Source: Planctomyces sp. (GTDB lineage Bacteria > Planctomycetota > Planctomycetia > Planctomycetales > Planctomycetaceae). Taken from it: a stretch of DNA of 52,592 nt. Under the pieces are notes generated by a model. It did not search any database and was not told where the DNA came from. It saw only the letters and a list, made by a program, of their open reading frames with translations. Each line of letters begins with the position of its first letter. The first letter of the stretch is position 1. The DNA is taken from contig JAIXUU010000209.1 in NCBI GenBank assembly GCA_027483405.1, forward strand, positions 1-52,592, read 5' to 3'. The translations under genes were made by a program, and so were the position numbers. Below, in pieces: positions 1 to 52,592 of this stretch.

Positions 1-1087
1 AGACATCTTCGAGTCCCCGGGGAAGCTGGCGGACTCCGTCGAAATCGCTGCCGATCCCCACATGTTCGACACCAGCCACTTTGGCAATATGGACAATATG
101 ATCGACGACATCGTTCAGGGTACCGACATCCTTCTGGTTGGCTTTGAGTCGCTCCGTGGGGACTATGTAGCCAGACATAAAATTGACCATGACGATGCCG
201 CGATTGGCGGTGACGCGTCTGAGGATCACATCGGAGACATTGCGCGGGTGATTGCAGATCGCTTTGGCCGAGGAGTGCGAGAAGATCACGGGGGCTGTGG
301 TGATATTGAGTGCATCCAGCATCGTCTCTTCGGAGACATGCGAAAGATCGACGAGCATTCCCAGTCGATTCATCTCGCGCACGACTTCTTCGCCAAACGG
401 CGTGAGACCTCCATGTTGAGGTTGATCGGTGGCGGAATCGGCCCATTCGATCGTTTTCGAATGGGTTAACGTCATATAGCGAACACCCTCACGATAGAGT
501 TGCTGCAAAATGGGAATCGAGCATTGAATGGAATAGCCACCTTCCGCCCCCATGAGCGAGGCGATTTTTCCTTGTGCGACAATCCGTTCGATATCGGCTG
601 AAGAGTAGGCCAGTTCGAGTTGATCGGGATACTTCTGGGCGAGCTTCCGGACGATCTGGATCTGCTCGAGAGTTTGAGTCAGAGATGTGCCTTGCTGGTA
701 AGTATCGGCGGGGACATAGACCGACCAGAACTGAGCCTTTAACCCTGACTGTTTCAGTTTCGGGAAATCGGTATGAAGCAACGGTTGCGGCATCGTGAGA
801 TCGAGTCGATCGACAGAGCCTTTGGCGAGTTTATGGATCTGCCAGGGGAGATCATTATGCCCGTCGAAAAGCATCCCTGAAAAATGAATCTCGCGGGTCA
901 GAGCATCGAGATCTGCTTCGCTGAGAGTCCTGGCAACTGATGCTGAGTCTGATGAGGCTTGGGGACCCAGAGAATCCTCGCTGGCAACTAGATCAGTCAT
1001 GATAAGACTGAGGATAGCCAGAACGAGTCGCGAAGACGTGTGAATCAGTGTGCCTCTTCTCCGGGAAGATGTCTGACGATGGATCAT
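1..1087 (-). CDS. Membrane dipeptidase, peptidase family M19 (C-terminus outside window)
   Basis: A secreted zinc dipeptidase of the renal dipeptidase type, expected to hydrolyse dipeptides outside the cytoplasm. Reading the minus strand from ATG 1085-1087 gives 362 codons running off the window's left edge. The N-terminus has basic residues (SSRRRG) followed by a hydrophobic stretch (LVLAILSLIM), consistent with a signal peptide. Family motifs follow in order: DGHNDLPW (first metal-binding HxD), GAEGGYSIQ, THSKTIEW, LVDLSHVSEETM, IFSHSSAKAICNHPRN and, near the edge, GIGSDFDG. These cover most of the TIM-barrel metallo-core; only the last part is missing. It is followed on the same strand only outside the window, so its operon context is unknown. 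The family assignment is secure; true substrate is not determined. Confidence 0.9.
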   Translation of the reverse strand, partial: MIHRQTSSRRRGTLIHTSSRLVLAILSLIMTDLVASEDSLGPQASSDSASVARTLSEADLDALTREIHFSGMLFDGHNDLPWQIHKLAKGSVDRLDLTMPQPLLHTDFPKLKQSGLKAQFWSVYVPADTYQQGTSLTQTLEQIQIVRKLAQKYPDQLELAYSSADIERIVAQGKIASLMGAEGGYSIQCSIPILQQLYREGVRYMTLTHSKTIEWADSATDQPQHGGLTPFGEEVVREMNRLGMLVDLSHVSEETMLDALNITTAPVIFSHSSAKAICNHPRNVSDVILRRVTANRGIVMVNFMSGYIVPTERLKANQKDVGTLNDVVDHIVHIAKVAGVEHVGIGSDFDGVRQLPRGLEDV

Positions 1088-1210
1088 TTCGCTTGGGGCC
1101 TGAAATTGTTCATGGTCAAATTCATGACAAATGAACGATGAAAATACTGGCAAGGGTTCTGGCGCGAGCGGCCACCCAAATCTTCTCGAATCTATAGAAT
1201 TCCACTCGAA

Positions 1211-1264
1211 AAACGAAATAAAAAAGCCAGCAGCATGACCAGCAATTGTTTGGTCATGCTGCTG
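1211..1264 (-). terminator. Intrinsic terminator of dps
   Basis: A perfect 14-bp stem (arms 1228-1241 and 1251-1264, right arm TGGTCATGCTGCTG) with a 9-nt loop is followed, reading the minus strand, by TTTTTTATTTCGTTT. It lies 36 nt beyond the dps stop codon, so it most likely ends that transcript. Confidence 0.85.
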
Positions 1265-1299
1265 TTGATTTTGATCTGGTTCTTGCGGGTAAACTGCAA

Positions 1300-1776
1300 C
1301 TACCCGATCAAATGTGATTCGAGGAACCAGAGTTGCTTATCGGTTTCACGGGAGATGCCTGTGAAGAGATCCGCCGTATCGGCATCGCCCGCTTCATCAG
1401 CCGTATCGATGGCTGCTCGGGCCGACTTCCCGAAGTAGGCAAAGGCAGTCACCAGAGCCTGCAGATGATCCTTGCCCGAAGTGATACTCGTCGAATATTC
1501 GGGAAGTGTGGTGGCTTTGGCGACGTTTTGAGTTGTCCCATAGGCTGTACCACCCAAAGCCACGGCCCGCTCAGCGATGTCATCGACAAAGCCATCTACA
1601 AGATCGCGCAGTCCATCGAAGAAGAGATGCAACTGCATGAAATGCGGCCCCTTCACATTCCAGTGGGCCTGCTTGGCCTGAAGTGCGAGGTCGATCGAGA
1701 GTGCCAGTTGTGTGTTGAGCAGTTCGACCATAGCAAAACGGACATGTTCGGGTAGGTTGTTCTTGGTGGGATGCAT
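1300..1776 (-). CDS. dps: Dps family ferritin-like DNA-protection protein
   Basis: A 158-residue Dps-type mini-ferritin, the normal family length. Members oxidise Fe(II) with hydrogen peroxide and store the iron inside a 12-subunit shell, protecting DNA in stress. The diagnostic segment is HWNVKGPHF (residues 38-46) followed by DGFVDDIAERAVALGG; H38, D65 and E69 fit the inter-subunit ferroxidase ligands known from E. coli Dps (H51, D78, E82). The N-terminal tail is short with a single lysine pair region, so DNA binding through the tail is uncertain. It is monocistronic: its own terminator lies at 1211-1264 and about 170 bp separate it from the upstream glycosyltransferase gene. No PerR or OxyR site was recognised upstream. 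Confidence 0.92.
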   Translation of the reverse strand: MHPTKNNLPEHVRFAMVELLNTQLALSIDLALQAKQAHWNVKGPHFMQLHLFFDGLRDLVDGFVDDIAERAVALGGTAYGTTQNVAKATTLPEYSTSITSGKDHLQALVTAFAYFGKSARAAIDTADEAGDADTADLFTGISRETDKQLWFLESHLIG

Positions 1777-1949
1777 GGATAGACCTTTTCTGATGGATCA
1801 AACACTGAATTTGCAGGATTCACGGATTGTTGAATCACTCGAATTCAAACGAAAGCGAAATCTGTGCCTGATGGAATTACCCTGATCTTGTCAGGTTTCT
1901 AACAGAATTCGGCCTGTGTGAGCTGATTTCTCGTATAGAAACCTCAAGT

Positions 1950-3287
1950 TTAAGTGGCAGAAGTTTGTCCAGACTGTTGTTTGAGCAACCAGCCTGAGAG
2001 GAGTTCTTCAGTCGCCTGGCCGAGAGCCTTCAGATCGTGGTGATGATGAAGTTTCGCAAAACCGGCAGCACCCATTTGTGTTCGTAATTCCGGTGAGCGG
2101 AGCAGTTGTTCGAGCTGGTCAGCGAGATCAACAGGGTTATCAGGAGCAAAAAGAAGCCCGCCTGCTTGTGAATAGTCATCCGCAGGAACAATCTCAGGAA
2201 ATGCGCCATGAGCTGGTTGAACGACCGGCAGGCGATGAGCCCAAGCTTCGAGTAGAAAAATCCCTTTGGGCTCACGATAGGTCGTCGGAACAGAAAAGAG
2301 ATCGATCGCACGGAGAAAGGCATTCTTTCCGTGGATCGAAGGGGGACTTCCTTCGTATCGAAAGCGGTCTTTCAGAGGATGGGCGCGATGCTGGACTGCC
2401 TGAAGATAATCTCGTTGTGAAGGGGGCAGATAGCCGGCGGCACGAATCTCGAAATCAAGACCACGTTTGGCGAGAATCAGGCCCGCTTCAATCAGTTGAT
2501 GGAGGCCTTTTTCAGGGCAGATCCGGGCAAAATATCCAATGACAGGCCTCTGACTGCGAGAAGATAAAGTTGAGTCGAGTTGCACATCTTCCATCAGGCG
2601 TGAGGTATCGACGGCTAAGGGGAGCCGGGCGAATTTCTGCAGATCGAGGCTGAGCATGGAGGACATGTGCCTGGCGTAGTAATCGCTCTGGGTAATATAG
2701 CCATCAAACAGGCTCGCATTGGCGGTGATCTGCTCGATCGCCTGCTGGCGATACTCGGGAAGGAGGCCATCGAGGAAGATGTCGTCTCCTTGCAGCATGC
2801 AGAAAATCGGGCCGTTAAAGCGGCTCCGCAGGTTAACGAGGGGCCCGCTCATCAGCGCGTTGCTGAAGAAAACAGCATCTGGCCGATATTCGTTGACGAT
2901 AAAGCTGGCGAGTTCTTCAAAGCTCTTCGTATGTGGCCCATGGGCACCACGCAGCATCGAGAGAGCGAGTTCCCCAAGTTCTTTCGCCTCATTACTGACA
3001 GAAAAACGCGAGGCAAACGAGAGAATCTGTGGATAGTCGAGCCACTTGCGTGTCCAGCCCGGGAGCCTGCTGATTAAAGGATACTTCTGTTCGAGATAAA
3101 GATTAATACCCCCGATGAAGATGCGAGAGGTTGTCGGCGGTTCGTCGTCGAGAGTGAGTGGAGTGTAGCAGGGAATCAGCGTGGCTTCGTGCCCGCGAGC
3201 GAGCATCGATTTAGCCCAAGTGCTGTCGTGCAGGCAGGAGCCGCAGAACATGCCTGCGCCACCGGCAGTGATCATCGCCAGACGCAT
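1950..3287 (-). CDS. Glycosyltransferase family 4-like protein
   Basis: A 445-residue cytoplasmic GT-B glycosyltransferase. The N-terminal acceptor domain starts with MRLAMITAGGAGMFCGSC, the glycine-rich first strand of GT-B enzymes. The C-terminal half carries GYFARICPEKGLHQLIEA, the usual sugar-nucleotide domain start, and YREPKGIFLLEAWAHRLPVV, the conserved EPxGxxxLEAxA signature that contacts the donor nucleotide. The family usually moves a sugar from a nucleotide-sugar to a polysaccharide, lipid or protein acceptor; no acceptor can be named here. No signal peptide or membrane segment is visible. The start is supported by the standard MRLAMIT N-terminus. A 9-bp inverted repeat (AGGTTTCTA, 1893-1901 and 1936-1944) lies just past its stop but has no U-run. 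Confidence 0.85.
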   Translation of the reverse strand: MRLAMITAGGAGMFCGSCLHDSTWAKSMLARGHEATLIPCYTPLTLDDEPPTTSRIFIGGINLYLEQKYPLISRLPGWTRKWLDYPQILSFASRFSVSNEAKELGELALSMLRGAHGPHTKSFEELASFIVNEYRPDAVFFSNALMSGPLVNLRSRFNGPIFCMLQGDDIFLDGLLPEYRQQAIEQITANASLFDGYITQSDYYARHMSSMLSLDLQKFARLPLAVDTSRLMEDVQLDSTLSSRSQRPVIGYFARICPEKGLHQLIEAGLILAKRGLDFEIRAAGYLPPSQRDYLQAVQHRAHPLKDRFRYEGSPPSIHGKNAFLRAIDLFSVPTTYREPKGIFLLEAWAHRLPVVQPAHGAFPEIVPADDYSQAGGLLFAPDNPVDLADQLEQLLRSPELRTQMGAAGFAKLHHHHDLKALGQATEELLSGWLLKQQSGQTSAT

Positions 3288-3553
3288 GTTCTCTCCATCA
3301 TGTGATGTAGTCGTGGCATAAGGTGTTGACAGCGATCATTTTCATTCTGGCGGTCGGCTGCACGATTCTGTGGAACAAATGTTCCTTCGACCAGACTCCT
3401 GTGAGTATAGTCAGCGGGCACACAGATTCTTACAGGATTGTGAGGGAAGTTGCCTCAGCAGTGCGGTTCACTCGCCTCGGGCACTCCTTGTATGAGTGGC
3501 ATTAAGCCAAACAGCAATAGCAGGCTCTACAGCACAGGCAGGTCAATTTTTTG

Positions 3554-6190
3554 ATGGAACAGCCGGCCAGATCCATGACTCCTGCGGAGAAAGAGCCTCC
3601 ATCGCGTCGACCACCCGTTTTATGGGGTCGCGTTCCCGCATTGGTAGCGGCAGGAGCCATGGCCTTAGGGATCGTCCTGCAGGAAATTGCAGGCCTGGGA
3701 GTTTGTTTCGCTGGTCTCGTTGGTGTGCTGGTCTGTCTCTTCGTCTGGCGACTCAGCCTTCAGCGGAAGCATGTCGCCTTTGGAGGTGATCTGTCTGGGT
3801 TTGGGCCCGGCTTTTTCGTTACAGGTGCGCTGCTGGCACTGGCGAGTGCGGCTGGATTGTGGCATGAGGCGACATGGAACTGGACGAGCCGGGATTCGTT
3901 GAGCCGCTTGGCCGACCTGCGTTCGCAAGGTGTTTGCCTGGAAGGGATTTGTCGCTCGACAGTTCTGATTGAGCAGATGCACTCTTCGTTTGCAAAATCT
4001 TCACCGGTCGGCAAGGTGGGATCAAACTCCAAGCCTGCGGAGGTAACGAACGATGGGCGAGGATCAGATCTGGTAACGAATGAAGAAACTGCCGGTCAAC
4101 GCGTGATTTCGCGATTCGTGTTTTCCGTCGAGAGCCTTGGCGTGGGGCCTGAGCATCGCCATGTGTGTGGAGATGTGCAGGTCGATGTGGAAGGTGAAAC
4201 GCGAATTTTTCAGCCGGGAGATCGCCTGCGGATCTATGGGAAGCTGAGTCGTCCTGCACCGCCAATGAATCCGGGGGAGTTCAATTACGCGGACTGGCTT
4301 TACGCCCAGGGAATCGTCGGGCATGTGAGAGTCAAACATCGCGAGGCGGTCGTACAGACCAGCGAAAAGATTCCAATGAGTTGGATGTTGCGGCGCTGGA
4401 TGTCGTGGCTGCGTCAGCGGGGAGAACGCAGTCTTGAGCGGGTGATTGTGCGCTCGTCACCTGAACTGGCCAGCAGCATATTGCTGGGTGGACGCCAGCG
4501 TCTGGATGCCGATTTGCGGGAATCGTTTGTACGAAGCGGATTGCTCCATATTCTGGCCGTTTCGGGCATGAATGTGGGGTTGGTGGTCTTATTGATGATG
4601 ACCCTTTCGAAGGGGATTATCCGGCATCCCTGGGGTTTGGCCGCCTGTGGATTGGGAACGATTGCGCTGTTTCTGATGCTGGCCGAGAATGATCCGCCTG
4701 TTGTGAGAGCGGCTTTCTTTGGAAGTGCCTGGATTCTCGGGAGCCGCTGGGCAGGGGTAGTTGAACCGCTGAATGTGCTGGGGCTGACGGCTGTGACTTT
4801 GATGATTCTGAGCCCGCACGATTTGTTGCAGTTGGGATTTCAACTTTCATTTCTGGCAGTGGCCACGCTGCTGATTGTGGCACGCACGATGGGGAAACCA
4901 CAGGTCATTCAAAGTCAGTCTGAAGGGGCCATGGCTGCTTCAAGATGGAGTGCTATCCGGGGGCATAGGTTGCTGGCAATGCTTTGGCAGTTGATGATCG
5001 CCACCTTCGTGATCTGGTGTCTGACGACACCTTTGATTGCCGCCACCTCGGGAGTGATTTCACCGGTTGGTCTGATGTTGAATATCGCTCTGGCACCGCT
5101 GGTGCCCATTATTCTCTGGAGCGGCTATATCACGTTACTCCTGGGGATGATTCATCCGTGGCTGGCGATACCTTCGGGATGGATTTTCGACTGGTCACTC
5201 TATTGGCTGATCGACGTGGTCGATCAGGCGGCTGGATGGAGATACGGTCATTTTGTGCTTTCACCACTCCCGGTGGAATATGCTTTGATCTTTTACTCAG
5301 CCGTGGCGGGCATGCTGCTCTTCCGGGTGCATCGCGTTCGCGTGGTCATGCTGTCTCTGGGCCTGGGAGTGATCTGGCTGGCGATGGGATACTGGCCCCA
5401 GGAGCGGCCCTTGCGTTTGACTTTCCTGTCGGTGGGGCATGGATTGGCCGTACTGGTCGAGACTCCCGACCAGAAAATGTGGCTGTATGATGCGGGTTCT
5501 TTAGGGCAGGATCGACGGGCCGCACGAGTCATTGGCCAGGCCATTCGGCATTACGGATCGATCCAGCTCGATGCCGTCACGATCTCGCATGCCGATGCTG
5601 ATCACGCTAATGCCATTCCTCGATTGACGCGCGATGTGACCATTCGCTGGCTGGGAATGCCGAAAAGTGCTGCCGATCCTGACCAGCGAGTGATTGGTGA
5701 AGCTGTGGCGGCTGTGGCTTCTCAAGGGGGCGTCATTCGACTGGTGAAAGGTGGGCAGAAGTTCTGTCTGTCTCCAGATGTGGAGATCGAGTTTTTGTGG
5801 CCTCTATTCAAGAAAGAGGAGACGCTACTTTCGCGAAAGACGACCGATAATTCGGAAAGTCTGGTGGCGAGAATTACCTACCAGAACCGGGTGATTCTGC
5901 TGACCGGCGATCTCGAAGGCGAGGGGCTTGTCCACTTACTGGAGAAGTCACCAGAGAAAATCGATGTGTTGCTCGCGCCGCATCATGGGGGAAAACGCAG
6001 CAATGTCGCTGCATTAAACCACTGGGCCCGACCACAGCATGTGATCTCCAGTCAGGGGCCTGGCGATGTGACGACAGGCCTCGAGCAGACATTTGTCGAT
6101 TCGAAGATCTGGGCTACATCCAAGCAGGGGGCGATTGTGGTTGAGATTGACCGCGCGGGAGTTGTTACCGTTCGGTCTCAGCTGCCTTGA
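3554..6190 (+). CDS. comEC: ComEC/Rec2 family DNA-uptake channel protein
   Basis: An integral membrane protein of the ComEC/Rec2 family, which carries single-stranded DNA across the inner membrane during natural transformation. The order of domains is typical: N-terminal membrane pair plus OB-like DUF4131 region (to about residue 280), the Competence multi-helix channel domain with the signature LLHILAVSGMNVGLVV, then a C-terminal metallo-beta-lactamase domain beginning LRLTFLSVGHGLAVLVE. The lactamase metal motif SHADADHANAI (about residues 676-687) and the later LTGDLEGEG and LAPHHGGKRSN motifs are present, so the nuclease-like domain looks intact. Length (878 residues) fits the family. A TTG codon sits immediately before the ATG in frame; ATG 3554 is preferred. 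No other competence gene is nearby. Confidence 0.93.
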   Translation: MEQPARSMTPAEKEPPSRRPPVLWGRVPALVAAGAMALGIVLQEIAGLGVCFAGLVGVLVCLFVWRLSLQRKHVAFGGDLSGFGPGFFVTGALLALASAAGLWHEATWNWTSRDSLSRLADLRSQGVCLEGICRSTVLIEQMHSSFAKSSPVGKVGSNSKPAEVTNDGRGSDLVTNEETAGQRVISRFVFSVESLGVGPEHRHVCGDVQVDVEGETRIFQPGDRLRIYGKLSRPAPPMNPGEFNYADWLYAQGIVGHVRVKHREAVVQTSEKIPMSWMLRRWMSWLRQRGERSLERVIVRSSPELASSILLGGRQRLDADLRESFVRSGLLHILAVSGMNVGLVVLLMMTLSKGIIRHPWGLAACGLGTIALFLMLAENDPPVVRAAFFGSAWILGSRWAGVVEPLNVLGLTAVTLMILSPHDLLQLGFQLSFLAVATLLIVARTMGKPQVIQSQSEGAMAASRWSAIRGHRLLAMLWQLMIATFVIWCLTTPLIAATSGVISPVGLMLNIALAPLVPIILWSGYITLLLGMIHPWLAIPSGWIFDWSLYWLIDVVDQAAGWRYGHFVLSPLPVEYALIFYSAVAGMLLFRVHRVRVVMLSLGLGVIWLAMGYWPQERPLRLTFLSVGHGLAVLVETPDQKMWLYDAGSLGQDRRAARVIGQAIRHYGSIQLDAVTISHADADHANAIPRLTRDVTIRWLGMPKSAADPDQRVIGEAVAAVASQGGVIRLVKGGQKFCLSPDVEIEFLWPLFKKEETLLSRKTTDNSESLVARITYQNRVILLTGDLEGEGLVHLLEKSPEKIDVLLAPHHGGKRSNVAALNHWARPQHVISSQGPGDVTTGLEQTFVDSKIWATSKQGAIVVEIDRAGVVTVRSQLP

Positions 6191-6234
6191 ATAAAGATAG
6201 GTCTCATACGGATTCCAAGATATCGGTGCGATCA

Positions 6235-6267
6235 GTGTGCCATGCTTGCGGCTCGGAGCAAGCATGC
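6235..6267. repeat. Palindromic repeat after comEC (copy 1)
   Basis: A 9-bp perfect hairpin, CATGCTTGC (6241-6249) with GCAAGCATG (6258-6266), lies between the converging comEC and hydrolase genes. The sequence GTGTGCCATGCTTGCGGCT recurs almost unchanged, inverted, at 42721-42757. It has no U-run on either side, so it looks like an interspersed palindrome rather than a classic terminator, though it could still affect 3' ends. Confidence 0.55.
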
Positions 6268-6308
6268 TTGATCGACACGCCAGACGCATTTGATTTCTGG
6301 GATCGGTA

Positions 6309-7208
6309 TCAGACAGCCTGCTCAAATCGTTTGATGATTGGAGCAATCATGGCTTCGACAAAGACTCGATTGACACAACTCAGATGACCACCGGTGTGAA
6401 ACCAGCGGGTAAACGACCAGTCATAGGCGATCTGGTGGAAGGGAGCACCATCTCCATGGCTGGCAGAGGGATGTTGAAAGCCCAGCATGCCACTGCAGGG
6501 GGAGTATTTGCCGTCGAAGGTTCCGAGGAGAATCGTGCCGGCACCCACAAAAAAGACATCCAGCGGCGAATAGAAGTGCCAGATCCCATGCATCACTCCT
6601 TGACGAGCCCTGGTGAGGTCGTACTGAGTGGAGACTGCGGGGGCGATGAGAACCGCTGCCGAGATGCGGGATTGAGGCCCGAGGAGTTCAAGAATCCGTA
6701 AGGCCATGCCACCGCCACCCGAATGGCCCACGAGTGTGACAGGTCTGCCGGGGTAGCGGGATTGATAGTTGCGGATCTCATCCGCGATAAACTGCGCCAC
6801 TCTCCAGTTACGACGATCTCCCCGGAGATGATACAGGAACAGAAAATCCCAGCCGGTGGTCCAGTCGATGGTGCGAATTGCCGAGCGGACTCCACCGTCG
6901 AGGAGCCCGCAGGCGGTGCCGAGATTCAGAAAGCTGAAGCTGTCGATCCCCGGGAGAATAATGACGAGCCCGTGTTCGAGTCGATCCGCCGAGGTGTGAT
7001 TAGCGAAGCGACGCGGGACAAATTTTCCCAGTGGGGAAATCAAAAAGGTGAACGCACAAAGCGTCCCCCGCAGCCAGGCTCCCGGCTTGGGTTGTTGAGC
7101 CCAGTGAGGCATACGGGTGTTCATGGGGAGTGGTTTCGCAGGCGAATTTAACTCGCAGTACGAAGTGTCAGTGGTGACTTTCTGACCCCGCTCTGAGAGT
7201 CGGTGCAT
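6309..7208 (-). CDS. Alpha/beta-hydrolase fold protein
   Basis: A 299-residue protein with the alpha/beta hydrolase signature: the strand and oxyanion region GLVIILPGIDSFSF, the nucleophile elbow TLVGHSGGGGMALRIL (Ser in GHSGGG), and late histidines including GGHLSC near the C-terminus that could supply the catalytic His. Candidates are lipases, esterases and similar serine hydrolases; substrate cannot be inferred. A hydrophobic stretch, GTLCAFTFLISPLG, near residue 50 could be a membrane anchor or uncleaved signal. The start is uncertain: an in-frame ATG at 7124 (MNTRMPHW) is an equally good candidate and neither has a visible Shine-Dalgarno sequence. It converges with comEC and is monocistronic. 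Confidence 0.75.
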   Translation of the reverse strand: MHRLSERGQKVTTDTSYCELNSPAKPLPMNTRMPHWAQQPKPGAWLRGTLCAFTFLISPLGKFVPRRFANHTSADRLEHGLVIILPGIDSFSFLNLGTACGLLDGGVRSAIRTIDWTTGWDFLFLYHLRGDRRNWRVAQFIADEIRNYQSRYPGRPVTLVGHSGGGGMALRILELLGPQSRISAAVLIAPAVSTQYDLTRARQGVMHGIWHFYSPLDVFFVGAGTILLGTFDGKYSPCSGMLGFQHPSASHGDGAPFHQIAYDWSFTRWFHTGGHLSCVNRVFVEAMIAPIIKRFEQAV

Positions 7209-7477
7209 GAGCAGATTGTTTCAAAACAATGTAGCAGCTCTTGACCTGGGGGGCGATGAATTGGTTTTCGATGTGGACAGAGTTCATCTGACTTAGCTGG
7301 ATGCACGAAAAATCGGGATGGAACCGAAGCCTGTAGAGGAGAAAGTGAATTCCATACCAGCGTATGAGAAGAGTTGTAAGACGCAAAAGGTATAAGAGTG
7401 GCTATCGATTTTGTGAGCAAAAACTGCAATTGCAAACAAAATTCATTTGTTGATGGGGCAGGGGCTTACGGCCAGTA

Positions 7478-7735
7478 TTGGATCGATTGTTGAGACAGAT
7501 ATTGCTATGGCTTGTGATTCTCGTAGCGACGTATGTTGGTAGTTGCACTTATTCCGCGCAGGGTCGCAACGGGATTGTGCGATTCTGTGTGAATCACTGG
7601 CGTCTCAAGCAACGTGGAAAGCAGTTATCAGGCTGTCAGCTGTCGGGAAAGATCAATATTCGTGATGTCAGAATAACTTTTGAAGTCAACGCGATTGATG
7701 AAAAGTACCAGGGGATGCTCCGTGGTTCGTATTGA
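7478..7735 (+). CDS. Possible small membrane or secreted protein, unknown
   Basis: An 85-residue reading frame with a TTG start (MDRLLRQ...). Residues 5-22 (LRQILLWLVILVATYVGS) form a membrane segment or signal peptide, and the remainder is basic then ends in a short strand-rich section. I do not recognise a family. There is no clear ribosome binding site and no neighbour that suggests a role, so it may be a chance frame; the hydrophobic N-terminus is the only argument for it. Confidence 0.35.
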   Translation: MDRLLRQILLWLVILVATYVGSCTYSAQGRNGIVRFCVNHWRLKQRGKQLSGCQLSGKINIRDVRITFEVNAIDEKYQGMLRGSY

Positions 7736-8124
7736 TAAATTCGTAGCTCAGAGAGCTTGAGCCCCTCCAGAAAAGTTCCGCAAAAACTCGAAATTCTTGC
7801 GAAATTCACAGAGATTTTGGCCTTACGAGCAATATGCCCGAGCGTGGCTCTTCCTCGAAGCATGTCAAGATTAAATTCATCTCGCCTCGCGATACGAGGG
7901 TTGCGGTACCGAGTGACCCGAAGATTCTTTCCTGCGGCGTCGCTGGGCGAAAATTCCCGGCTCACGAATTTGCCGAACGTCGTGGCATGCTAATTGCCAT
8001 GTCGCTTGATCGTGCTGCATTCTACCGCAGTACTCACTTCTGAAATGCCCTGCGTGCTGCTGTTCGAGAATGGCCGCTGCGTTCTCTTTTCGTTTCATTT
8101 CTTTAACTTGCTGGGAGTGGTCGT
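7736..8124. other. Intergenic stretch upstream of the DUF1559 gene
   Basis: About 390 bp with short overlapping frames on both strands (including a 109-codon minus frame without family features) that look like chance. I see no RNA gene, repeat or confident promoter. It presumably holds the promoter for the DUF1559 gene. Confidence 0.4.
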
Positions 8125-9153
8125 ATGGTTTTCTCTCGCTGTGGTCTTCCAGGAGCTCGAATAGTCCGGAGAGGCTTTACTCTAATTGAGTTGCTGGTGG
8201 TGATTGCCATCATCGCAGTGCTGATTGCACTGTTGCTACCAGCTGTTCAGCAGGCCCGTGAGTCTGCACGCAGAACACAGTGTAAAAATAACTTAAAGCA
8301 GATCGCTCTGGCATCCCATTTGTTCGAAAGTTCTTACGGAGTCTTTCCTCCGGGCTTCCTTGGCCCTGATTTGCCGACTGCAACCTCTGGAGGCTCCTAT
8401 GTCGGAGTTCTTGTTCACCTCCTTCCATACATTGATCAGGCACCTCTCTATAACTCATTAACGGCCAAAGAAAATCTGAGTGCGGATGTCTCTAGTGCGA
8501 CTCAGACAGTCTGGTTTAATGATTTTCCGCTACGTGCAGCCGCTTTCAACACGATTCCTGCCTACATTTGCCCTTCGGCAGCACCTGAAGCACGCAATGC
8601 TACGACCAGTATGGTCACTCGAATGTACACCTGGCAGTCAAGTCCCACGGGATCTCCCACATTCTCATATAACACTTTCGCCCAAACCACCTCGTTAGGA
8701 GGTGGTAAGTTTGTCAGTGATTTTGGCCGAACCAATTACGCCGGATGCTCGGGATTTAGTGGATTCAACGACCAATCGGCGATCGCGAACGACAGGTATA
8801 AAGGTGTCTTTTTCCGTCGCAGCAAGACAAGGATGCGTGATATCGCTGATGGAACAACAAATACCTTACTGTTCGGAGAGGTACTTGGTGATCTTACTGT
8901 CGACAATCAATTGACAACGAGTTTCACCTGGGCCGCAACGACATGCATGCCAACCTATGGAGGAAATCTTGCGAATAGCTATAGTGGAACCGGGAATTCG
9001 TTAATCTTCCGCTTTGCGGGGCCACACACAGGAATTGTCCAATTCGCCATGGCTGACGGATCAGTTCGCGGACTTAGCGTCAATATGGATCAAGTGGTTT
9101 ATCGCGAGAGGCTTGCCGGGATGGCGGAAGGCTTGTTGCCTGGTGAATTCTAG
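8125..9153 (+). CDS. DUF1559 prepilin-like protein (H-X9-DG family)
   Basis: A type IV pilin-like secreted protein of the DUF1559 family, which is hugely expanded in planctomycetes. Residues 17-24 read GFTLIELL: prepilin peptidase would cut after G17 and methylate F18, and E22 is the conserved Glu5 of mature pilins. The hydrophobic assembly helix continues to residue 41 ([19 protein letters not shown]). The body contains the family pattern [16 protein letters not shown], and the C-terminal [18 protein letters not shown] is the H-X9-DG signature. At 342 residues it is the usual length. These proteins are thought to form pseudopili or surface structures; a specific role is unknown. A lipoprotein gene follows 143 bp downstream, a common planctomycete pairing. 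Confidence 0.92.
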
Positions 9154-9296
9154 AAGTTACATGACTCGTGGATGTTCCGGCAGGCATCTCAAAATACACA
9201 TAGATCCTGTATTCTGAGTTTGATTGATGTGAAATGGCATTTTTTTCTAGAAAACATGTTGGCAACAAATCATCTGTTGTCGAATCGGGAGCTTTT

Positions 9297-9485
9297 ATGA
9301 GTTTTGGTCCTCTGAAGTATTCCTGCGTAGCAATGATTGTGTTTCTGTTATTTGTGGGCTGTACCGGTAAACCTGAGCCGATTCAGCCGACAATCAATCC
9401 CACAGGGGATGTAATTCCGACTGATGATCCTGGCAAACCTGCGATGTCGCCTGAGGCAGCCCGAGATCCTAGCAAGTCTTCTTAA
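9297..9485 (+). CDS. Small lipoprotein linked to the DUF1559 gene
   Basis: A 62-residue lipoprotein. The start at ATG 9297 is chosen because GGGAG lies about seven bases upstream and it places a proper signal peptide first: MSFGPLKYSCVAMIVFLLFV then lipobox cysteine in FVGC (C22). Upstream in-frame codons would put the signal too far inside. The mature part is short, proline-rich and acidic (PEPIQPTINPTGD...) with no recognisable domain and is probably disordered. Its position after the pseudopilin gene and before a terminator suggests one transcription unit; small lipoproteins often accompany DUF1559 genes in planctomycetes, but their function is not known to me. Confidence 0.75.
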   Translation: MSFGPLKYSCVAMIVFLLFVGCTGKPEPIQPTINPTGDVIPTDDPGKPAMSPEAARDPSKSS

Positions 9486-9510
9486 GGGGTTTATCTGAGG
9501 TACTTAACGA

Positions 9511-9547
9511 GGCTGGCACTGAATGGCAGTGTCAGCCTTCTTTAATT
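9511..9547 (+). terminator. Intrinsic terminator after the lipoprotein gene
   Basis: An 11-bp stem with one G-U wobble (GGCTGGCACTG, 9511-9521, with CAGTGTCAGCC, 9527-9537), a 5-nt loop and a following TTCTTTAATTT. It is 25 nt after the stop and fits the end of the DUF1559-lipoprotein unit. Confidence 0.75.
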
Positions 9548-9806
9548 TGGTGAAACGACGATGTCATCTTGTAAAGAGGATCTTTAAGTTTCAGCTCAAG
9601 GTGACATTTTGCGTTGAGAGTCAGAGTTCAGCACAGGAAAATGGCTCAACTGTTCTATCATTTCAACTCGAATTATTTAGCAATACATGTATCTCATTTC
9701 TGAGGGTCTGCCAGCAGATGCCGTAGAGCCTGAGCTGTTTTATCAATACATTACCCGCGAATTGGGGGGATGAGGGAGAGGGGGCGGTTGATGTGAGGAT
9801 GGGAGG
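9548..9806. other. Intergenic stretch between converging genes
   Basis: About 260 bp with no recognisable gene, RNA or repeat. The part next to 9807 is G-rich on the plus strand (GGGGGGATGAGGGAGAGGGG) and could be a polypurine tract, but no terminator hairpin for the minus-strand DUF1573 gene was found. Confidence 0.35.
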
Positions 9807-10811
9807 TTATTCAACATTCCGTCCCTGGATCATCACGGGGACTTTCAGAAAGCGTGTTTCAGGATCAGTCGTTTCGATTTCAATCAGGGCGTGGTGACGG
9901 CCTGGTGGGAGTTCGGCGACGACGGTGATGTAGACGATCTTCTCGTTAGGCTGGTGAGCTTCTTCCGCCACAAAAGGATCGGAATGACCGGCTGATGGCC
10001 GTCTCTGTGACCGGTTTTTGCCTGCTGTGGTTTCGGGAAGTGGCTCTGTTTCCGGGATGGGAGTCAGCGAAGGTTTGGCTGGCGGGTTGATATTCGCCGG
10101 GGTCAAGGCGGAGACTGCTTGTGCTGCTTCCTTCGATTTTTGAGCAGGTTGGATCTGTTCAAGTGAAAAGCCTTCCGGAGGAGTCAGCGAAGCTTTCACA
10201 AAGGGGGAACCTGTGCGCAGGCTCAAGATTTCGACCTGGTGGCCCCGGCTGTCGTGAACAAACAGAGGCTGTGTCGTCGGCTGGTTGCTGAGCTGATAGA
10301 CAATCAGCGCTGGTGGACGGACACTCAACCGCTGTTCCGGGAGATGCAGGCGGAAAGTGAGCCGGTCGGTTCGCGTCTTTGTATCGCGATAGACGACATC
10401 GCAGAAGAACTCTTTCTCACCCGGCGTTTCGTTAGCGGGCTGCATGCGAAGATTGATCTGTCCGGCTTCGCCGGGGGCATAGACCTGTTTATCGAGGCGT
10501 GGCATCAGGCAACCGCAACTGGGGATCAGTTCCTGAATGGTCACCGGGACAGTGCTGGTATTGCGAAAGCGAAACGTGGCACGGAGTTCGTCGGCTGGGC
10601 GCACCTTGCCCAAGTCGACGGCATATTGCGAAAAGGCGAGTGCCGGGCCTGCTGGTAAAGCTTCTTTCCAGTTCGTGGGCTGGCTCCAGAAAGGGGAAGC
10701 CCAGGCCAGTGCAGGGGGAGCCATGACAACCAGGCAAAGAACCACAGCCAAGGGCAGGTTTCCGCGAGTCGAAGTGGTTCTGGATGCTGGTGGTATGGAA
10801 GCTTGTGACAT
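9807..10811 (-). CDS. Secreted DUF1573 domain protein
   Basis: A 334-residue exported protein from ATG 10811; a GTG four codons upstream (10823) is an alternative. Residues around 20-40 (LAVVLCLVVMAPPALAWA) form a signal peptide with an ALA-type cleavage site. The DUF1573 domain follows: YAVDLGKVRPADELRATFRF then RNTSTVPVTIQELIPSCGCL, where the PSCGC cysteine pair is the family hallmark of this immunoglobulin-like fold. After a second strand-rich region comes a low-complexity Pro/Ala linker (about residues 225-280) and a final beta domain with PPGRHHALIEIETTDPE. Function of the family is not established; copper or surface roles have been suggested for the CGC motif but nothing here tests that. 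It is divergent from metH. Confidence 0.85.
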   Translation of the reverse strand: MSQASIPPASRTTSTRGNLPLAVVLCLVVMAPPALAWASPFWSQPTNWKEALPAGPALAFSQYAVDLGKVRPADELRATFRFRNTSTVPVTIQELIPSCGCLMPRLDKQVYAPGEAGQINLRMQPANETPGEKEFFCDVVYRDTKTRTDRLTFRLHLPEQRLSVRPPALIVYQLSNQPTTQPLFVHDSRGHQVEILSLRTGSPFVKASLTPPEGFSLEQIQPAQKSKEAAQAVSALTPANINPPAKPSLTPIPETEPLPETTAGKNRSQRRPSAGHSDPFVAEEAHQPNEKIVYITVVAELPPGRHHALIEIETTDPETRFLKVPVMIQGRNVE

Positions 10812-11265
10812 GTGAGGAATCACTCAAGCAAAGGTACGGGGCTAAGGTCCTGGAGGTCGTAACCTTGAACTCCAGACGACCTCGCTGAGGCCGAAAAGTA
10901 GACGATGGAATAGCTGGAAATGGCTTTTTGGTGAAGATCACTCGGGAGAGAGAGACGGGTTTCCAAAGAATTTTGAGGGATGATTTGGAGCCGAAAACTC
11001 GTCTTGAATCGATCTGTGCAGGCAGGTTGGAGTGCCAGAACAAGAGACGAGTCGCTAAAATGCGGTATGGACAGCACTTGGAGGCAGGTGCTGACCGGTT
11101 GGCAGCAGGGGAAGGTCGATGGCTGACTCCCTGGCATTTTCTGGACTGAGACTTTGCCGTAACATCTAAGGATGTTATGTGTTGCGGCGATAATCGGTGT
11201 TAAGAATGGCACTGCTGCCCACGAAAACTTTCGGTAATACTCATTGAGACTGGCTGACCTGACGC
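10812..11265. other. Divergent DUF1573/metH intergenic region with competing short hairpins
   Basis: This 450-bp region separates the minus-strand DUF1573 gene from metH. It contains three mutually exclusive short inverted repeats in 40 bp: AAGGT/ACCTT (10844-10848, 10862-10866), CTGGAG/CTCCAG (10850-10855, 10870-10875) and GAGGTCGT/ACGACCTC (10853-10860, 10876-10883). A small hairpin AACATC-TAAG-GATGTT sits at 11161-11176. I looked for a cobalamin, SAM or SAH riboswitch before metH and did not find their conserved boxes. Confidence 0.35.
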
Positions 11266-14200
11266 ATGGTTGATACTTCCCGCCCCGGACTGTTTGAGTC
11301 GCTTCTGGATGATCGCATTCTGATTCTCGACGGGGCGATGGGTTCGATGATCCATCGGTTCGAGCCGACTGAGGCCGATTATCGAGGTGAGAGATTCAAA
11401 TCGCATACAATCGATTTGAAGAACGCATCGGATGTGCTGGTGCTGACTCAGCCCCAAATGATCCAGTCCATCCATCGGCAATACCTCGAAGCCGGTGCAG
11501 ATATCATCGAGACCAACACGTTTGGTGCGACAGAACTCATGCTCGATGAGTTTCATCTGGGGCATCTGACTCATGAGATGAATATCGCAGCGGCGACCCT
11601 GGCGCGCGATGTCTGCGACGAGTTCACGAAAAAAAATCCTGCCAAACCTCGATTTGTGGCAGGGAGTATCGGGCCGACGAAGTTCCAGCTTTCGTTCAAT
11701 GCCGATAAGCCGGGTTATCGGCCAGTGACCTTTGAACAACTGGCGGCTTCGTATGCAGGGCAGGTGCGGGCCTTGCTGGATGGCGGCGTCGACCTGCTGC
11801 TGCCGGAGACTTCGTTCGACACGCTGAACATGAAGGCTTGCCTGTATGCCATCGAACAGGTCTTTGCGGAACGCGGCGTTCGCATTCCTGTGATGGTGAG
11901 TGGCACCATTTTCCAGGGTGGCGTGACGCTCACCGGGCAGACGATGGAGGCCTTCTGGGCAGCCGTCTCGCACAATCCCATGACCAGCGTCGGCTTAAAT
12001 TGCGCGCTCGGCCCCAAGCAGATGCGGCAGTATGTCGAGACGCTCGCGAACACTGCGACCAGATACATCAGTTGTTATCCCAATGCGGGCATGCCCGACG
12101 GCATGGGGGGCTTTGATTCCACACCCAGCGAGTTCTCGGGTGTTATTCGCGAGTTCGCTGAAAATGGCTGGGTGAATATTGTCGGTGGGTGCTGCGGCAC
12201 GACCCCTGAGTTTATCCACGCCGTCGCAAATGTTGTGAAGGGGGTCGCTCCGCGCAAGGTCCCCAATGAGACCCACTGGTCGGTTTACAGCGGGTCGGAT
12301 GTCCTCAAGATTCCGGCTGCCGATGCTGTGTTCGACGAAGGCCAGCCTGCGCCAAACCGATCGTTCCTGATGATTGGTGAGCGGACGAACGTGACGGGTT
12401 CGAAGAAGTTCGCCCGACTCATTCGCGAAAAGAAATACGAAGAAGCTCTCACCATTGCTGCCCAGCAGGTTGAGAACGGCGCGAACATGATCGACGTCAA
12501 CATGGACGAAGGTCTGCTCGACAGCAAAGCGGAGATGGTTCATTTCCTGAATCTGATCTCTGACGATCCGGCCATCAGCAAAGTGCCGGTGATGGTGGAC
12601 AGCTCGAAGTTCGATGTCATTGAGGCGGGGTTGAAATGTCTGTCTGGTAAAGGAGTTGTGAATTCGATCGCGATTAAAGATGAGGGCGACGAGGCGTTTA
12701 TTGCGAAGGCGAAAACTATTCGCAAGTACGGTGCTGCCGTCGTGGTCATGGCATTTGATGAAAACGGCCAGGCTGCTACCAAGGCGGACAAAGTGCGGAT
12801 CTGTCAGCGGGCGTACAAACTTTTGACAGAGAAGGCCGGGTTCCCGCCCGAAGATATCATCTTCGATTGCAACATCCTCACCGTGGGTACGGGGATGGAA
12901 GAGCATGCGAACTATGCTGTCGAGTTCATCGAAGCCGTTCGCGAAATCAAGGCCACCTGCCCTTATGCGAGAACTTCCGGCGGTGTGAGTAATGTTTCGT
13001 TCTCGTTCCGTGGAAACGAGCATGTTCGCGAAGCGATGAATGCCGCCTTCCTGTATCACGCGATCAATGCCGGTCTCGATATGGGGATTGTCAACGCCGG
13101 GCAACTGGCCGTTTATGACGAGATCGAGAAGGAGCTGTTGACCTACGTCGAAGACGTGCTGCTGAATCGTCGGCCCGATGCGACGGAGCGTTTGATTGCC
13201 TATTCGGAAGAACTCAAGGCGCGCGAAACACGAACGGATGACAGTGGCCCGGTTGTCGAAGCGTGGCGCAGTGAATCGGTCGAAGAGCGGCTCAAGCATG
13301 CCTTGCTCAAAGGAATTGCCGACTTTATCGATGAAGATACCGAAGAGGCACGGCTCAAGTATGGCCGACCGCTTAATGTCATTCAGGGACCGCTGATGGA
13401 CGGCATGAATGTCGTGGGCAAACTCTTTGGTGAAGGAAAGATGTTTCTGCCGCAGGTCGTGAAGAGCGCCCGCGTCATGAAGAAGTCTGTGGCGTATCTG
13501 CAGCCCTTTATGGAAGCGGAGAAAGAAGCTCTGGCTGCCAGTGCAGCGACAGCCGGTGAAACAACGGTGGCGGCACAACCCACATCGACGAGCCGGGGCA
13601 AAATTCTGATTGCCACCGTGAAGGGGGATGTGCACGACATTGGCAAAAACATCGTGGCTGTGGTTTTGCGCTGCAATAACTTCGAAGTGCTCGATTTAGG
13701 GGTGATGGTTCCCTGCGACAAGATTCTGGACACCGCGATTGCGGAAGGTTGCCAGATTATCGGGTTGTCAGGATTGATCACGCCGTCGCTCGATGAAATG
13801 ACCACTGTCGCCAAAGAGATGGAACGGCGCGGGTTCAAAATTCCCCTCCTGATTGGTGGGGCGACCACGAGTGCGAAGCATACGGCAGTCAAGATTGCTC
13901 CCCATTACTCAGCACCGACGGTGCACATTGTGGATGCGTCGCTCTCAGTCCCCGTTGTCGAGAACCTGCTGGATGATGAACGGCGGGATGCCTACTTGAA
14001 ACAACTGGCAGCCAATCAGCAGCGTGATCGAGATACCTACGGGCATCTGCAGAAACGCACGCTGGTTCCGTTTGAAGAAGCGTGCCGCCGCCGGTTCGAG
14101 ACTGATTGGAAGACCGAAAGGATTGATACGCCTGACTTCTGGGGCGCGAAAGTGCTGGATGATTTCCCGCTCGAGAAACTGGTGCCATACATCGACTGGT

Positions 14201-15054
14201 CACCATTTTTCATGACCTGGGAATTACGCGGGAAGTATCCGAAAATCCTCCATGATCCAGTCGTTGGTGAAGAAGCCAGCCGGGTCTTTAGTGATGCACA
14301 AAAGCTGCTCGACCGGATACTTAAGGAGAAACTCCTCCAGGCCAAGGGTGTGTACGGTTTCTGGCCGGCACAGGCTGATGGTGAAGATATCGTGTTGTAC
14401 TCGCCAGAGAGTGTGGCGGCTGGAAAACCAGAGATCATCCAACGCTTTCCGATGCTGCGTCAGCAGTGGGAACGAGTGGGCCAGAAAGAATTCCGGTCAT
14501 TGGCGGATTACATCGCACCGATTGAAAGTGGGCGGATGGATTCGCTGGGGGCGTTTGCTGTGACCACAGGGATTGGCTGTGATGAACTCGCGGATGAGTT
14601 TCTCCACAAACAGCATGATGACTATCTGTCGATCATGACGAAGGCTTTGGCCGATCGACTGGCCGAAGCTTTTGCCGAATATCTGCATCATGAAGCCCGT
14701 CAACATTGGGGCTTTGGCCGCGAAGAATTGCTCTCCAAAGAAGAAATGATTGAGGAAAAGTACCGTGGGATTCGGCCTGCCTATGGCTATCCCGCTTGTC
14801 CGGATCATACGGAAAAAGTTCCGCTGTTCGAACTGCTGGATGTCGAGAAAAACACAGGCATCAAGTTGACGGAAAGCTATGCGATGCACCCGGGGGCGGC
14901 TGTGAGCGGTTTGTATTTCGCTCATCCAGAATCCCGCTACTTCTCGGTCGATAAAGTGACCAAAGACCAAATTGAAGACTATGCACGACGCAAAGAAATG
15001 TCCGTTGCAGAAGTCGAAAAATGGCTCATGCCCAACCTCGGTTACGACAACTGA
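11266..15054 (+). CDS. metH: Cobalamin-dependent methionine synthase
   Basis: Full-length MetH (1262 residues), which transfers the methyl group of 5-methyltetrahydrofolate to homocysteine through cobalamin. All four modules are visible. The homocysteine module begins [13 protein letters not shown] and carries the zinc cysteines C246 (GLNCALG) and C309-C310 (GGCCGTT). The pterin module starts near [17 protein letters not shown] (about residue 365). The cobalamin module contains [10 protein letters not shown] with the axial-ligand His at about residue 790 and the downstream [13 protein letters not shown]. The C-terminal reactivation module for S-adenosylmethionine contains [15 protein letters not shown] near residue 1170. 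Presence of the activation module means reductive reactivation is expected, but no flavodoxin or metF gene is adjacent. yhaM follows 174 bp downstream on the same strand. Confidence 0.97.
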
Positions 15055-15170
15055 TGGATCGTCAAAGGGTTGCGGAAGTCGAGAAATCGTGGAGGTAGAC
15101 TTGTGATGTGCGGGCCAACCCGCCATCTTCGACAAGGCAGTCGAGATGATTAACCGATAACTACTGCGAT

Positions 15171-15202
15171 GTTCAGTTGGGCCGTGAGGGACTGAACGGC
15201 CC
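15171..15202 (+). promoter_or_regulatory. Overlapping alternative hairpins in the yhaM leader
   Basis: GTTCAGT (15171-15177) can pair with ACTGAAC (15191-15197), or GGGCCGT (15179-15185) can pair with ACGGCCC (15196-15202); the two stems share bases so only one can form fully, or they make a compact pseudoknot. They lie 27 nt before the yhaM start, ahead of a strong AGGAG ribosome site (15220-15224). It may be an attenuator or a metH terminator; the following GAATTTTG is only a weak U-run. Confidence 0.35.
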
Positions 15203-15228
15203 CCGAATTTTGCTGCGATAGGAGTTCC

Positions 15229-16215
15229 ATGGCCAGGCGGCTCATACTTGAACTGAAAGATGGCGATAACGTTGATGAGACGTTTCTGGTGGCAGATCGT
15301 CAGTTGCGTGCCAATCGCAATGCAGCGCTGTATCTGAATGTCGATCTCCGCGATAAATCGGGGGTGATCAATGGCCGCATGTGGAATGTCTCAGAAGAAT
15401 CTGTCGCACACATTCAGGCCGGTCAGTATGTGCGAGTGCGGGGAAAGGTGCAGCTTTTTCAGGGCGTCTTGCAACTGATCCTTACGGGAGCACAGCCAAT
15501 CGATGCGGCGACGATCGATCCGCTCGATTTTCTGCCGGAAACGACAGCAAATATCGAGCAGTTGATGTCCCGCTTGCGGGAACATCTGCTGAAAATCGAG
15601 TCGGTACCACTGAGAACGTTGTGTGAGTGCTGCCTGCTCGATGAAGAACTGATGGAAAAGTATGCGAAGGCACCGGCCGGCATCAAGGCTCATCATGCCT
15701 ACCATGGGGGATTGCTGGAGCATGTCGTGACGCTGATGGATCTGGCCCGCAAGGTGGTTGAGGTTTATCCGACCCTGGATGCAGATCTGCTGGTCTCCGG
15801 GGTCTTCTGGCACGATATCGGCAAGCTTCGCGAACTGAGTTATGAAACGTCCTTTGCCTATACGGATGAAGGACAGTTGATCGGGCATCTGCAGATTGGT
15901 GTCGAGATGCTTTCCGAGCGGATTCGCGAAACGGAGCAGCTATCGGGCGAAAGGTTTCCCGAAGAGCTGTCGTGGCGTCTCAAGCATCTGATTCTGAGTC
16001 ACCATGGAAGCTATGAGTTTGGCAGCCCGCGTTTGCCAATGACGCCCGAAGCGATGGCGCTCCACTTATTAGATAACCTCGATGCCAAGTTGCATGAGTT
16101 CATGCGGGCGATTTCCGAAGACCCGCATGGCGAATCGCACTGGACGCTGTTTTTACCAAGGCTGGATCGCAAGCTGTACAAGACACCGACTGATGCTTCA
16201 AAGCGACTGGAGTAA
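15229..16215 (+). CDS. yhaM: YhaM-type 3'-5' exoribonuclease (OB fold plus HD domain)
   Basis: A 328-residue protein matching the YhaM/Cbf1 architecture: an N-terminal OB-fold nucleic-acid binding domain (residues 1-95, with LNVDLRDKSGVINGRMW and VRVRGKVQLFQGVLQL) and an HD hydrolase domain. The HD metal ligands are visible as HHAYHGGLLEHV (H165), FWHDIGKL (H195, D196), H220 and LILSHHGSYEFG (about 254-262). In Firmicutes YhaM is a Mn-dependent 3'-5' exonuclease acting on short RNA and DNA ends. The start is fixed by AGGAG five bases before the ATG. Function by homology is likely but substrate preference in this organism is inferred only. Confidence 0.85.
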   Translation: MARRLILELKDGDNVDETFLVADRQLRANRNAALYLNVDLRDKSGVINGRMWNVSEESVAHIQAGQYVRVRGKVQLFQGVLQLILTGAQPIDAATIDPLDFLPETTANIEQLMSRLREHLLKIESVPLRTLCECCLLDEELMEKYAKAPAGIKAHHAYHGGLLEHVVTLMDLARKVVEVYPTLDADLLVSGVFWHDIGKLRELSYETSFAYTDEGQLIGHLQIGVEMLSERIRETEQLSGERFPEELSWRLKHLILSHHGSYEFGSPRLPMTPEAMALHLLDNLDAKLHEFMRAISEDPHGESHWTLFLPRLDRKLYKTPTDASKRLE

Positions 16216-16222
16216 GGTTTTG

Positions 16223-16355
16223 TCGCAGTGTGTCGGATAGATGGGTGTGGCACGACCCTGACGGCCCCAAAATCAAAACACTGCGAAAGGGCGTGGTCTT
16301 TGTCTTGTTCGATTCATGTTCACGCCCTTCGGAAGACCTCAGGGACATGCCACAC
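16223..16355. other. Nested inverted repeats with pseudoknot-like topology
   Basis: Three pairs of arms lie in 133 bp between yhaM and the MFS gene. A: TCGCAGTGT (16223-16231) with ACACTGCGA (16278-16286), perfect 9 bp. B: 17-nt arms 16245-16261 and 16339-16355, pairing 8 + 6 bp around one small mismatched region. C: AAGGGCGTG (16287-16295) with CACGCCCTT (16321-16329), perfect 9 bp, directly abutting the right arm of A. A and B interleave, so full pairing needs a pseudoknot. It is either a structured RNA in the yhaM 3' region/MFS leader or a mobile palindromic repeat; sequence alone does not decide. Confidence 0.45.
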
Positions 16356-16432
16356 GACTCTCTATATAATGTGATGTAAATATCATTGTGAGAAATGATC
16401 GAAACAAGACGGCCGGTGTGGGTCGAGTTTAG

Positions 16433-17686
16433 ATGAATCCTGCGAAGACTCCAGCAGCCCCGAGCCTCTCTGAAACCCAGCACAACATCTATGACCGGGT
16501 CTTCTGGCTGGCGTACCTGGCAAATATTCTGGCTGTGATGGCCAATGCACTGACTTTTCGATTTGCCGAACTGGTTCACTATCTCGGCGGGAACGAGCAG
16601 ACCACGGGCAACATTGTTAGTGTGGGATTGATTGTCGCTGTGCTCGCGCGGCTCGTGCTTTCCAGCAGCATTGATTATTACGGCACCCGGCTCGTCTGGA
16701 CGCTCTGTTCGGCTTTATTCACCGGAGGAAGCCTCGTCTTTCTCTTGGCCACAGGGCTGGGCTGGCCGTTGTATGTCGCCAGAGCCGCGTTTTATACCGG
16801 GTTGACGGGGATGTTCGCTTGCTCGATGACACACATCCAGAACCATGTGCCACTCAGCCGCAGAACCGAGGTGATTGGCAATCTGGGAAGTAGCGGATTT
16901 GTGGGGATGATCATCGGCTCTAACATTGCTGATCAGGTGGTGCGATGGATTCCTGATCTGCATGAACAGTTTTATGCCCTCTTTGGCGGGGCGGCGGCGA
17001 TCGGTCTGGTCTATTTATTGCTCATCCGGCAATTCCCGCAGACGGGGCATCATGAACCGATGACAGAGCCGCAGTCGGCGGTGCGATTGCTATATCGATA
17101 CTGGCCGGGAGCGGTTGTGCTGGCTGCCATGATGATGGGACTGGGGCAGACGGTGACGACGGTTTTTCTGACTCGCTTTGCGACAGAGCGCGGGCTGAAC
17201 GGGATTGCGATTTTCTTTTCGGCCTATGCCATCAGTGCGTTCTGCTTCCGGATCAGTGTGCGGAACTGGGGTTGGACAATTGGTCGGCGGTGGATGCTCT
17301 TTCGTGGCTTGATGGGCCAGACAGCGGGCCATCTCATGATCCCATTCGTGACAGAGGACTGGCAGCTCCTGATACCCGCGATCATCTGTGGTTTTGGGCA
17401 TGCAATTTTGTTTCCGGCTGTGGTATCGCTGGGAGCAGGTGCTTTTCCCGTGTCGGCCCGAGGGACAGGGACGGCCATCATCCTGGGGATGACCGATCTT
17501 GGCGGTCTCGTCTTCGCCCCGTTTCTGGGCTGGATCATCGACGAAGCCGGCTTCTTCTGGATGTTCGCGACCAGCGCTTCGAGCGCATTCCTCGTCGGGT
17601 GTTTATACCTCGTCGTCGCCAGTCGGCATCCCGATGAAGAATCCCAGCACGGGCGGGTAGCGAGTGGTGTCGGCACAGCACCCTGA
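16433..17686 (+). CDS. Major facilitator superfamily transporter
   Basis: A 417-residue polytopic inner-membrane protein with about twelve hydrophobic segments, starting with VFWLAYLANILAVMANALTF and ending FWMFATSASSAFLVGCLYLVVAS. The pattern of two six-helix halves, the central cytoplasmic loop around residues 195-215 (RQFPQTGHHEPMTEPQSAVR) and the charged RxxxxRRT-type turn (PLSRRTEVIGNLGSSGFVG) match MFS secondary carriers. No substrate-specific motif was recognised. The preceding intergenic region holds the nested inverted repeats at 16223-16355, about 80 nt upstream of the start, which could be its leader. It converges with the DUF2459 gene. Confidence 0.85.
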   Translation: MNPAKTPAAPSLSETQHNIYDRVFWLAYLANILAVMANALTFRFAELVHYLGGNEQTTGNIVSVGLIVAVLARLVLSSSIDYYGTRLVWTLCSALFTGGSLVFLLATGLGWPLYVARAAFYTGLTGMFACSMTHIQNHVPLSRRTEVIGNLGSSGFVGMIIGSNIADQVVRWIPDLHEQFYALFGGAAAIGLVYLLLIRQFPQTGHHEPMTEPQSAVRLLYRYWPGAVVLAAMMMGLGQTVTTVFLTRFATERGLNGIAIFFSAYAISAFCFRISVRNWGWTIGRRWMLFRGLMGQTAGHLMIPFVTEDWQLLIPAIICGFGHAILFPAVVSLGAGAFPVSARGTGTAIILGMTDLGGLVFAPFLGWIIDEAGFFWMFATSASSAFLVGCLYLVVASRHPDEESQHGRVASGVGTAP

Positions 17687-17747
17687 TCGAGTCGAGACCT
17701 ACCTGCTGATATCCGGTGCCAAGAGATTAACACTATTAGATAGCTAT

Positions 17748-18446
17748 TCAATCCGGTAGATAAAGTGTGGGTGTGTGTGGGAGTGTTGATTGCCATGGCG
17801 TGCGGACACCGGCTTTTCGAAGAGCCAGGCCCACCCAGGAGTTGCAGGTGTTGAAGAGATGATAGTTCCCATGGGCTTCAAAGAAAGTATCTGTCTGGCT
17901 ATATGAGTAGCCAGGAATGGGAATGATTCGGCCCTGGTGATCTCGCTGGAACGTGGACTTTATAAATCGCGTCAGTTCGCGGTACTGATCCCGGGAAAGT
18001 TTGACTGAGACCGCATTGGTATAGTACTCGGGCTGTGTCAAATCGACGTGGAGGCAGGTGCGGGAAGGCCAGAAGAGGGCATTGATCACCGTTGAAAGTT
18101 TGAGATCTGCCCAGGTTCGGGTATTCAGGAAAAAGCCACGATCACCCCAGCCGATGGCGACATGAGAATAGCGACTGATATCCCCTGGAAACCAGGCAGG
18201 ATCGAATTCCCCTGACCAGTCGACTAACTCATGCGAAACGGGAACGATCAGATCGGCATGCACTTCCGTGGAAACGACAAAAATTTCGACTCCCTCTGGT
18301 GAGGGTTTGAAGTCATTGTTCACCGGGAAGAGGCCGATGACGATCAGGGCGGCATACGCAAGCGCGCCAAAGAACGTCCACTTCCCCAGCCGCCAGGCCC
18401 AGCGGGTGAATCTTGAAAACCAGGTGGCAGGAATCGTTGAACTCAT
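17748..18446 (-). CDS. DUF2459/TIGR02117 family membrane-anchored protein
   Basis: A 232-residue protein of the DUF2459 (TIGR02117) family. One N-terminal membrane segment (LGKWTFFGALAYAALIVIGLF, residues 21-41) anchors it, with the rest probably periplasmic. Family motifs are the IFVVSTEVHADLIVPV strand, ISRYSHVAIGWGDRGFFLNT, and near the C-terminus the strongly conserved HLFNTCNSWVGLALRKAG, whose Asn-Thr-Cys-Asn could be a thiol active site like that of NlpC/P60-type folds (inference). Biochemical function is unknown. The gene is monocistronic and converges with the MFS gene. Confidence 0.85.
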   Translation of the reverse strand: MSSTIPATWFSRFTRWAWRLGKWTFFGALAYAALIVIGLFPVNNDFKPSPEGVEIFVVSTEVHADLIVPVSHELVDWSGEFDPAWFPGDISRYSHVAIGWGDRGFFLNTRTWADLKLSTVINALFWPSRTCLHVDLTQPEYYTNAVSVKLSRDQYRELTRFIKSTFQRDHQGRIIPIPGYSYSQTDTFFEAHGNYHLFNTCNSWVGLALRKAGVRTPWQSTLPHTPTLYLPD

Positions 18447-18961
18447 ACTGGTTTCAAAGTTTGGGGTAAGGGTTCTCTTTCCGGTCAGAAGACAAAACCC
18501 GTCGCATCAAGACCGATGAGCAACAGAGTGTACACCTTATGGTCTTGCTGTGTCGTGGAAATGTGTCGAGCGATCTGCATATTGAGCTTACGGCATTTCG
18601 TGAACATAGCCGACGAGGGCCGATGGATCTGATCTTCTGGAAAGTGAACGGCATGCACCCGAAGGCGCAGATTCTTGACGCAACACAACCTTAACGATGT
18701 CGAGAGAGTCTCAAGAAGTGTTTGCACTGAAGGTCAATGTGCTGTACTGTAAGCACCAGGAAATGCTCTCTTGTTTCTGACGATTCATGATTGAAGAGCG
18801 TTTGCTGAGCTGAATGCTGGTTTCAAAGTTTTCAGTTCGAAAGCTGGTATTGATCAGGTCCTCGAAGCGATCGCTCGCGTGAAAAATCGATGGCTGTGTG
18901 CCTTGGGGGATCAAGCCATACAACCCCTGTTGAAAACGCATTTTTGCTTTGGAAAATACCT
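18447..18961. other. Intergenic region between divergent genes
   Basis: About 515 bp holding the promoters for the minus-strand DUF2459 gene and the plus-strand transglutaminase-like gene. Several 60-80 codon frames exist on both strands but none has a family feature or ribosome site. No RNA gene or repeat was recognised. Confidence 0.35.
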
Positions 18962-21424
18962 ATGTCTCAAAAGTTGCCGCCAGCACCTCGCCCGAAAAAG
19001 AATGGCCACGGCCAGGCTCCACAGGTGCGTCGAGGTGCATCTTCATCCTCGGCCAGGAAGAGTGTCAAAACGACAGGGAATAACTCCAACCTGCTCGCCA
19101 TCGGTCTGGGTCTGGGAGGTGCGGGTCTGCTGGCTGTGATCGTCGCATTGATTTTGTTGACGCGACCTGCTTCAACGTCGGCCGAAGGAGCTTCGACTGC
19201 GGCTGTGGTTCCTGTGATTAATGGGAATACTGGTGCTGAGGCCTTGACCGCTGGAACGACCGTGGCTGTTTCCAGCAGTCCGAGTGACGCTAAAGCTGCA
19301 GGCAACACGATTCAGGATAGCACAGAGAGTAGTCACTCTTCCCAGGCGGTGACGGCAAAACTGGTGGAGCCGATTGATCCCGCCGTCGATTTGTGGCTGA
19401 GCGATTTTCCTGCACAAGCGTCAGCATTGCGAGGAAAGATTCAAGCATTAGGGACCAGCGATCTTACAGCCAGGTTACGAGACCCGGCACTACGTCGGGA
19501 ACTGGTTCGCCATGAGATTCTGCGTCAGTTTTCGCCCAAAGAGTTGCTGGTCTTTTTGAAGTCGCCCAGCGAACAGGCTTTCCTTAAGGAGTTTTTCTCG
19601 CAGACATTATGGATGGAAGAGTTTGTAGGTTCTGGCAGCTTTAAGAATCCCGTCACAGGATTACTGGCTCTGGCAGCCATGGCTGAGTTCGACCCCGAGA
19701 TTCGAAAGCCATCTCTGGAACAGAAAATCGCGACAAGTGTCGCATTGGAAACGGCCATGTCGGATCAGACACCGGTCAATGCCGTGCAGATCTACCGTTA
19801 TTATCGAGATCGCAACCGACAAGGAAAGCTCCATCCCGGCTTTGTTCAACTCGATATCTGGGAGATGCGGTTTGCAGTGGCAGCGACAGTCACCTTTGAT
19901 GAATTGACATGGATCGGAAACCGCGCCAGTTTTTCACCGACCGAAGCCAGGTCGGCGGCATGGCAGGTTCACTATTTAGGTGATAGTCCGTTTGGAGATT
20001 CCATCCAGTCCGCCTGGTACTATATGCCCTGGAGTGAAAGGCTGAACTACACGCAAAAGACCGTCCGAGTGGGTGGGGTTTGTGGGTCACTCAGTACCAC
20101 TGGAGCATTGTCAGCTAAAGCGGATGGAATTCCAGCGACGACGATGGGAGAACCGGGGCATTGCGCTTTTGCCGTCCGCCCGGAACGAGGAAAGTGGGTC
20201 GATGGTAACAGTGTCGATGGAAATCACCGGACACCCCACCGGAATTATTTTGAGGCCAATTGGGCGGACCTGTTTGCAGGTGATGCTGCCTGGATGCATC
20301 CGAATTTGCGAGAGGCGCAGTATCTGGCCTGGGCCACCGAAGTGTTGCCGCAAGAGGAGACGAATGTACGAACACAGATCTACAAGCAGGCAACGATCGC
20401 CAATCCTTTCCATTATGGATTTCAGGCGAAATACTTTGATATGCTACAACAGCAAAATGCACCGATCGTCGTGAAGAGTGAAGCCGCTCAATTGGCTGTA
20501 ACGACTTTTCAACGAACTCCTGAGACAAGCTGGCTCCTGATCAAGCGGTTTTGCCAGGGGGCAACTTCAAGTAGTGATCGTGTGGCCCTGCAGAAGATCT
20601 GGCTGGCGAGTTACGAAAAGCCGGTGGAAAATCTGGTCATGCAAATGCCTCTGGATCGAATCGTCGAAGAGATGGGTAAACAAAGGGATCAAGCGGCTAA
20701 ATCTGGCCTGTTTGGAGACGTTCTTCAGACGACGATTTCGAACGATAAGATTTTTGCTCGCTTTCTGGATGCCTGCCAGAAGATGGCTGCTCAAGATGTT
20801 TCATTGAAAGAAGGGCTTCTGGCGGGGTTAGCTGCAGCCGCCACAAGCACTGCGAGTAATAGTGAAGATGCGTTGAAGAGTCTGTGTCGGCAGGGAATCT
20901 TGCTGGCCGAGCAGACAGCCGATAAATCGGCTTTTTATGCACTTTCCGAATTGGGTGCGAAATTTATTAAACCGAACTACAAGACGGCTCATAAGCCCTA
21001 TAGTGGTGTGCTGCTGAGTGAAGGGGGTATCCCTGCGATCTCGACAACCTGCCGCTGGGATGAACCTCTGGAGCATGCGGGGATTCTCAAGGAATCGGGA
21101 GGGCGGTTTCATACCGATCAGGAAGCGAATCCCGCCCTTGTCGTAGAGTTAGGGAAGCAGGGAAATATCAGTGGGATAGCCATTGTCAATATCGATGGTG
21201 GAAACTCAGCCCGGGCTGTGCCATTTAAGGTGGCCGTTTCGATTGACGGGAAGAACTGGCAACAGGTCTATAAAGCGAACAAGAATGAAAAAGTCTGGCA
21301 GATTGACCTGACTTCACGCCGGCCACTTGCCAAATATGTGCGAATTGAAGGGGATTACCCGGACGGCCGCAAAGACTTTCTCCATCTCAATGGTGTGTAT
21401 GTCTACGGGAAGCCTGCCCAGTAG
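18962..21424 (+). CDS. Membrane-anchored transglutaminase-fold protein with C-terminal discoidin-like domain
   Basis: An 820-residue protein from ATG 18962 (MSQKLPPAPRPKK); an in-frame upstream start would add 24 unlikely residues before this basic N-terminus. A cytoplasmic basic tail precedes one membrane segment (LLAIGLGLGGAGLLAVIVAL, about 42-65) and a Ser/Thr/Ala-rich linker. The central part contains GGVCGSLS (C374), GEPGHCAFAV (H400) and KWVDGNS (D414): Cys-His-Asp in the order and spacing of a papain-like transglutaminase core. The last 120 residues (from about 690) resemble an F5/8 type C discoidin domain, with VELGKQGNISGIAIVNIDGG and ISGKYVRIEG-like VRIEGDYP and a final LNGVYVYG strand. 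It probably acts outside the cell on protein or peptide amides, with the discoidin domain binding a surface ligand (inference). The thioredoxin-fold gene follows 122 bp later. Confidence 0.65.
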   Translation: MSQKLPPAPRPKKNGHGQAPQVRRGASSSSARKSVKTTGNNSNLLAIGLGLGGAGLLAVIVALILLTRPASTSAEGASTAAVVPVINGNTGAEALTAGTTVAVSSSPSDAKAAGNTIQDSTESSHSSQAVTAKLVEPIDPAVDLWLSDFPAQASALRGKIQALGTSDLTARLRDPALRRELVRHEILRQFSPKELLVFLKSPSEQAFLKEFFSQTLWMEEFVGSGSFKNPVTGLLALAAMAEFDPEIRKPSLEQKIATSVALETAMSDQTPVNAVQIYRYYRDRNRQGKLHPGFVQLDIWEMRFAVAATVTFDELTWIGNRASFSPTEARSAAWQVHYLGDSPFGDSIQSAWYYMPWSERLNYTQKTVRVGGVCGSLSTTGALSAKADGIPATTMGEPGHCAFAVRPERGKWVDGNSVDGNHRTPHRNYFEANWADLFAGDAAWMHPNLREAQYLAWATEVLPQEETNVRTQIYKQATIANPFHYGFQAKYFDMLQQQNAPIVVKSEAAQLAVTTFQRTPETSWLLIKRFCQGATSSSDRVALQKIWLASYEKPVENLVMQMPLDRIVEEMGKQRDQAAKSGLFGDVLQTTISNDKIFARFLDACQKMAAQDVSLKEGLLAGLAAAATSTASNSEDALKSLCRQGILLAEQTADKSAFYALSELGAKFIKPNYKTAHKPYSGVLLSEGGIPAISTTCRWDEPLEHAGILKESGGRFHTDQEANPALVVELGKQGNISGIAIVNIDGGNSARAVPFKVAVSIDGKNWQQVYKANKNEKVWQIDLTSRRPLAKYVRIEGDYPDGRKDFLHLNGVYVYGKPAQ

Positions 21425-21546
21425 TTAGATGACTATTGTATATAGCGTATTGAAGTGACGATATTGATCTCCGTTGATCAGCGTCATTACCGATACTTCC
21501 CCAGGAATATTGAGACGGTGTTTGATGCCGTCCTTGATGAGAATCC

Positions 21547-22854
21547 ATGATGTCCGTGATGCGAAATCTGGTTATGTTGCTGGTGGTGATTGTCTCTCTT
21601 TCAGCAGGCGTGATCGCTGCCGAGACAAGAACTGCGCCGACGTTGAGTGATGCCCTGGAAATGGCGAAAGCTGTGCCGGGCGATATTGTCGTGCTGGTGA
21701 CGGGAAGTGACTGGCATCCTGGTTCGATGAAGTTTCTCCGGGATGTTTTCGAGACGTCGGCCTTCCGCAATGCGCTGGGCGAGAACGTGATTCTCGTCCA
21801 CGTTGACCATACCGAAGCAGAAGCTGCCAAGCCTAAGCAGGAGCGCGACAAGAAAAACAATCTCAATCGCTATCTGTTTCAGGTACCACTCATCGGCCTG
21901 TACGATGCACAGGGCCGGGATATTGGTCAGTTGACGGAAAATCTGGAACAGACCCCTGTGGATGGTGTTGCGACTCAAATTCAGGAACTTCTTGCAAAAC
22001 GTAAAGAGCGGGATGAACTCTGGGAGAAGGCCACGAAAGTCCAGGGGAAGGCCCGGGCTGATCTTCTGGGGAAAAGCCTCGAACTGATGAATGTCGGCTG
22101 GGGGATCAATGAGACCTATCGGCCCAAGATAGATGGTTATAAGCCCGTGTTGGCCGAGCTGAAGGCCAGCGACCCTCAAGATCAACTTGGCTGGCAGGCC
22201 CGGTATGAATTTCAGCCCTATAAACTGCTCGAAGAAGTGACTGGACTCGCAGAAAAAGGGCAGCACAACAAAGCCATCGCTACGATTGATAACGTGCTTG
22301 AGAACAAGCAGATCACCGTCGAATACCGGCAACGGGCACTGGCTGCCAAGTATGCTGTGTACCGCAGGTGGAAAAATCATGAGAAAGAGTCACTGCAGGT
22401 TCTGAAAGAGATTCAGAAGCTGGATCCGAATTCTTTAATGGGCCTGGGGGCTCAAGGGTATGCCGAGTTCTTTACCGGGCCGGTCGATCTCAAGTATGGC
22501 TGGCGACCGCATCATGTACAGCAGGATTTATCGACGTGGGAAGTCGATATCACGTCACAAGTCGGCGAAGCGGGCTTTTATCGCCTGGAACTCAATCGTT
22601 ACTGGAACGTCGGACGCCATAACATCAAGGTCAAGTCGCTCACGATTCTGATGAACGGTGAGCAGGTGTGGTCGGCGGATAAGCCCATGAAGCCGAAGAT
22701 CGAAGAGATTGTCGAGCTTCCGCAGGCGAAGGGACGGCAGGTTCTCCTGAGAATTGAAGCCCAGGGAGATGGCGGAACAGACTCGGCAGGCACAATTTCA
22801 ATGAAGGCCTATTATCTTCCCGGCGTCAATCACTCAGGTAAGGCCTCCGAATGA
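21547..22854 (+). CDS. Secreted thioredoxin-fold protein lacking the CxxC cysteines, with repeat and C-terminal beta domain
   Basis: A 435-residue exported protein. Residues 1-25 (MMSVMRNLVMLLVVIVSLSAG) are a signal peptide. Residues 30-150 follow a thioredoxin-like layout: IVVLVTGSDWHPGSMKFLRDVF sits where family members such as thioredoxin_7 have GSDWCxxCxxL, but both cysteines are replaced (W56-H-P-G-S60), so redox chemistry is unlikely. The proline of the cis-Pro strand appears as FQVPLIGLYDAQGRDIGQL. A helical section resembling TPR units follows (about 150-290), then a beta domain (YRLELNRYWNVGRHNIKVKSL) like carbohydrate-binding folds. It likely belongs to one unit with the upstream transglutaminase-fold gene, and may act as a binding or scaffold protein (inference). 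Confidence 0.65.
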   Translation: MMSVMRNLVMLLVVIVSLSAGVIAAETRTAPTLSDALEMAKAVPGDIVVLVTGSDWHPGSMKFLRDVFETSAFRNALGENVILVHVDHTEAEAAKPKQERDKKNNLNRYLFQVPLIGLYDAQGRDIGQLTENLEQTPVDGVATQIQELLAKRKERDELWEKATKVQGKARADLLGKSLELMNVGWGINETYRPKIDGYKPVLAELKASDPQDQLGWQARYEFQPYKLLEEVTGLAEKGQHNKAIATIDNVLENKQITVEYRQRALAAKYAVYRRWKNHEKESLQVLKEIQKLDPNSLMGLGAQGYAEFFTGPVDLKYGWRPHHVQQDLSTWEVDITSQVGEAGFYRLELNRYWNVGRHNIKVKSLTILMNGEQVWSADKPMKPKIEEIVELPQAKGRQVLLRIEAQGDGGTDSAGTISMKAYYLPGVNHSGKASE

Positions 22855-22946
22855 GGCATAGCTGCACGAGCAGTGGAATGTGAAGACAAACTCCGTTTCC
22901 CATTTCGATAAGCCGAAGTATCGAGTGCCCTCCAACCGGGTTGTGA

Positions 22947-22982
22947 GGTGGTCGGTTACGCAAAGCCTTCACCGCACCCTAC
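22947..22982. repeat. REP palindrome (GTAG type)
   Basis: Reading the minus strand, GTAG is followed by an imperfect hairpin with the same core as the RAYT-flanking repeats at 24796 and 26282 (AAGGCTTTGCG in the loop). It lies between the thioredoxin-fold gene and the converging 23033 gene. Confidence 0.65.
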
Positions 22983-23032
22983 GGCTGCTTTCGTACACTC
23001 TGCTCACCCTGCTAATCCATACTTACTCCTCA

Positions 23033-24250
23033 TCACGGCATTGGCGGACCATTCAAGACCGTTCTCAACATGGCGTGCTTTCGCTCCAGCATGATGTCGA
23101 ACCGGTGCGAGAGATATGCTGCGAACAGAGCGGGATTGTTGCGGCTAATGCCTACCAGAATGCGCAATTCTTGGAGATCAAGAACATGCAGCATGGCACC
23201 GGATTTTTCTGATGCTGCGATCAAATTTGCTGCAATGCCCCCCCAGTCGAGGCTGGGCAACATTTCGGACACCATGACGATTCCCTGCCGAATGGAACCG
23301 ATGGACTTCGGAATCAAGAGGGGAGATCCGGTCTTTGTGAAGAGGGGCAGGTTGGCCCTTAAATTCTTGAACGCTCCAACGAGTTGGCTGATCCCCTTGT
23401 CAATCTGCTTTTGCACACTTTTTGCCCGCCGCTCGGTCGAGCGTTCTAGACTGGTCGTCAGTATGTCTGCAGCTTTGGCTTCGATTAGACACAGCCCCGG
23501 TTCGCAATGAATGAGAATGTCCGTTAGTTCTCGCATTCCCGCGTTTTCTTGGACCTTTGGTGAGTGAAAAATACATCCGGTGAACAGATTTTCCAGGAGA
23601 TGCCACGTGGATTGTTCTAGGCCGTATCCTTCGTCGGGATCGTCCAGTCGGAATTCCAGCACTTCGCCATTCGTTCCGATAGTTGTCATCCGGGTCGTCT
23701 CGAACTCGACGAGCGTCAACGGAACCGTGACGTATGTCGGTGCGTATTTTGTCGGTACTACCAACTGCGGGTCACTGTGGCTCTGCACTTCGTCGAGCAC
23801 AGCCCCGAGCAACGGCGTCCATGCGCCAGCGTAGTGAACTCCGTCAGCGAGAAGCGCCGATGCTGCCACGCATTCTGACTCGTCAAGCATGCACTGAGCA
23901 CGGGCGACTGGTCGGCTTGCTTCATCAAAGAACACCATGATCGTCCGGCCGGTGCGGAGAATATTATCCAGTGCGACTTGTTCTTCTGCGTGCCGAAGAA
24001 TGCCAGCGAGCATGAGGGCGGCCGTAGGATCATCTTCCACCTTCAGAGTTATCGCGAGAACTACCCCATCCGGGGTAATTGCTCTCGCAACTGTGAGCGA
24101 CACTGGGCAGGATCGTAATACGGCCTTGATTGAGGATGTTGGCATTTTCGTAACCAGCGCGAATTCGTCGCCTTTGTTGATCGGAAGCGGCCAGCAGCCC
24201 GCCGCTTCATACTTCATCTCCTCCCAGTTCCGCTCTGACGGTATGAACAT
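23033..24250 (-). CDS. Unknown protein with PD-(D/E)XK nuclease-like signature
   Basis: A 405-residue protein from ATG 24250, chosen because AAGGGA lies eight bases upstream; a TTG 24 codons earlier is weaker. I do not recognise the N-terminal half (about 1-220), which is mixed alpha/beta. The C-terminal half contains ENAGMRELTDILIHCEPGLC followed by LIEAKAADI: a conserved acidic pair, E-x-x-D, then an E-A-K triad at the end of a strand, as in PD-(D/E)XK restriction-like nucleases. A helix rich in Lys/Gln (RRAKSVQKQIDKGISQLVGA) follows, as in several such nucleases. No helicase, methyltransferase or antitoxin is adjacent, so a defence role is only a suggestion. It sits at one edge of the RAYT/REP accessory region. 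Confidence 0.6.
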   Translation of the reverse strand: MFIPSERNWEEMKYEAAGCWPLPINKGDEFALVTKMPTSSIKAVLRSCPVSLTVARAITPDGVVLAITLKVEDDPTAALMLAGILRHAEEQVALDNILRTGRTIMVFFDEASRPVARAQCMLDESECVAASALLADGVHYAGAWTPLLGAVLDEVQSHSDPQLVVPTKYAPTYVTVPLTLVEFETTRMTTIGTNGEVLEFRLDDPDEGYGLEQSTWHLLENLFTGCIFHSPKVQENAGMRELTDILIHCEPGLCLIEAKAADILTTSLERSTERRAKSVQKQIDKGISQLVGAFKNLRANLPLFTKTGSPLLIPKSIGSIRQGIVMVSEMLPSLDWGGIAANLIAASEKSGAMLHVLDLQELRILVGISRNNPALFAAYLSHRFDIMLERKHAMLRTVLNGPPMP

Positions 24251-24360
24251 GCTCGTTTCCCTTGATTGAATAACTCCCACGACGCAGACACCTTTGGGTA
24301 TGTGCGGGTTCATCGTCGTCAAGTGTCAAGAATTGTCAGCAACTTCACCACGGCAATACA

Positions 24361-24390
24361 GGGTGGATGAAGGCTTTGCGCAATCCACCA
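24361..24390. repeat. REP palindrome at left end of RAYT relic 1
   Basis: Hairpin GGTGGAT (24362-24368) with ATCCACC (24383-24389), loop GAAGGCTTTGCGCA. It is inverted relative to the REP at 24796-24831 and so bounds the transposase relic on the other side. The GTAG tetranucleotide is degraded to TACA here. Confidence 0.65.
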
Positions 24391-24795
24391 TTGTTTCAGA
24401 TGACTCATAATGATAATTGCCATATCCCGTGCGCCATCATTAATCATCGCGGAAGTCGCCAGCATGCGAGAAGCGATGAGAGGAATTCGAGGGCGTATCG
24501 GCGGCTGGATTACCAAGCCGTGTTTCTGCAGATTTGCATAAATGTCGTCGAAACAACGCCCTGATTCGCCTTCGTTGCGAGGCATAGTTCTACGGCGTGC
24601 AGGTGATCGGGAATCAGCATAATCTCGATCAACTGGAGGGGAATTGTTCGTGCGATTCTCGCGTAGTAACTAACGCCATGGGTGCCTTGGCGTCGCTGGT
24701 CAAGATCGGACGTCGGAGTTCTGTGATGATCGTGGAGAGGGATGTTAGGCCGTGGTCGATTCCGGGATCTCCGATCATTTGAACGAGGTTTTTGA
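24391..24795 (-). pseudogene. RAYT (REP-associated tyrosine transposase, IS200-like) relic 1
   Basis: A decayed single-strand transposase of the Y1/HUH type. The minus strand encodes LQLIEIMLIPDHLHAVELC; PDHLH is the HUH metal site of IS200 and RAYT enzymes. The upstream segment TELRRPILTSD is in a different frame, so at least one frameshift separates them, and no catalytic tyrosine helix is visible downstream. It aligns closely at DNA level with the second relic at 25875-26281, showing both came from one family. Bounded by inverted REPs, the arrangement expected for RAYT. Inactive. Confidence 0.6.
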
Positions 24796-24831
24796 GGTGG
24801 CGGGTTGCGCAAATCCTTAACCGCACCCTAC
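24796..24831. repeat. REP palindrome at right end of RAYT relic 1
   Basis: Minus-strand reading gives GTAG then GGTGCGGTT...AACCCGCC, an imperfect stem with a bulge. Same family as 22947, 26282 and 26926. Confidence 0.7.
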
Positions 24832-24854
24832 GCCTTGCGAAAGGCCAACCTCTC

Positions 24855-24900
24855 GTGCCGCTGGCACACAGGTAGCTCGCTGACTCGCAACCTGTGCTAC
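24855..24900. repeat. Double palindrome, GTAG-associated
   Basis: Two adjacent hairpins: GTGCC-GCT-GGCAC (24855-24867) and CACAGGT...ACCTGTG (24867-24873, 24890-24896). On the minus strand GTAG lies immediately before the second one, as in the REPs, but the stem sequence differs. It may be a second REP subfamily. Confidence 0.5.
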
Positions 24901-24947
24901 ACTGCTGTTCGAATTGCAAATCCACCGGAAGCCACCTCGGATAACAC

Positions 24948-25214
24948 TCAATTAGACGAGTGTGGTTCGTCGCGAGTATCCTCATTATTTATATCATGGT
25001 GTTTGGAATCGGGACTTTTTGAACAATCACTTACCATCAGTGGGAGTATCAAAAATAGTGGTGAACCAAAAACAATAAACAAAACAAGTTCCGGCAGTGA
25101 ACCTCCTTGTATTAAAACTAGGAGAACAAATCCGTAAGGGAGCAACGCAAAAATCCAAACGCAACCAGCGGCGAAGTTGTCGGTTGCGTCTGGCGTTTTG
25201 TTTATTTGTGTCAT
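24948..25214 (-). CDS. Small membrane protein, unknown
   Basis: An 88-residue frame with two clear membrane helices (CVWIFALLPYGFVLLVLI and ELVLFIVFGSPLFLILPLMV) joined by a short loop QGGSLP, followed by a polar, charged tail. No family recognised. The region is visibly AT-richer than the core genes around it. No strong ribosome site precedes ATG 25214. It lies between the two RAYT relics and could be cargo or a resident small gene; two-helix membrane proteins are common in toxin and stress systems but nothing here shows that. Confidence 0.5.
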   Translation of the reverse strand: MTQINKTPDATDNFAAGCVWIFALLPYGFVLLVLIQGGSLPELVLFIVFGSPLFLILPLMVSDCSKSPDSKHHDINNEDTRDEPHSSN

Positions 25215-25435
25215 TTCTGAAATCGACCAGAGTTATAAGAATGGTTGTTTTGGAGAGTTGTATCTAAAAAAGGGATTGAGTAGGCCAAAAATGAGTGAGG
25301 GATTGATGCATTGTGAGGGCATAAACTGTACGCGGTGCTTGAATAACTTAAAAACAGTTTATTAATGAACTATGATCGTCCATGATTTCATTATGGAGAA
25401 GAGCTCTCGTAAAAGTCTGCCACATTCGTTGCAAC
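25215..25435. other. AT-richer intergenic stretch
   Basis: No gene recognised. A 62-codon plus-strand frame starting at 25177 overlaps the membrane protein gene and has no family feature or ribosome site. Confidence 0.3.
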
Positions 25436-25687
25436 TCACTCTTTTCTAATTGAAAGTGCGAGATTTAATCTGTGAATTTCCTCTTTTGCGGCAGCCGCCT
25501 CAGCCTCTAAAGCAGATAGTCGATCAAACACATTTCTTAAGTCCATGTAGTTTGCATCAAGCCACTCATTAGCATCAACGAGTGCCGATGCCAACGTTTT
25601 GATTTCTGGCGTGGATGAAAAACCTGATAGCCTCAAACACTCGCTTACATGTCTGTCTCTTTCAGCCATTTTTTCGAAGTCGGCCAT
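25436..25687 (-). CDS. Small coiled-coil protein, unknown
   Basis: An 83-residue protein preceded by AAAGGA six bases before the ATG, a good ribosome site. The C-terminal half (FDRLSALEAEAAAAKEEIHRLNLAL) is a strongly predicted heptad coiled coil; the N-terminal half is acidic and Ser/Thr-containing. No family recognised. It could be a structural or regulatory partner of something outside the region; its neighbours give no function. Confidence 0.55.
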   Translation of the reverse strand: MADFEKMAERDRHVSECLRLSGFSSTPEIKTLASALVDANEWLDANYMDLRNVFDRLSALEAEAAAAKEEIHRLNLALSIRKE

Positions 25688-25842
25688 CCTATTCCTTTTC
25701 TCAGTAAGTCAGTGAGTTTGTCTGTGCAGAATCGTTGAATGTGCACTAATTAAGTATAATGCCCTTTGTGTGAATACATTTCAATAGAGATTTGTTTGTC
25801 TTGCGTTGCGAGTCCCTGATACATGAGGGGTGGTTCGGTCAC

Positions 25843-25874
25843 GTAGTATGGCTTAAGGCTTTGGGCAGTCCACC
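25843..25874. repeat. REP palindrome at left end of RAYT relic 2
   Basis: Starts with GTAG (25843-25846) and continues with a degenerate version of the same stem and loop (CTTAAGGCTTTGGGCAG). Inverted relative to 26282-26317. Confidence 0.6.
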
Positions 25875-26281
25875 GTCGTCTAACGCGCCAGGAAATAATG
25901 ATTTCAACATCCCGAGCGTCATCATTCAATTGTGCGGAATTCGCCAGCTTTTCAAAAACTATGGGAGGAACTCCAGGGCTTATCGGCGGCTGGGTCACCA
26001 AACCGTGTTTCTGCAGATTTGCATAAATATCGTCGAAACAACACCCTGATTCACCTTCGTCGCGAGGCATCGTTCTACGGCGTGCAGGTGATCGGGAATC
26101 AGCATAATCGCGATCAAATGGAGGGGATTGTTTCGTGCGATTCTCGCGTAGTGGCTCACACGTTGGTGCCTGCTGGCATCGCTGGTCAAGATCGGATATT
26201 CGAGTTCTGTGAAGACCGTGTATAGAAATGGCGGGCCGTGGTTGTTTCCGTGATCACTGGTGATTAGAACATTGTTATTGA
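25875..26281 (-). pseudogene. RAYT (REP-associated tyrosine transposase) relic 2
   Basis: Second diverged copy of the relic at 24391. The minus strand gives LHLIAIMLIPDHLHAVERC, keeping the HUH motif, after VSHYARIARNNP; the preceding FTELEYPILTSDA is closer to one frame here than in copy 1, but the copy is still truncated with no tyrosine helix. DNA identity to copy 1 is high across about 400 bp, with scattered substitutions and small indels, so duplication is old. Inactive. Confidence 0.6.
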
Positions 26282-26317
26282 GGTGGTGGGTTGCGCAAAG
26301 CCTTAACCGCACCCTAC
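26282..26317. repeat. REP palindrome at right end of RAYT relic 2
   Basis: Minus strand reads GTAG then GGTGCGGTT-AAGGCTTTGCGC-AACCCACC: nine-base arm against eight with one bulged C. Nearly identical to the repeat at 24796-24831. Confidence 0.75.
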
Positions 26318-26418
26318 GACTGCTGCGGTCAGTAGTTTTGGGTATCAAGTCGCTATGCAAGCAATGATTGGTGCATGGCGTCGGGATTTCATGCAGCCTA
26401 CCAGAGAATCCGATGCTG

Positions 26419-26458
26419 CAAACACAAAACACCCGGCGACCTGAGGGGTTGCCGGGTG
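26419..26458 (-). terminator. Intrinsic terminator of the 26465 gene
   Basis: A 12-bp stem with one G-U pair, CACCCGGCGACC (26430-26441) and GGTTGCCGGGTG (26447-26458), begins seven bases after the minus-strand stop and is followed on that strand by TTTTGTGTTTG. On the plus strand it is followed by CTTTTATT, so it may work both ways. Confidence 0.8.
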
Positions 26459-26464
26459 CTTTTA

Positions 26465-26767
26465 TTACGTTGCGGGTGGTTTGGGGGGGGCGGGTTTTTG
26501 GATTTTTCCCGCCTGGATGTCTTTCACCACCTCGGCCAGGATCGCGGCGTCGTCTGAGGCGATGATGTGGGCAATGCGTGAGGCGGGGACGCCGAGGCGG
26601 GTCATGATCTCTTCAGCCGTCGCCCAGAGCTTGGCTTTCTTTTTGCCTTCCGTCAGGTAAAGGTCGGCGACAAGTTCGCTGAGCCGCTGCTGATCGCTGG
26701 TGTCGCGGTTGTCGTAGAAGGCTTTGATGACTTTGGATTGATAGCGCGAGTATTCACGATCGGCCAT
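26465..26767 (-). CDS. Conserved short planctomycete protein, unknown function
   Basis: A 100-residue protein from ATG 26767, chosen for the GGAG nine bases upstream and the MADREYSRYQ N-terminus; a longer in-frame start adds 12 residues. It is charged and helical, with RLSELVADLYLTEGKKKAKLW and a SRIAHIIASDDAAILAEVV segment, and ends in a Pro-rich tail. I recall similar proteins (YSRYQ...VI..YYDNR) as common hypotheticals in planctomycetes, but cannot name a domain. It has its own terminator directly behind and is flanked upstream by palindromic repeats. Confidence 0.7.
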   Translation of the reverse strand: MADREYSRYQSKVIKAFYDNRDTSDQQRLSELVADLYLTEGKKKAKLWATAEEIMTRLGVPASRIAHIIASDDAAILAEVVKDIQAGKIQKPAPPKPPAT

Positions 26768-26833
26768 GATGTGAACTCCGAGGTTGAGGTTGTTTGTTGT
26801 CAATACGAAGAGCCCTCACCCGGCCTGCGGCCA

Positions 26834-26861
26834 CCCTCTCCCATGCGGACATGGGCGAGGG
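26834..26861. repeat. Palindrome next to REPs
   Basis: CCCTCTCCCAT (26834-26844) pairs with ATGGGCGAGGG (26851-26861) with one mismatch. It leads directly into the two REPs that follow and shares with them the GCGAGGGTTGAG sequence preceding each. Confidence 0.5.
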
Positions 26862-26865
26862 TTGA

Positions 26866-26957
26866 GGTGGTGCATTCCGAGGACTTCATGCACCCTACCT
26901 GACGCCAACGAGCGAGGGTTGAGTTGGTGGGTTGCGCAAGGCCTTAACCCACCCTAC
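26866..26957. repeat. Two tandem REP palindromes of different sequence
   Basis: 26866-26898: on the minus strand GTAG then GGTGCATGAAG...GAATGCACC. 26926-26957: on the minus strand GTAG then GGTGGGTT-AAGGCCTTGCGC-AACCCACC, a perfect 8-bp stem. Each is preceded on the plus side by GCGAGGGTTGAG. This is the most complete REP pair in the window, just downstream of the gcvT stop. Confidence 0.75.
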
Positions 26958-26992
26958 GCCTACTGCACCAACCACTAAGCTCTACAGAAACG

Positions 26993-28084
26993 TTAGGAGT
27001 TCCGCTTGTAAAAGGGAAGGGGGACGACGGTGGCGGATTCCCGTTTCCCGCGGATATCGACTTCCAGCCGGGTGCCAGGTTCGGCAAAAGCTGCGTCGAC
27101 ATAGGCCATGGCGATCGACTTCTGGAAGGTGGGGGAGAATGTGCCGGAAGTCACTTCACCAATGATGTTTTCGCCAGACACGACCGGGGTTTTTTCCCGG
27201 GCAATGCGCTTACCATCGAGTGCCAGGCCCACACGCGGGCGAGGAATGGGGCCTGTGGCGATTTTTTCCAGAGCAGTTTTTCCAATAAAGTTGGCAGGCT
27301 TCGAGAGCTTGATGGCAAAGGAGAGCCCGGCTGTTAAGGGGTCGATTTCTTCCGAAAGTTCGTGGCCATAAAGTGGCATGGCAGCTTCGAGGCGCAACGT
27401 ATCTCGGCAGCCCAGGCCGCAGGGGAGAATTCCGACCGATTCACCCGCAACCAGGACAGCCTGCCAGAGAGCCACAGCAGAGCCGCTATCGATGATGAGT
27501 TCAACACCATCTTCGCCCGTGTAGCCTGTGCGGCTGACGAGGACGGGTTCGTTCGACCAGGTCATGGGCTTGCCGGTGTAATACTTGAGCTGGCGGACTT
27601 CATCGCCCAGCAGCTGTGCGGCAATGTCGAGGGCTTTGGGGCCCTGAACAGCGAGCATGGCCCTGGTGAGTGTGAGATCTTCAATCGAGACGGCATAGCG
27701 CGTGGCGAGAGGAGTCATCCATGCCAGGAGCTTTTCGCGGTTGGAGGCGTTGACTACCAGCTGGGGGGCATCGGGCCAGTCGTAAACGAGGATGTCGTCG
27801 AGGATGCCGCCCGATTCATTGAGCATGAAGCCGTAGCGAATCTGGCCGGTTTTGAGCTTGGAGAGATCGACAGTCTGCACTTCGTCGAGAAATTCGCGGG
27901 CATCGGGGCCGGTAAAGCGAAGACGACCCATGTGAGAGATATCAAAGAGGCCGGCCGCCGTGCGGACGGCGTTGTGTTCGTCGACGATCCCTTTGTACTG
28001 GACGGGCATGTTCCAGCCTGCGAAATCGACCATTCGGCCGCCATGGGTGCTGTGCCAGTCGCAAAGAGGAGTTGCCAGAGTCAT
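26993..28084 (-). CDS. gcvT: Glycine cleavage system T protein (aminomethyltransferase)
   Basis: GcvT, 363 residues, the usual length. It transfers the methylene group from the aminomethyl-lipoyl H protein to tetrahydrofolate, releasing ammonia. The N-terminus MTLATPLCDWHSTHGGRMVDFAGWNMPVQY, the folate-site DISHMGRLRFTGPDAREFL, the GGILDDILVY strand and SRTGYTGEDGVEL are all family landmarks; the C-terminal barrel ends VVPLPFYK. D of LDDI and the Arg of the barrel entrance are retained, so it looks active. No gcvH or gcvP is nearby. A REP pair lies between its stop and the next gene. Confidence 0.95.
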   Translation of the reverse strand: MTLATPLCDWHSTHGGRMVDFAGWNMPVQYKGIVDEHNAVRTAAGLFDISHMGRLRFTGPDAREFLDEVQTVDLSKLKTGQIRYGFMLNESGGILDDILVYDWPDAPQLVVNASNREKLLAWMTPLATRYAVSIEDLTLTRAMLAVQGPKALDIAAQLLGDEVRQLKYYTGKPMTWSNEPVLVSRTGYTGEDGVELIIDSGSAVALWQAVLVAGESVGILPCGLGCRDTLRLEAAMPLYGHELSEEIDPLTAGLSFAIKLSKPANFIGKTALEKIATGPIPRPRVGLALDGKRIAREKTPVVSGENIIGEVTSGTFSPTFQKSIAMAYVDAAFAEPGTRLEVDIRGKRESATVVPLPFYKRNS

Positions 28085-28346
28085 GTTCGTTTCGTTCCAT
28101 CCGGGAAAAGTGTGTTAATGCGATCTGTGTATTGTGTAGAGGAACAATCCGATTGAGCAAATGATCGGACTGATTTTGCGGTCTGAATATCCCAGGCCAT
28201 TCGTTTGTGCCGATGGATTGTCGAAAGCCGGGGGACATGGATCGCGGGAACTCGATCATTGTGGAATCTGCCCGGCGAACCGATGATCTACCTGTTTTAT
28301 CGTCGTCGAGACAAATCGCTGGTGCGCAGGTGAAGGTCGCTGTTGC
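28085..28346. other. Divergent promoter region of gcvT and the GT39-like gene
   Basis: About 260 bp between divergent starts. No glycine riboswitch or palindrome was recognised. Confidence 0.3.
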
Positions 28347-30134
28347 ATGGCTTCTAACAAACATTTGAACAAGGAGCGTGGTCGCAAGGCGGCGGCAAGT
28401 GCCGAAGCGCAGCCAGTCGATTCCGAGACGAAGCCGCGTGCTGGCGAAGAAGTATCTCGCTGCGATGATTCGTCAGGGCGTGGGCTGCGCTGGTACTGGC
28501 CAATCGTGGGTGGGTTATTGCTCGTCCAGGCTTTCCTGGCGGTGGATTGTGCGAGGCGATGGTCGCCAACGCATGATGAATACTGGCATCTACCCATCGG
28601 GGTGTTTTACTGGCAGACTGCCGATTGGCGCGTCGATCCGATCAATCCTCCGTTGGTGCGGATGTGGGCGAGTTTGCCGCTGGTATTGGGAGGCGTGGGG
28701 CTGGAGTTGCCAGAGAAAAGTGGCTGGCCAGATCGCGTTCCTATGGCTGAAGAAGTGGGGGATGCGTTCCATGACCAGCATGCCGAGAGCTATCGCCAGC
28801 ATTTTTTTGTGGCTCGCCTGATGATGATTCCAGTCGGGACAATGGCGGGTTTACTGCTGGTGATCTGGGCACGGCTATGGTTTGGTGAGTCTGCCGGTTT
28901 ACTGGCCGCCATGCTATGGGTGACATGTCCGACGGTTCTCGCTCATAGCAGTCTGGTGGCTCATGATTTACCAGCCACCTTGGGATCGTTCGCGACAGTC
29001 GCCGCGTGTGTCTACTGGCAAAGCCGACCTACCAGGAAGCGGGCGTGCCTGTGGGGAATTGTGCTCGGGCTGGCACTACTAACGAAGTTGACGGTGGCGT
29101 TTGTCCTGCCGGTATGCATCGCAGTCTGGGTGATTCTGCCGAAGTCGGCAGTTAATACGAAACGAATGGAGATTGTCTGGCAGATCCTCGCGGGATTGTT
29201 CATGACATGGCTGGTTTTGAGTCTGCAGTTCTTGACCGTTGGGGGCTTACCTGCACCATATCTGGCAGAGTGGGAAGCGTTGCGCGAGGTCCTGGCTGTT
29301 AAACATCCGGTGTTTCTGCATGGTGAGTGGAATAGTGAAGGATTTCGCAGTTACTACCTGTGGGCGTTCATCTGGAAGCTGCCTCTGGCAATGCTGGTGT
29401 GCCTCATGCTGGCAATGGCTTTCGTCGTGAGGAAGAGTCGGATTGTGGGCGACGGGGAAGGGAAAAACCTTTTGTGGCGACGAAATCTGTTACTCATGAC
29501 GGGAGTGGCGGTGTTTGTAGTCCCTGCGAGTTTATCCGGGAATCAGCTGGGGATCCGATATGTCTTGCCAGCCTTTCCATTTCTGATGCTGTTTGCATCT
29601 CAGGCAGTCGGCTGGTGGCAAAAGAGTTCTCCTCAGTGGATGAGGGTCTTGGGGGTGATCTTGATCGCTTGTGTGCCGCTCTCGTTAAGGCAACATCCCG
29701 ATCATCTGGCGTACTTTAATCTGCTGGCTGGTGGATCGACCGGTGGGCTTAACCGGCTATCTGATTCAAATCTTGATTGGGGGCAGGATCTTTACCGGCT
29801 GCAGGAATATCTAAATGCTAACAAGATTGAGCTATCGACTTTGGCCTATTTTGGAAGTGTCAGGCCCTGGAAGATCGGCCTCAATCAGGACGCACCTGCG
29901 GCCTATACTCCTGCACCAGGCTGGCATGCGGTGAGTGCGAACTATGTCCAGGGCCGACCACATGCACTGCGATTGCCAGATGGCAGTTATCGAGCGGTGA
30001 ATCTGGATGAGTTTGGATATTTTCGATTCTTCGAGCCCAAAGAAAGAATCGGCGGTTCGATATTTTTGTATCAGATAAGTGAGGAGGATGTGGAGCGGTA
30101 TTTCGAAGTGCGGGAGAGACTGATGGGAAGTTAG
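28347..30134 (+). CDS. Polytopic glycosyltransferase, GT39/ArnT-like (GT-C fold)
   Basis: A 595-residue membrane protein with a basic cytoplasmic N-terminus (NKERGRKAAASAE) and about nine to eleven membrane segments. The first external loop carries the diagnostic motif TPTHDEYWHLPIGVFYW with Asp-Glu in the position of the catalytic acidic residue of GT-C enzymes, followed by DWRVDPINPPLVRMW. Family members use a lipid-linked sugar to glycosylate protein, lipid A or polymers. A late periplasmic section with SDSNLDWGQDLYRLQEYL is typical of planctomycete members. Acceptor unknown. Its stop overlaps a short tandem repeat. Confidence 0.8.
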   Translation: MASNKHLNKERGRKAAASAEAQPVDSETKPRAGEEVSRCDDSSGRGLRWYWPIVGGLLLVQAFLAVDCARRWSPTHDEYWHLPIGVFYWQTADWRVDPINPPLVRMWASLPLVLGGVGLELPEKSGWPDRVPMAEEVGDAFHDQHAESYRQHFFVARLMMIPVGTMAGLLLVIWARLWFGESAGLLAAMLWVTCPTVLAHSSLVAHDLPATLGSFATVAACVYWQSRPTRKRACLWGIVLGLALLTKLTVAFVLPVCIAVWVILPKSAVNTKRMEIVWQILAGLFMTWLVLSLQFLTVGGLPAPYLAEWEALREVLAVKHPVFLHGEWNSEGFRSYYLWAFIWKLPLAMLVCLMLAMAFVVRKSRIVGDGEGKNLLWRRNLLLMTGVAVFVVPASLSGNQLGIRYVLPAFPFLMLFASQAVGWWQKSSPQWMRVLGVILIACVPLSLRQHPDHLAYFNLLAGGSTGGLNRLSDSNLDWGQDLYRLQEYLNANKIELSTLAYFGSVRPWKIGLNQDAPAAYTPAPGWHAVSANYVQGRPHALRLPDGSYRAVNLDEFGYFRFFEPKERIGGSIFLYQISEEDVERYFEVRERLMGS

Positions 30135-30154
30135 AAGTTAGAAGTTGGAAGTTG
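30127..30154. repeat. Four-copy 7-nt tandem repeat (GAAGTTA/GAAGTTG)
   Basis: Four consecutive heptamers, two GAAGTTA then two GAAGTTG, begin at the stop codon of the GT39-like gene. Length could vary between strains by slippage. Confidence 0.7.
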
Positions 30155-30199
30155 GGTGAATACATGTTAGGACGAAATTGAGAATTGTAGTTGGACGAT

Positions 30200-30231
30200 G
30201 GTGCATTTCGTAGGAACTGCATGCACCCTAC
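30200..30231. repeat. Isolated REP palindrome
   Basis: On the minus strand GTAG then GGTGCATGC...GAAATGCACC. Same subtype as the REP at 26866-26898, away from any transposase relic. Confidence 0.65.
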
Positions 30232-30237
30232 ACAAGA

Positions 30238-30284
30238 ACTTAAATGAAGAGACGATGCCCGATGATATCAAGGGCATCGTCTCT
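30238..30284 (-). terminator. Terminator of the sdh operon
   Basis: Perfect 13-bp stem AGAGACGATGCCC (30248-30260) with GGGCATCGTCTCT (30272-30284), 11-nt loop, 35 nt past the sdhB stop. On the minus strand it is followed by TCATTTAAGTTCTT, a weak U-rich tail. Confidence 0.7.
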
Positions 30285-30318
30285 AGTGATGTCACTTCGA
30301 ATTGGCTTAACGCTTAAA

Positions 30319-31071
30319 TCAGCTCTGGTCGGAGGCGAGGAGAGCGCGGATGTACTCGCGATTGAGGCGAGCAATGCTGGCCAGCGGAATCCCGGCGGGA
30401 CATGAGGCGGCACATTCGCCTGTGTTTGTGCAGTTGCCGAAGCCTTCGGCATCCATACGGGCCACCATCTTCAAAACGCGTTCATTACGTTCGGCAGCAC
30501 CTTGTGGCAGATGTGACAGGTGAGCCACCTTTGCCGAGGTAAAGAGCATGGCGGAGGCGTTCTTGCAGGAAGCGACGCAGGCACCACAGCCAATGCAGGC
30601 GGCATTTTCCATGGCCTTTTCCTGCATCGTCCCGGGAACAGGGATTGCATTTCCATCCGGGGCATTCCCGGTGTTGATCGAGACATACCCGCCGGAGGCA
30701 ATGATCCGGTCGAAGGCCGCACGGTCAACGACGAGATCCTTAATGACCGGGAAAGCATTCGCCCGCCAGGGCTCCAGAATCAGCGTATCGCCGTTTTTGA
30801 AGCGTCGCATGTGGAGCTGGCAGGTGGTTGTGTTGTTATCCGGGCCGTGAGGTTGGCCATTGATCATGATGCCGCAAGTGCCACAAATGCCTTCGCGGCA
30901 ATCGTGGTCGAAGGCAATGGGCTCTTCGCCCTTGAGAATCAGTTGCTCGTTGAGCACGTCGAGCATTTCAAGGAACGACATGTCTGGCGAGATGTTAGCG
31001 ATTTCGTAGGTCGCGAGGTGGCCGGGCTTATCGGTCGCGGGCTGGCGCCAGACTTTGACAGTCAGTTTCAT
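30319..31071 (-). CDS. sdhB: Succinate dehydrogenase/fumarate reductase iron-sulfur subunit
   Basis: The electron-relay subunit between SdhA flavin and the quinone site in SdhC. In the first half, [18 protein letters not shown] plus a later TCQLHMRRF supply four cysteines of the [2Fe-2S] ferredoxin-like domain. The second half has [12 protein letters not shown] and [15 protein letters not shown] for the [4Fe-4S] and [3Fe-4S] clusters. Length (about 250) is normal. The start at [10 protein letters not shown] matches homologues; an ATG eight codons upstream (31095) is an alternative. Last gene of the sdhC-sdhA-sdhB operon, followed by a terminator. Confidence 0.95.
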
Positions 31072-31184
31072 ACTGTCGCTATTGTGAGCAATCATGGAAT
31101 TAGTGCCTGCTTCAATAGGGATTGCCGCTGATACGTGCTGGCAATGAATGAGGGATGCTGCAAGTAAAAAATGCGTGACTCAGA

Positions 31185-33119
31185 CTATTTGTAGCTTCTT
31201 GTGGCGAGGGGGATTTCCTCGAATTTAAGGGGTTCTTTCCAGAGCCCGGGTTCAATACCGACCCCTTTAAACTCCCAGGCTCCGACATAGCAGAAGTCGT
31301 CGTCGTTGCGTTTCGCTTCGCCTTCTTCGGTCTGATATTCCTCTCGGAAATGGCCGCCGCAAGATTCTTCCCGGTGGAGGGCGTCGATGGCGAGAAGTTC
31401 AGCGAACTCCATGAAGTCAGCCACACGGCCGGCATATTCGAGGTTCTGGTTCAGCGTGTCGGCTGTCCCGGGAACCTTGACGTTTTCGTGGAATTCGTCT
31501 CGCAGGGCGCGAATCTGTTCGACGGCAGTCTGTAGGCTGGCTGATGTGCGGGCCATACCGACATGATCCCACATGATGTGACCCAGTGAGCGGTGGAAAT
31601 CCTGAACCGTGCGGCTGCCGTTTGTCGCGAGAAGCGTTTCAATGCGATTTCGCGATTCGATTAAAGCTTCTTTAACAGCGGGATGGTCGTTCGAGACTTT
31701 AGGTAGTTTTGTCGATGCAAGATGATTGCCAATCGTGTAGGGGATGACGAAGTAGCCATCGGCAAGTCCCTGCATCAGCGCACTGGCTCCCAGTCGGTTG
31801 GCTCCGTGATCCGAGAAGTTGGCTTCGCCGAGCACAAAGAGCCCTGGGATATTGCTTTGCAGATTGTAATCAACCCACAGACCACCCATTGTATAGTGGA
31901 GGGCGGGGTAGATTCGCATGGGCTGCTTGTATGGGTTTTCGGCTGTGATTCGCTCGTACATATGAAAGAGGTTCTCATACTTACTGCGAATCACTTTTTC
32001 GCCATCGCGCTGGATCGCATCGCGGAAATCCAGATAGACAGAAAGGCCATTAGGACCAACGCCATAACCTGCATCACAGCGTTCTTTGGCAGCCCGGCTG
32101 GAGACGTCGCGCGGGGCGAGGTTGCCGAATGACGGGTAGCGACGTTCAAGATAGTAATCGCGTTCATCTTCAGGAATCTGCTCTGGCGAGCGGGTGTCTC
32201 CCTTTTTCGTCGGAACCCAGACGCGGCCATCGTTTCTCAAGCTCTCACTCATCAGGGTGAGCTTGGATTGATGGTCGCCTGAGACAGGGATACAGGTCGG
32301 GTGAATTTGAGTGTAGCAGGGGTTGGCAAAGAGAGCTCCGCGCTTGTGGCAACGCCAGGCGGCTGTCACGTTACAGCTTTTGGCGTTCGTCGAAAGATAA
32401 TAAACGTTGCTGTAGCCACCCGTGCAGAGGACGACGGCATCGCCGAGGTAGCATTCAAAGGCCCCTGTCCGCAGATTGCGGGTCACAATCCCGCGAGCGA
32501 CTCCATCGATGACGATGAGGTCACTCATTTCCTGCCAGGTGTGAAGTTTCACACGACCAGCTTCGACCTGTCGCATCATGGCCTGATAGGCGCCAAGCAG
32601 AAGTTGCTGGCCAGTCTGGCCTTTACAATAAAAGGTGCGTGAAACCTGTGCCCCACCGAAGGAGCGATTGGTGAGAGTGCCACCATATTCACGAGCGAAG
32701 GGAACACCCTGAGCAACGCATTGATCGATAATGTTGGTGCTGATCGATGCAAGGCGGTAGACGTTCGATTCACGGGCGCGGAAATCGCCCCCTTTGACCG
32801 TGTCATAAAAGAGGCGCCAGACGCTGTCACCATCGTTCTGATAGTTCTTCGCAGCATTGATACCACCCTGGGCAGCAATACTGTGTGCCCGTCGGGGCGA
32901 GTCCTGCACACAGAATGAGTGGACGTTGTAGCCAAGTTCAGCCAGCGAGGCAGCAGCTGATCCACCTGCCAAGCCTGTGCCTACTACAAGGATGGTGTAT
33001 TTTCGCTTGTTCGCAGGATTGACGAGCTTCATATCCTGTTTGTGCTTCGGCCAGCGATCTGCAATCGGACCGGTGGGACACTTTCCGTCAAGAATGCCAA
33101 CTTCAGTTGCCAAAGACAT
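31185..33119 (-). CDS. sdhA: Succinate dehydrogenase/fumarate reductase flavoprotein subunit
   Basis: The catalytic subunit that oxidises succinate to fumarate in the TCA cycle (or reduces fumarate). The FAD-binding fold is [21 protein letters not shown]79 in [14 protein letters not shown] is the histidine that covalently binds FAD. Substrate and capping domain motifs include [33 protein letters not shown] and the late HTMGGLW-type [11 protein letters not shown]. 644 residues, longer than the E. coli type and in line with the Bacteroidetes/Bacillus class that pairs with a single cytochrome b subunit, consistent with the neighbouring sdhC. Start ATG 33119; a TTG immediately precedes it. Confidence 0.96.
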
Positions 33120-33249
33120 CAAATGGCCTCTTCAAAACGATATAGAAATGTTGGTGAGCAATTCCTGGATGCTGCGACTGTATTTATCGATTGCGGTTGG
33201 TACCAGGTTGAGCAAACGAACGAGGTCGAATGTTTAGACCCAGTGGATT

Positions 33250-34041
33250 TTAGTCATGTGCAGGGAGATCGACTGCTACTGCCGGTGCGGGTGCAGTACT
33301 CGTCGTGGTGGCTGGTTTGGCTGAGCGATTTGCCATGCCGGGAACCAGAATGGGGAGGCTGGCAAATCCAGCACCAATCGCAATCCCGAAGACGATGGAG
33401 AACTTATAAATGAGCCCTGAATATTTGGGATGAGTGAGCCCGAGTGACTGGAATGCACTGGCAAAACCGTGTGCCAGGTGAAAGCCGAGAATGATCGGGC
33501 CAATGATGTAGGCAATACGGCCGATGGGATTGGAGATGGCCTGTATGGTGTTAGCATATGCCGAATCGGAGTAGACAAAGTCTGGACGAATACCGATGCG
33601 AAGATCGACCAGATGCAGGAGGAGGAAGCCTAAAATGATCGAGCCCGAGATGAACATCCAGTTATGGGCAGGGATTGGCAAGGTGAGATCGTATTGTTTC
33701 GATTCTTTGACCACGTACTTTTGATTACGGGCTTTACGATTTTCGAAGGTGGTGACGAATGCGAGGTAAATGTGAGCTAGAAACAATAGCAGCAGGCCCA
33801 GTTCAATGAGTGGGAGAAGCTTCTGATGGTGAATCCACTCCGCATACTCGTTGAAGTCTTTCTCGCCCTTGAAGAGTAGAAAGTTTCCAGCGAGGTGGCC
33901 GACCAGGAAGCCACAGAGCAGAAGCCCAGTGACCCCCATGATGAATTTGCGGCCGATCGAAGAAGTGATTAATCGATGCAACCACTTGAGATTGATCTGA
34001 CGAGCCAGATTGCTGGAGGCTGGCGATGGTGCCGGATCCAT
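33250..34041 (-). CDS. sdhC: Succinate dehydrogenase cytochrome b subunit (b558 type)
   Basis: The single membrane anchor of a di-haem type complex II. Five membrane segments are visible at about residues 34-56, 75-98, 127-147, 172-192 and 205-230. Histidines inside them (HLAGNF H49, LAHIYLAF H91, LLLHLVDLR H142, GFHLAHGFASAF H181/H184) fit haem b ligation in the b558 family. 263 residues. Ends in an Ala/Pro/Thr-rich tail. First gene of the operon; promoter must lie in the 550-bp gap upstream. Confidence 0.92.
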   Translation of the reverse strand: MDPAPSPASSNLARQINLKWLHRLITSSIGRKFIMGVTGLLLCGFLVGHLAGNFLLFKGEKDFNEYAEWIHHQKLLPLIELGLLLLFLAHIYLAFVTTFENRKARNQKYVVKESKQYDLTLPIPAHNWMFISGSIILGFLLLHLVDLRIGIRPDFVYSDSAYANTIQAISNPIGRIAYIIGPIILGFHLAHGFASAFQSLGLTHPKYSGLIYKFSIVFGIAIGAGFASLPILVPGMANRSAKPATTTSTAPAPAVAVDLPAHD

Positions 34042-34592
34042 TTCGCTTGAGTCCTTCGTCTGATATCTGCGTTGAAACGAATCTGTGAATGTCTTTGAGC
34101 TTATTGGTGACCGTTAAGCGTGGTCGAGCTTTGGGGAACCAATCTATGACTCAGAAGAGACTTTGTTTTCCTAAGGCTGCTTGAATCAAAGGGTGGTTGA
34201 AACCGTGAGAAAAGAGACCAGTTTCGTCGTCTCCACTCTAACCTAGCCGAACGCAAAATTCCCTGCGTGGGATCTTTCTCTGACCCGTTGTCTGGAGAAA
34301 TCGGTTGGAGCGTGGCTGACTGAGTCAGAAAAAACTCCAGATTCTGCCAAATGTGGAGAATTATCGAATGAGAGTGGCGGTCAGTATTGAACGTGATGCC
34401 AAGCCAATTGATCATTTTTTACGATGTTCTGGATTTAAGGATCGGCCCTGACAGCCAACATTCGATATTCGAATTTCCAGTCTTTGCTCTTTCACGAATC
34501 ATAGCCACGTTCCATGGGTCTGTCATCCTGTGGGGGACACAACTGTCTTGTCTGACGATTAAAACAGAAGTCGTTGCGGAAAAGAGCTTATG
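34042..34592. other. Intergenic region upstream of the sdh operon, downstream of rnr
   Basis: About 550 bp. It should contain the sdhC promoter and the rnr 3' end. A 13-bp perfect palindrome CTGACTGAGTCAG (34316-34328) could be an operator. A 104-codon minus frame (34101-34415) has no family feature and is likely chance. No terminator for rnr was recognised. Confidence 0.4.
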
Positions 34593-37019
34593 TTAGCGAG
34601 ACTTCTTGCGAGATTTTTTGGGACTGGAGCTCTGTTTCTTCTGGCGGAACCCGCCCTTGGCAGAAGCGTTTGAGCGGTCTCCCGGAAAACGTGGTTGGGA
34701 TCGTCGTCTGGGACTGCCAGATGATTGATCGGAAGCCGAGCGAGATCGATCATCCCCGGGAGTTTCCCGAGAAAATTCACCTTCTGGAAGAGTCCCATCC
34801 TGGCCTGGTCGCCCGATAATGCGAAAGTTAAGTTCTCGCTTCGCAGGATCAACACTGGATACCTGAACACGCACGGGATCACCCAGGCGGAATACCCGGC
34901 CAGATCGGCGACCAATGACGGCATGGGCAATCTGATCGACGTCGTAGTAATCACCAGGCAGGTCGGAGAGATGCACAAGACCTTCTGCGGGAAGTTCAAT
35001 TCCCTGGCAGAAGAGGCCAAAGCGTTCCACGCCGGTAATTGTCGCGTTGAGTTCGAGGCCCACCTTGTCCACCAGATAACGAATGAGGCGGATTTTTATC
35101 AGTTCCCGCTCGGCTTTCTCGGCTCGACGTTCGGTGAGTGAGCATTGCTTGCCCAACTGTCTCAAGTCGGCTTCCGAGAGAAGATCGGCTCGTGAAGATT
35201 TCGACTTTTTACGATCACTCGCTGTGCCCGATGATTCAGCAGTTGGAACACTGTGTGTGAAGGAAGTATCGGCAATCACATGTTCCAGCAGGCGGTGAAT
35301 GGTGAGATCGGGATAGCGGCGGATGGGACTGGTGAAGTGGGCGTAATTGTCGACTGCCAGGGCATAATGGCCAATCTTTTCCGGAGAATATTCAGCCTGC
35401 TTCAGACTCCGCAAAAGTGCGTAATTCAGCGGGAAGGCCTCAGGCTGGCCGGCGACTTCATTAAGCAGTGCCTGAATCGCCTGACGATCCTGTGCTCGGG
35501 GTAAATCGTAGCCGAGTGTGGCGACGAATTTGGCAAAGTTCTGCATGCGGAGTTCATCGGGGCTGTCGTGAACCCGGCGCAGGAAAAACCAGCCACGTCG
35601 ATCAAATTCTTCGGCCACAGCGACGTTGGCCGCCAGCATAAACTCTTCAATAATCTGATGGCTGGCATCGTGCAGAGCACGGTGTGCGCCGGTGACATTG
35701 CCATCGTCATTGCAATCGAGTTCGACTTCGCCGAGTGAGAGTTCGAGGGCACCGCGAGAGAAGCGGCGTTTTCGCAGAATCATGGCCAGTTCGTACATGC
35801 GTTCGAGAAGCTGGCAGATTTCTTCGGGAACTGTCTCACCTTCTGGAGCCGGATGTTCGCCCGGAGATTGCCGATTTAATAGAAGTGGCATGACCTGTTC
35901 GTAAGCGAAGCGTCTGCGGACCTTGATGGCGGCATTTGCAAAGCTGGTGTGCTTCACCATGCCATCAGGGGAGTATTCGATGAAAGCACTTTTGACAAAG
36001 CGGACTTTATCCTGCTGAAGGCTCGCGAGTGCATTGGAGAGCACTTCGGGAAGCATGGGGAGCACTTTTCCGGGAAGATAAACGCTGTTGCCTCGTCGAA
36101 TGGCCTCTTTATCGAGTTCTGTGCCGGGCCGCACAAAGTGAGCCACATCAGCAATATGGACTCCGAGAGTCCACGAACCATCTTCGTGCCGCTTGAGAGA
36201 AATGGCGTCGTCAAAATCTCGGGCGGTGAGGGGATCGATGGTAATGATCAGTTCGTCACGAAGATCGAGGCGGTCACCGATATCGTCTTCGGAGAAAAGC
36301 TGTGCCTGCAGTCGCGATTCTTCGAGCACACTTTCGGGAAATTCATCAGGCAGGCCGAACTCATAGATGATCGATTGTAAATCGACGCCCGGTTCGCCAC
36401 GTTTCCCCAGGACTTTAAGCAGCACCGCTTCTCCCGGAGTTGAAAACTCGGGGAAGTGCACCATTTCGATGACGACCTGATCACCGGGGCGGACACCTTT
36501 CGCGCCGGGGTCGCCCACATCAATCGGGCGTTCAAAGCGGCTGTTGTCGACAGTGACAAAGCCTTTGCCGCGGGATTCGTGGTATTCGCCCACGAACTGA
36601 GTGGTGGCGCGTTCGAGAATATCGATCACGCGGACGGCGATTTTTCCGTTGGGGCCGCGCTTTTTGAGGATGATGGCTGAGACTTTATCGCCCGTGAGTG
36701 CCGAGCCGGCGTCTTCGGCAGCAACTGTATAAGGTTCGATATGCGGTTGATTGGCGAGTGATTCGGGAGTGAACCAGGCGTGGCCGCGCGCTGCGCGTTT
36801 GATGGTACCGATGATGTGCTCTCGTGCGACAGGGACTTTGATCAGCCCGCCGGAAGTGCGATGCAGCCTCTTGCCTTCGATGAGTTCTTCGAGCGAGCGG
36901 CGGAACTTTGTCCAGTCATGTTTCTGGGCACCGACTTCTTTGGCCAACTGCTGCCATTTGAGTGGTGTGTACGCAGGGTGCGTGACGACACTCAAGATTT
37001 GTGGTTGCCAGTCGGCCAT
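34593..37019 (-). CDS. rnr: Ribonuclease R (RNase II family exoribonuclease)
   Basis: An 808-residue processive 3'-5' exoribonuclease that degrades structured RNA. Domain order is canonical: an N-terminal winged-helix segment (residues 1-70), two cold-shock OB domains to about 240, the RNB catalytic domain starting TIDPLTARDFDDAISLKR with the magnesium aspartates, including HIADVAHFV and SPIRRYPDLTIHR, and a C-terminal S1 domain (VERFGLFCQGIELPAEGLVH). The last 70 residues are a basic Ser/Arg/Lys-rich tail ending KKSRKKSR, typical for RNase R and absent in RNase II. Monocistronic, no obvious cold-shock leader. Confidence 0.95.
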   Translation of the reverse strand: MADWQPQILSVVTHPAYTPLKWQQLAKEVGAQKHDWTKFRRSLEELIEGKRLHRTSGGLIKVPVAREHIIGTIKRAARGHAWFTPESLANQPHIEPYTVAAEDAGSALTGDKVSAIILKKRGPNGKIAVRVIDILERATTQFVGEYHESRGKGFVTVDNSRFERPIDVGDPGAKGVRPGDQVVIEMVHFPEFSTPGEAVLLKVLGKRGEPGVDLQSIIYEFGLPDEFPESVLEESRLQAQLFSEDDIGDRLDLRDELIITIDPLTARDFDDAISLKRHEDGSWTLGVHIADVAHFVRPGTELDKEAIRRGNSVYLPGKVLPMLPEVLSNALASLQQDKVRFVKSAFIEYSPDGMVKHTSFANAAIKVRRRFAYEQVMPLLLNRQSPGEHPAPEGETVPEEICQLLERMYELAMILRKRRFSRGALELSLGEVELDCNDDGNVTGAHRALHDASHQIIEEFMLAANVAVAEEFDRRGWFFLRRVHDSPDELRMQNFAKFVATLGYDLPRAQDRQAIQALLNEVAGQPEAFPLNYALLRSLKQAEYSPEKIGHYALAVDNYAHFTSPIRRYPDLTIHRLLEHVIADTSFTHSVPTAESSGTASDRKKSKSSRADLLSEADLRQLGKQCSLTERRAEKAERELIKIRLIRYLVDKVGLELNATITGVERFGLFCQGIELPAEGLVHLSDLPGDYYDVDQIAHAVIGRRSGRVFRLGDPVRVQVSSVDPAKRELNFRIIGRPGQDGTLPEGEFSRETPGDDRSRSASDQSSGSPRRRSQPRFPGDRSNASAKGGFRQKKQSSSPKKSRKKSR

Positions 37020-37207
37020 GAAAGTTCCCTTTGCGCGTAATGAAGCCCAGAGTGAAGCACTCTGTGATCATCTAAGGTAAGGGACAGGGTGGGAAAGTGC
37101 GAGCGGCAGCCGGTGATCCCTTATTGGTTCCCATGGATCAGGGAGGGATCGAAACAGTCTGCTGCCTTAGTCATCGCACCCAGCGGGACTGGTGAAAGGT
37201 ACGGACT

Positions 37208-37636
37208 TCAGGGACCCAGGCGAGATTCATTACGGAGCTGGTCAGCCCTTTGCAGCAGATCTTCGCTCGGCGGGATCTGTTTGGGCTGCATGCTGTAGCT
37301 CAGCCTGCGGCGATCTGTCACACGGTGGGGGAGCAGGTTATCGGAAAAGAAATCGATACCTGGCCACTGGTACCACGGTGCGGGAACGGGCTGCATGACT
37401 TTGAGAGTCTCGTAACCATCCTTGATGAGCGTGATTTCGCGCGTGCCGTAGTAAGTGAAATCGACAGCCACCGGGGTGTAGCCGACTTCTTCGCCTTCGA
37501 GGAGGACGAGGGCTCCCGGGGGATTGGACTGCACCATCAGTCGGCGGCTGACGCACCCCGTCTGCAGGAGGCATAAGCCAGCCAGCAAGATCCAGAGACA
37601 ACGGGTATGGCCGGGGCGGGAGACCACAAACAGCAT
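37208..37636 (-). CDS. PEGA-domain lipoprotein
   Basis: A 142-residue outer-surface lipoprotein. The start at ATG 37636 gives a compact signal peptide with lipobox (LWILLAGLCLLQTGCVS); upstream in-frame codons would overlap ispF and are not signal-like. The mature part contains a PEGA repeat: SNPPGALVLLEGEEVGYTPV then YYGTREITLIKDGYETLKV, the usual beta-rich unit with Pro-Gly-Ala in its first strand. Such domains are found in secreted and surface proteins; a role in peptidoglycan or surface binding has been suggested but not shown. Divergent from ispF by about 140 bp. Confidence 0.75.
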   Translation of the reverse strand: MLFVVSRPGHTRCLWILLAGLCLLQTGCVSRRLMVQSNPPGALVLLEGEEVGYTPVAVDFTYYGTREITLIKDGYETLKVMQPVPAPWYQWPGIDFFSDNLLPHRVTDRRRLSYSMQPKQIPPSEDLLQRADQLRNESRLGP

Positions 37637-37774
37637 CCATGCCAGGAGTGGGAAACCTTCACGATTTGGCGTACTATAGTCGAGAGGACAAAGTGCGCGA
37701 AGAGGTGCTGTCGGTGATGCACAACGTGTTGCATGGTAATGGGTTGCGATTTGTCGCTGGAGAGGGATGTCGGT

Positions 37775-38251
37775 ATGCAACGGATTGGCATGGGGCACGA
37801 CCGGCATCGTCTGGTCGCGGGGAAGCCCTTGTGGCTGGGTGGTGTGTCGATCCCTTTTGAACTGGGACTGGATGGTCACAGCGATGCGGATGTGGTGCTG
37901 CATGCCCTGACCGACGCTTTGCTCGGGTCTTTGGCATTGGGAGATATCGGCGAGTGGTTTCCCAATACCGATGAGCAGTGGAAGGGGGCTTCTTCTGACC
38001 GGTTTGTGGTGGCGGCCATGGCGGCAGTGCGCGAGCGCGGATGGGAGGTTTGCAATGTCGATGCGACCATCCATGCCGAGCGGCCCAAACTCTCGGCGTA
38101 TAAATCAGCGATTGCCGCCCGCATGGCGGAACTCCTCTGTGTGGAGGCTGATCAGGTGAGCGTGAAGGCCAAAACCGGTGAAAAAGTCGGCCCCGTAGGA
38201 CGCGGCGAATGCATCGATGCGGATGTGATTGTGCTTGTGCGGAAGGTGTGA
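37775..38251 (+). CDS. ispF: 2-C-methyl-D-erythritol 2,4-cyclodiphosphate synthase
   Basis: IspF of the MEP isoprenoid pathway, converting 4-diphosphocytidyl-2-C-methylerythritol 2-phosphate to the cyclodiphosphate and CMP. The start at ATG 37775 follows GAGAGGG. MGHDRHRL gives metal ligands D9 and H11; LDGHSDADVVLHALTDALLG gives the third histidine; the C-terminal AKTGEKVGPVGRGECIDADV is the signature loop. 158 residues, the normal length. It is a trimer in other bacteria. dxs is also in this window, about 12 kb away; ispD is not seen. Confidence 0.95.
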   Translation: MQRIGMGHDRHRLVAGKPLWLGGVSIPFELGLDGHSDADVVLHALTDALLGSLALGDIGEWFPNTDEQWKGASSDRFVVAAMAAVRERGWEVCNVDATIHAERPKLSAYKSAIAARMAELLCVEADQVSVKAKTGEKVGPVGRGECIDADVIVLVRKV

Positions 38252-38465
38252 GGTGGGAAGTTTGACGGGATGTCGCAAGGCCAGAGAAGCTAGTCTCGAT
38301 ACTTGATAAATGTCGGTTAAGTCAGGGCGAATCCGGTAATTCAGAGGTCATGAGTTCTGCCCGGATGCAGGTTTTTACTAATGGTATCGCCCTGAGGTCT
38401 GTGCCATCTTACTTGCTGGAATACTGGATGACAGGTGAAAATCTTGGTCTTCATCGAGTGGAAGA

Positions 38466-39107
38466 ATGTCAAAAGGTCTGGATCAGAATCTCTTCTTTTG
38501 TGCTTTCGCGTTAAGGGCAGGCCTGATTTCAGAGAGCATCGCGATGGATGCGATCGTGAAATGGGGATCTCAGCCTGAACTTTCGCTGGGAGAAATTCTT
38601 GTAAAGAGCAAAGATCTCAGCGAAGAAAATCGAGCCTTGATCGATTCGCTGGTGAAAGCCAGGTTAGAATCCCAGACACAGGGACTACCTGAGGACGAAA
38701 CACCGGTTGAAAACCTAGGAGAAATTCTTACAAAAATTGGAATGGACTCGGACTCTTCTCATCAGAGTGGTCTCGATGTGTTGACAGTCGTCTCGGGTTT
38801 AAGTGACCGACGGGATGAGCCACCAGAATTGACTGGAGATTCCAAGCAGTCATCGCAAACGAGATTTACCGTTCTGCGTCCTTTAGCTGAAGGTGGCCTA
38901 GGTAAGGTATCGGTCGCTTTCGATAACGATCTCAAACGACTCGTCGCCTTCAAGCAGATTCAAAAGAAACTTTCGGGGAATCGTGAGTTAAGAAACCGAT
39001 TCACTGTTGAAGCTGAAATCACAGGGAATCTGGAACATCCCGGGATCGTGCCCATTTATGCCCTGGGTGACCATCACGACGGAACCCCGTTTTATGCGAT
39101 GAAATAG
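38466..39107 (+). CDS. Ser/Thr protein kinase, N-terminal fragment ended by an in-frame TAG
   Basis: 213 residues with a planctomycete-type N-terminal adapter region (LFFCAFALRAGLISES...ELSLGEILVK) then the start of a kinase domain: FTVLRPLAEGGLGKVSV contains the glycine-rich loop (142-148), LVAFKQI the ATP lysine K163, and FTVEAEITGNLEHPGIV the alphaC glutamate. It ends FYAMK then TAG at 39105-39107. In related kinases this point continues FYAM-x-FIRGESL, and the next codons here read IRGESSEEEIRRYH in the same frame, so a Tyr or Phe codon has become TAG. On its own this fragment lacks the catalytic lobe. Confidence 0.8.
   Translation: MSKGLDQNLFFCAFALRAGLISESIAMDAIVKWGSQPELSLGEILVKSKDLSEENRALIDSLVKARLESQTQGLPEDETPVENLGEILTKIGMDSDSSHQSGLDVLTVVSGLSDRRDEPPELTGDSKQSSQTRFTVLRPLAEGGLGKVSVAFDNDLKRLVAFKQIQKKLSGNRELRNRFTVEAEITGNLEHPGIVPIYALGDHHDGTPFYAMK
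39105..39107 (+). other. In-frame amber codon inside a kinase gene
   Basis: Single TAG between two parts of one kinase in the same frame. The continuation begins ATTCGAGGTGAA right after it. Could be a recent mutation, a sequencing error or leaky readthrough. Confidence 0.75.
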
Positions 39108-39149
39108 ATTCGAGGTGAAAGCTCTGAGGAGGAGATCCGCCGTTATCAT

Positions 39150-41636
39150 TTGAAAAACGAGACTGCTCCTCAACAGCCCAAACAGGAAGTGACGCTTCAG
39201 CGACTTCTTAGCCGCTTTATTGATGTTTGCCATGCGATGGCGTTTGCCCATGATCGTGGCGTGCTGCACCGAGATCTGAAACCCGCAAACATCATGGTAG
39301 GCGGATACGGTGAAACACTGGTTGTTGATTGGGGATTGGCAAAAGCTCTGGGCAAGGTTGTTGGTCAAGGGGGTGATACAGGATCGAAAACAGGCCCTGG
39401 CGAATCGGCTTCCAATATGACCGGTAACAAGTTCGCTGGGATTGAACCAATCGATCCTAACCAGCTTTCTGGCGACTCGCATACGCGGGCAGGTTCGTTC
39501 ATGGGGACGCCAGGATTCGCAAGTCCAGAACAGGCCGAAGGGTTGATAGATAGCCTTGATGGTCGTAGTGATATTTATAGTCTAGGAGCAATTCTTTACT
39601 ATGTCTTGACGGGGCAAAAGCCCTTTTATCTGGGGCAAGATAAAGTTGCAGTTGCGGATGTCCTACGTCGTCAAAAGAGCGGTGAACTGATTGCACCTCG
39701 AGTAGTGAACAGTTCCATCCACAAGCATATTGAGGCGATTTGCCTGAAGGCCATGGCTTTAAAGCCAGCCAATCGCTACCAGACCGTCAGCGAGCTTAGA
39801 AATGACATTGAGCATTTTCTTGCAGATGAAACAGTTTCTGTGGTCAAAGACACTGTGATTGATCGATGCCGAAGATGGTCTAGAAAGCATCCTGGAGTCG
39901 TCTCTACGGGAGCCGTCGTGGTGGCTGCTGGCATGATTCTGATGGGTTCTGGCCTATATATCGTGAATGCTGAGCGGGAAATCGCTGAGCAGGCTCGACT
40001 GGGAGAGCATCTCCAGAAAGTGGAAGCCGTTCGGTTACAGAAAGGTGCTGAAATTGCCCGCGCGCAGGAGGCCGAACAAAGGAAGCAGGCGGAGATTCAT
40101 TTATCGTTTGCCAAGAAAGGAGTCGAGATCCTTGGATCGGTCTTTCGAGGGATAGATCCTGGAGTGGTAGCGGATTCTGGTCGCCCGCTCCAGTTATCGC
40201 TCCAGGATAACTTGAAGAAGGCCAATTCGGCTTTAAATGCAGCTGTAATTCATGATCCTATCGAATTGGCGCGGCTGAAATCTATTCTTGGAGAATCCTT
40301 ATTTGCGTTAGGGGATGCCGAAAATGCCATTCTGGCTTTGACACACACAGTTGAAGGCTGGGAGAAAACCATCGGTGAGAATGACCCGCGCACCATTAGA
40401 GCGCTCATGCTGCTGGCCAGCAGTCATCGCTATCAGGGGCATGCCGATGTGGCCCTGCCGATGAATAAGCGGGCGTTGGCGTTGGCACAAAAGTATCTGA
40501 AGTCAGATGACCCTTTGATTAACGAATGTTTTACCAGCCTGATACTAACGTCACATGTGGCTGGGTTCAGTGACGAAGTCCTGCCTCTTGCTGAAAAAGT
40601 TGTAGCATCGAATAAAGAAGCCTTTGGTTTGTTGAATCGACAAACCTTGAGCAGCATGAGTGATCTGGCTGCTTGCTATGACGCAACGGGAAGGTTGGAG
40701 GATGCCTTGCGCACGAGGAAAGAAGTACTTGATCGACGCACGGAATTGCTTGGTGAATTTCACCCTACAACTTTAGGAAGCATGAATGACTATGGATACG
40801 CACTCAATGCCTTGAAGCGACATAATGAAGCGATTGATGTGCTTGGGAAGACCGTGCGGTATATGACGAAGCAGGTTGGGAAAAGTCATCCCATGACATG
40901 TAATGCCATGCTCAATCTGTCGCGTGCCTATCAGAAGGCCGGCCAGATTGATATGTCGAACGATGTCCTTGAACAAAGAGTGTATGCTCTCCGAGAGCAA
41001 TTAGGGACAGATCGCCTTGAAGTGGCTGCTGCGCTGACTGAATTAGCGGCCAACTATCGAGCTGCCGGTCAGCATGACAAATCATTGAGAAGCTATGAAG
41101 AATCGCTTGTTATTCGGCGAAAGTTGCAGGGAGTCAGCCACCCTGAGACGATAGTTAACCTGATCGATGTGGGATGGGAATATCATGAGACGGGAAATCC
41201 TGCGATGGCGCAGGCGATATTTGCGGAAGTATTGCCTATCTGTGAAATGCAATATGGTCGTGTAGATCACAAGACGCTGACATGTAAGATCGGGTTAGGC
41301 GAAGCGTATTGCAAACTCAAAAACTTTGAGCGGGCAGAACAGCCACTTCGTGAGTGCCTGGAAGTTCGAGAAAAAGTCCAACCACTCCATTGGAGGGCTT
41401 TGAAAACAAGGTTGCTTCTGGCTGAAGCTCTGGATGGACAGGGGAGGTATTCCGAGGCTGAGCCACTGCTATTGAAAAATTATGGACTTTTAGTCGAGAG
41501 TATGATCGAAGGTGTACCATCGCACTCCGTGATGCGACTCGAGTTCATTGATCGATTAATTCGCCATTATGAAGTTCGTGGCCAGGCTGATGAAGTTCAG
41601 AAATGGAAGCAAACGAGAGAGGAACAATCCAGGTAG
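39150..41636 (+). CDS. Ser/Thr protein kinase C-terminal part with membrane segment and TPR repeats
   Basis: Continuation of the kinase from 38466 after the amber codon. If translated alone it would need the TTG at 39150. The C-lobe has VLHRDLKPANIMV (catalytic loop), VVDWGLAKAL (DWG in place of DFG) and GTPGFASPEQAEG (activation segment end). A membrane segment follows (VVSTGAVVVAAGMILMGSGLYIV, about 251-273), then a coiled section and many tetratricopeptide units of the kinesin-light-chain kind (ALMLLASSHRYQGHADVALP, AMLNLSRAYQKAGQID, ALTELAANYRAAGQHDK). Intact, it would sense or bind a partner by TPR on the far side of the membrane from the kinase. Without the N-lobe it is not expected to have kinase activity. 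Confidence 0.8.
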   Translation: MKNETAPQQPKQEVTLQRLLSRFIDVCHAMAFAHDRGVLHRDLKPANIMVGGYGETLVVDWGLAKALGKVVGQGGDTGSKTGPGESASNMTGNKFAGIEPIDPNQLSGDSHTRAGSFMGTPGFASPEQAEGLIDSLDGRSDIYSLGAILYYVLTGQKPFYLGQDKVAVADVLRRQKSGELIAPRVVNSSIHKHIEAICLKAMALKPANRYQTVSELRNDIEHFLADETVSVVKDTVIDRCRRWSRKHPGVVSTGAVVVAAGMILMGSGLYIVNAEREIAEQARLGEHLQKVEAVRLQKGAEIARAQEAEQRKQAEIHLSFAKKGVEILGSVFRGIDPGVVADSGRPLQLSLQDNLKKANSALNAAVIHDPIELARLKSILGESLFALGDAENAILALTHTVEGWEKTIGENDPRTIRALMLLASSHRYQGHADVALPMNKRALALAQKYLKSDDPLINECFTSLILTSHVAGFSDEVLPLAEKVVASNKEAFGLLNRQTLSSMSDLAACYDATGRLEDALRTRKEVLDRRTELLGEFHPTTLGSMNDYGYALNALKRHNEAIDVLGKTVRYMTKQVGKSHPMTCNAMLNLSRAYQKAGQIDMSNDVLEQRVYALREQLGTDRLEVAAALTELAANYRAAGQHDKSLRSYEESLVIRRKLQGVSHPETIVNLIDVGWEYHETGNPAMAQAIFAEVLPICEMQYGRVDHKTLTCKIGLGEAYCKLKNFERAEQPLRECLEVREKVQPLHWRALKTRLLLAEALDGQGRYSEAEPLLLKNYGLLVESMIEGVPSHSVMRLEFIDRLIRHYEVRGQADEVQKWKQTREEQSR

Positions 41637-42032
41637 TCAGATAGCGTATTAGGGGAATGTGAGGTTACCACCTAGTTCGCGAAGATCACGATGAATCTAG
41701 AGGAGATATTCATTGGCCGGTAGCTAGAACGCCGGGGGATGGTTCCGGATTGGTATCGTTTGATACCGAACTTAAGGCTTGAATGAAACATTCAGGATTT
41801 GTGTGTAGTGTTGATTCTTGAATGAGCAAAAAAGATGCATTGCTCAATGCCACAAGAATTGCACAGGAGTTGTACCGGATGTTGTCTATATTGCTCGCAG
41901 ACAAGAAAACTGTGCCTTATTGGAAGGGCACGGATAAATAAAAGAATCAGCCTCATGGAAGGCAGGCGGGAGCCTGCCCTACTTGCTGGTGAGGAAGGTG
42001 TGAGGTGGGAAGCATTCCACAAGGGAATAGGC
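41637..42032. other. Intergenic stretch with two hairpins
   Basis: About 395 bp between the converging kinase and ruvA genes. GGTATC-GTTT-GATACC (41752-41767) is a tight hairpin without a U-run. The REP-like palindrome at 41961-41982 is listed separately. Small frames here look like chance. Confidence 0.35.
41961..41982. repeat. REP-like palindrome, GTAG associated
   Basis: GGCAGGC-GGGA-GCCTGCC, perfect 7-bp stem, followed by CCTAC so that the minus strand starts GTAG. Different stem sequence from the others, same tetranucleotide and spacing. Confidence 0.6.
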
Positions 42033-42656
42033 TCAGGGTCGGCTTTGGAGGTAGATTTCTGTCAGGACGTCCTGGACGTCTTTGAATTTTTTCTTCTGGC
42101 TGGCGACCTGGTCGATTTTGTCGCGGGCCTCGATGGAGGAGTGACCTAACGCCATCAGGGCTTCATAAGCTTCTGTGAGGACGTTGCGGTCTACATCGGC
42201 TTCACGCGGAACTTCGCGCGCGACCATCAGGGCGAACTTGGTCATTTTGCGGCGGAGCTTGGCCACAATCCGTTCGGCCATGGCGGGGCCGACGCCGGGG
42301 AGGAGTGTCAGTTCCTTGATGCTCTGCTCCTCGATGGCTTCGGCGATTTCACGAACTGGACGAACCATCGCACGCAAGGTCTTTTTGACACCCATGCCAT
42401 CGACTGAGCAAATCATCTCGAAGAATTCGAGTTCGGTTTCACTCAGAAAGCCCGCTAATCGCGGAACCAGTCGCCCCTGCTGCGGATTGCCATCGAGGTA
42501 GTCGATCGTGCAGAGACTGACGACTTCTCCCAGCCTGGGCTGGAGCTGCCGACGGACGAACTCCGGTACGAGAACTTCATATTCGAACGCACCGATTTCA
42601 AGGCGGACGATGTCTTCGCTCAGACGAACAAGTTTTCCAGTAATGCGAGTGATCAA
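42033..42656 (-). CDS. ruvA: Holliday junction branch-migration protein RuvA
   Basis: RuvA, 207 residues from TTG 42656, which gives the family N-terminus [15 protein letters not shown] and has AAAGG about eight bases upstream; the frame extends further back but those codons are not RuvA-like. The OB domain is followed by two helix-hairpin-helix motifs ([16 protein letters not shown] and [14 protein letters not shown]) that grip the four-way junction, and the C-terminal domain III ([16 protein letters not shown]) that contacts RuvB. ruvC lies 3 kb upstream on the same strand with a kinase gene between them; ruvB is not in the window. Confidence 0.93.
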
Positions 42657-42720
42657 GAGAGGCCTTTCGAAGGGAGCGAGACGCTTTCCAGAAATCAATG
42701 GTGCACTAAGGGATATGAAA

Positions 42721-42757
42721 AGCATGCCAGCTCGAAGCCGCAAGCATGGCACACAGA
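42721..42757. repeat. Palindromic repeat (copy 2) between kinase and ruvA
   Basis: Inverted, slightly degenerate copy of the comEC-downstream palindrome (6235-6267). On the minus strand it begins TGTGTGCCATGCTTGCGGC and then diverges in the right arm. Confidence 0.5.
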
Positions 42758-42843
42758 ACGCTCTTATTTCATGGAAAGCTTATGCGCAGAGGGATTTGGG
42801 CGGATGGTCAAGGAAAGAGCGAATACGAGAGCCGCTGTCCTGG

Positions 42844-45513
42844 TTATGTTTTGGGCTTGACGACAATCGGCAGCACGACTCGACCAAATCCGGCAAATGG
42901 CGAAGTATGAAATGCTTCTTTTTGGCGAGTCACACTGTTGTTGTAGATCGGATCGGCACCGCCACCGGCAAACTCACTGCCACCTCGCGCGACACCCTCG
43001 TACTTTCCCGGCTGGGTAAACGGGTCGACCACATCATTGGTCGGATAGGGCATAAATCGATCAAAGCACCATTCTGTGCTTCCCCCATAAAGGTCGACGA
43101 TGCCAAAAGGATTAGGGATTGCCGCTTCGCCACGGCTGTAAGTTTCGTATGCACGGATGACTTCCGGATTTGAGGCAATCTGGCGGTCATCACCAAAGTT
43201 CCACATTCCGGTCGTGCCAGCGCGACAGACATATTCCCATTCGGCTTCTGTGGGAAGTCGATAGCCATCCGCGTCCATGATCCGTTGTGTGAAGTCCCCT
43301 TCCATCTGGAATGCAGGATTCTTCCCTTCGAGTTCACTCAGCGTATTGCAGAAACGTGTGGCATCGAGGAGACCAACATGGGCCATGACTGCAGTTTCTG
43401 GCTTCTGGGGATCATTCTTGTCTGGAAGAGTCCCCATTAACTTCTGGTAGGTCCCGTTGTTGACTTCGTGCGTCTGCAGGTAGAACGGGCGGGTGATTTT
43501 CACACGATGTGGAGGTGTTGAAGTTTCAAGCATTTGACGCTGGATGGCAGCAATACCTCGGTCGAAGTCGAGTTTAATCAGATCGAGTTCTTCCTCAGTG
43601 CAACCCATGGTGAACTCGCCGGGCGGAATCAACCGAAACTTCATACCAACCGAGTTCGTAAACTCGACAGGTATGCCCAGATAGGCGGCCCAGTCTTCCT
43701 GGTGTTTTCTGGCTTGGGAAGAATCGAACGGGGCAATCGCCGGTGGTGGCACGGATGTGTCTGAACCTGGTGGTATGGACGCTACCGGGGTCTTGACAGT
43801 CATGGAGGCTGGTGGCTTTGAGGTTGGTGGCGTGGAGGCAACCGGGGTATTACCAGTGGATGAGGTGGTCAGCCCATGCTGTTTGACGGCCTGCCGGGCA
43901 ATGACTTTTTCTCCGCCGTTGATGACAAGATGGTCGCCCACCAACTCGGCCTTAACGCGGAACTCTTTGCCTTTATTGATCGCAAAAGACTCTGTCTCGA
44001 AAGTCAAATCGCCACGAGTGACCACCAGTTTCTTCTCACCAGTTTTCAGTGAGACTGGATCAAGGTCCGGGCTATGAAATGAAAGTTGAGTCCCTTTGAC
44101 ATGCATCTCGACTGTGGGGTCCAGAATTTCCACTCGCAGCGTGCCAGTGGGTGTCTGGAAGAGAAAGACAACTGCCATCGTGATCATTATCATCGCAACT
44201 GTTCCACTCGCAATCTGAATACGCCGATCTTGAATCCACGGAGTGGACTTGGCCTTTTGAACCTTTGGACCTCGAAAACGTTGAGTCTCGTGCTCTCTTC
44301 TTTGAGAGATTGTCTCATCCATCGATGTAAGAGTCGCCTGCGGCCGCGCGACAGTTCGCGTGCCTGCACCCGCGGGATGAGAACGCTTGCCATGCGGGCC
44401 ATCGGTGGGAGAGTCGATCTGGTGCAGGAAATCCTGAAACTCTTCGAGATCTGTCCCGGCTTCTGCGACTGTGACGGCTTTGAGCGTGGCCCCTGTCCGG
44501 CAGGCTTGCAGATCGACAATTAATTCTGTTGCCGTCTGGTAACGGTCGTCTGGTTTCTTGGCCACGAGTTTCGCGAAGACATGATCGAGGGATTCGGAAA
44601 CGTCTGGTCGAACCGTCCTTAGGCTGGGAATGGGTTGGTCGCGATGAGCGAGCAGCCGGGCCATTAATGAATCACCCTCGTAGGCAGCTTTTCCAGTCAG
44701 TAAATACCATAACGAGATTCCGAGGCTATACAGATCGCTGCGGGCGTCGGCGTGTTTGGTACTCAGTGCCTGCTCCGGCGCCATGTAGTCGACAGTCCCC
44801 ATCACAGTCCCGGTGCCTGTCAAATCTGCCTGAGTCGCGACATCCTCTGACTCAATGCGTGCCAGGCCCATATCGAGGATCTTGACGACGCCTTTGGTAT
44901 CCAGCAGCAGGTTGGCGGGTTTGATATCGCGATGGATCACTCCCTGTGCGTGTGCAAACTCCAGGCCTCTGGCTGCCTGTACGATGCAGTCGATGGCCTG
45001 ATCGATGGAAAACGGGCCCTTTTTCTTCACGATTGTCGCAAGGTCGTCGCCCGGAACGTACTCCATGACAAGAAATGGCGAGCCGTTGGTTTCTCCGGCA
45101 TCAAATGCGCCGACAATGTTGGGATGTGTCAGTCGTGCCGCTGCCTGGACTTCGCGCTGAAACCGCTGTGCCAGTTCTTTTGTCTTCGTGACGGAAGGGG
45201 ATAGCACCTTGATGGCAACGAGTCGCATCATCATCCGGTGCTCGGCCTTCAGCACCATCCCCATGCCGCCCTGGCCCAGTTTGTCCAGAACGGTGTAGCT
45301 CCCCATGGTCAGCGACTTACCCTTGCCTGAATAGACAACCTGGGCCTGGTAGGCGCTGATTTTCTTTTCTTTTACGAGGGATTTCGCAAGTTGCTCGCCA
45401 TTCCCAGGCTGTTCTGCGGAAGGGAGTCTATCGATGAAGGCTCGTAAATCGGGTTCCGAAATGACTCCGCTATCGATCAGCTGTTTGGCAAACTGTTCCG
45501 TCGAGACAGCCAT
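42844..45513 (-). CDS. Ser/Thr protein kinase fused to a formylglycine-generating-enzyme-like domain
   Basis: An 889-residue membrane kinase. Residues 1-70 are a planctomycete N-terminal adapter. The kinase domain has LGQGGMGMV (79-87), VAIK (K102), HRDIKPANLL (194-203), LDMG in place of DFG (213-216) and MAPEQA. After a linker a membrane segment (IQIASGTVAMIMITMAVVFL, about 432-451) leads to a short beta region and, from about residue 625, a domain like FGE-sulfatase/SUMF1: NSVGMKFRLIPPGEFTMG, RPFYLQTHEVNNGTYQKLMG, YRLPTEAEWEYVCRAGTTG, NPFGIVDLYGGSTEWC, ending GRVVLPIVV. The catalytic cysteine pair of true FGE is not clearly present, so it is more likely a sensory domain. Between ruvC and ruvA on the same strand. 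Confidence 0.85.
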   Translation of the reverse strand: MAVSTEQFAKQLIDSGVISEPDLRAFIDRLPSAEQPGNGEQLAKSLVKEKKISAYQAQVVYSGKGKSLTMGSYTVLDKLGQGGMGMVLKAEHRMMMRLVAIKVLSPSVTKTKELAQRFQREVQAAARLTHPNIVGAFDAGETNGSPFLVMEYVPGDDLATIVKKKGPFSIDQAIDCIVQAARGLEFAHAQGVIHRDIKPANLLLDTKGVVKILDMGLARIESEDVATQADLTGTGTVMGTVDYMAPEQALSTKHADARSDLYSLGISLWYLLTGKAAYEGDSLMARLLAHRDQPIPSLRTVRPDVSESLDHVFAKLVAKKPDDRYQTATELIVDLQACRTGATLKAVTVAEAGTDLEEFQDFLHQIDSPTDGPHGKRSHPAGAGTRTVARPQATLTSMDETISQRREHETQRFRGPKVQKAKSTPWIQDRRIQIASGTVAMIMITMAVVFLFQTPTGTLRVEILDPTVEMHVKGTQLSFHSPDLDPVSLKTGEKKLVVTRGDLTFETESFAINKGKEFRVKAELVGDHLVINGGEKVIARQAVKQHGLTTSSTGNTPVASTPPTSKPPASMTVKTPVASIPPGSDTSVPPPAIAPFDSSQARKHQEDWAAYLGIPVEFTNSVGMKFRLIPPGEFTMGCTEEELDLIKLDFDRGIAAIQRQMLETSTPPHRVKITRPFYLQTHEVNNGTYQKLMGTLPDKNDPQKPETAVMAHVGLLDATRFCNTLSELEGKNPAFQMEGDFTQRIMDADGYRLPTEAEWEYVCRAGTTGMWNFGDDRQIASNPEVIRAYETYSRGEAAIPNPFGIVDLYGGSTEWCFDRFMPYPTNDVVDPFTQPGKYEGVARGGSEFAGGGADPIYNNSVTRQKEAFHTSPFAGFGRVVLPIVVKPKT

Positions 45514-45721
45514 AGTGAAAGATTTTTGGTGGTGAACGGTTGTGGAGACTTTTCACATGGCTGCATCATGACGGTCGTGCAAACAAATTGCTATAGCCTA
45601 TTGTGATGGATTTATGTCGCACGAAGGAATGAGTCGAGATAGATCGTCTACCAAATTAATGTGTTAGACATAAGACTATGAGACTCGTTGGAGAGGGCTG
45701 ATGACGAGTGAGAGTTGCGCT

Positions 45722-46234
45722 TCAGGGTTTTGGCAGTGGTTGATTGAGGCGGCTGGCGAAGGCGTGGCAGACGGCAATGGCGGCGGCGTCGGCGACGTCG
45801 TTAGGTTCGAGAATGGAGGGTAAATTCAGTTCGAGTTGTACCGCTCGCTGCACTTGTTCTTTACTTGCTTTGCCACTTCCCGTGAGGAGACTTTTGATTT
45901 GCCGGGGCATGTAGTGAACGATGGGGATATTGGCCTCGGAGGCTGTATAGAGGATCGCACCCCGGGCGTGCGCCATGAGAATTGCCGTTTTGGGAAAACC
46001 GGTATGTGAAAAGACCTGTTCGATCGCGATTGCGCGGAGTTCATGGCCCGCAGATTGATAGTCGGCCAGGACTTCCCGTAGGCCACGACCGATCTCAGTC
46101 ACACGGCTGGCCAGAGAGCAGCCTTTGGTGGAGCGAATGACGCCCGCTTCGTGGAGTGCCAGTTGCCGACCATGGCAGGCGAGAACTGCATAGCCTGTGG
46201 TGTTGAGGCCGGGATCGATACCGATAATGAACAT
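45722..46234 (-). CDS. ruvC: Holliday junction resolvase RuvC
   Basis: RuvC, 170 residues, cuts Holliday junctions symmetrically. The RNase H fold residues are all present: D7 in IGIDPGLNTTG, E72 in IAIEQVFS, and D146 and D149 in EPNDVADAAAIAVCHA, together with the helix HTGFPKTAILMAHARG. It begins six bases after the stop of the DUF4058 gene, so the two are likely co-transcribed. Confidence 0.95.
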   Translation of the reverse strand: MFIIGIDPGLNTTGYAVLACHGRQLALHEAGVIRSTKGCSLASRVTEIGRGLREVLADYQSAGHELRAIAIEQVFSHTGFPKTAILMAHARGAILYTASEANIPIVHYMPRQIKSLLTGSGKASKEQVQRAVQLELNLPSILEPNDVADAAAIAVCHAFASRLNQPLPKP

Positions 46235-46239
46235 CGCCG

Positions 46240-47082
46240 CTACCTGGCTTTCTGGTCGGCATCGCTGGGTGATCGGTAGATACCGGCGGCGGTCAGGCGG
46301 TTCATGACCCAGGTATTTTCTTCGGCACTATAGGAAGGCAAAGGTGCGCGTTCGTAATCGCTCGTGGAATAGGCGGCTTTTTCGAAGGCTTCGCTGACGA
46401 GTGGCTGGATCTCGAGAGTTACGTCTTGATCAGTCGGACGAAGTGGAATGGCAATTGTCGGGAGAGGTTCAGCCAGTTTGACCTCGTAGCATTCCGCTTC
46501 ATCGGGAAGTTCAGCTCGTACGACGATGATGCGATAGGGGTTGCGGCAAACTTGTGGAACAAAATCCTCGTCAGGAAACATCGTCCATTCACCTGCATGC
46601 ACGAGGTCGATCTCGACGAGGTTCACACCGGCATCAAGCAGTTCTTCCTGCCTCTCATGAAAAACAAGCCTTCGGCGTGTATTGGACTTATACTCTGGGC
46701 AGATGAATTCGATGGTTGTAATGAGACGGTCGGTCGGTCGTTCAATGACCGAAATTCGTCGAAAGAGGTTCTTGGGTTGAAAATTAACTACATGGGGTTT
46801 GGCTGTTGAAAGGCGAATATCAGCAGTCTGAATGACTGAAGAGTTGGTTGCAAATTCACTCTCAGTAATCTGCACATTCGGATGATAAACAGCCGATGCT
46901 ACTATGCGGCCAGTCAGTTCATCTTCAGGAAGAGTCAGTTGAACTTGCTCTTCGAGCCGGGCCCGCAGGTCGTGCGGGAGCTTGGTTTGAAGCTGGTCTG
47001 CAGTATATGTGCAAAGGCGGGTATGGGTATCACTCCACGATGATTCGAGGAGTGGATCCATTCCTGGAAAAATACTTTTCAT
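46240..47082 (-). CDS. DUF4058 family protein
   Basis: A 280-residue protein beginning MKSIFPGMDPLLESSW, the DUF4058 hallmark PGMDPxLE. Further family elements are ADIRLSTAKPHVVNFQP, VIERPTDRLITTIEFICPEYK, LDAGVNLVEIDLVHAGEW and YRIIVVRAELPDEAECYEV. The family is common in planctomycetes and cyanobacteria; the acidic residues in the IEF and EIDL strands have been taken to suggest a nuclease-like fold, but no activity is known to me. It has no signal peptide. cysS lies just upstream, ruvC follows within six bases. Confidence 0.85.
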   Translation of the reverse strand: MKSIFPGMDPLLESSWSDTHTRLCTYTADQLQTKLPHDLRARLEEQVQLTLPEDELTGRIVASAVYHPNVQITESEFATNSSVIQTADIRLSTAKPHVVNFQPKNLFRRISVIERPTDRLITTIEFICPEYKSNTRRRLVFHERQEELLDAGVNLVEIDLVHAGEWTMFPDEDFVPQVCRNPYRIIVVRAELPDEAECYEVKLAEPLPTIAIPLRPTDQDVTLEIQPLVSEAFEKAAYSTSDYERAPLPSYSAEENTWVMNRLTAAGIYRSPSDADQKAR

Positions 47083-47121
47083 GTTGTTCTCCCAGTCGCC
47101 TGAGAACTGGCGGTCCGTCGA

Positions 47122-48675
47122 TCAAGCTTTTTTCCAGAGGGTGCCGTCGGGGCGATCCTCCAGTATGAGCTTCAGTTCGGTCAGCTTGTTGCGAATGAGG
47201 TCGGCCACAGCGAAGTTTTTGGATTTTCGAGCATCGGCACGAATCTGAATGATGAGTTGCATGAGACCATCGAGCAGGCCGTCGTCTGCGGAGGATTCCT
47301 TTGCACGTGGTTCGCGGAAGACGCCCAGCAGCAGGCCGAGTTCGCGCACGAGCGTCATGGCGTCGGTCAGTAACTGCAGATCAGCGGCTGAACCTGCCCC
47401 TGTTTCGAGCTTCTTTTCGGAGATAAAGCCATTGATGACACGGCGCATTTCAAAAAGGACACCGACGGCACCACCCGTATTGAAGTCGTCGTCCATCGCA
47501 TCGAGGTAGCGATCTTTCAGCCCGTTGAGTTCAGTCGCAAAAGCCTCTTGATCCGGAGTCTGGGCGGTGATGGGTTTTGACTCACTTCGTTTTGTTGCGG
47601 GTACTAGAGAATAGAAATTCTTCTTCGTTAATCGCTCGTAAAGTTCGAACAGTCGGAAAAAGCCTTCGAGGCTCTTGCCAGTCTCGGCAATGCGTTCGAG
47701 GCTGAAATCGATGGGGCTGCGGTAGTGGGTTGCCAGGAGGAAGAAGCGGACGGTCTCCGGGTGATGGTGGGCAAAGACGGCTGTTTTGACAGATTCTGCT
47801 CCTTGTGAGCCTGCGAGCTTACCGGCGATCTGGGATTCGGCGTCACCTTTTTTGTCGTGCTGTCCGCCGACTTTGCCGGCCTGGCCGCTGGCCTGCATGA
47901 GGCCGTTATGCATCCAGTAGCGGGCGAAGGGATGGCCCGTGCAGCTTTCGCTCTGGGCGAGTTCGTTCTCGTGGTGCGGGAACATGAGATCGAGGCCGCC
48001 GCCGTGGATGTCGATCGAATCTCCCAGAATCTTTTTGCTCATGGCGGAGCATTCGATGTGCCAGCCGGGCCGACCTTTACCCCAAGGGCTGTCCCAGGCG
48101 GGTTCACCAGGTTTGGAGCCTTTCCACAGGGCGAAGTCGGCAGGGGATTCTTTCCCGCCCATCGATTCGGCCCGGGTGCCAGTGAGCATTTCTTCAAGAC
48201 TGCGGCGGCTCAGCTTGCCGTAATCTTCGTCTTTGGTGCAGCGGAAGTAGACATCGCCGTTGAGCGGGTAGGCGTAACCCTTTTCGACCAGTTTGCCGAT
48301 CATGTCGAGCATGTCGCCAATGTGGTCTGTGGCGTAAGGGAAGTGATCAATGGAGTCGACGCCCATCAGCTTCAAATTATCGAAGTAGTCTTCGGTCATC
48401 TGTTTGGCGAGGGCTTCGACAGTCATTCCCTTTTCGTTGGCTTTGTTGATGAGCTTGTCATCGACATCGGTAATGTTGACGACGAACGTGACGTCATAAC
48501 CCGAATAAGCGAGGTAGCGCTTGACGGTGTCAAAGATGACGGGGCCGACCATGTGGCCGATGTGAGCGGGCTTATAGACAGTGGGGCCGCAGAGGTACAT
48601 TTTGACCTTGCCGGGCTCGACGGTCTGAAAAGTTTCCTTTTGGCGAGAAAGTGTGCTGTAGACGCGGAGAGGCAT
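47122..48675 (-). CDS. cysS: Cysteinyl-tRNA synthetase
   Basis: CysRS, 517 residues, attaches cysteine to tRNA-Cys. The class I signature is PAHIGHMVG (HIGH at 38-41); zinc ligands are C29, C209 (ECSAMSK), H234 and E238 (HHENE). Anticodon-stem helices and the C-terminal DALR-like region are present. Unusually, the KMSKS loop is not recognisable: the stretch after MHNGLMQASG is a longer, glycine- and lysine-rich insertion with KLAGS at 286-290 where KMSKS should be. The rest is intact. The gene leads the minus-strand run with DUF4058, ruvC, kinase and ruvA. Confidence 0.92.
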   Translation of the reverse strand: MPLRVYSTLSRQKETFQTVEPGKVKMYLCGPTVYKPAHIGHMVGPVIFDTVKRYLAYSGYDVTFVVNITDVDDKLINKANEKGMTVEALAKQMTEDYFDNLKLMGVDSIDHFPYATDHIGDMLDMIGKLVEKGYAYPLNGDVYFRCTKDEDYGKLSRRSLEEMLTGTRAESMGGKESPADFALWKGSKPGEPAWDSPWGKGRPGWHIECSAMSKKILGDSIDIHGGGLDLMFPHHENELAQSESCTGHPFARYWMHNGLMQASGQAGKVGGQHDKKGDAESQIAGKLAGSQGAESVKTAVFAHHHPETVRFFLLATHYRSPIDFSLERIAETGKSLEGFFRLFELYERLTKKNFYSLVPATKRSESKPITAQTPDQEAFATELNGLKDRYLDAMDDDFNTGGAVGVLFEMRRVINGFISEKKLETGAGSAADLQLLTDAMTLVRELGLLLGVFREPRAKESSADDGLLDGLMQLIIQIRADARKSKNFAVADLIRNKLTELKLILEDRPDGTLWKKA

Positions 48676-48980
48676 CGCATCAATCCGTGATGAATGGAGG
48701 GGTTGGCGTAATCCGTAAAGCCAGAAATCGTGGCTGCTTCGGTAGAATAGCAGCCCGGGGACTGCGCGCGAACAGCAGCCGCCTAGCGAAGCTGGCTTTG
48801 GTCGATGGGTTTCTTTGGATTCTGAGGAAAAACTGGAAACTTAGAGGCTTTCGGATCGCGGAAATTTGCTGTAGTTTGTGATAATCAATGGACATGTAGG
48901 GTTCTTTTCAGCACGCTTTGATTGGAAAACCTGCTATTCACCAGCTTAACTTAGAAGTTCCAGTACCGCAGGGATGCGAT
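48676..48980. other. Divergent region between cysS and the prenyl synthase
   Basis: About 305 bp with short frames only. No T-box leader or palindrome was recognised. Confidence 0.3.
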
Positions 48981-49937
48981 ATGTCGGCTGCTCATGTTCC
49001 TGCATCGCGATCACCCGTGGCCACGAATTTGTCCAGTGGCGCGGTTGAGTTCACTCAGCATTTGAGGGAATTGCAGAAGCAGATCGAAGTGGCCATGGAC
49101 ACTGCCCTGAGTGCGACGCCTGACGTTACCCGATTCGTTCCACCGTCGCTGTTTGAATCGATGAGATACAGTGCCCTGGGTGGAGGAAAGCGGCTAAGGC
49201 CGGTTCTGGTATTGCTGGCGAGCGAAGCTTGCGGAGCCGATCCGCTGCAGGCGATGCCCGCTGCAGTTGCGCTGGAGATGATTCATTGTTATTCGCTGAT
49301 CCATGACGATTTGCCGGCCATGGACGATGATGATCTGCGTCGCGGACGGCCCACGAATCATATTGTTTTTGGTGAAGCGACAGCGATTCTGGCGGGTGAT
49401 GGCCTGTTGACGCGGGCATTTGAAGTCCTGGCGACGGAGATTTCGAACAAAGAACTTGCATTGGCCTGTGTGGCGGATCTGGCATCAGCAGCAGGTTGGT
49501 GCGGCATGGTGGGTGGACAGGCGGCTGATCTGGCTGCCGAGACGACACCCGTGACCACTCTGGCTGAACTGGAGCAGATTCATCATCGCAAGACCGGGCG
49601 ATTGCTGGCATGTGCCTTGACGATGGGTGGCCGGTTGGGTGGAGCTTCGGTCCAGCAACTGGAATCGCTGGCCCGTTATGGGTTTGCCATTGGCTTGGCA
49701 TTTCAGATTGCTGATGACCTGCTGGATGTCGAAGGTTCATCGGAAAAGCTGGGAAAGCAGACACAAAAGGATGCTCAGGCCGGGAAGGCGACTTACCCTG
49801 GTTTTCTGGGAATCGAAGCCAGCCGTGAGCGAGCGGCAGATCTGGTGAAGCAGGCCTGTCGAGAACTGGAATTGTTCGGGCCACGAGGCCAGTGGTTGAG
49901 CGATCTGGCACTGTACATTATTGAACGTGATCACTAA
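48981..49937 (+). CDS. ispA: Short-chain polyprenyl diphosphate synthase (FPP/GGPP type)
   Basis: A 318-residue trans-prenyltransferase from ATG 48981 with AGGGA upstream. It joins isopentenyl diphosphate to allylic diphosphates. The first aspartate-rich motif is HDDLPAMDDDDLRRGRPT and the second is FQIADDLLDVEG; GGGKRLRPVL is the usual binding loop. Product length (C15 or C20) cannot be told reliably. dxs follows 226 bp downstream on the same strand, the common ispA-dxs pairing. Confidence 0.9.
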   Translation: MSAAHVPASRSPVATNLSSGAVEFTQHLRELQKQIEVAMDTALSATPDVTRFVPPSLFESMRYSALGGGKRLRPVLVLLASEACGADPLQAMPAAVALEMIHCYSLIHDDLPAMDDDDLRRGRPTNHIVFGEATAILAGDGLLTRAFEVLATEISNKELALACVADLASAAGWCGMVGGQAADLAAETTPVTTLAELEQIHHRKTGRLLACALTMGGRLGGASVQQLESLARYGFAIGLAFQIADDLLDVEGSSEKLGKQTQKDAQAGKATYPGFLGIEASRERAADLVKQACRELELFGPRGQWLSDLALYIIERDH

Positions 49938-50163
49938 GTCTGTCGGCAAGACGGAAGGGATTTCGGGGCAAAGTCGAGGCAACGTTGAGAAGGTTAATTC
50001 GGAGAGTCTGGCTGCGGTCTAAGAATGAGTTTGTCGAAGCGAAAGCTGCTCCGGGATGCCTCTCAGCCTGGTTTTCAACATGAATTGCGAATGGAATCGA
50101 GTTAATTTCTTGAAAGATTTTACTCTTTCGAGAGCCACGAACTGACTGGTCAGGAACACGATC

Positions 50164-52056
50164 ATGCAGATGGAACATCTTCCGAGGATTACTTCTCCCA
50201 AGGATTTGGAGAAATTGAATCCTTCTCAGTTGATTCAGCTGGCCGATGAAATTCGGGAGGCGCTCTGCGGGGTGGTTTCGGATCGAACGGCTCACTTTGC
50301 CAGTAATCTGGGTGTGGTTGAGCTGTGCCTGGCACTGCATCTGGAGTTTGATTTTTCACATGATCGATTGATCTGGGATACGGGACATCAGATCTACCCT
50401 CACAAATTGATCACCGGTCGGTTTGCCTCTTTCCCGACAATCCGGCAGCGTGGCGGGCTGATGGGTTTCCCCAACCCTCAGGAAAGCGACTATGACCTGT
50501 TTATGACAGGCCATGCCGGGGCAAGTGTCTCGACTGTCCTGGGATTAAAGGCGGGTGATGACCTGGCGGGTGAAGATCGCAAGTCGGTCGCAGTGATTGG
50601 TGACGGAGCACTCCCTTCGGGTGTGGTCTTCGAAGCCATGAACAACGCGGCAGAGCTTAAGAAAGACATGCTGGTCATTCTGAATGACAACAAAATGGGG
50701 ATCTGTCCGCGCGTGGGAGGCTTGGCTCAATATCTGGATAAAGCCCGCAGTGCGCCGATGTACGATGGGCTAAAGCGGGATATTACGCGGTTCTTGAAGT
50801 CTGTCCCTGTCGTTGGTGAAAGTGCGAAGCAGACACTTTCACAGATCAAGGATGCCGTCAAAGGGATGCTGCACGGCGGTATGCTCTTCGAAGAGATGGG
50901 CTTCAAATACATTGGCCCGATTGACGGTCATGATCTGCCGACACTCCGGAAGTATCTGGCCATGGTCAAGAAGATGAAGGGGCCAGTCCTTCTCCATGTG
51001 TTTACCAACAAGGGACATGGCTTCCGTCCGGCTTGTGACGATCCGGTGACGTTCCATGCACCACCTCCGTTCCAGAGGGATGCGTATGGACAGATCGTCC
51101 AGATGAAATCGACATCGAGCCGGGCGTATACGAATGCCGTCAGCGATGCGCTCTACAAATCGATGGAGAAAGATTCCCGGGTTTGCGTGCTGACAGCGGC
51201 AATGTGTGAAGGAAATAAACTGAGCCGCATTCGACAGGATTTCCCTGAGCGATTCTTTGATACGGGGATTTGTGAAGCTCATACCGTTGCGTTTGCGGGA
51301 GGGATGGCAAAAGCGGGAATGCGGCCTGTGGTCGATATCTACAGTACGTTCCTGCAACGGGCGTTTGACCATATTTTTCAGGAAGTCTGTCTGCAGAATT
51401 TGCCTGTGGTGTTTGCGATGGATCGCGCGGGGATTGCGGGACCGGATGGGCCGACGCATCACGGGGTATACGACATATCGTATACGCGCATTTTCCCGCA
51501 CATGATCTGTATGGCTCCTGGTGATGAAAGCGATGTTGCGCCGATGATGGATCTTGCGCTGTCGCTCGATCGACCTGTGGCGATCCGCTATCCGAAAGCT
51601 AATGTTGAAACGATTCCCCGCATAATGACTCCTGTCGAGTTAGGGAAGGCGGAGGTTATTGGTGAAGGACAGGATGGGACGCTGGTGGCCTATGGTTCTT
51701 TGTTGACCAGTTGTGTGAAAGCGGCTGAGATTCTGCGTGAAGAACATGGCCTCGATGTCGGGATTATCAATGCCCGTTTTGCTAAACCTCTCGATGAAGA
51801 ATGCCTGCTGGGGGTGCTGGAGCAGGGCTTTGTGATCACGATTGAAGAGCATGTTCTGGCCGGTGGATTTGGTTCTGCGGTTCTGGAAGCGGCATCCCAA
51901 CGAGGTGTCTCTTGTGATCGACTGAAAATTCTCGCTCTGCCAGACCGATTCGTGGAACATGGCGAACGTGACGAGCTGCTGGCCGAATGTGGCTTGAGTG
52001 TGTCAGGGATTGTTGCGACGGCACTGGAGATGGCTGGGAGAGAAGTGGAGATCTGA
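50164..52056 (+). CDS. dxs: 1-Deoxy-D-xylulose-5-phosphate synthase
   Basis: DXS, first enzyme of the MEP pathway, condensing pyruvate and glyceraldehyde 3-phosphate with thiamine diphosphate. The cofactor motif is VIGDGALPSGVVFEAMNNA; GHQIYPHKLITGR, DGPTHHGVYD and CEAHTVAFAGGMA are other conserved sites including the catalytic Glu. 630 residues, normal. It differs from E. coli DXS at some usually invariant positions, e.g. TGHAGAS where E. coli has GHSSTS, but overall order is preserved. AGGA precedes the ATG by about nine bases. Confidence 0.93.
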   Translation: MQMEHLPRITSPKDLEKLNPSQLIQLADEIREALCGVVSDRTAHFASNLGVVELCLALHLEFDFSHDRLIWDTGHQIYPHKLITGRFASFPTIRQRGGLMGFPNPQESDYDLFMTGHAGASVSTVLGLKAGDDLAGEDRKSVAVIGDGALPSGVVFEAMNNAAELKKDMLVILNDNKMGICPRVGGLAQYLDKARSAPMYDGLKRDITRFLKSVPVVGESAKQTLSQIKDAVKGMLHGGMLFEEMGFKYIGPIDGHDLPTLRKYLAMVKKMKGPVLLHVFTNKGHGFRPACDDPVTFHAPPPFQRDAYGQIVQMKSTSSRAYTNAVSDALYKSMEKDSRVCVLTAAMCEGNKLSRIRQDFPERFFDTGICEAHTVAFAGGMAKAGMRPVVDIYSTFLQRAFDHIFQEVCLQNLPVVFAMDRAGIAGPDGPTHHGVYDISYTRIFPHMICMAPGDESDVAPMMDLALSLDRPVAIRYPKANVETIPRIMTPVELGKAEVIGEGQDGTLVAYGSLLTSCVKAAEILREEHGLDVGIINARFAKPLDEECLLGVLEQGFVITIEEHVLAGGFGSAVLEAASQRGVSCDRLKILALPDRFVEHGERDELLAECGLSVSGIVATALEMAGREVEI

Positions 52057-52592
52057 TTTCCACTGGAACGAAGGAGTCAGTCACCATTCGACGTGAATGA
52101 TGATGCCGGGGTTAGCATAGGCTTTTCAGGAGTTGCTGAGATCGCAATTCCGGACGCTCGGGCTCATCAGCTGATTCAAAGAGTGCTGCTGTGTGCAGTC
52201 ATCGCTGGCCAGCCAGCAGGGCCGGCGATCTGCAAGGCCAGCCTCGTGTCATCAAGTGACCAGAGCGTGGTGAGCCAAGTGTTCAAAGCCCGATAAAGGC
52301 CAGAGATTTGAGCACGCCACAAGATTTCCGTTGGTCTGCGGCCAGCCCCAGAATGATGTCGAGCTTGATTGAGGGCGGGAAGATGGCGAGGACGGTCTGA
52401 ATCCAGAAACCGATTCAGCGGAATCGAGAAGACCTTTTCACTCCTTTCTGGAAAAAATCAATAGGCATGATCCGTTGTGTCCCTGGTGATGAATGTGCTG
52501 AACCGGTTTTCTATCGCGTGAACCTCTGCGCTTCATGATTTTTCAAGTGGGGCAGCAGGCTCTGGCCCCGTGGGAGAAGCGGGTTTACTGAG
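52057..52592. other. Region after dxs with no gene recognised
   Basis: About 535 bp to the window edge. A 67-codon plus frame (52093-52296) has no family feature. No terminator hairpin with U-run was seen after dxs. It may be a leader for a gene beyond the edge. Confidence 0.3.

Follow-up and report, generated by a model that had tools for sequence, protein, structure and literature searches.

The structured element at 16223-16355, upstream of an MFS transporter gene in Planctomyces sp., is with high confidence an inverted, heads-out pair of two repetitive extragenic palindromic (REP) units of the GTAG/GTGG kind. It forms a BIME-like doublet with the architecture of a REPIN and was probably spread by a RAYT transposase. 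The pair lies between two genes of the window, by which we mean the whole 52,592-nucleotide stretch of DNA analyzed, and its parts are collected in Table 1. A first-pass annotation had described the same bases as a pseudoknot-like element, either a novel cis-RNA that regulates the transporter or a mobile repeat that folds. Of these alternatives, the latter is supported by the dispersed copies of the repeat and by a RAYT gene bracketed by two of them; movement itself we infer.

Table 1. Features at and around the element, named according to the REP reading (positions are those of the window).
Feature	Position	Strand	Description
Upstream gene	15229-16215	+	OB-fold and HD-domain protein, YhaM-like; 211.5 bits, under the YhaM equivalog cut-off of 460
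Arm pair A	16223-16231/16278-16286		9 nt, 100%
5' arm of stem A	16223-16231		flank outside the repeat; complement 16278-16286 in the loop of unit 1
Arm pair B	16245-16261/16339-16355		17 nt, 88%, two mismatches
Arm pair C	16287-16295/16321-16329		9 nt, 100%
Heads-out REP doublet (REPIN/BIME-like), whole	16245-16355		arm B forms its outer ends and arm C its inner stem
REP unit 1, long-loop subtype	16247-16300	+	56.5 bits with model R1
Unit 1, parts	foot 16247-16250; stem 16251-16254/16292-16295 and 16256-16259/16288-16291; bulge 16255		GTGG foot; one bulged base; 28-nt loop
Spacer between units	16301-16315		15 nt; 17 nt in the other two close pairs of the genome
REP unit 2, 12-nt-loop subtype, inverted	16316-16353	-	48.5 bits with model R1
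Unit 2, parts	foot 16350-16353; stem 16321-16328 with 16341-16344 and 16346-16349	-	GTGG foot
Downstream gene	16433-17686	+	MFS transporter

All three arm pairs of the earlier description, A, B and C, are present exactly where they had been placed, with A and B interleaved and C inside B, adjoining the 3' arm of A. To estimate their chance level, the 133 bases were subjected to dinucleotide shuffling 1000 times. One shuffle gave a 17-nt pair with two mismatches or fewer; exact 9-nt pairs turned up in 36 shuffles, never more than one per shuffle. Of 1050 real 133-base segments of the contig, 49 contained such an exact pair, and 2 contained more than one. The claim that so dense an arrangement is unlikely by chance holds against the shuffles for B and C together, but not for A alone, which is near chance level. 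The 5' part of A is flanking DNA outside the repeat that probably matches 16278-16286 by chance, and by eye 16223-16231 is absent from the other repeat copies listed. Because the 5' arm of A lies outside the repeat, the 'pseudoknot' is a repeat hairpin plus one arm that is probably fortuitous. The pseudoknot, which depends on A, is therefore given up, although stem A is unchanged in the sister species G001.

Read as single units, the two halves of the doublet have eight of eight (unit 1) and seven of eight (unit 2) stem positions joined by Watson-Crick or G-T pairs. Folded singly as DNA they do no better than shuffles (z of -0.58 for unit 1 and -0.76 for unit 2); the two units that flank the RAYT gene on contig C384, discussed below, reach z of -2.70 and -4.34. 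As RNA, the + strand of the element folds unremarkably (z -1.37) and the - strand more stably (z -3.16). The four matches obtained from Rfam for 16000-16600 all stay well below the gathering score. These values bear on the proposal of a structured cis-regulatory RNA, akin to a pseudoknot or riboswitch, that would sit in the leader of the MFS mRNA and control the transporter. That the arms do interleave, with A conserved in G001, speaks for such an RNA, as does the position of the element between co-directional genes, where it might share a transcript with the upstream gene; against such an RNA stand the near-chance level of arm A, the modest + strand fold and the Rfam result.

The repeat is abundant in its own genome. 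When 151 bases of the element were compared by BLAST with the 5.36 Mb assembly (487 contigs), 54 matches were obtained, self included. Units start with GTGGCACG-N-CCCT and end with AGGGCGTGG, with 12, 14 or 28-31 nt between, and their common anatomy is a GTGG foot followed by a hairpin of 4+4 bp with one bulged base. From 31 aligned units we built the covariance model R1. GTGG starts 29 of these units, the remaining two reading TTGG and GCGG, and across the alignment the eight pairs of the stem are formed in 97.9% of cells. Compensatory change was looked for in the genus alignments and none was found; the stem is simply conserved and varies too little. With R1 the genome yields at least 51 matches at E<=0.1, spread over many contigs, a number that may be low since the search scored 150 of 1862 candidates. 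The weakest two of the 51 listed reach 28.8 and 20.8 bits. Probably a single copy, seen at two contig ends, accounts for the matches on contigs C142 and C479.

Arrangement varies among these copies. Close heads-out pairs with a spacer of 15-17 nt occur three times among the matches listed, in the window and on contigs C34 and C284. A fourth heads-out pair, on C384, has a gene between its units, which lie 713 nt from each other, and one head-to-tail pair is 115 nt apart. Most matches of the own genome are single units and doublets do not prevail; that only three close pairs stand among the 51 matches listed may weaken the case for the doublet as the mobile form.

Placement relative to genes, judged by ORFs of at least 90 aa alone, was examined for 35 of the 51 copies: 20 lie between ORFs, 14 inside and one overlaps an ORF, ten of the 14 copy-containing ORFs being shorter than 190 aa and possibly spurious. 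Among the ten genes beside nine other copies are those for a sigma factor, a glycosyltransferase, a cyclophilin, an enolase-like protein, a ZIP transporter and another MFS protein; two of the ten lack a Pfam match. On the strength of these ten genes, of which two are for transporters, we reject a link of the repeat to transporters.

Further palindromes were noticed near the copies. One, GGGTGGCAGGGGTCGGATGTCTTCATCCGCCCCCTG in L008, recurs with variations beside long-loop and medium-loop units (L008, L011, L018, L028), and a third type, GGGTGGCCCGGCCAACTCGTGGCCGGGTTG, lies downstream of the repeat in L009; both probably represent further REP families. In the window, GCAAGCATGGCAC occurs exactly at 6237-6249 (-) and 42740-42752 (+), and with up to two mismatches there are three matches where 1.88 are expected. 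It is part of another palindromic repeat that is also found in the flanks of several copies, and by eye a close variant lies in the gap upstream of the MFS gene in genome G002.

The site was compared with those of three sister species, G001, G002 and G003. In G001 both units are found at the same place before the MFS gene (51.6 and 43.3 bits), with 107 of 115 bases identical to the own site and 1202 of 1251 in the MFS gene. Among the changes in the arms, one converts a G-C into a G-T pair in B, one restores a pair of unit 2, and one breaks a pair of C and, jointly with another change, also a pair belonging to unit 1; none of the arm changes between the two sites is compensatory. In G002 and G003 the YhaM-like and MFS genes are adjacent and the element is absent, R1 giving no match at E<=1 in either site locus. 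The doublet of contig C34 is present in G001 and G002. That of C284 is missing from its slot in G001, G002 and G003, where other sequence is found (the G003 locus has one match of 12.8 bits, outside the slot). By eye, the slot in G001 and G002 holds a different inverted repeat (GGGTCCGC...GCGGACCC). The pattern suggests that several repeat families have occupied one intergenic slot in succession. Neither excision nor a target-site signature was seen at the sites compared, and the C284 slots offer no clean empty site, so that no target duplication is readable from them. Such turnover between species is in keeping with mobile repeats, not with a leader RNA that is conserved.

Taken with the folding results, the comparison leaves the regulatory RNA extremely improbable. 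The first-pass annotation had named beforehand two observations that would count against a new cis-RNA for the transporter, and both were made: copies are dispersed, the ten genes examined beside them being mostly not for transporters, and the own site and that of G001 differ by no compensatory change, while G002 and G003 have no unit before the MFS gene at all. On the REP reading, the copy before the MFS gene would have been inserted before the split from G001, or else it would have been lost in G002 and G003, and the doublet would now be drifting, with no visible constraint on pairing.

A repeat that is a REP by origin could also have been taken into local service, as a stabilizer or attenuator at the 3' end of the upstream mRNA or as part of the MFS promoter. 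Consensus scans give this idea some substance: a promoter-like GGGACA, 17 nt, TATAAT lies at 16342-16370 (10 of 12 positions; shuffled mean 0.2), its first hexamer inside unit 2, and there is one weak terminator-like site (shuffled mean 0.4). Simple scans of this sort are, however, weak evidence in planctomycetes. Moreover, G001 differs at the final base of both hexamers (16347 and 16370), and G002 and G003 keep the MFS gene without the doublet. We consider such a local role unlikely. Between the doublet and the MFS start, a small inverted repeat at 16382-16399 (ATCATT-GTGAGA-AATGAT) is a possible operator.

A pointer to the origin of the repeat comes from contig C384, where a RAYT gene is bracketed by two inverted repeat units at 421-458 (+) and 1172-1208 (-), both of the 12-nt-loop type, like unit 2 of the window. 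The frame scores 87.9 bits with NCBIfam NF047646 REP_Tyr_transpos (cut-off 80) and 23.7 bits with Pfam Y1_Tnp (cut-off 23). Its ORF extends over 250 aa from a TTG at 392, and an ATG at 557 would give a product of 195 aa. The upstream unit lies inside the longest ORF and is outside the gene only if the start is the ATG at 557, a choice that the alignment with relatives suggests as the better fitting one. H73 and H75 of the HUH motif are invariant in seven aligned RAYTs. The C384 protein carries YIHLNPV, and in this motif the candidate catalytic tyrosine is present in six of the seven rows and replaced by histidine in one (L094). We infer that this enzyme gives the repeats their mobility. As a RAYT (TnpA-REP), an HUH/Y1 transposase of the IS200/IS605 superfamily, it would bind single-stranded DNA at the GTGG foot and hairpin, nick it there, and carry REP units or doublets to intergenic sites.

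The same locus bears on another mobile origin, a miniature inverted-repeat element (MITE) of an ordinary insertion sequence with a DDE transposase. Inverted ends and dispersed copies would be expected of a MITE as well; yet single units outnumber pairs, each of them can fold into the same hairpin, and the gene that such ends enclose codes for a RAYT, which makes a MITE a very remote prospect.

Two further Y1_Tnp genes were seen in the own genome, L031 on contig C214 and L032 on contig C58. The C214 gene scores 116.6 bits as a REP-associated tyrosine transposase. An R1 match at E<=1 was looked for at both loci and none was found; the C214 transposase may serve another REP family.

Beyond its own genome, the REP family is found in related bacteria. 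At E<=0.01, R1 gives 60 matches in G001, 22 in G002 and 53 in G003, and at this threshold 10 of 40 genomes, the own one included, have a match, with none in 15 genomes from other families of the class. In G001 the RAYT orthologue is 91-93% identical, lies in two pieces in different frames, and is bracketed by two matching units. The RAYT gene of G011, from another genus of the same family, has one R1 match on each side, inverted, of 28.0 and 19.7 bits. That of G024, also from another genus of the family, has a heads-out pair on each side, two of the four units being weak (E 0.063). Around the RAYT gene of G007 the flanks are inverted repeats starting with GTGGCACG, with a single, weak R1 match (13.8 bits, E 0.12).

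A correlation between the number of repeats and the cognate gene has been published; in this set it does not stand out clearly. The gene accompanies the repeats of the own genome (at least 51) and of G001 (60, gene split). In G003, with its 53 matches, there is no close RAYT, the best being 38% identical in a genome that is 88% complete. G002 has no close RAYT either, and G019 has 53 matches and no RAYT match, again in a genome 88% complete. Repeats without a close RAYT possibly reflect gene loss after spreading, or a missing contig.

We also analyzed the flanks of distant relatives. Searching GTDB genomes with the aligned RAYTs gave 298 relatives, of which the best 80, mostly from planctomycetes and phycisphaerae, were kept. 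Upstream and downstream flanks match as inverted repeats (score >=15) at 57 of the 77 loci with enough flank, compared with 6 of 154 pairs when flanks were swapped between loci. For the count of heads, three loci from our own analysis were added, one of which repeats L144, to give 83. The outward head G(G/T)GTG-N-CA is present in 136 of 166 flanks (shuffled mean 6.95), and at 61 of the 83 loci both flanks have it; the head in reverse orientation occurs in 50 flanks too. An exact stem of at least 7 bp follows 111 of 154 heads, as against 2.4% of shuffles, and the arms comprise 52 distinct sequences. This is strong evidence for a hairpin that persists across distant RAYT loci while its bases change.

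Two types of foot can be told apart among the 68 loci classified, GTGG in 52 and GTGC in 16. Hairpins with the GGGTGCCA head, which corresponds to the GTGC foot, lie on both sides of many RAYT genes in planctomycetes (within L142-L221, for example L159, L163, L171 and L187). In the RAYT proteins the residue before LTFS is glutamate in 39 of 51 GTGG rows, and phenylalanine in 10 of 16 GTGC rows and in none of the GTGG rows (L157 left out). On the tree, phenylalanine changes twice and foot type five times, or six with L157 left out. The association of these residues with the foot provides three independent pairs on well-supported branches and six on all branches. Foot type tracks this residue mostly by shared descent, and we treat the association as a lead only. 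The WQxG residue gives no clean split between GTGG and GTGC loci. From these comparisons one may tentatively sketch a planctomycete RAYT clade with a foot code of its own, in which the extended head would be GGGTG(G/C)CA, GTGC would depart from GT(A/G)G, and the last base of the foot would be read via the residue before LTFS; the doublet of the window would then be a product of the GTGG class. We offer this model as a speculation with a rather low chance of being right as a whole.

How the family compares with known systems can be stated at several points. R. baltica is, like the organism studied here, a planctomycete. In the portions of PMC3733652 consulted, planctomycetes are already listed as carriers of GTAG REPs, with several families in R. 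baltica, and REPs of the GTAG superfamily are described as imperfect hairpins with an unpaired GT(A/G)G at one end, dispersed as single units or as heads-out dimers mostly 20-100 bp apart. The repeat analyzed here likewise combines a GTGG foot, a self-complementary stem and many dispersed copies. It differs from those REPs in the extended head GGGTG(G/C)CA found in its RAYT clade and in its long-loop subtype, whose loop of 28-31 nt contrasts with the 2-20 bp given for published GTAG REPs in the same portions (PMC3733652). An automated rule for REPs, as worded in the part of PMC6006769 at hand, asks for a fully paired basal stem of 7-20 and a loop of 2-5, or a bulge of 1-3 and then a second stem. 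The present units, with 4+4 pairs, a single bulged base and loops that measure 12, 14 or 28-31 nt, depart from that wording; the rule is a search filter, and the same part of the paper reports REPs that it missed (PMC6006769).

Similarly, a RAYT gene bracketed by two inverted REPs has been described as a REPtron in the excerpts of PMC2817692 and PMC6006769 available to us. Inverted cognate flanks are likewise found at C384, if the start is the ATG at 557; here the clade is a planctomycete one, and GTGC takes the place of GT(A/G)G in 16 of the 68 classified loci. For Pseudomonas fluorescens, the pages of PMC3116915 that we drew on describe the REPIN as two inverted REPs which, with a short spacer between them, fold up as a single long hairpin. 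The doublet of the window has the same composition and forms one hairpin in the same way; the difference is that in this genome close doublets number only three among the 51 matches listed. Among the literature matches listed, none joined repetitive extragenic palindromes to Planctopirus or Planctomyces limnophilus.

The element of the window is a further member of the known REP/BIME kind. Its assignment removes a false lead for a new riboswitch and provides a clear set of REP and RAYT for this genus. The RAYT/REP pairs with GTGG and GTGC feet can be used for testing how RAYTs choose their feet.
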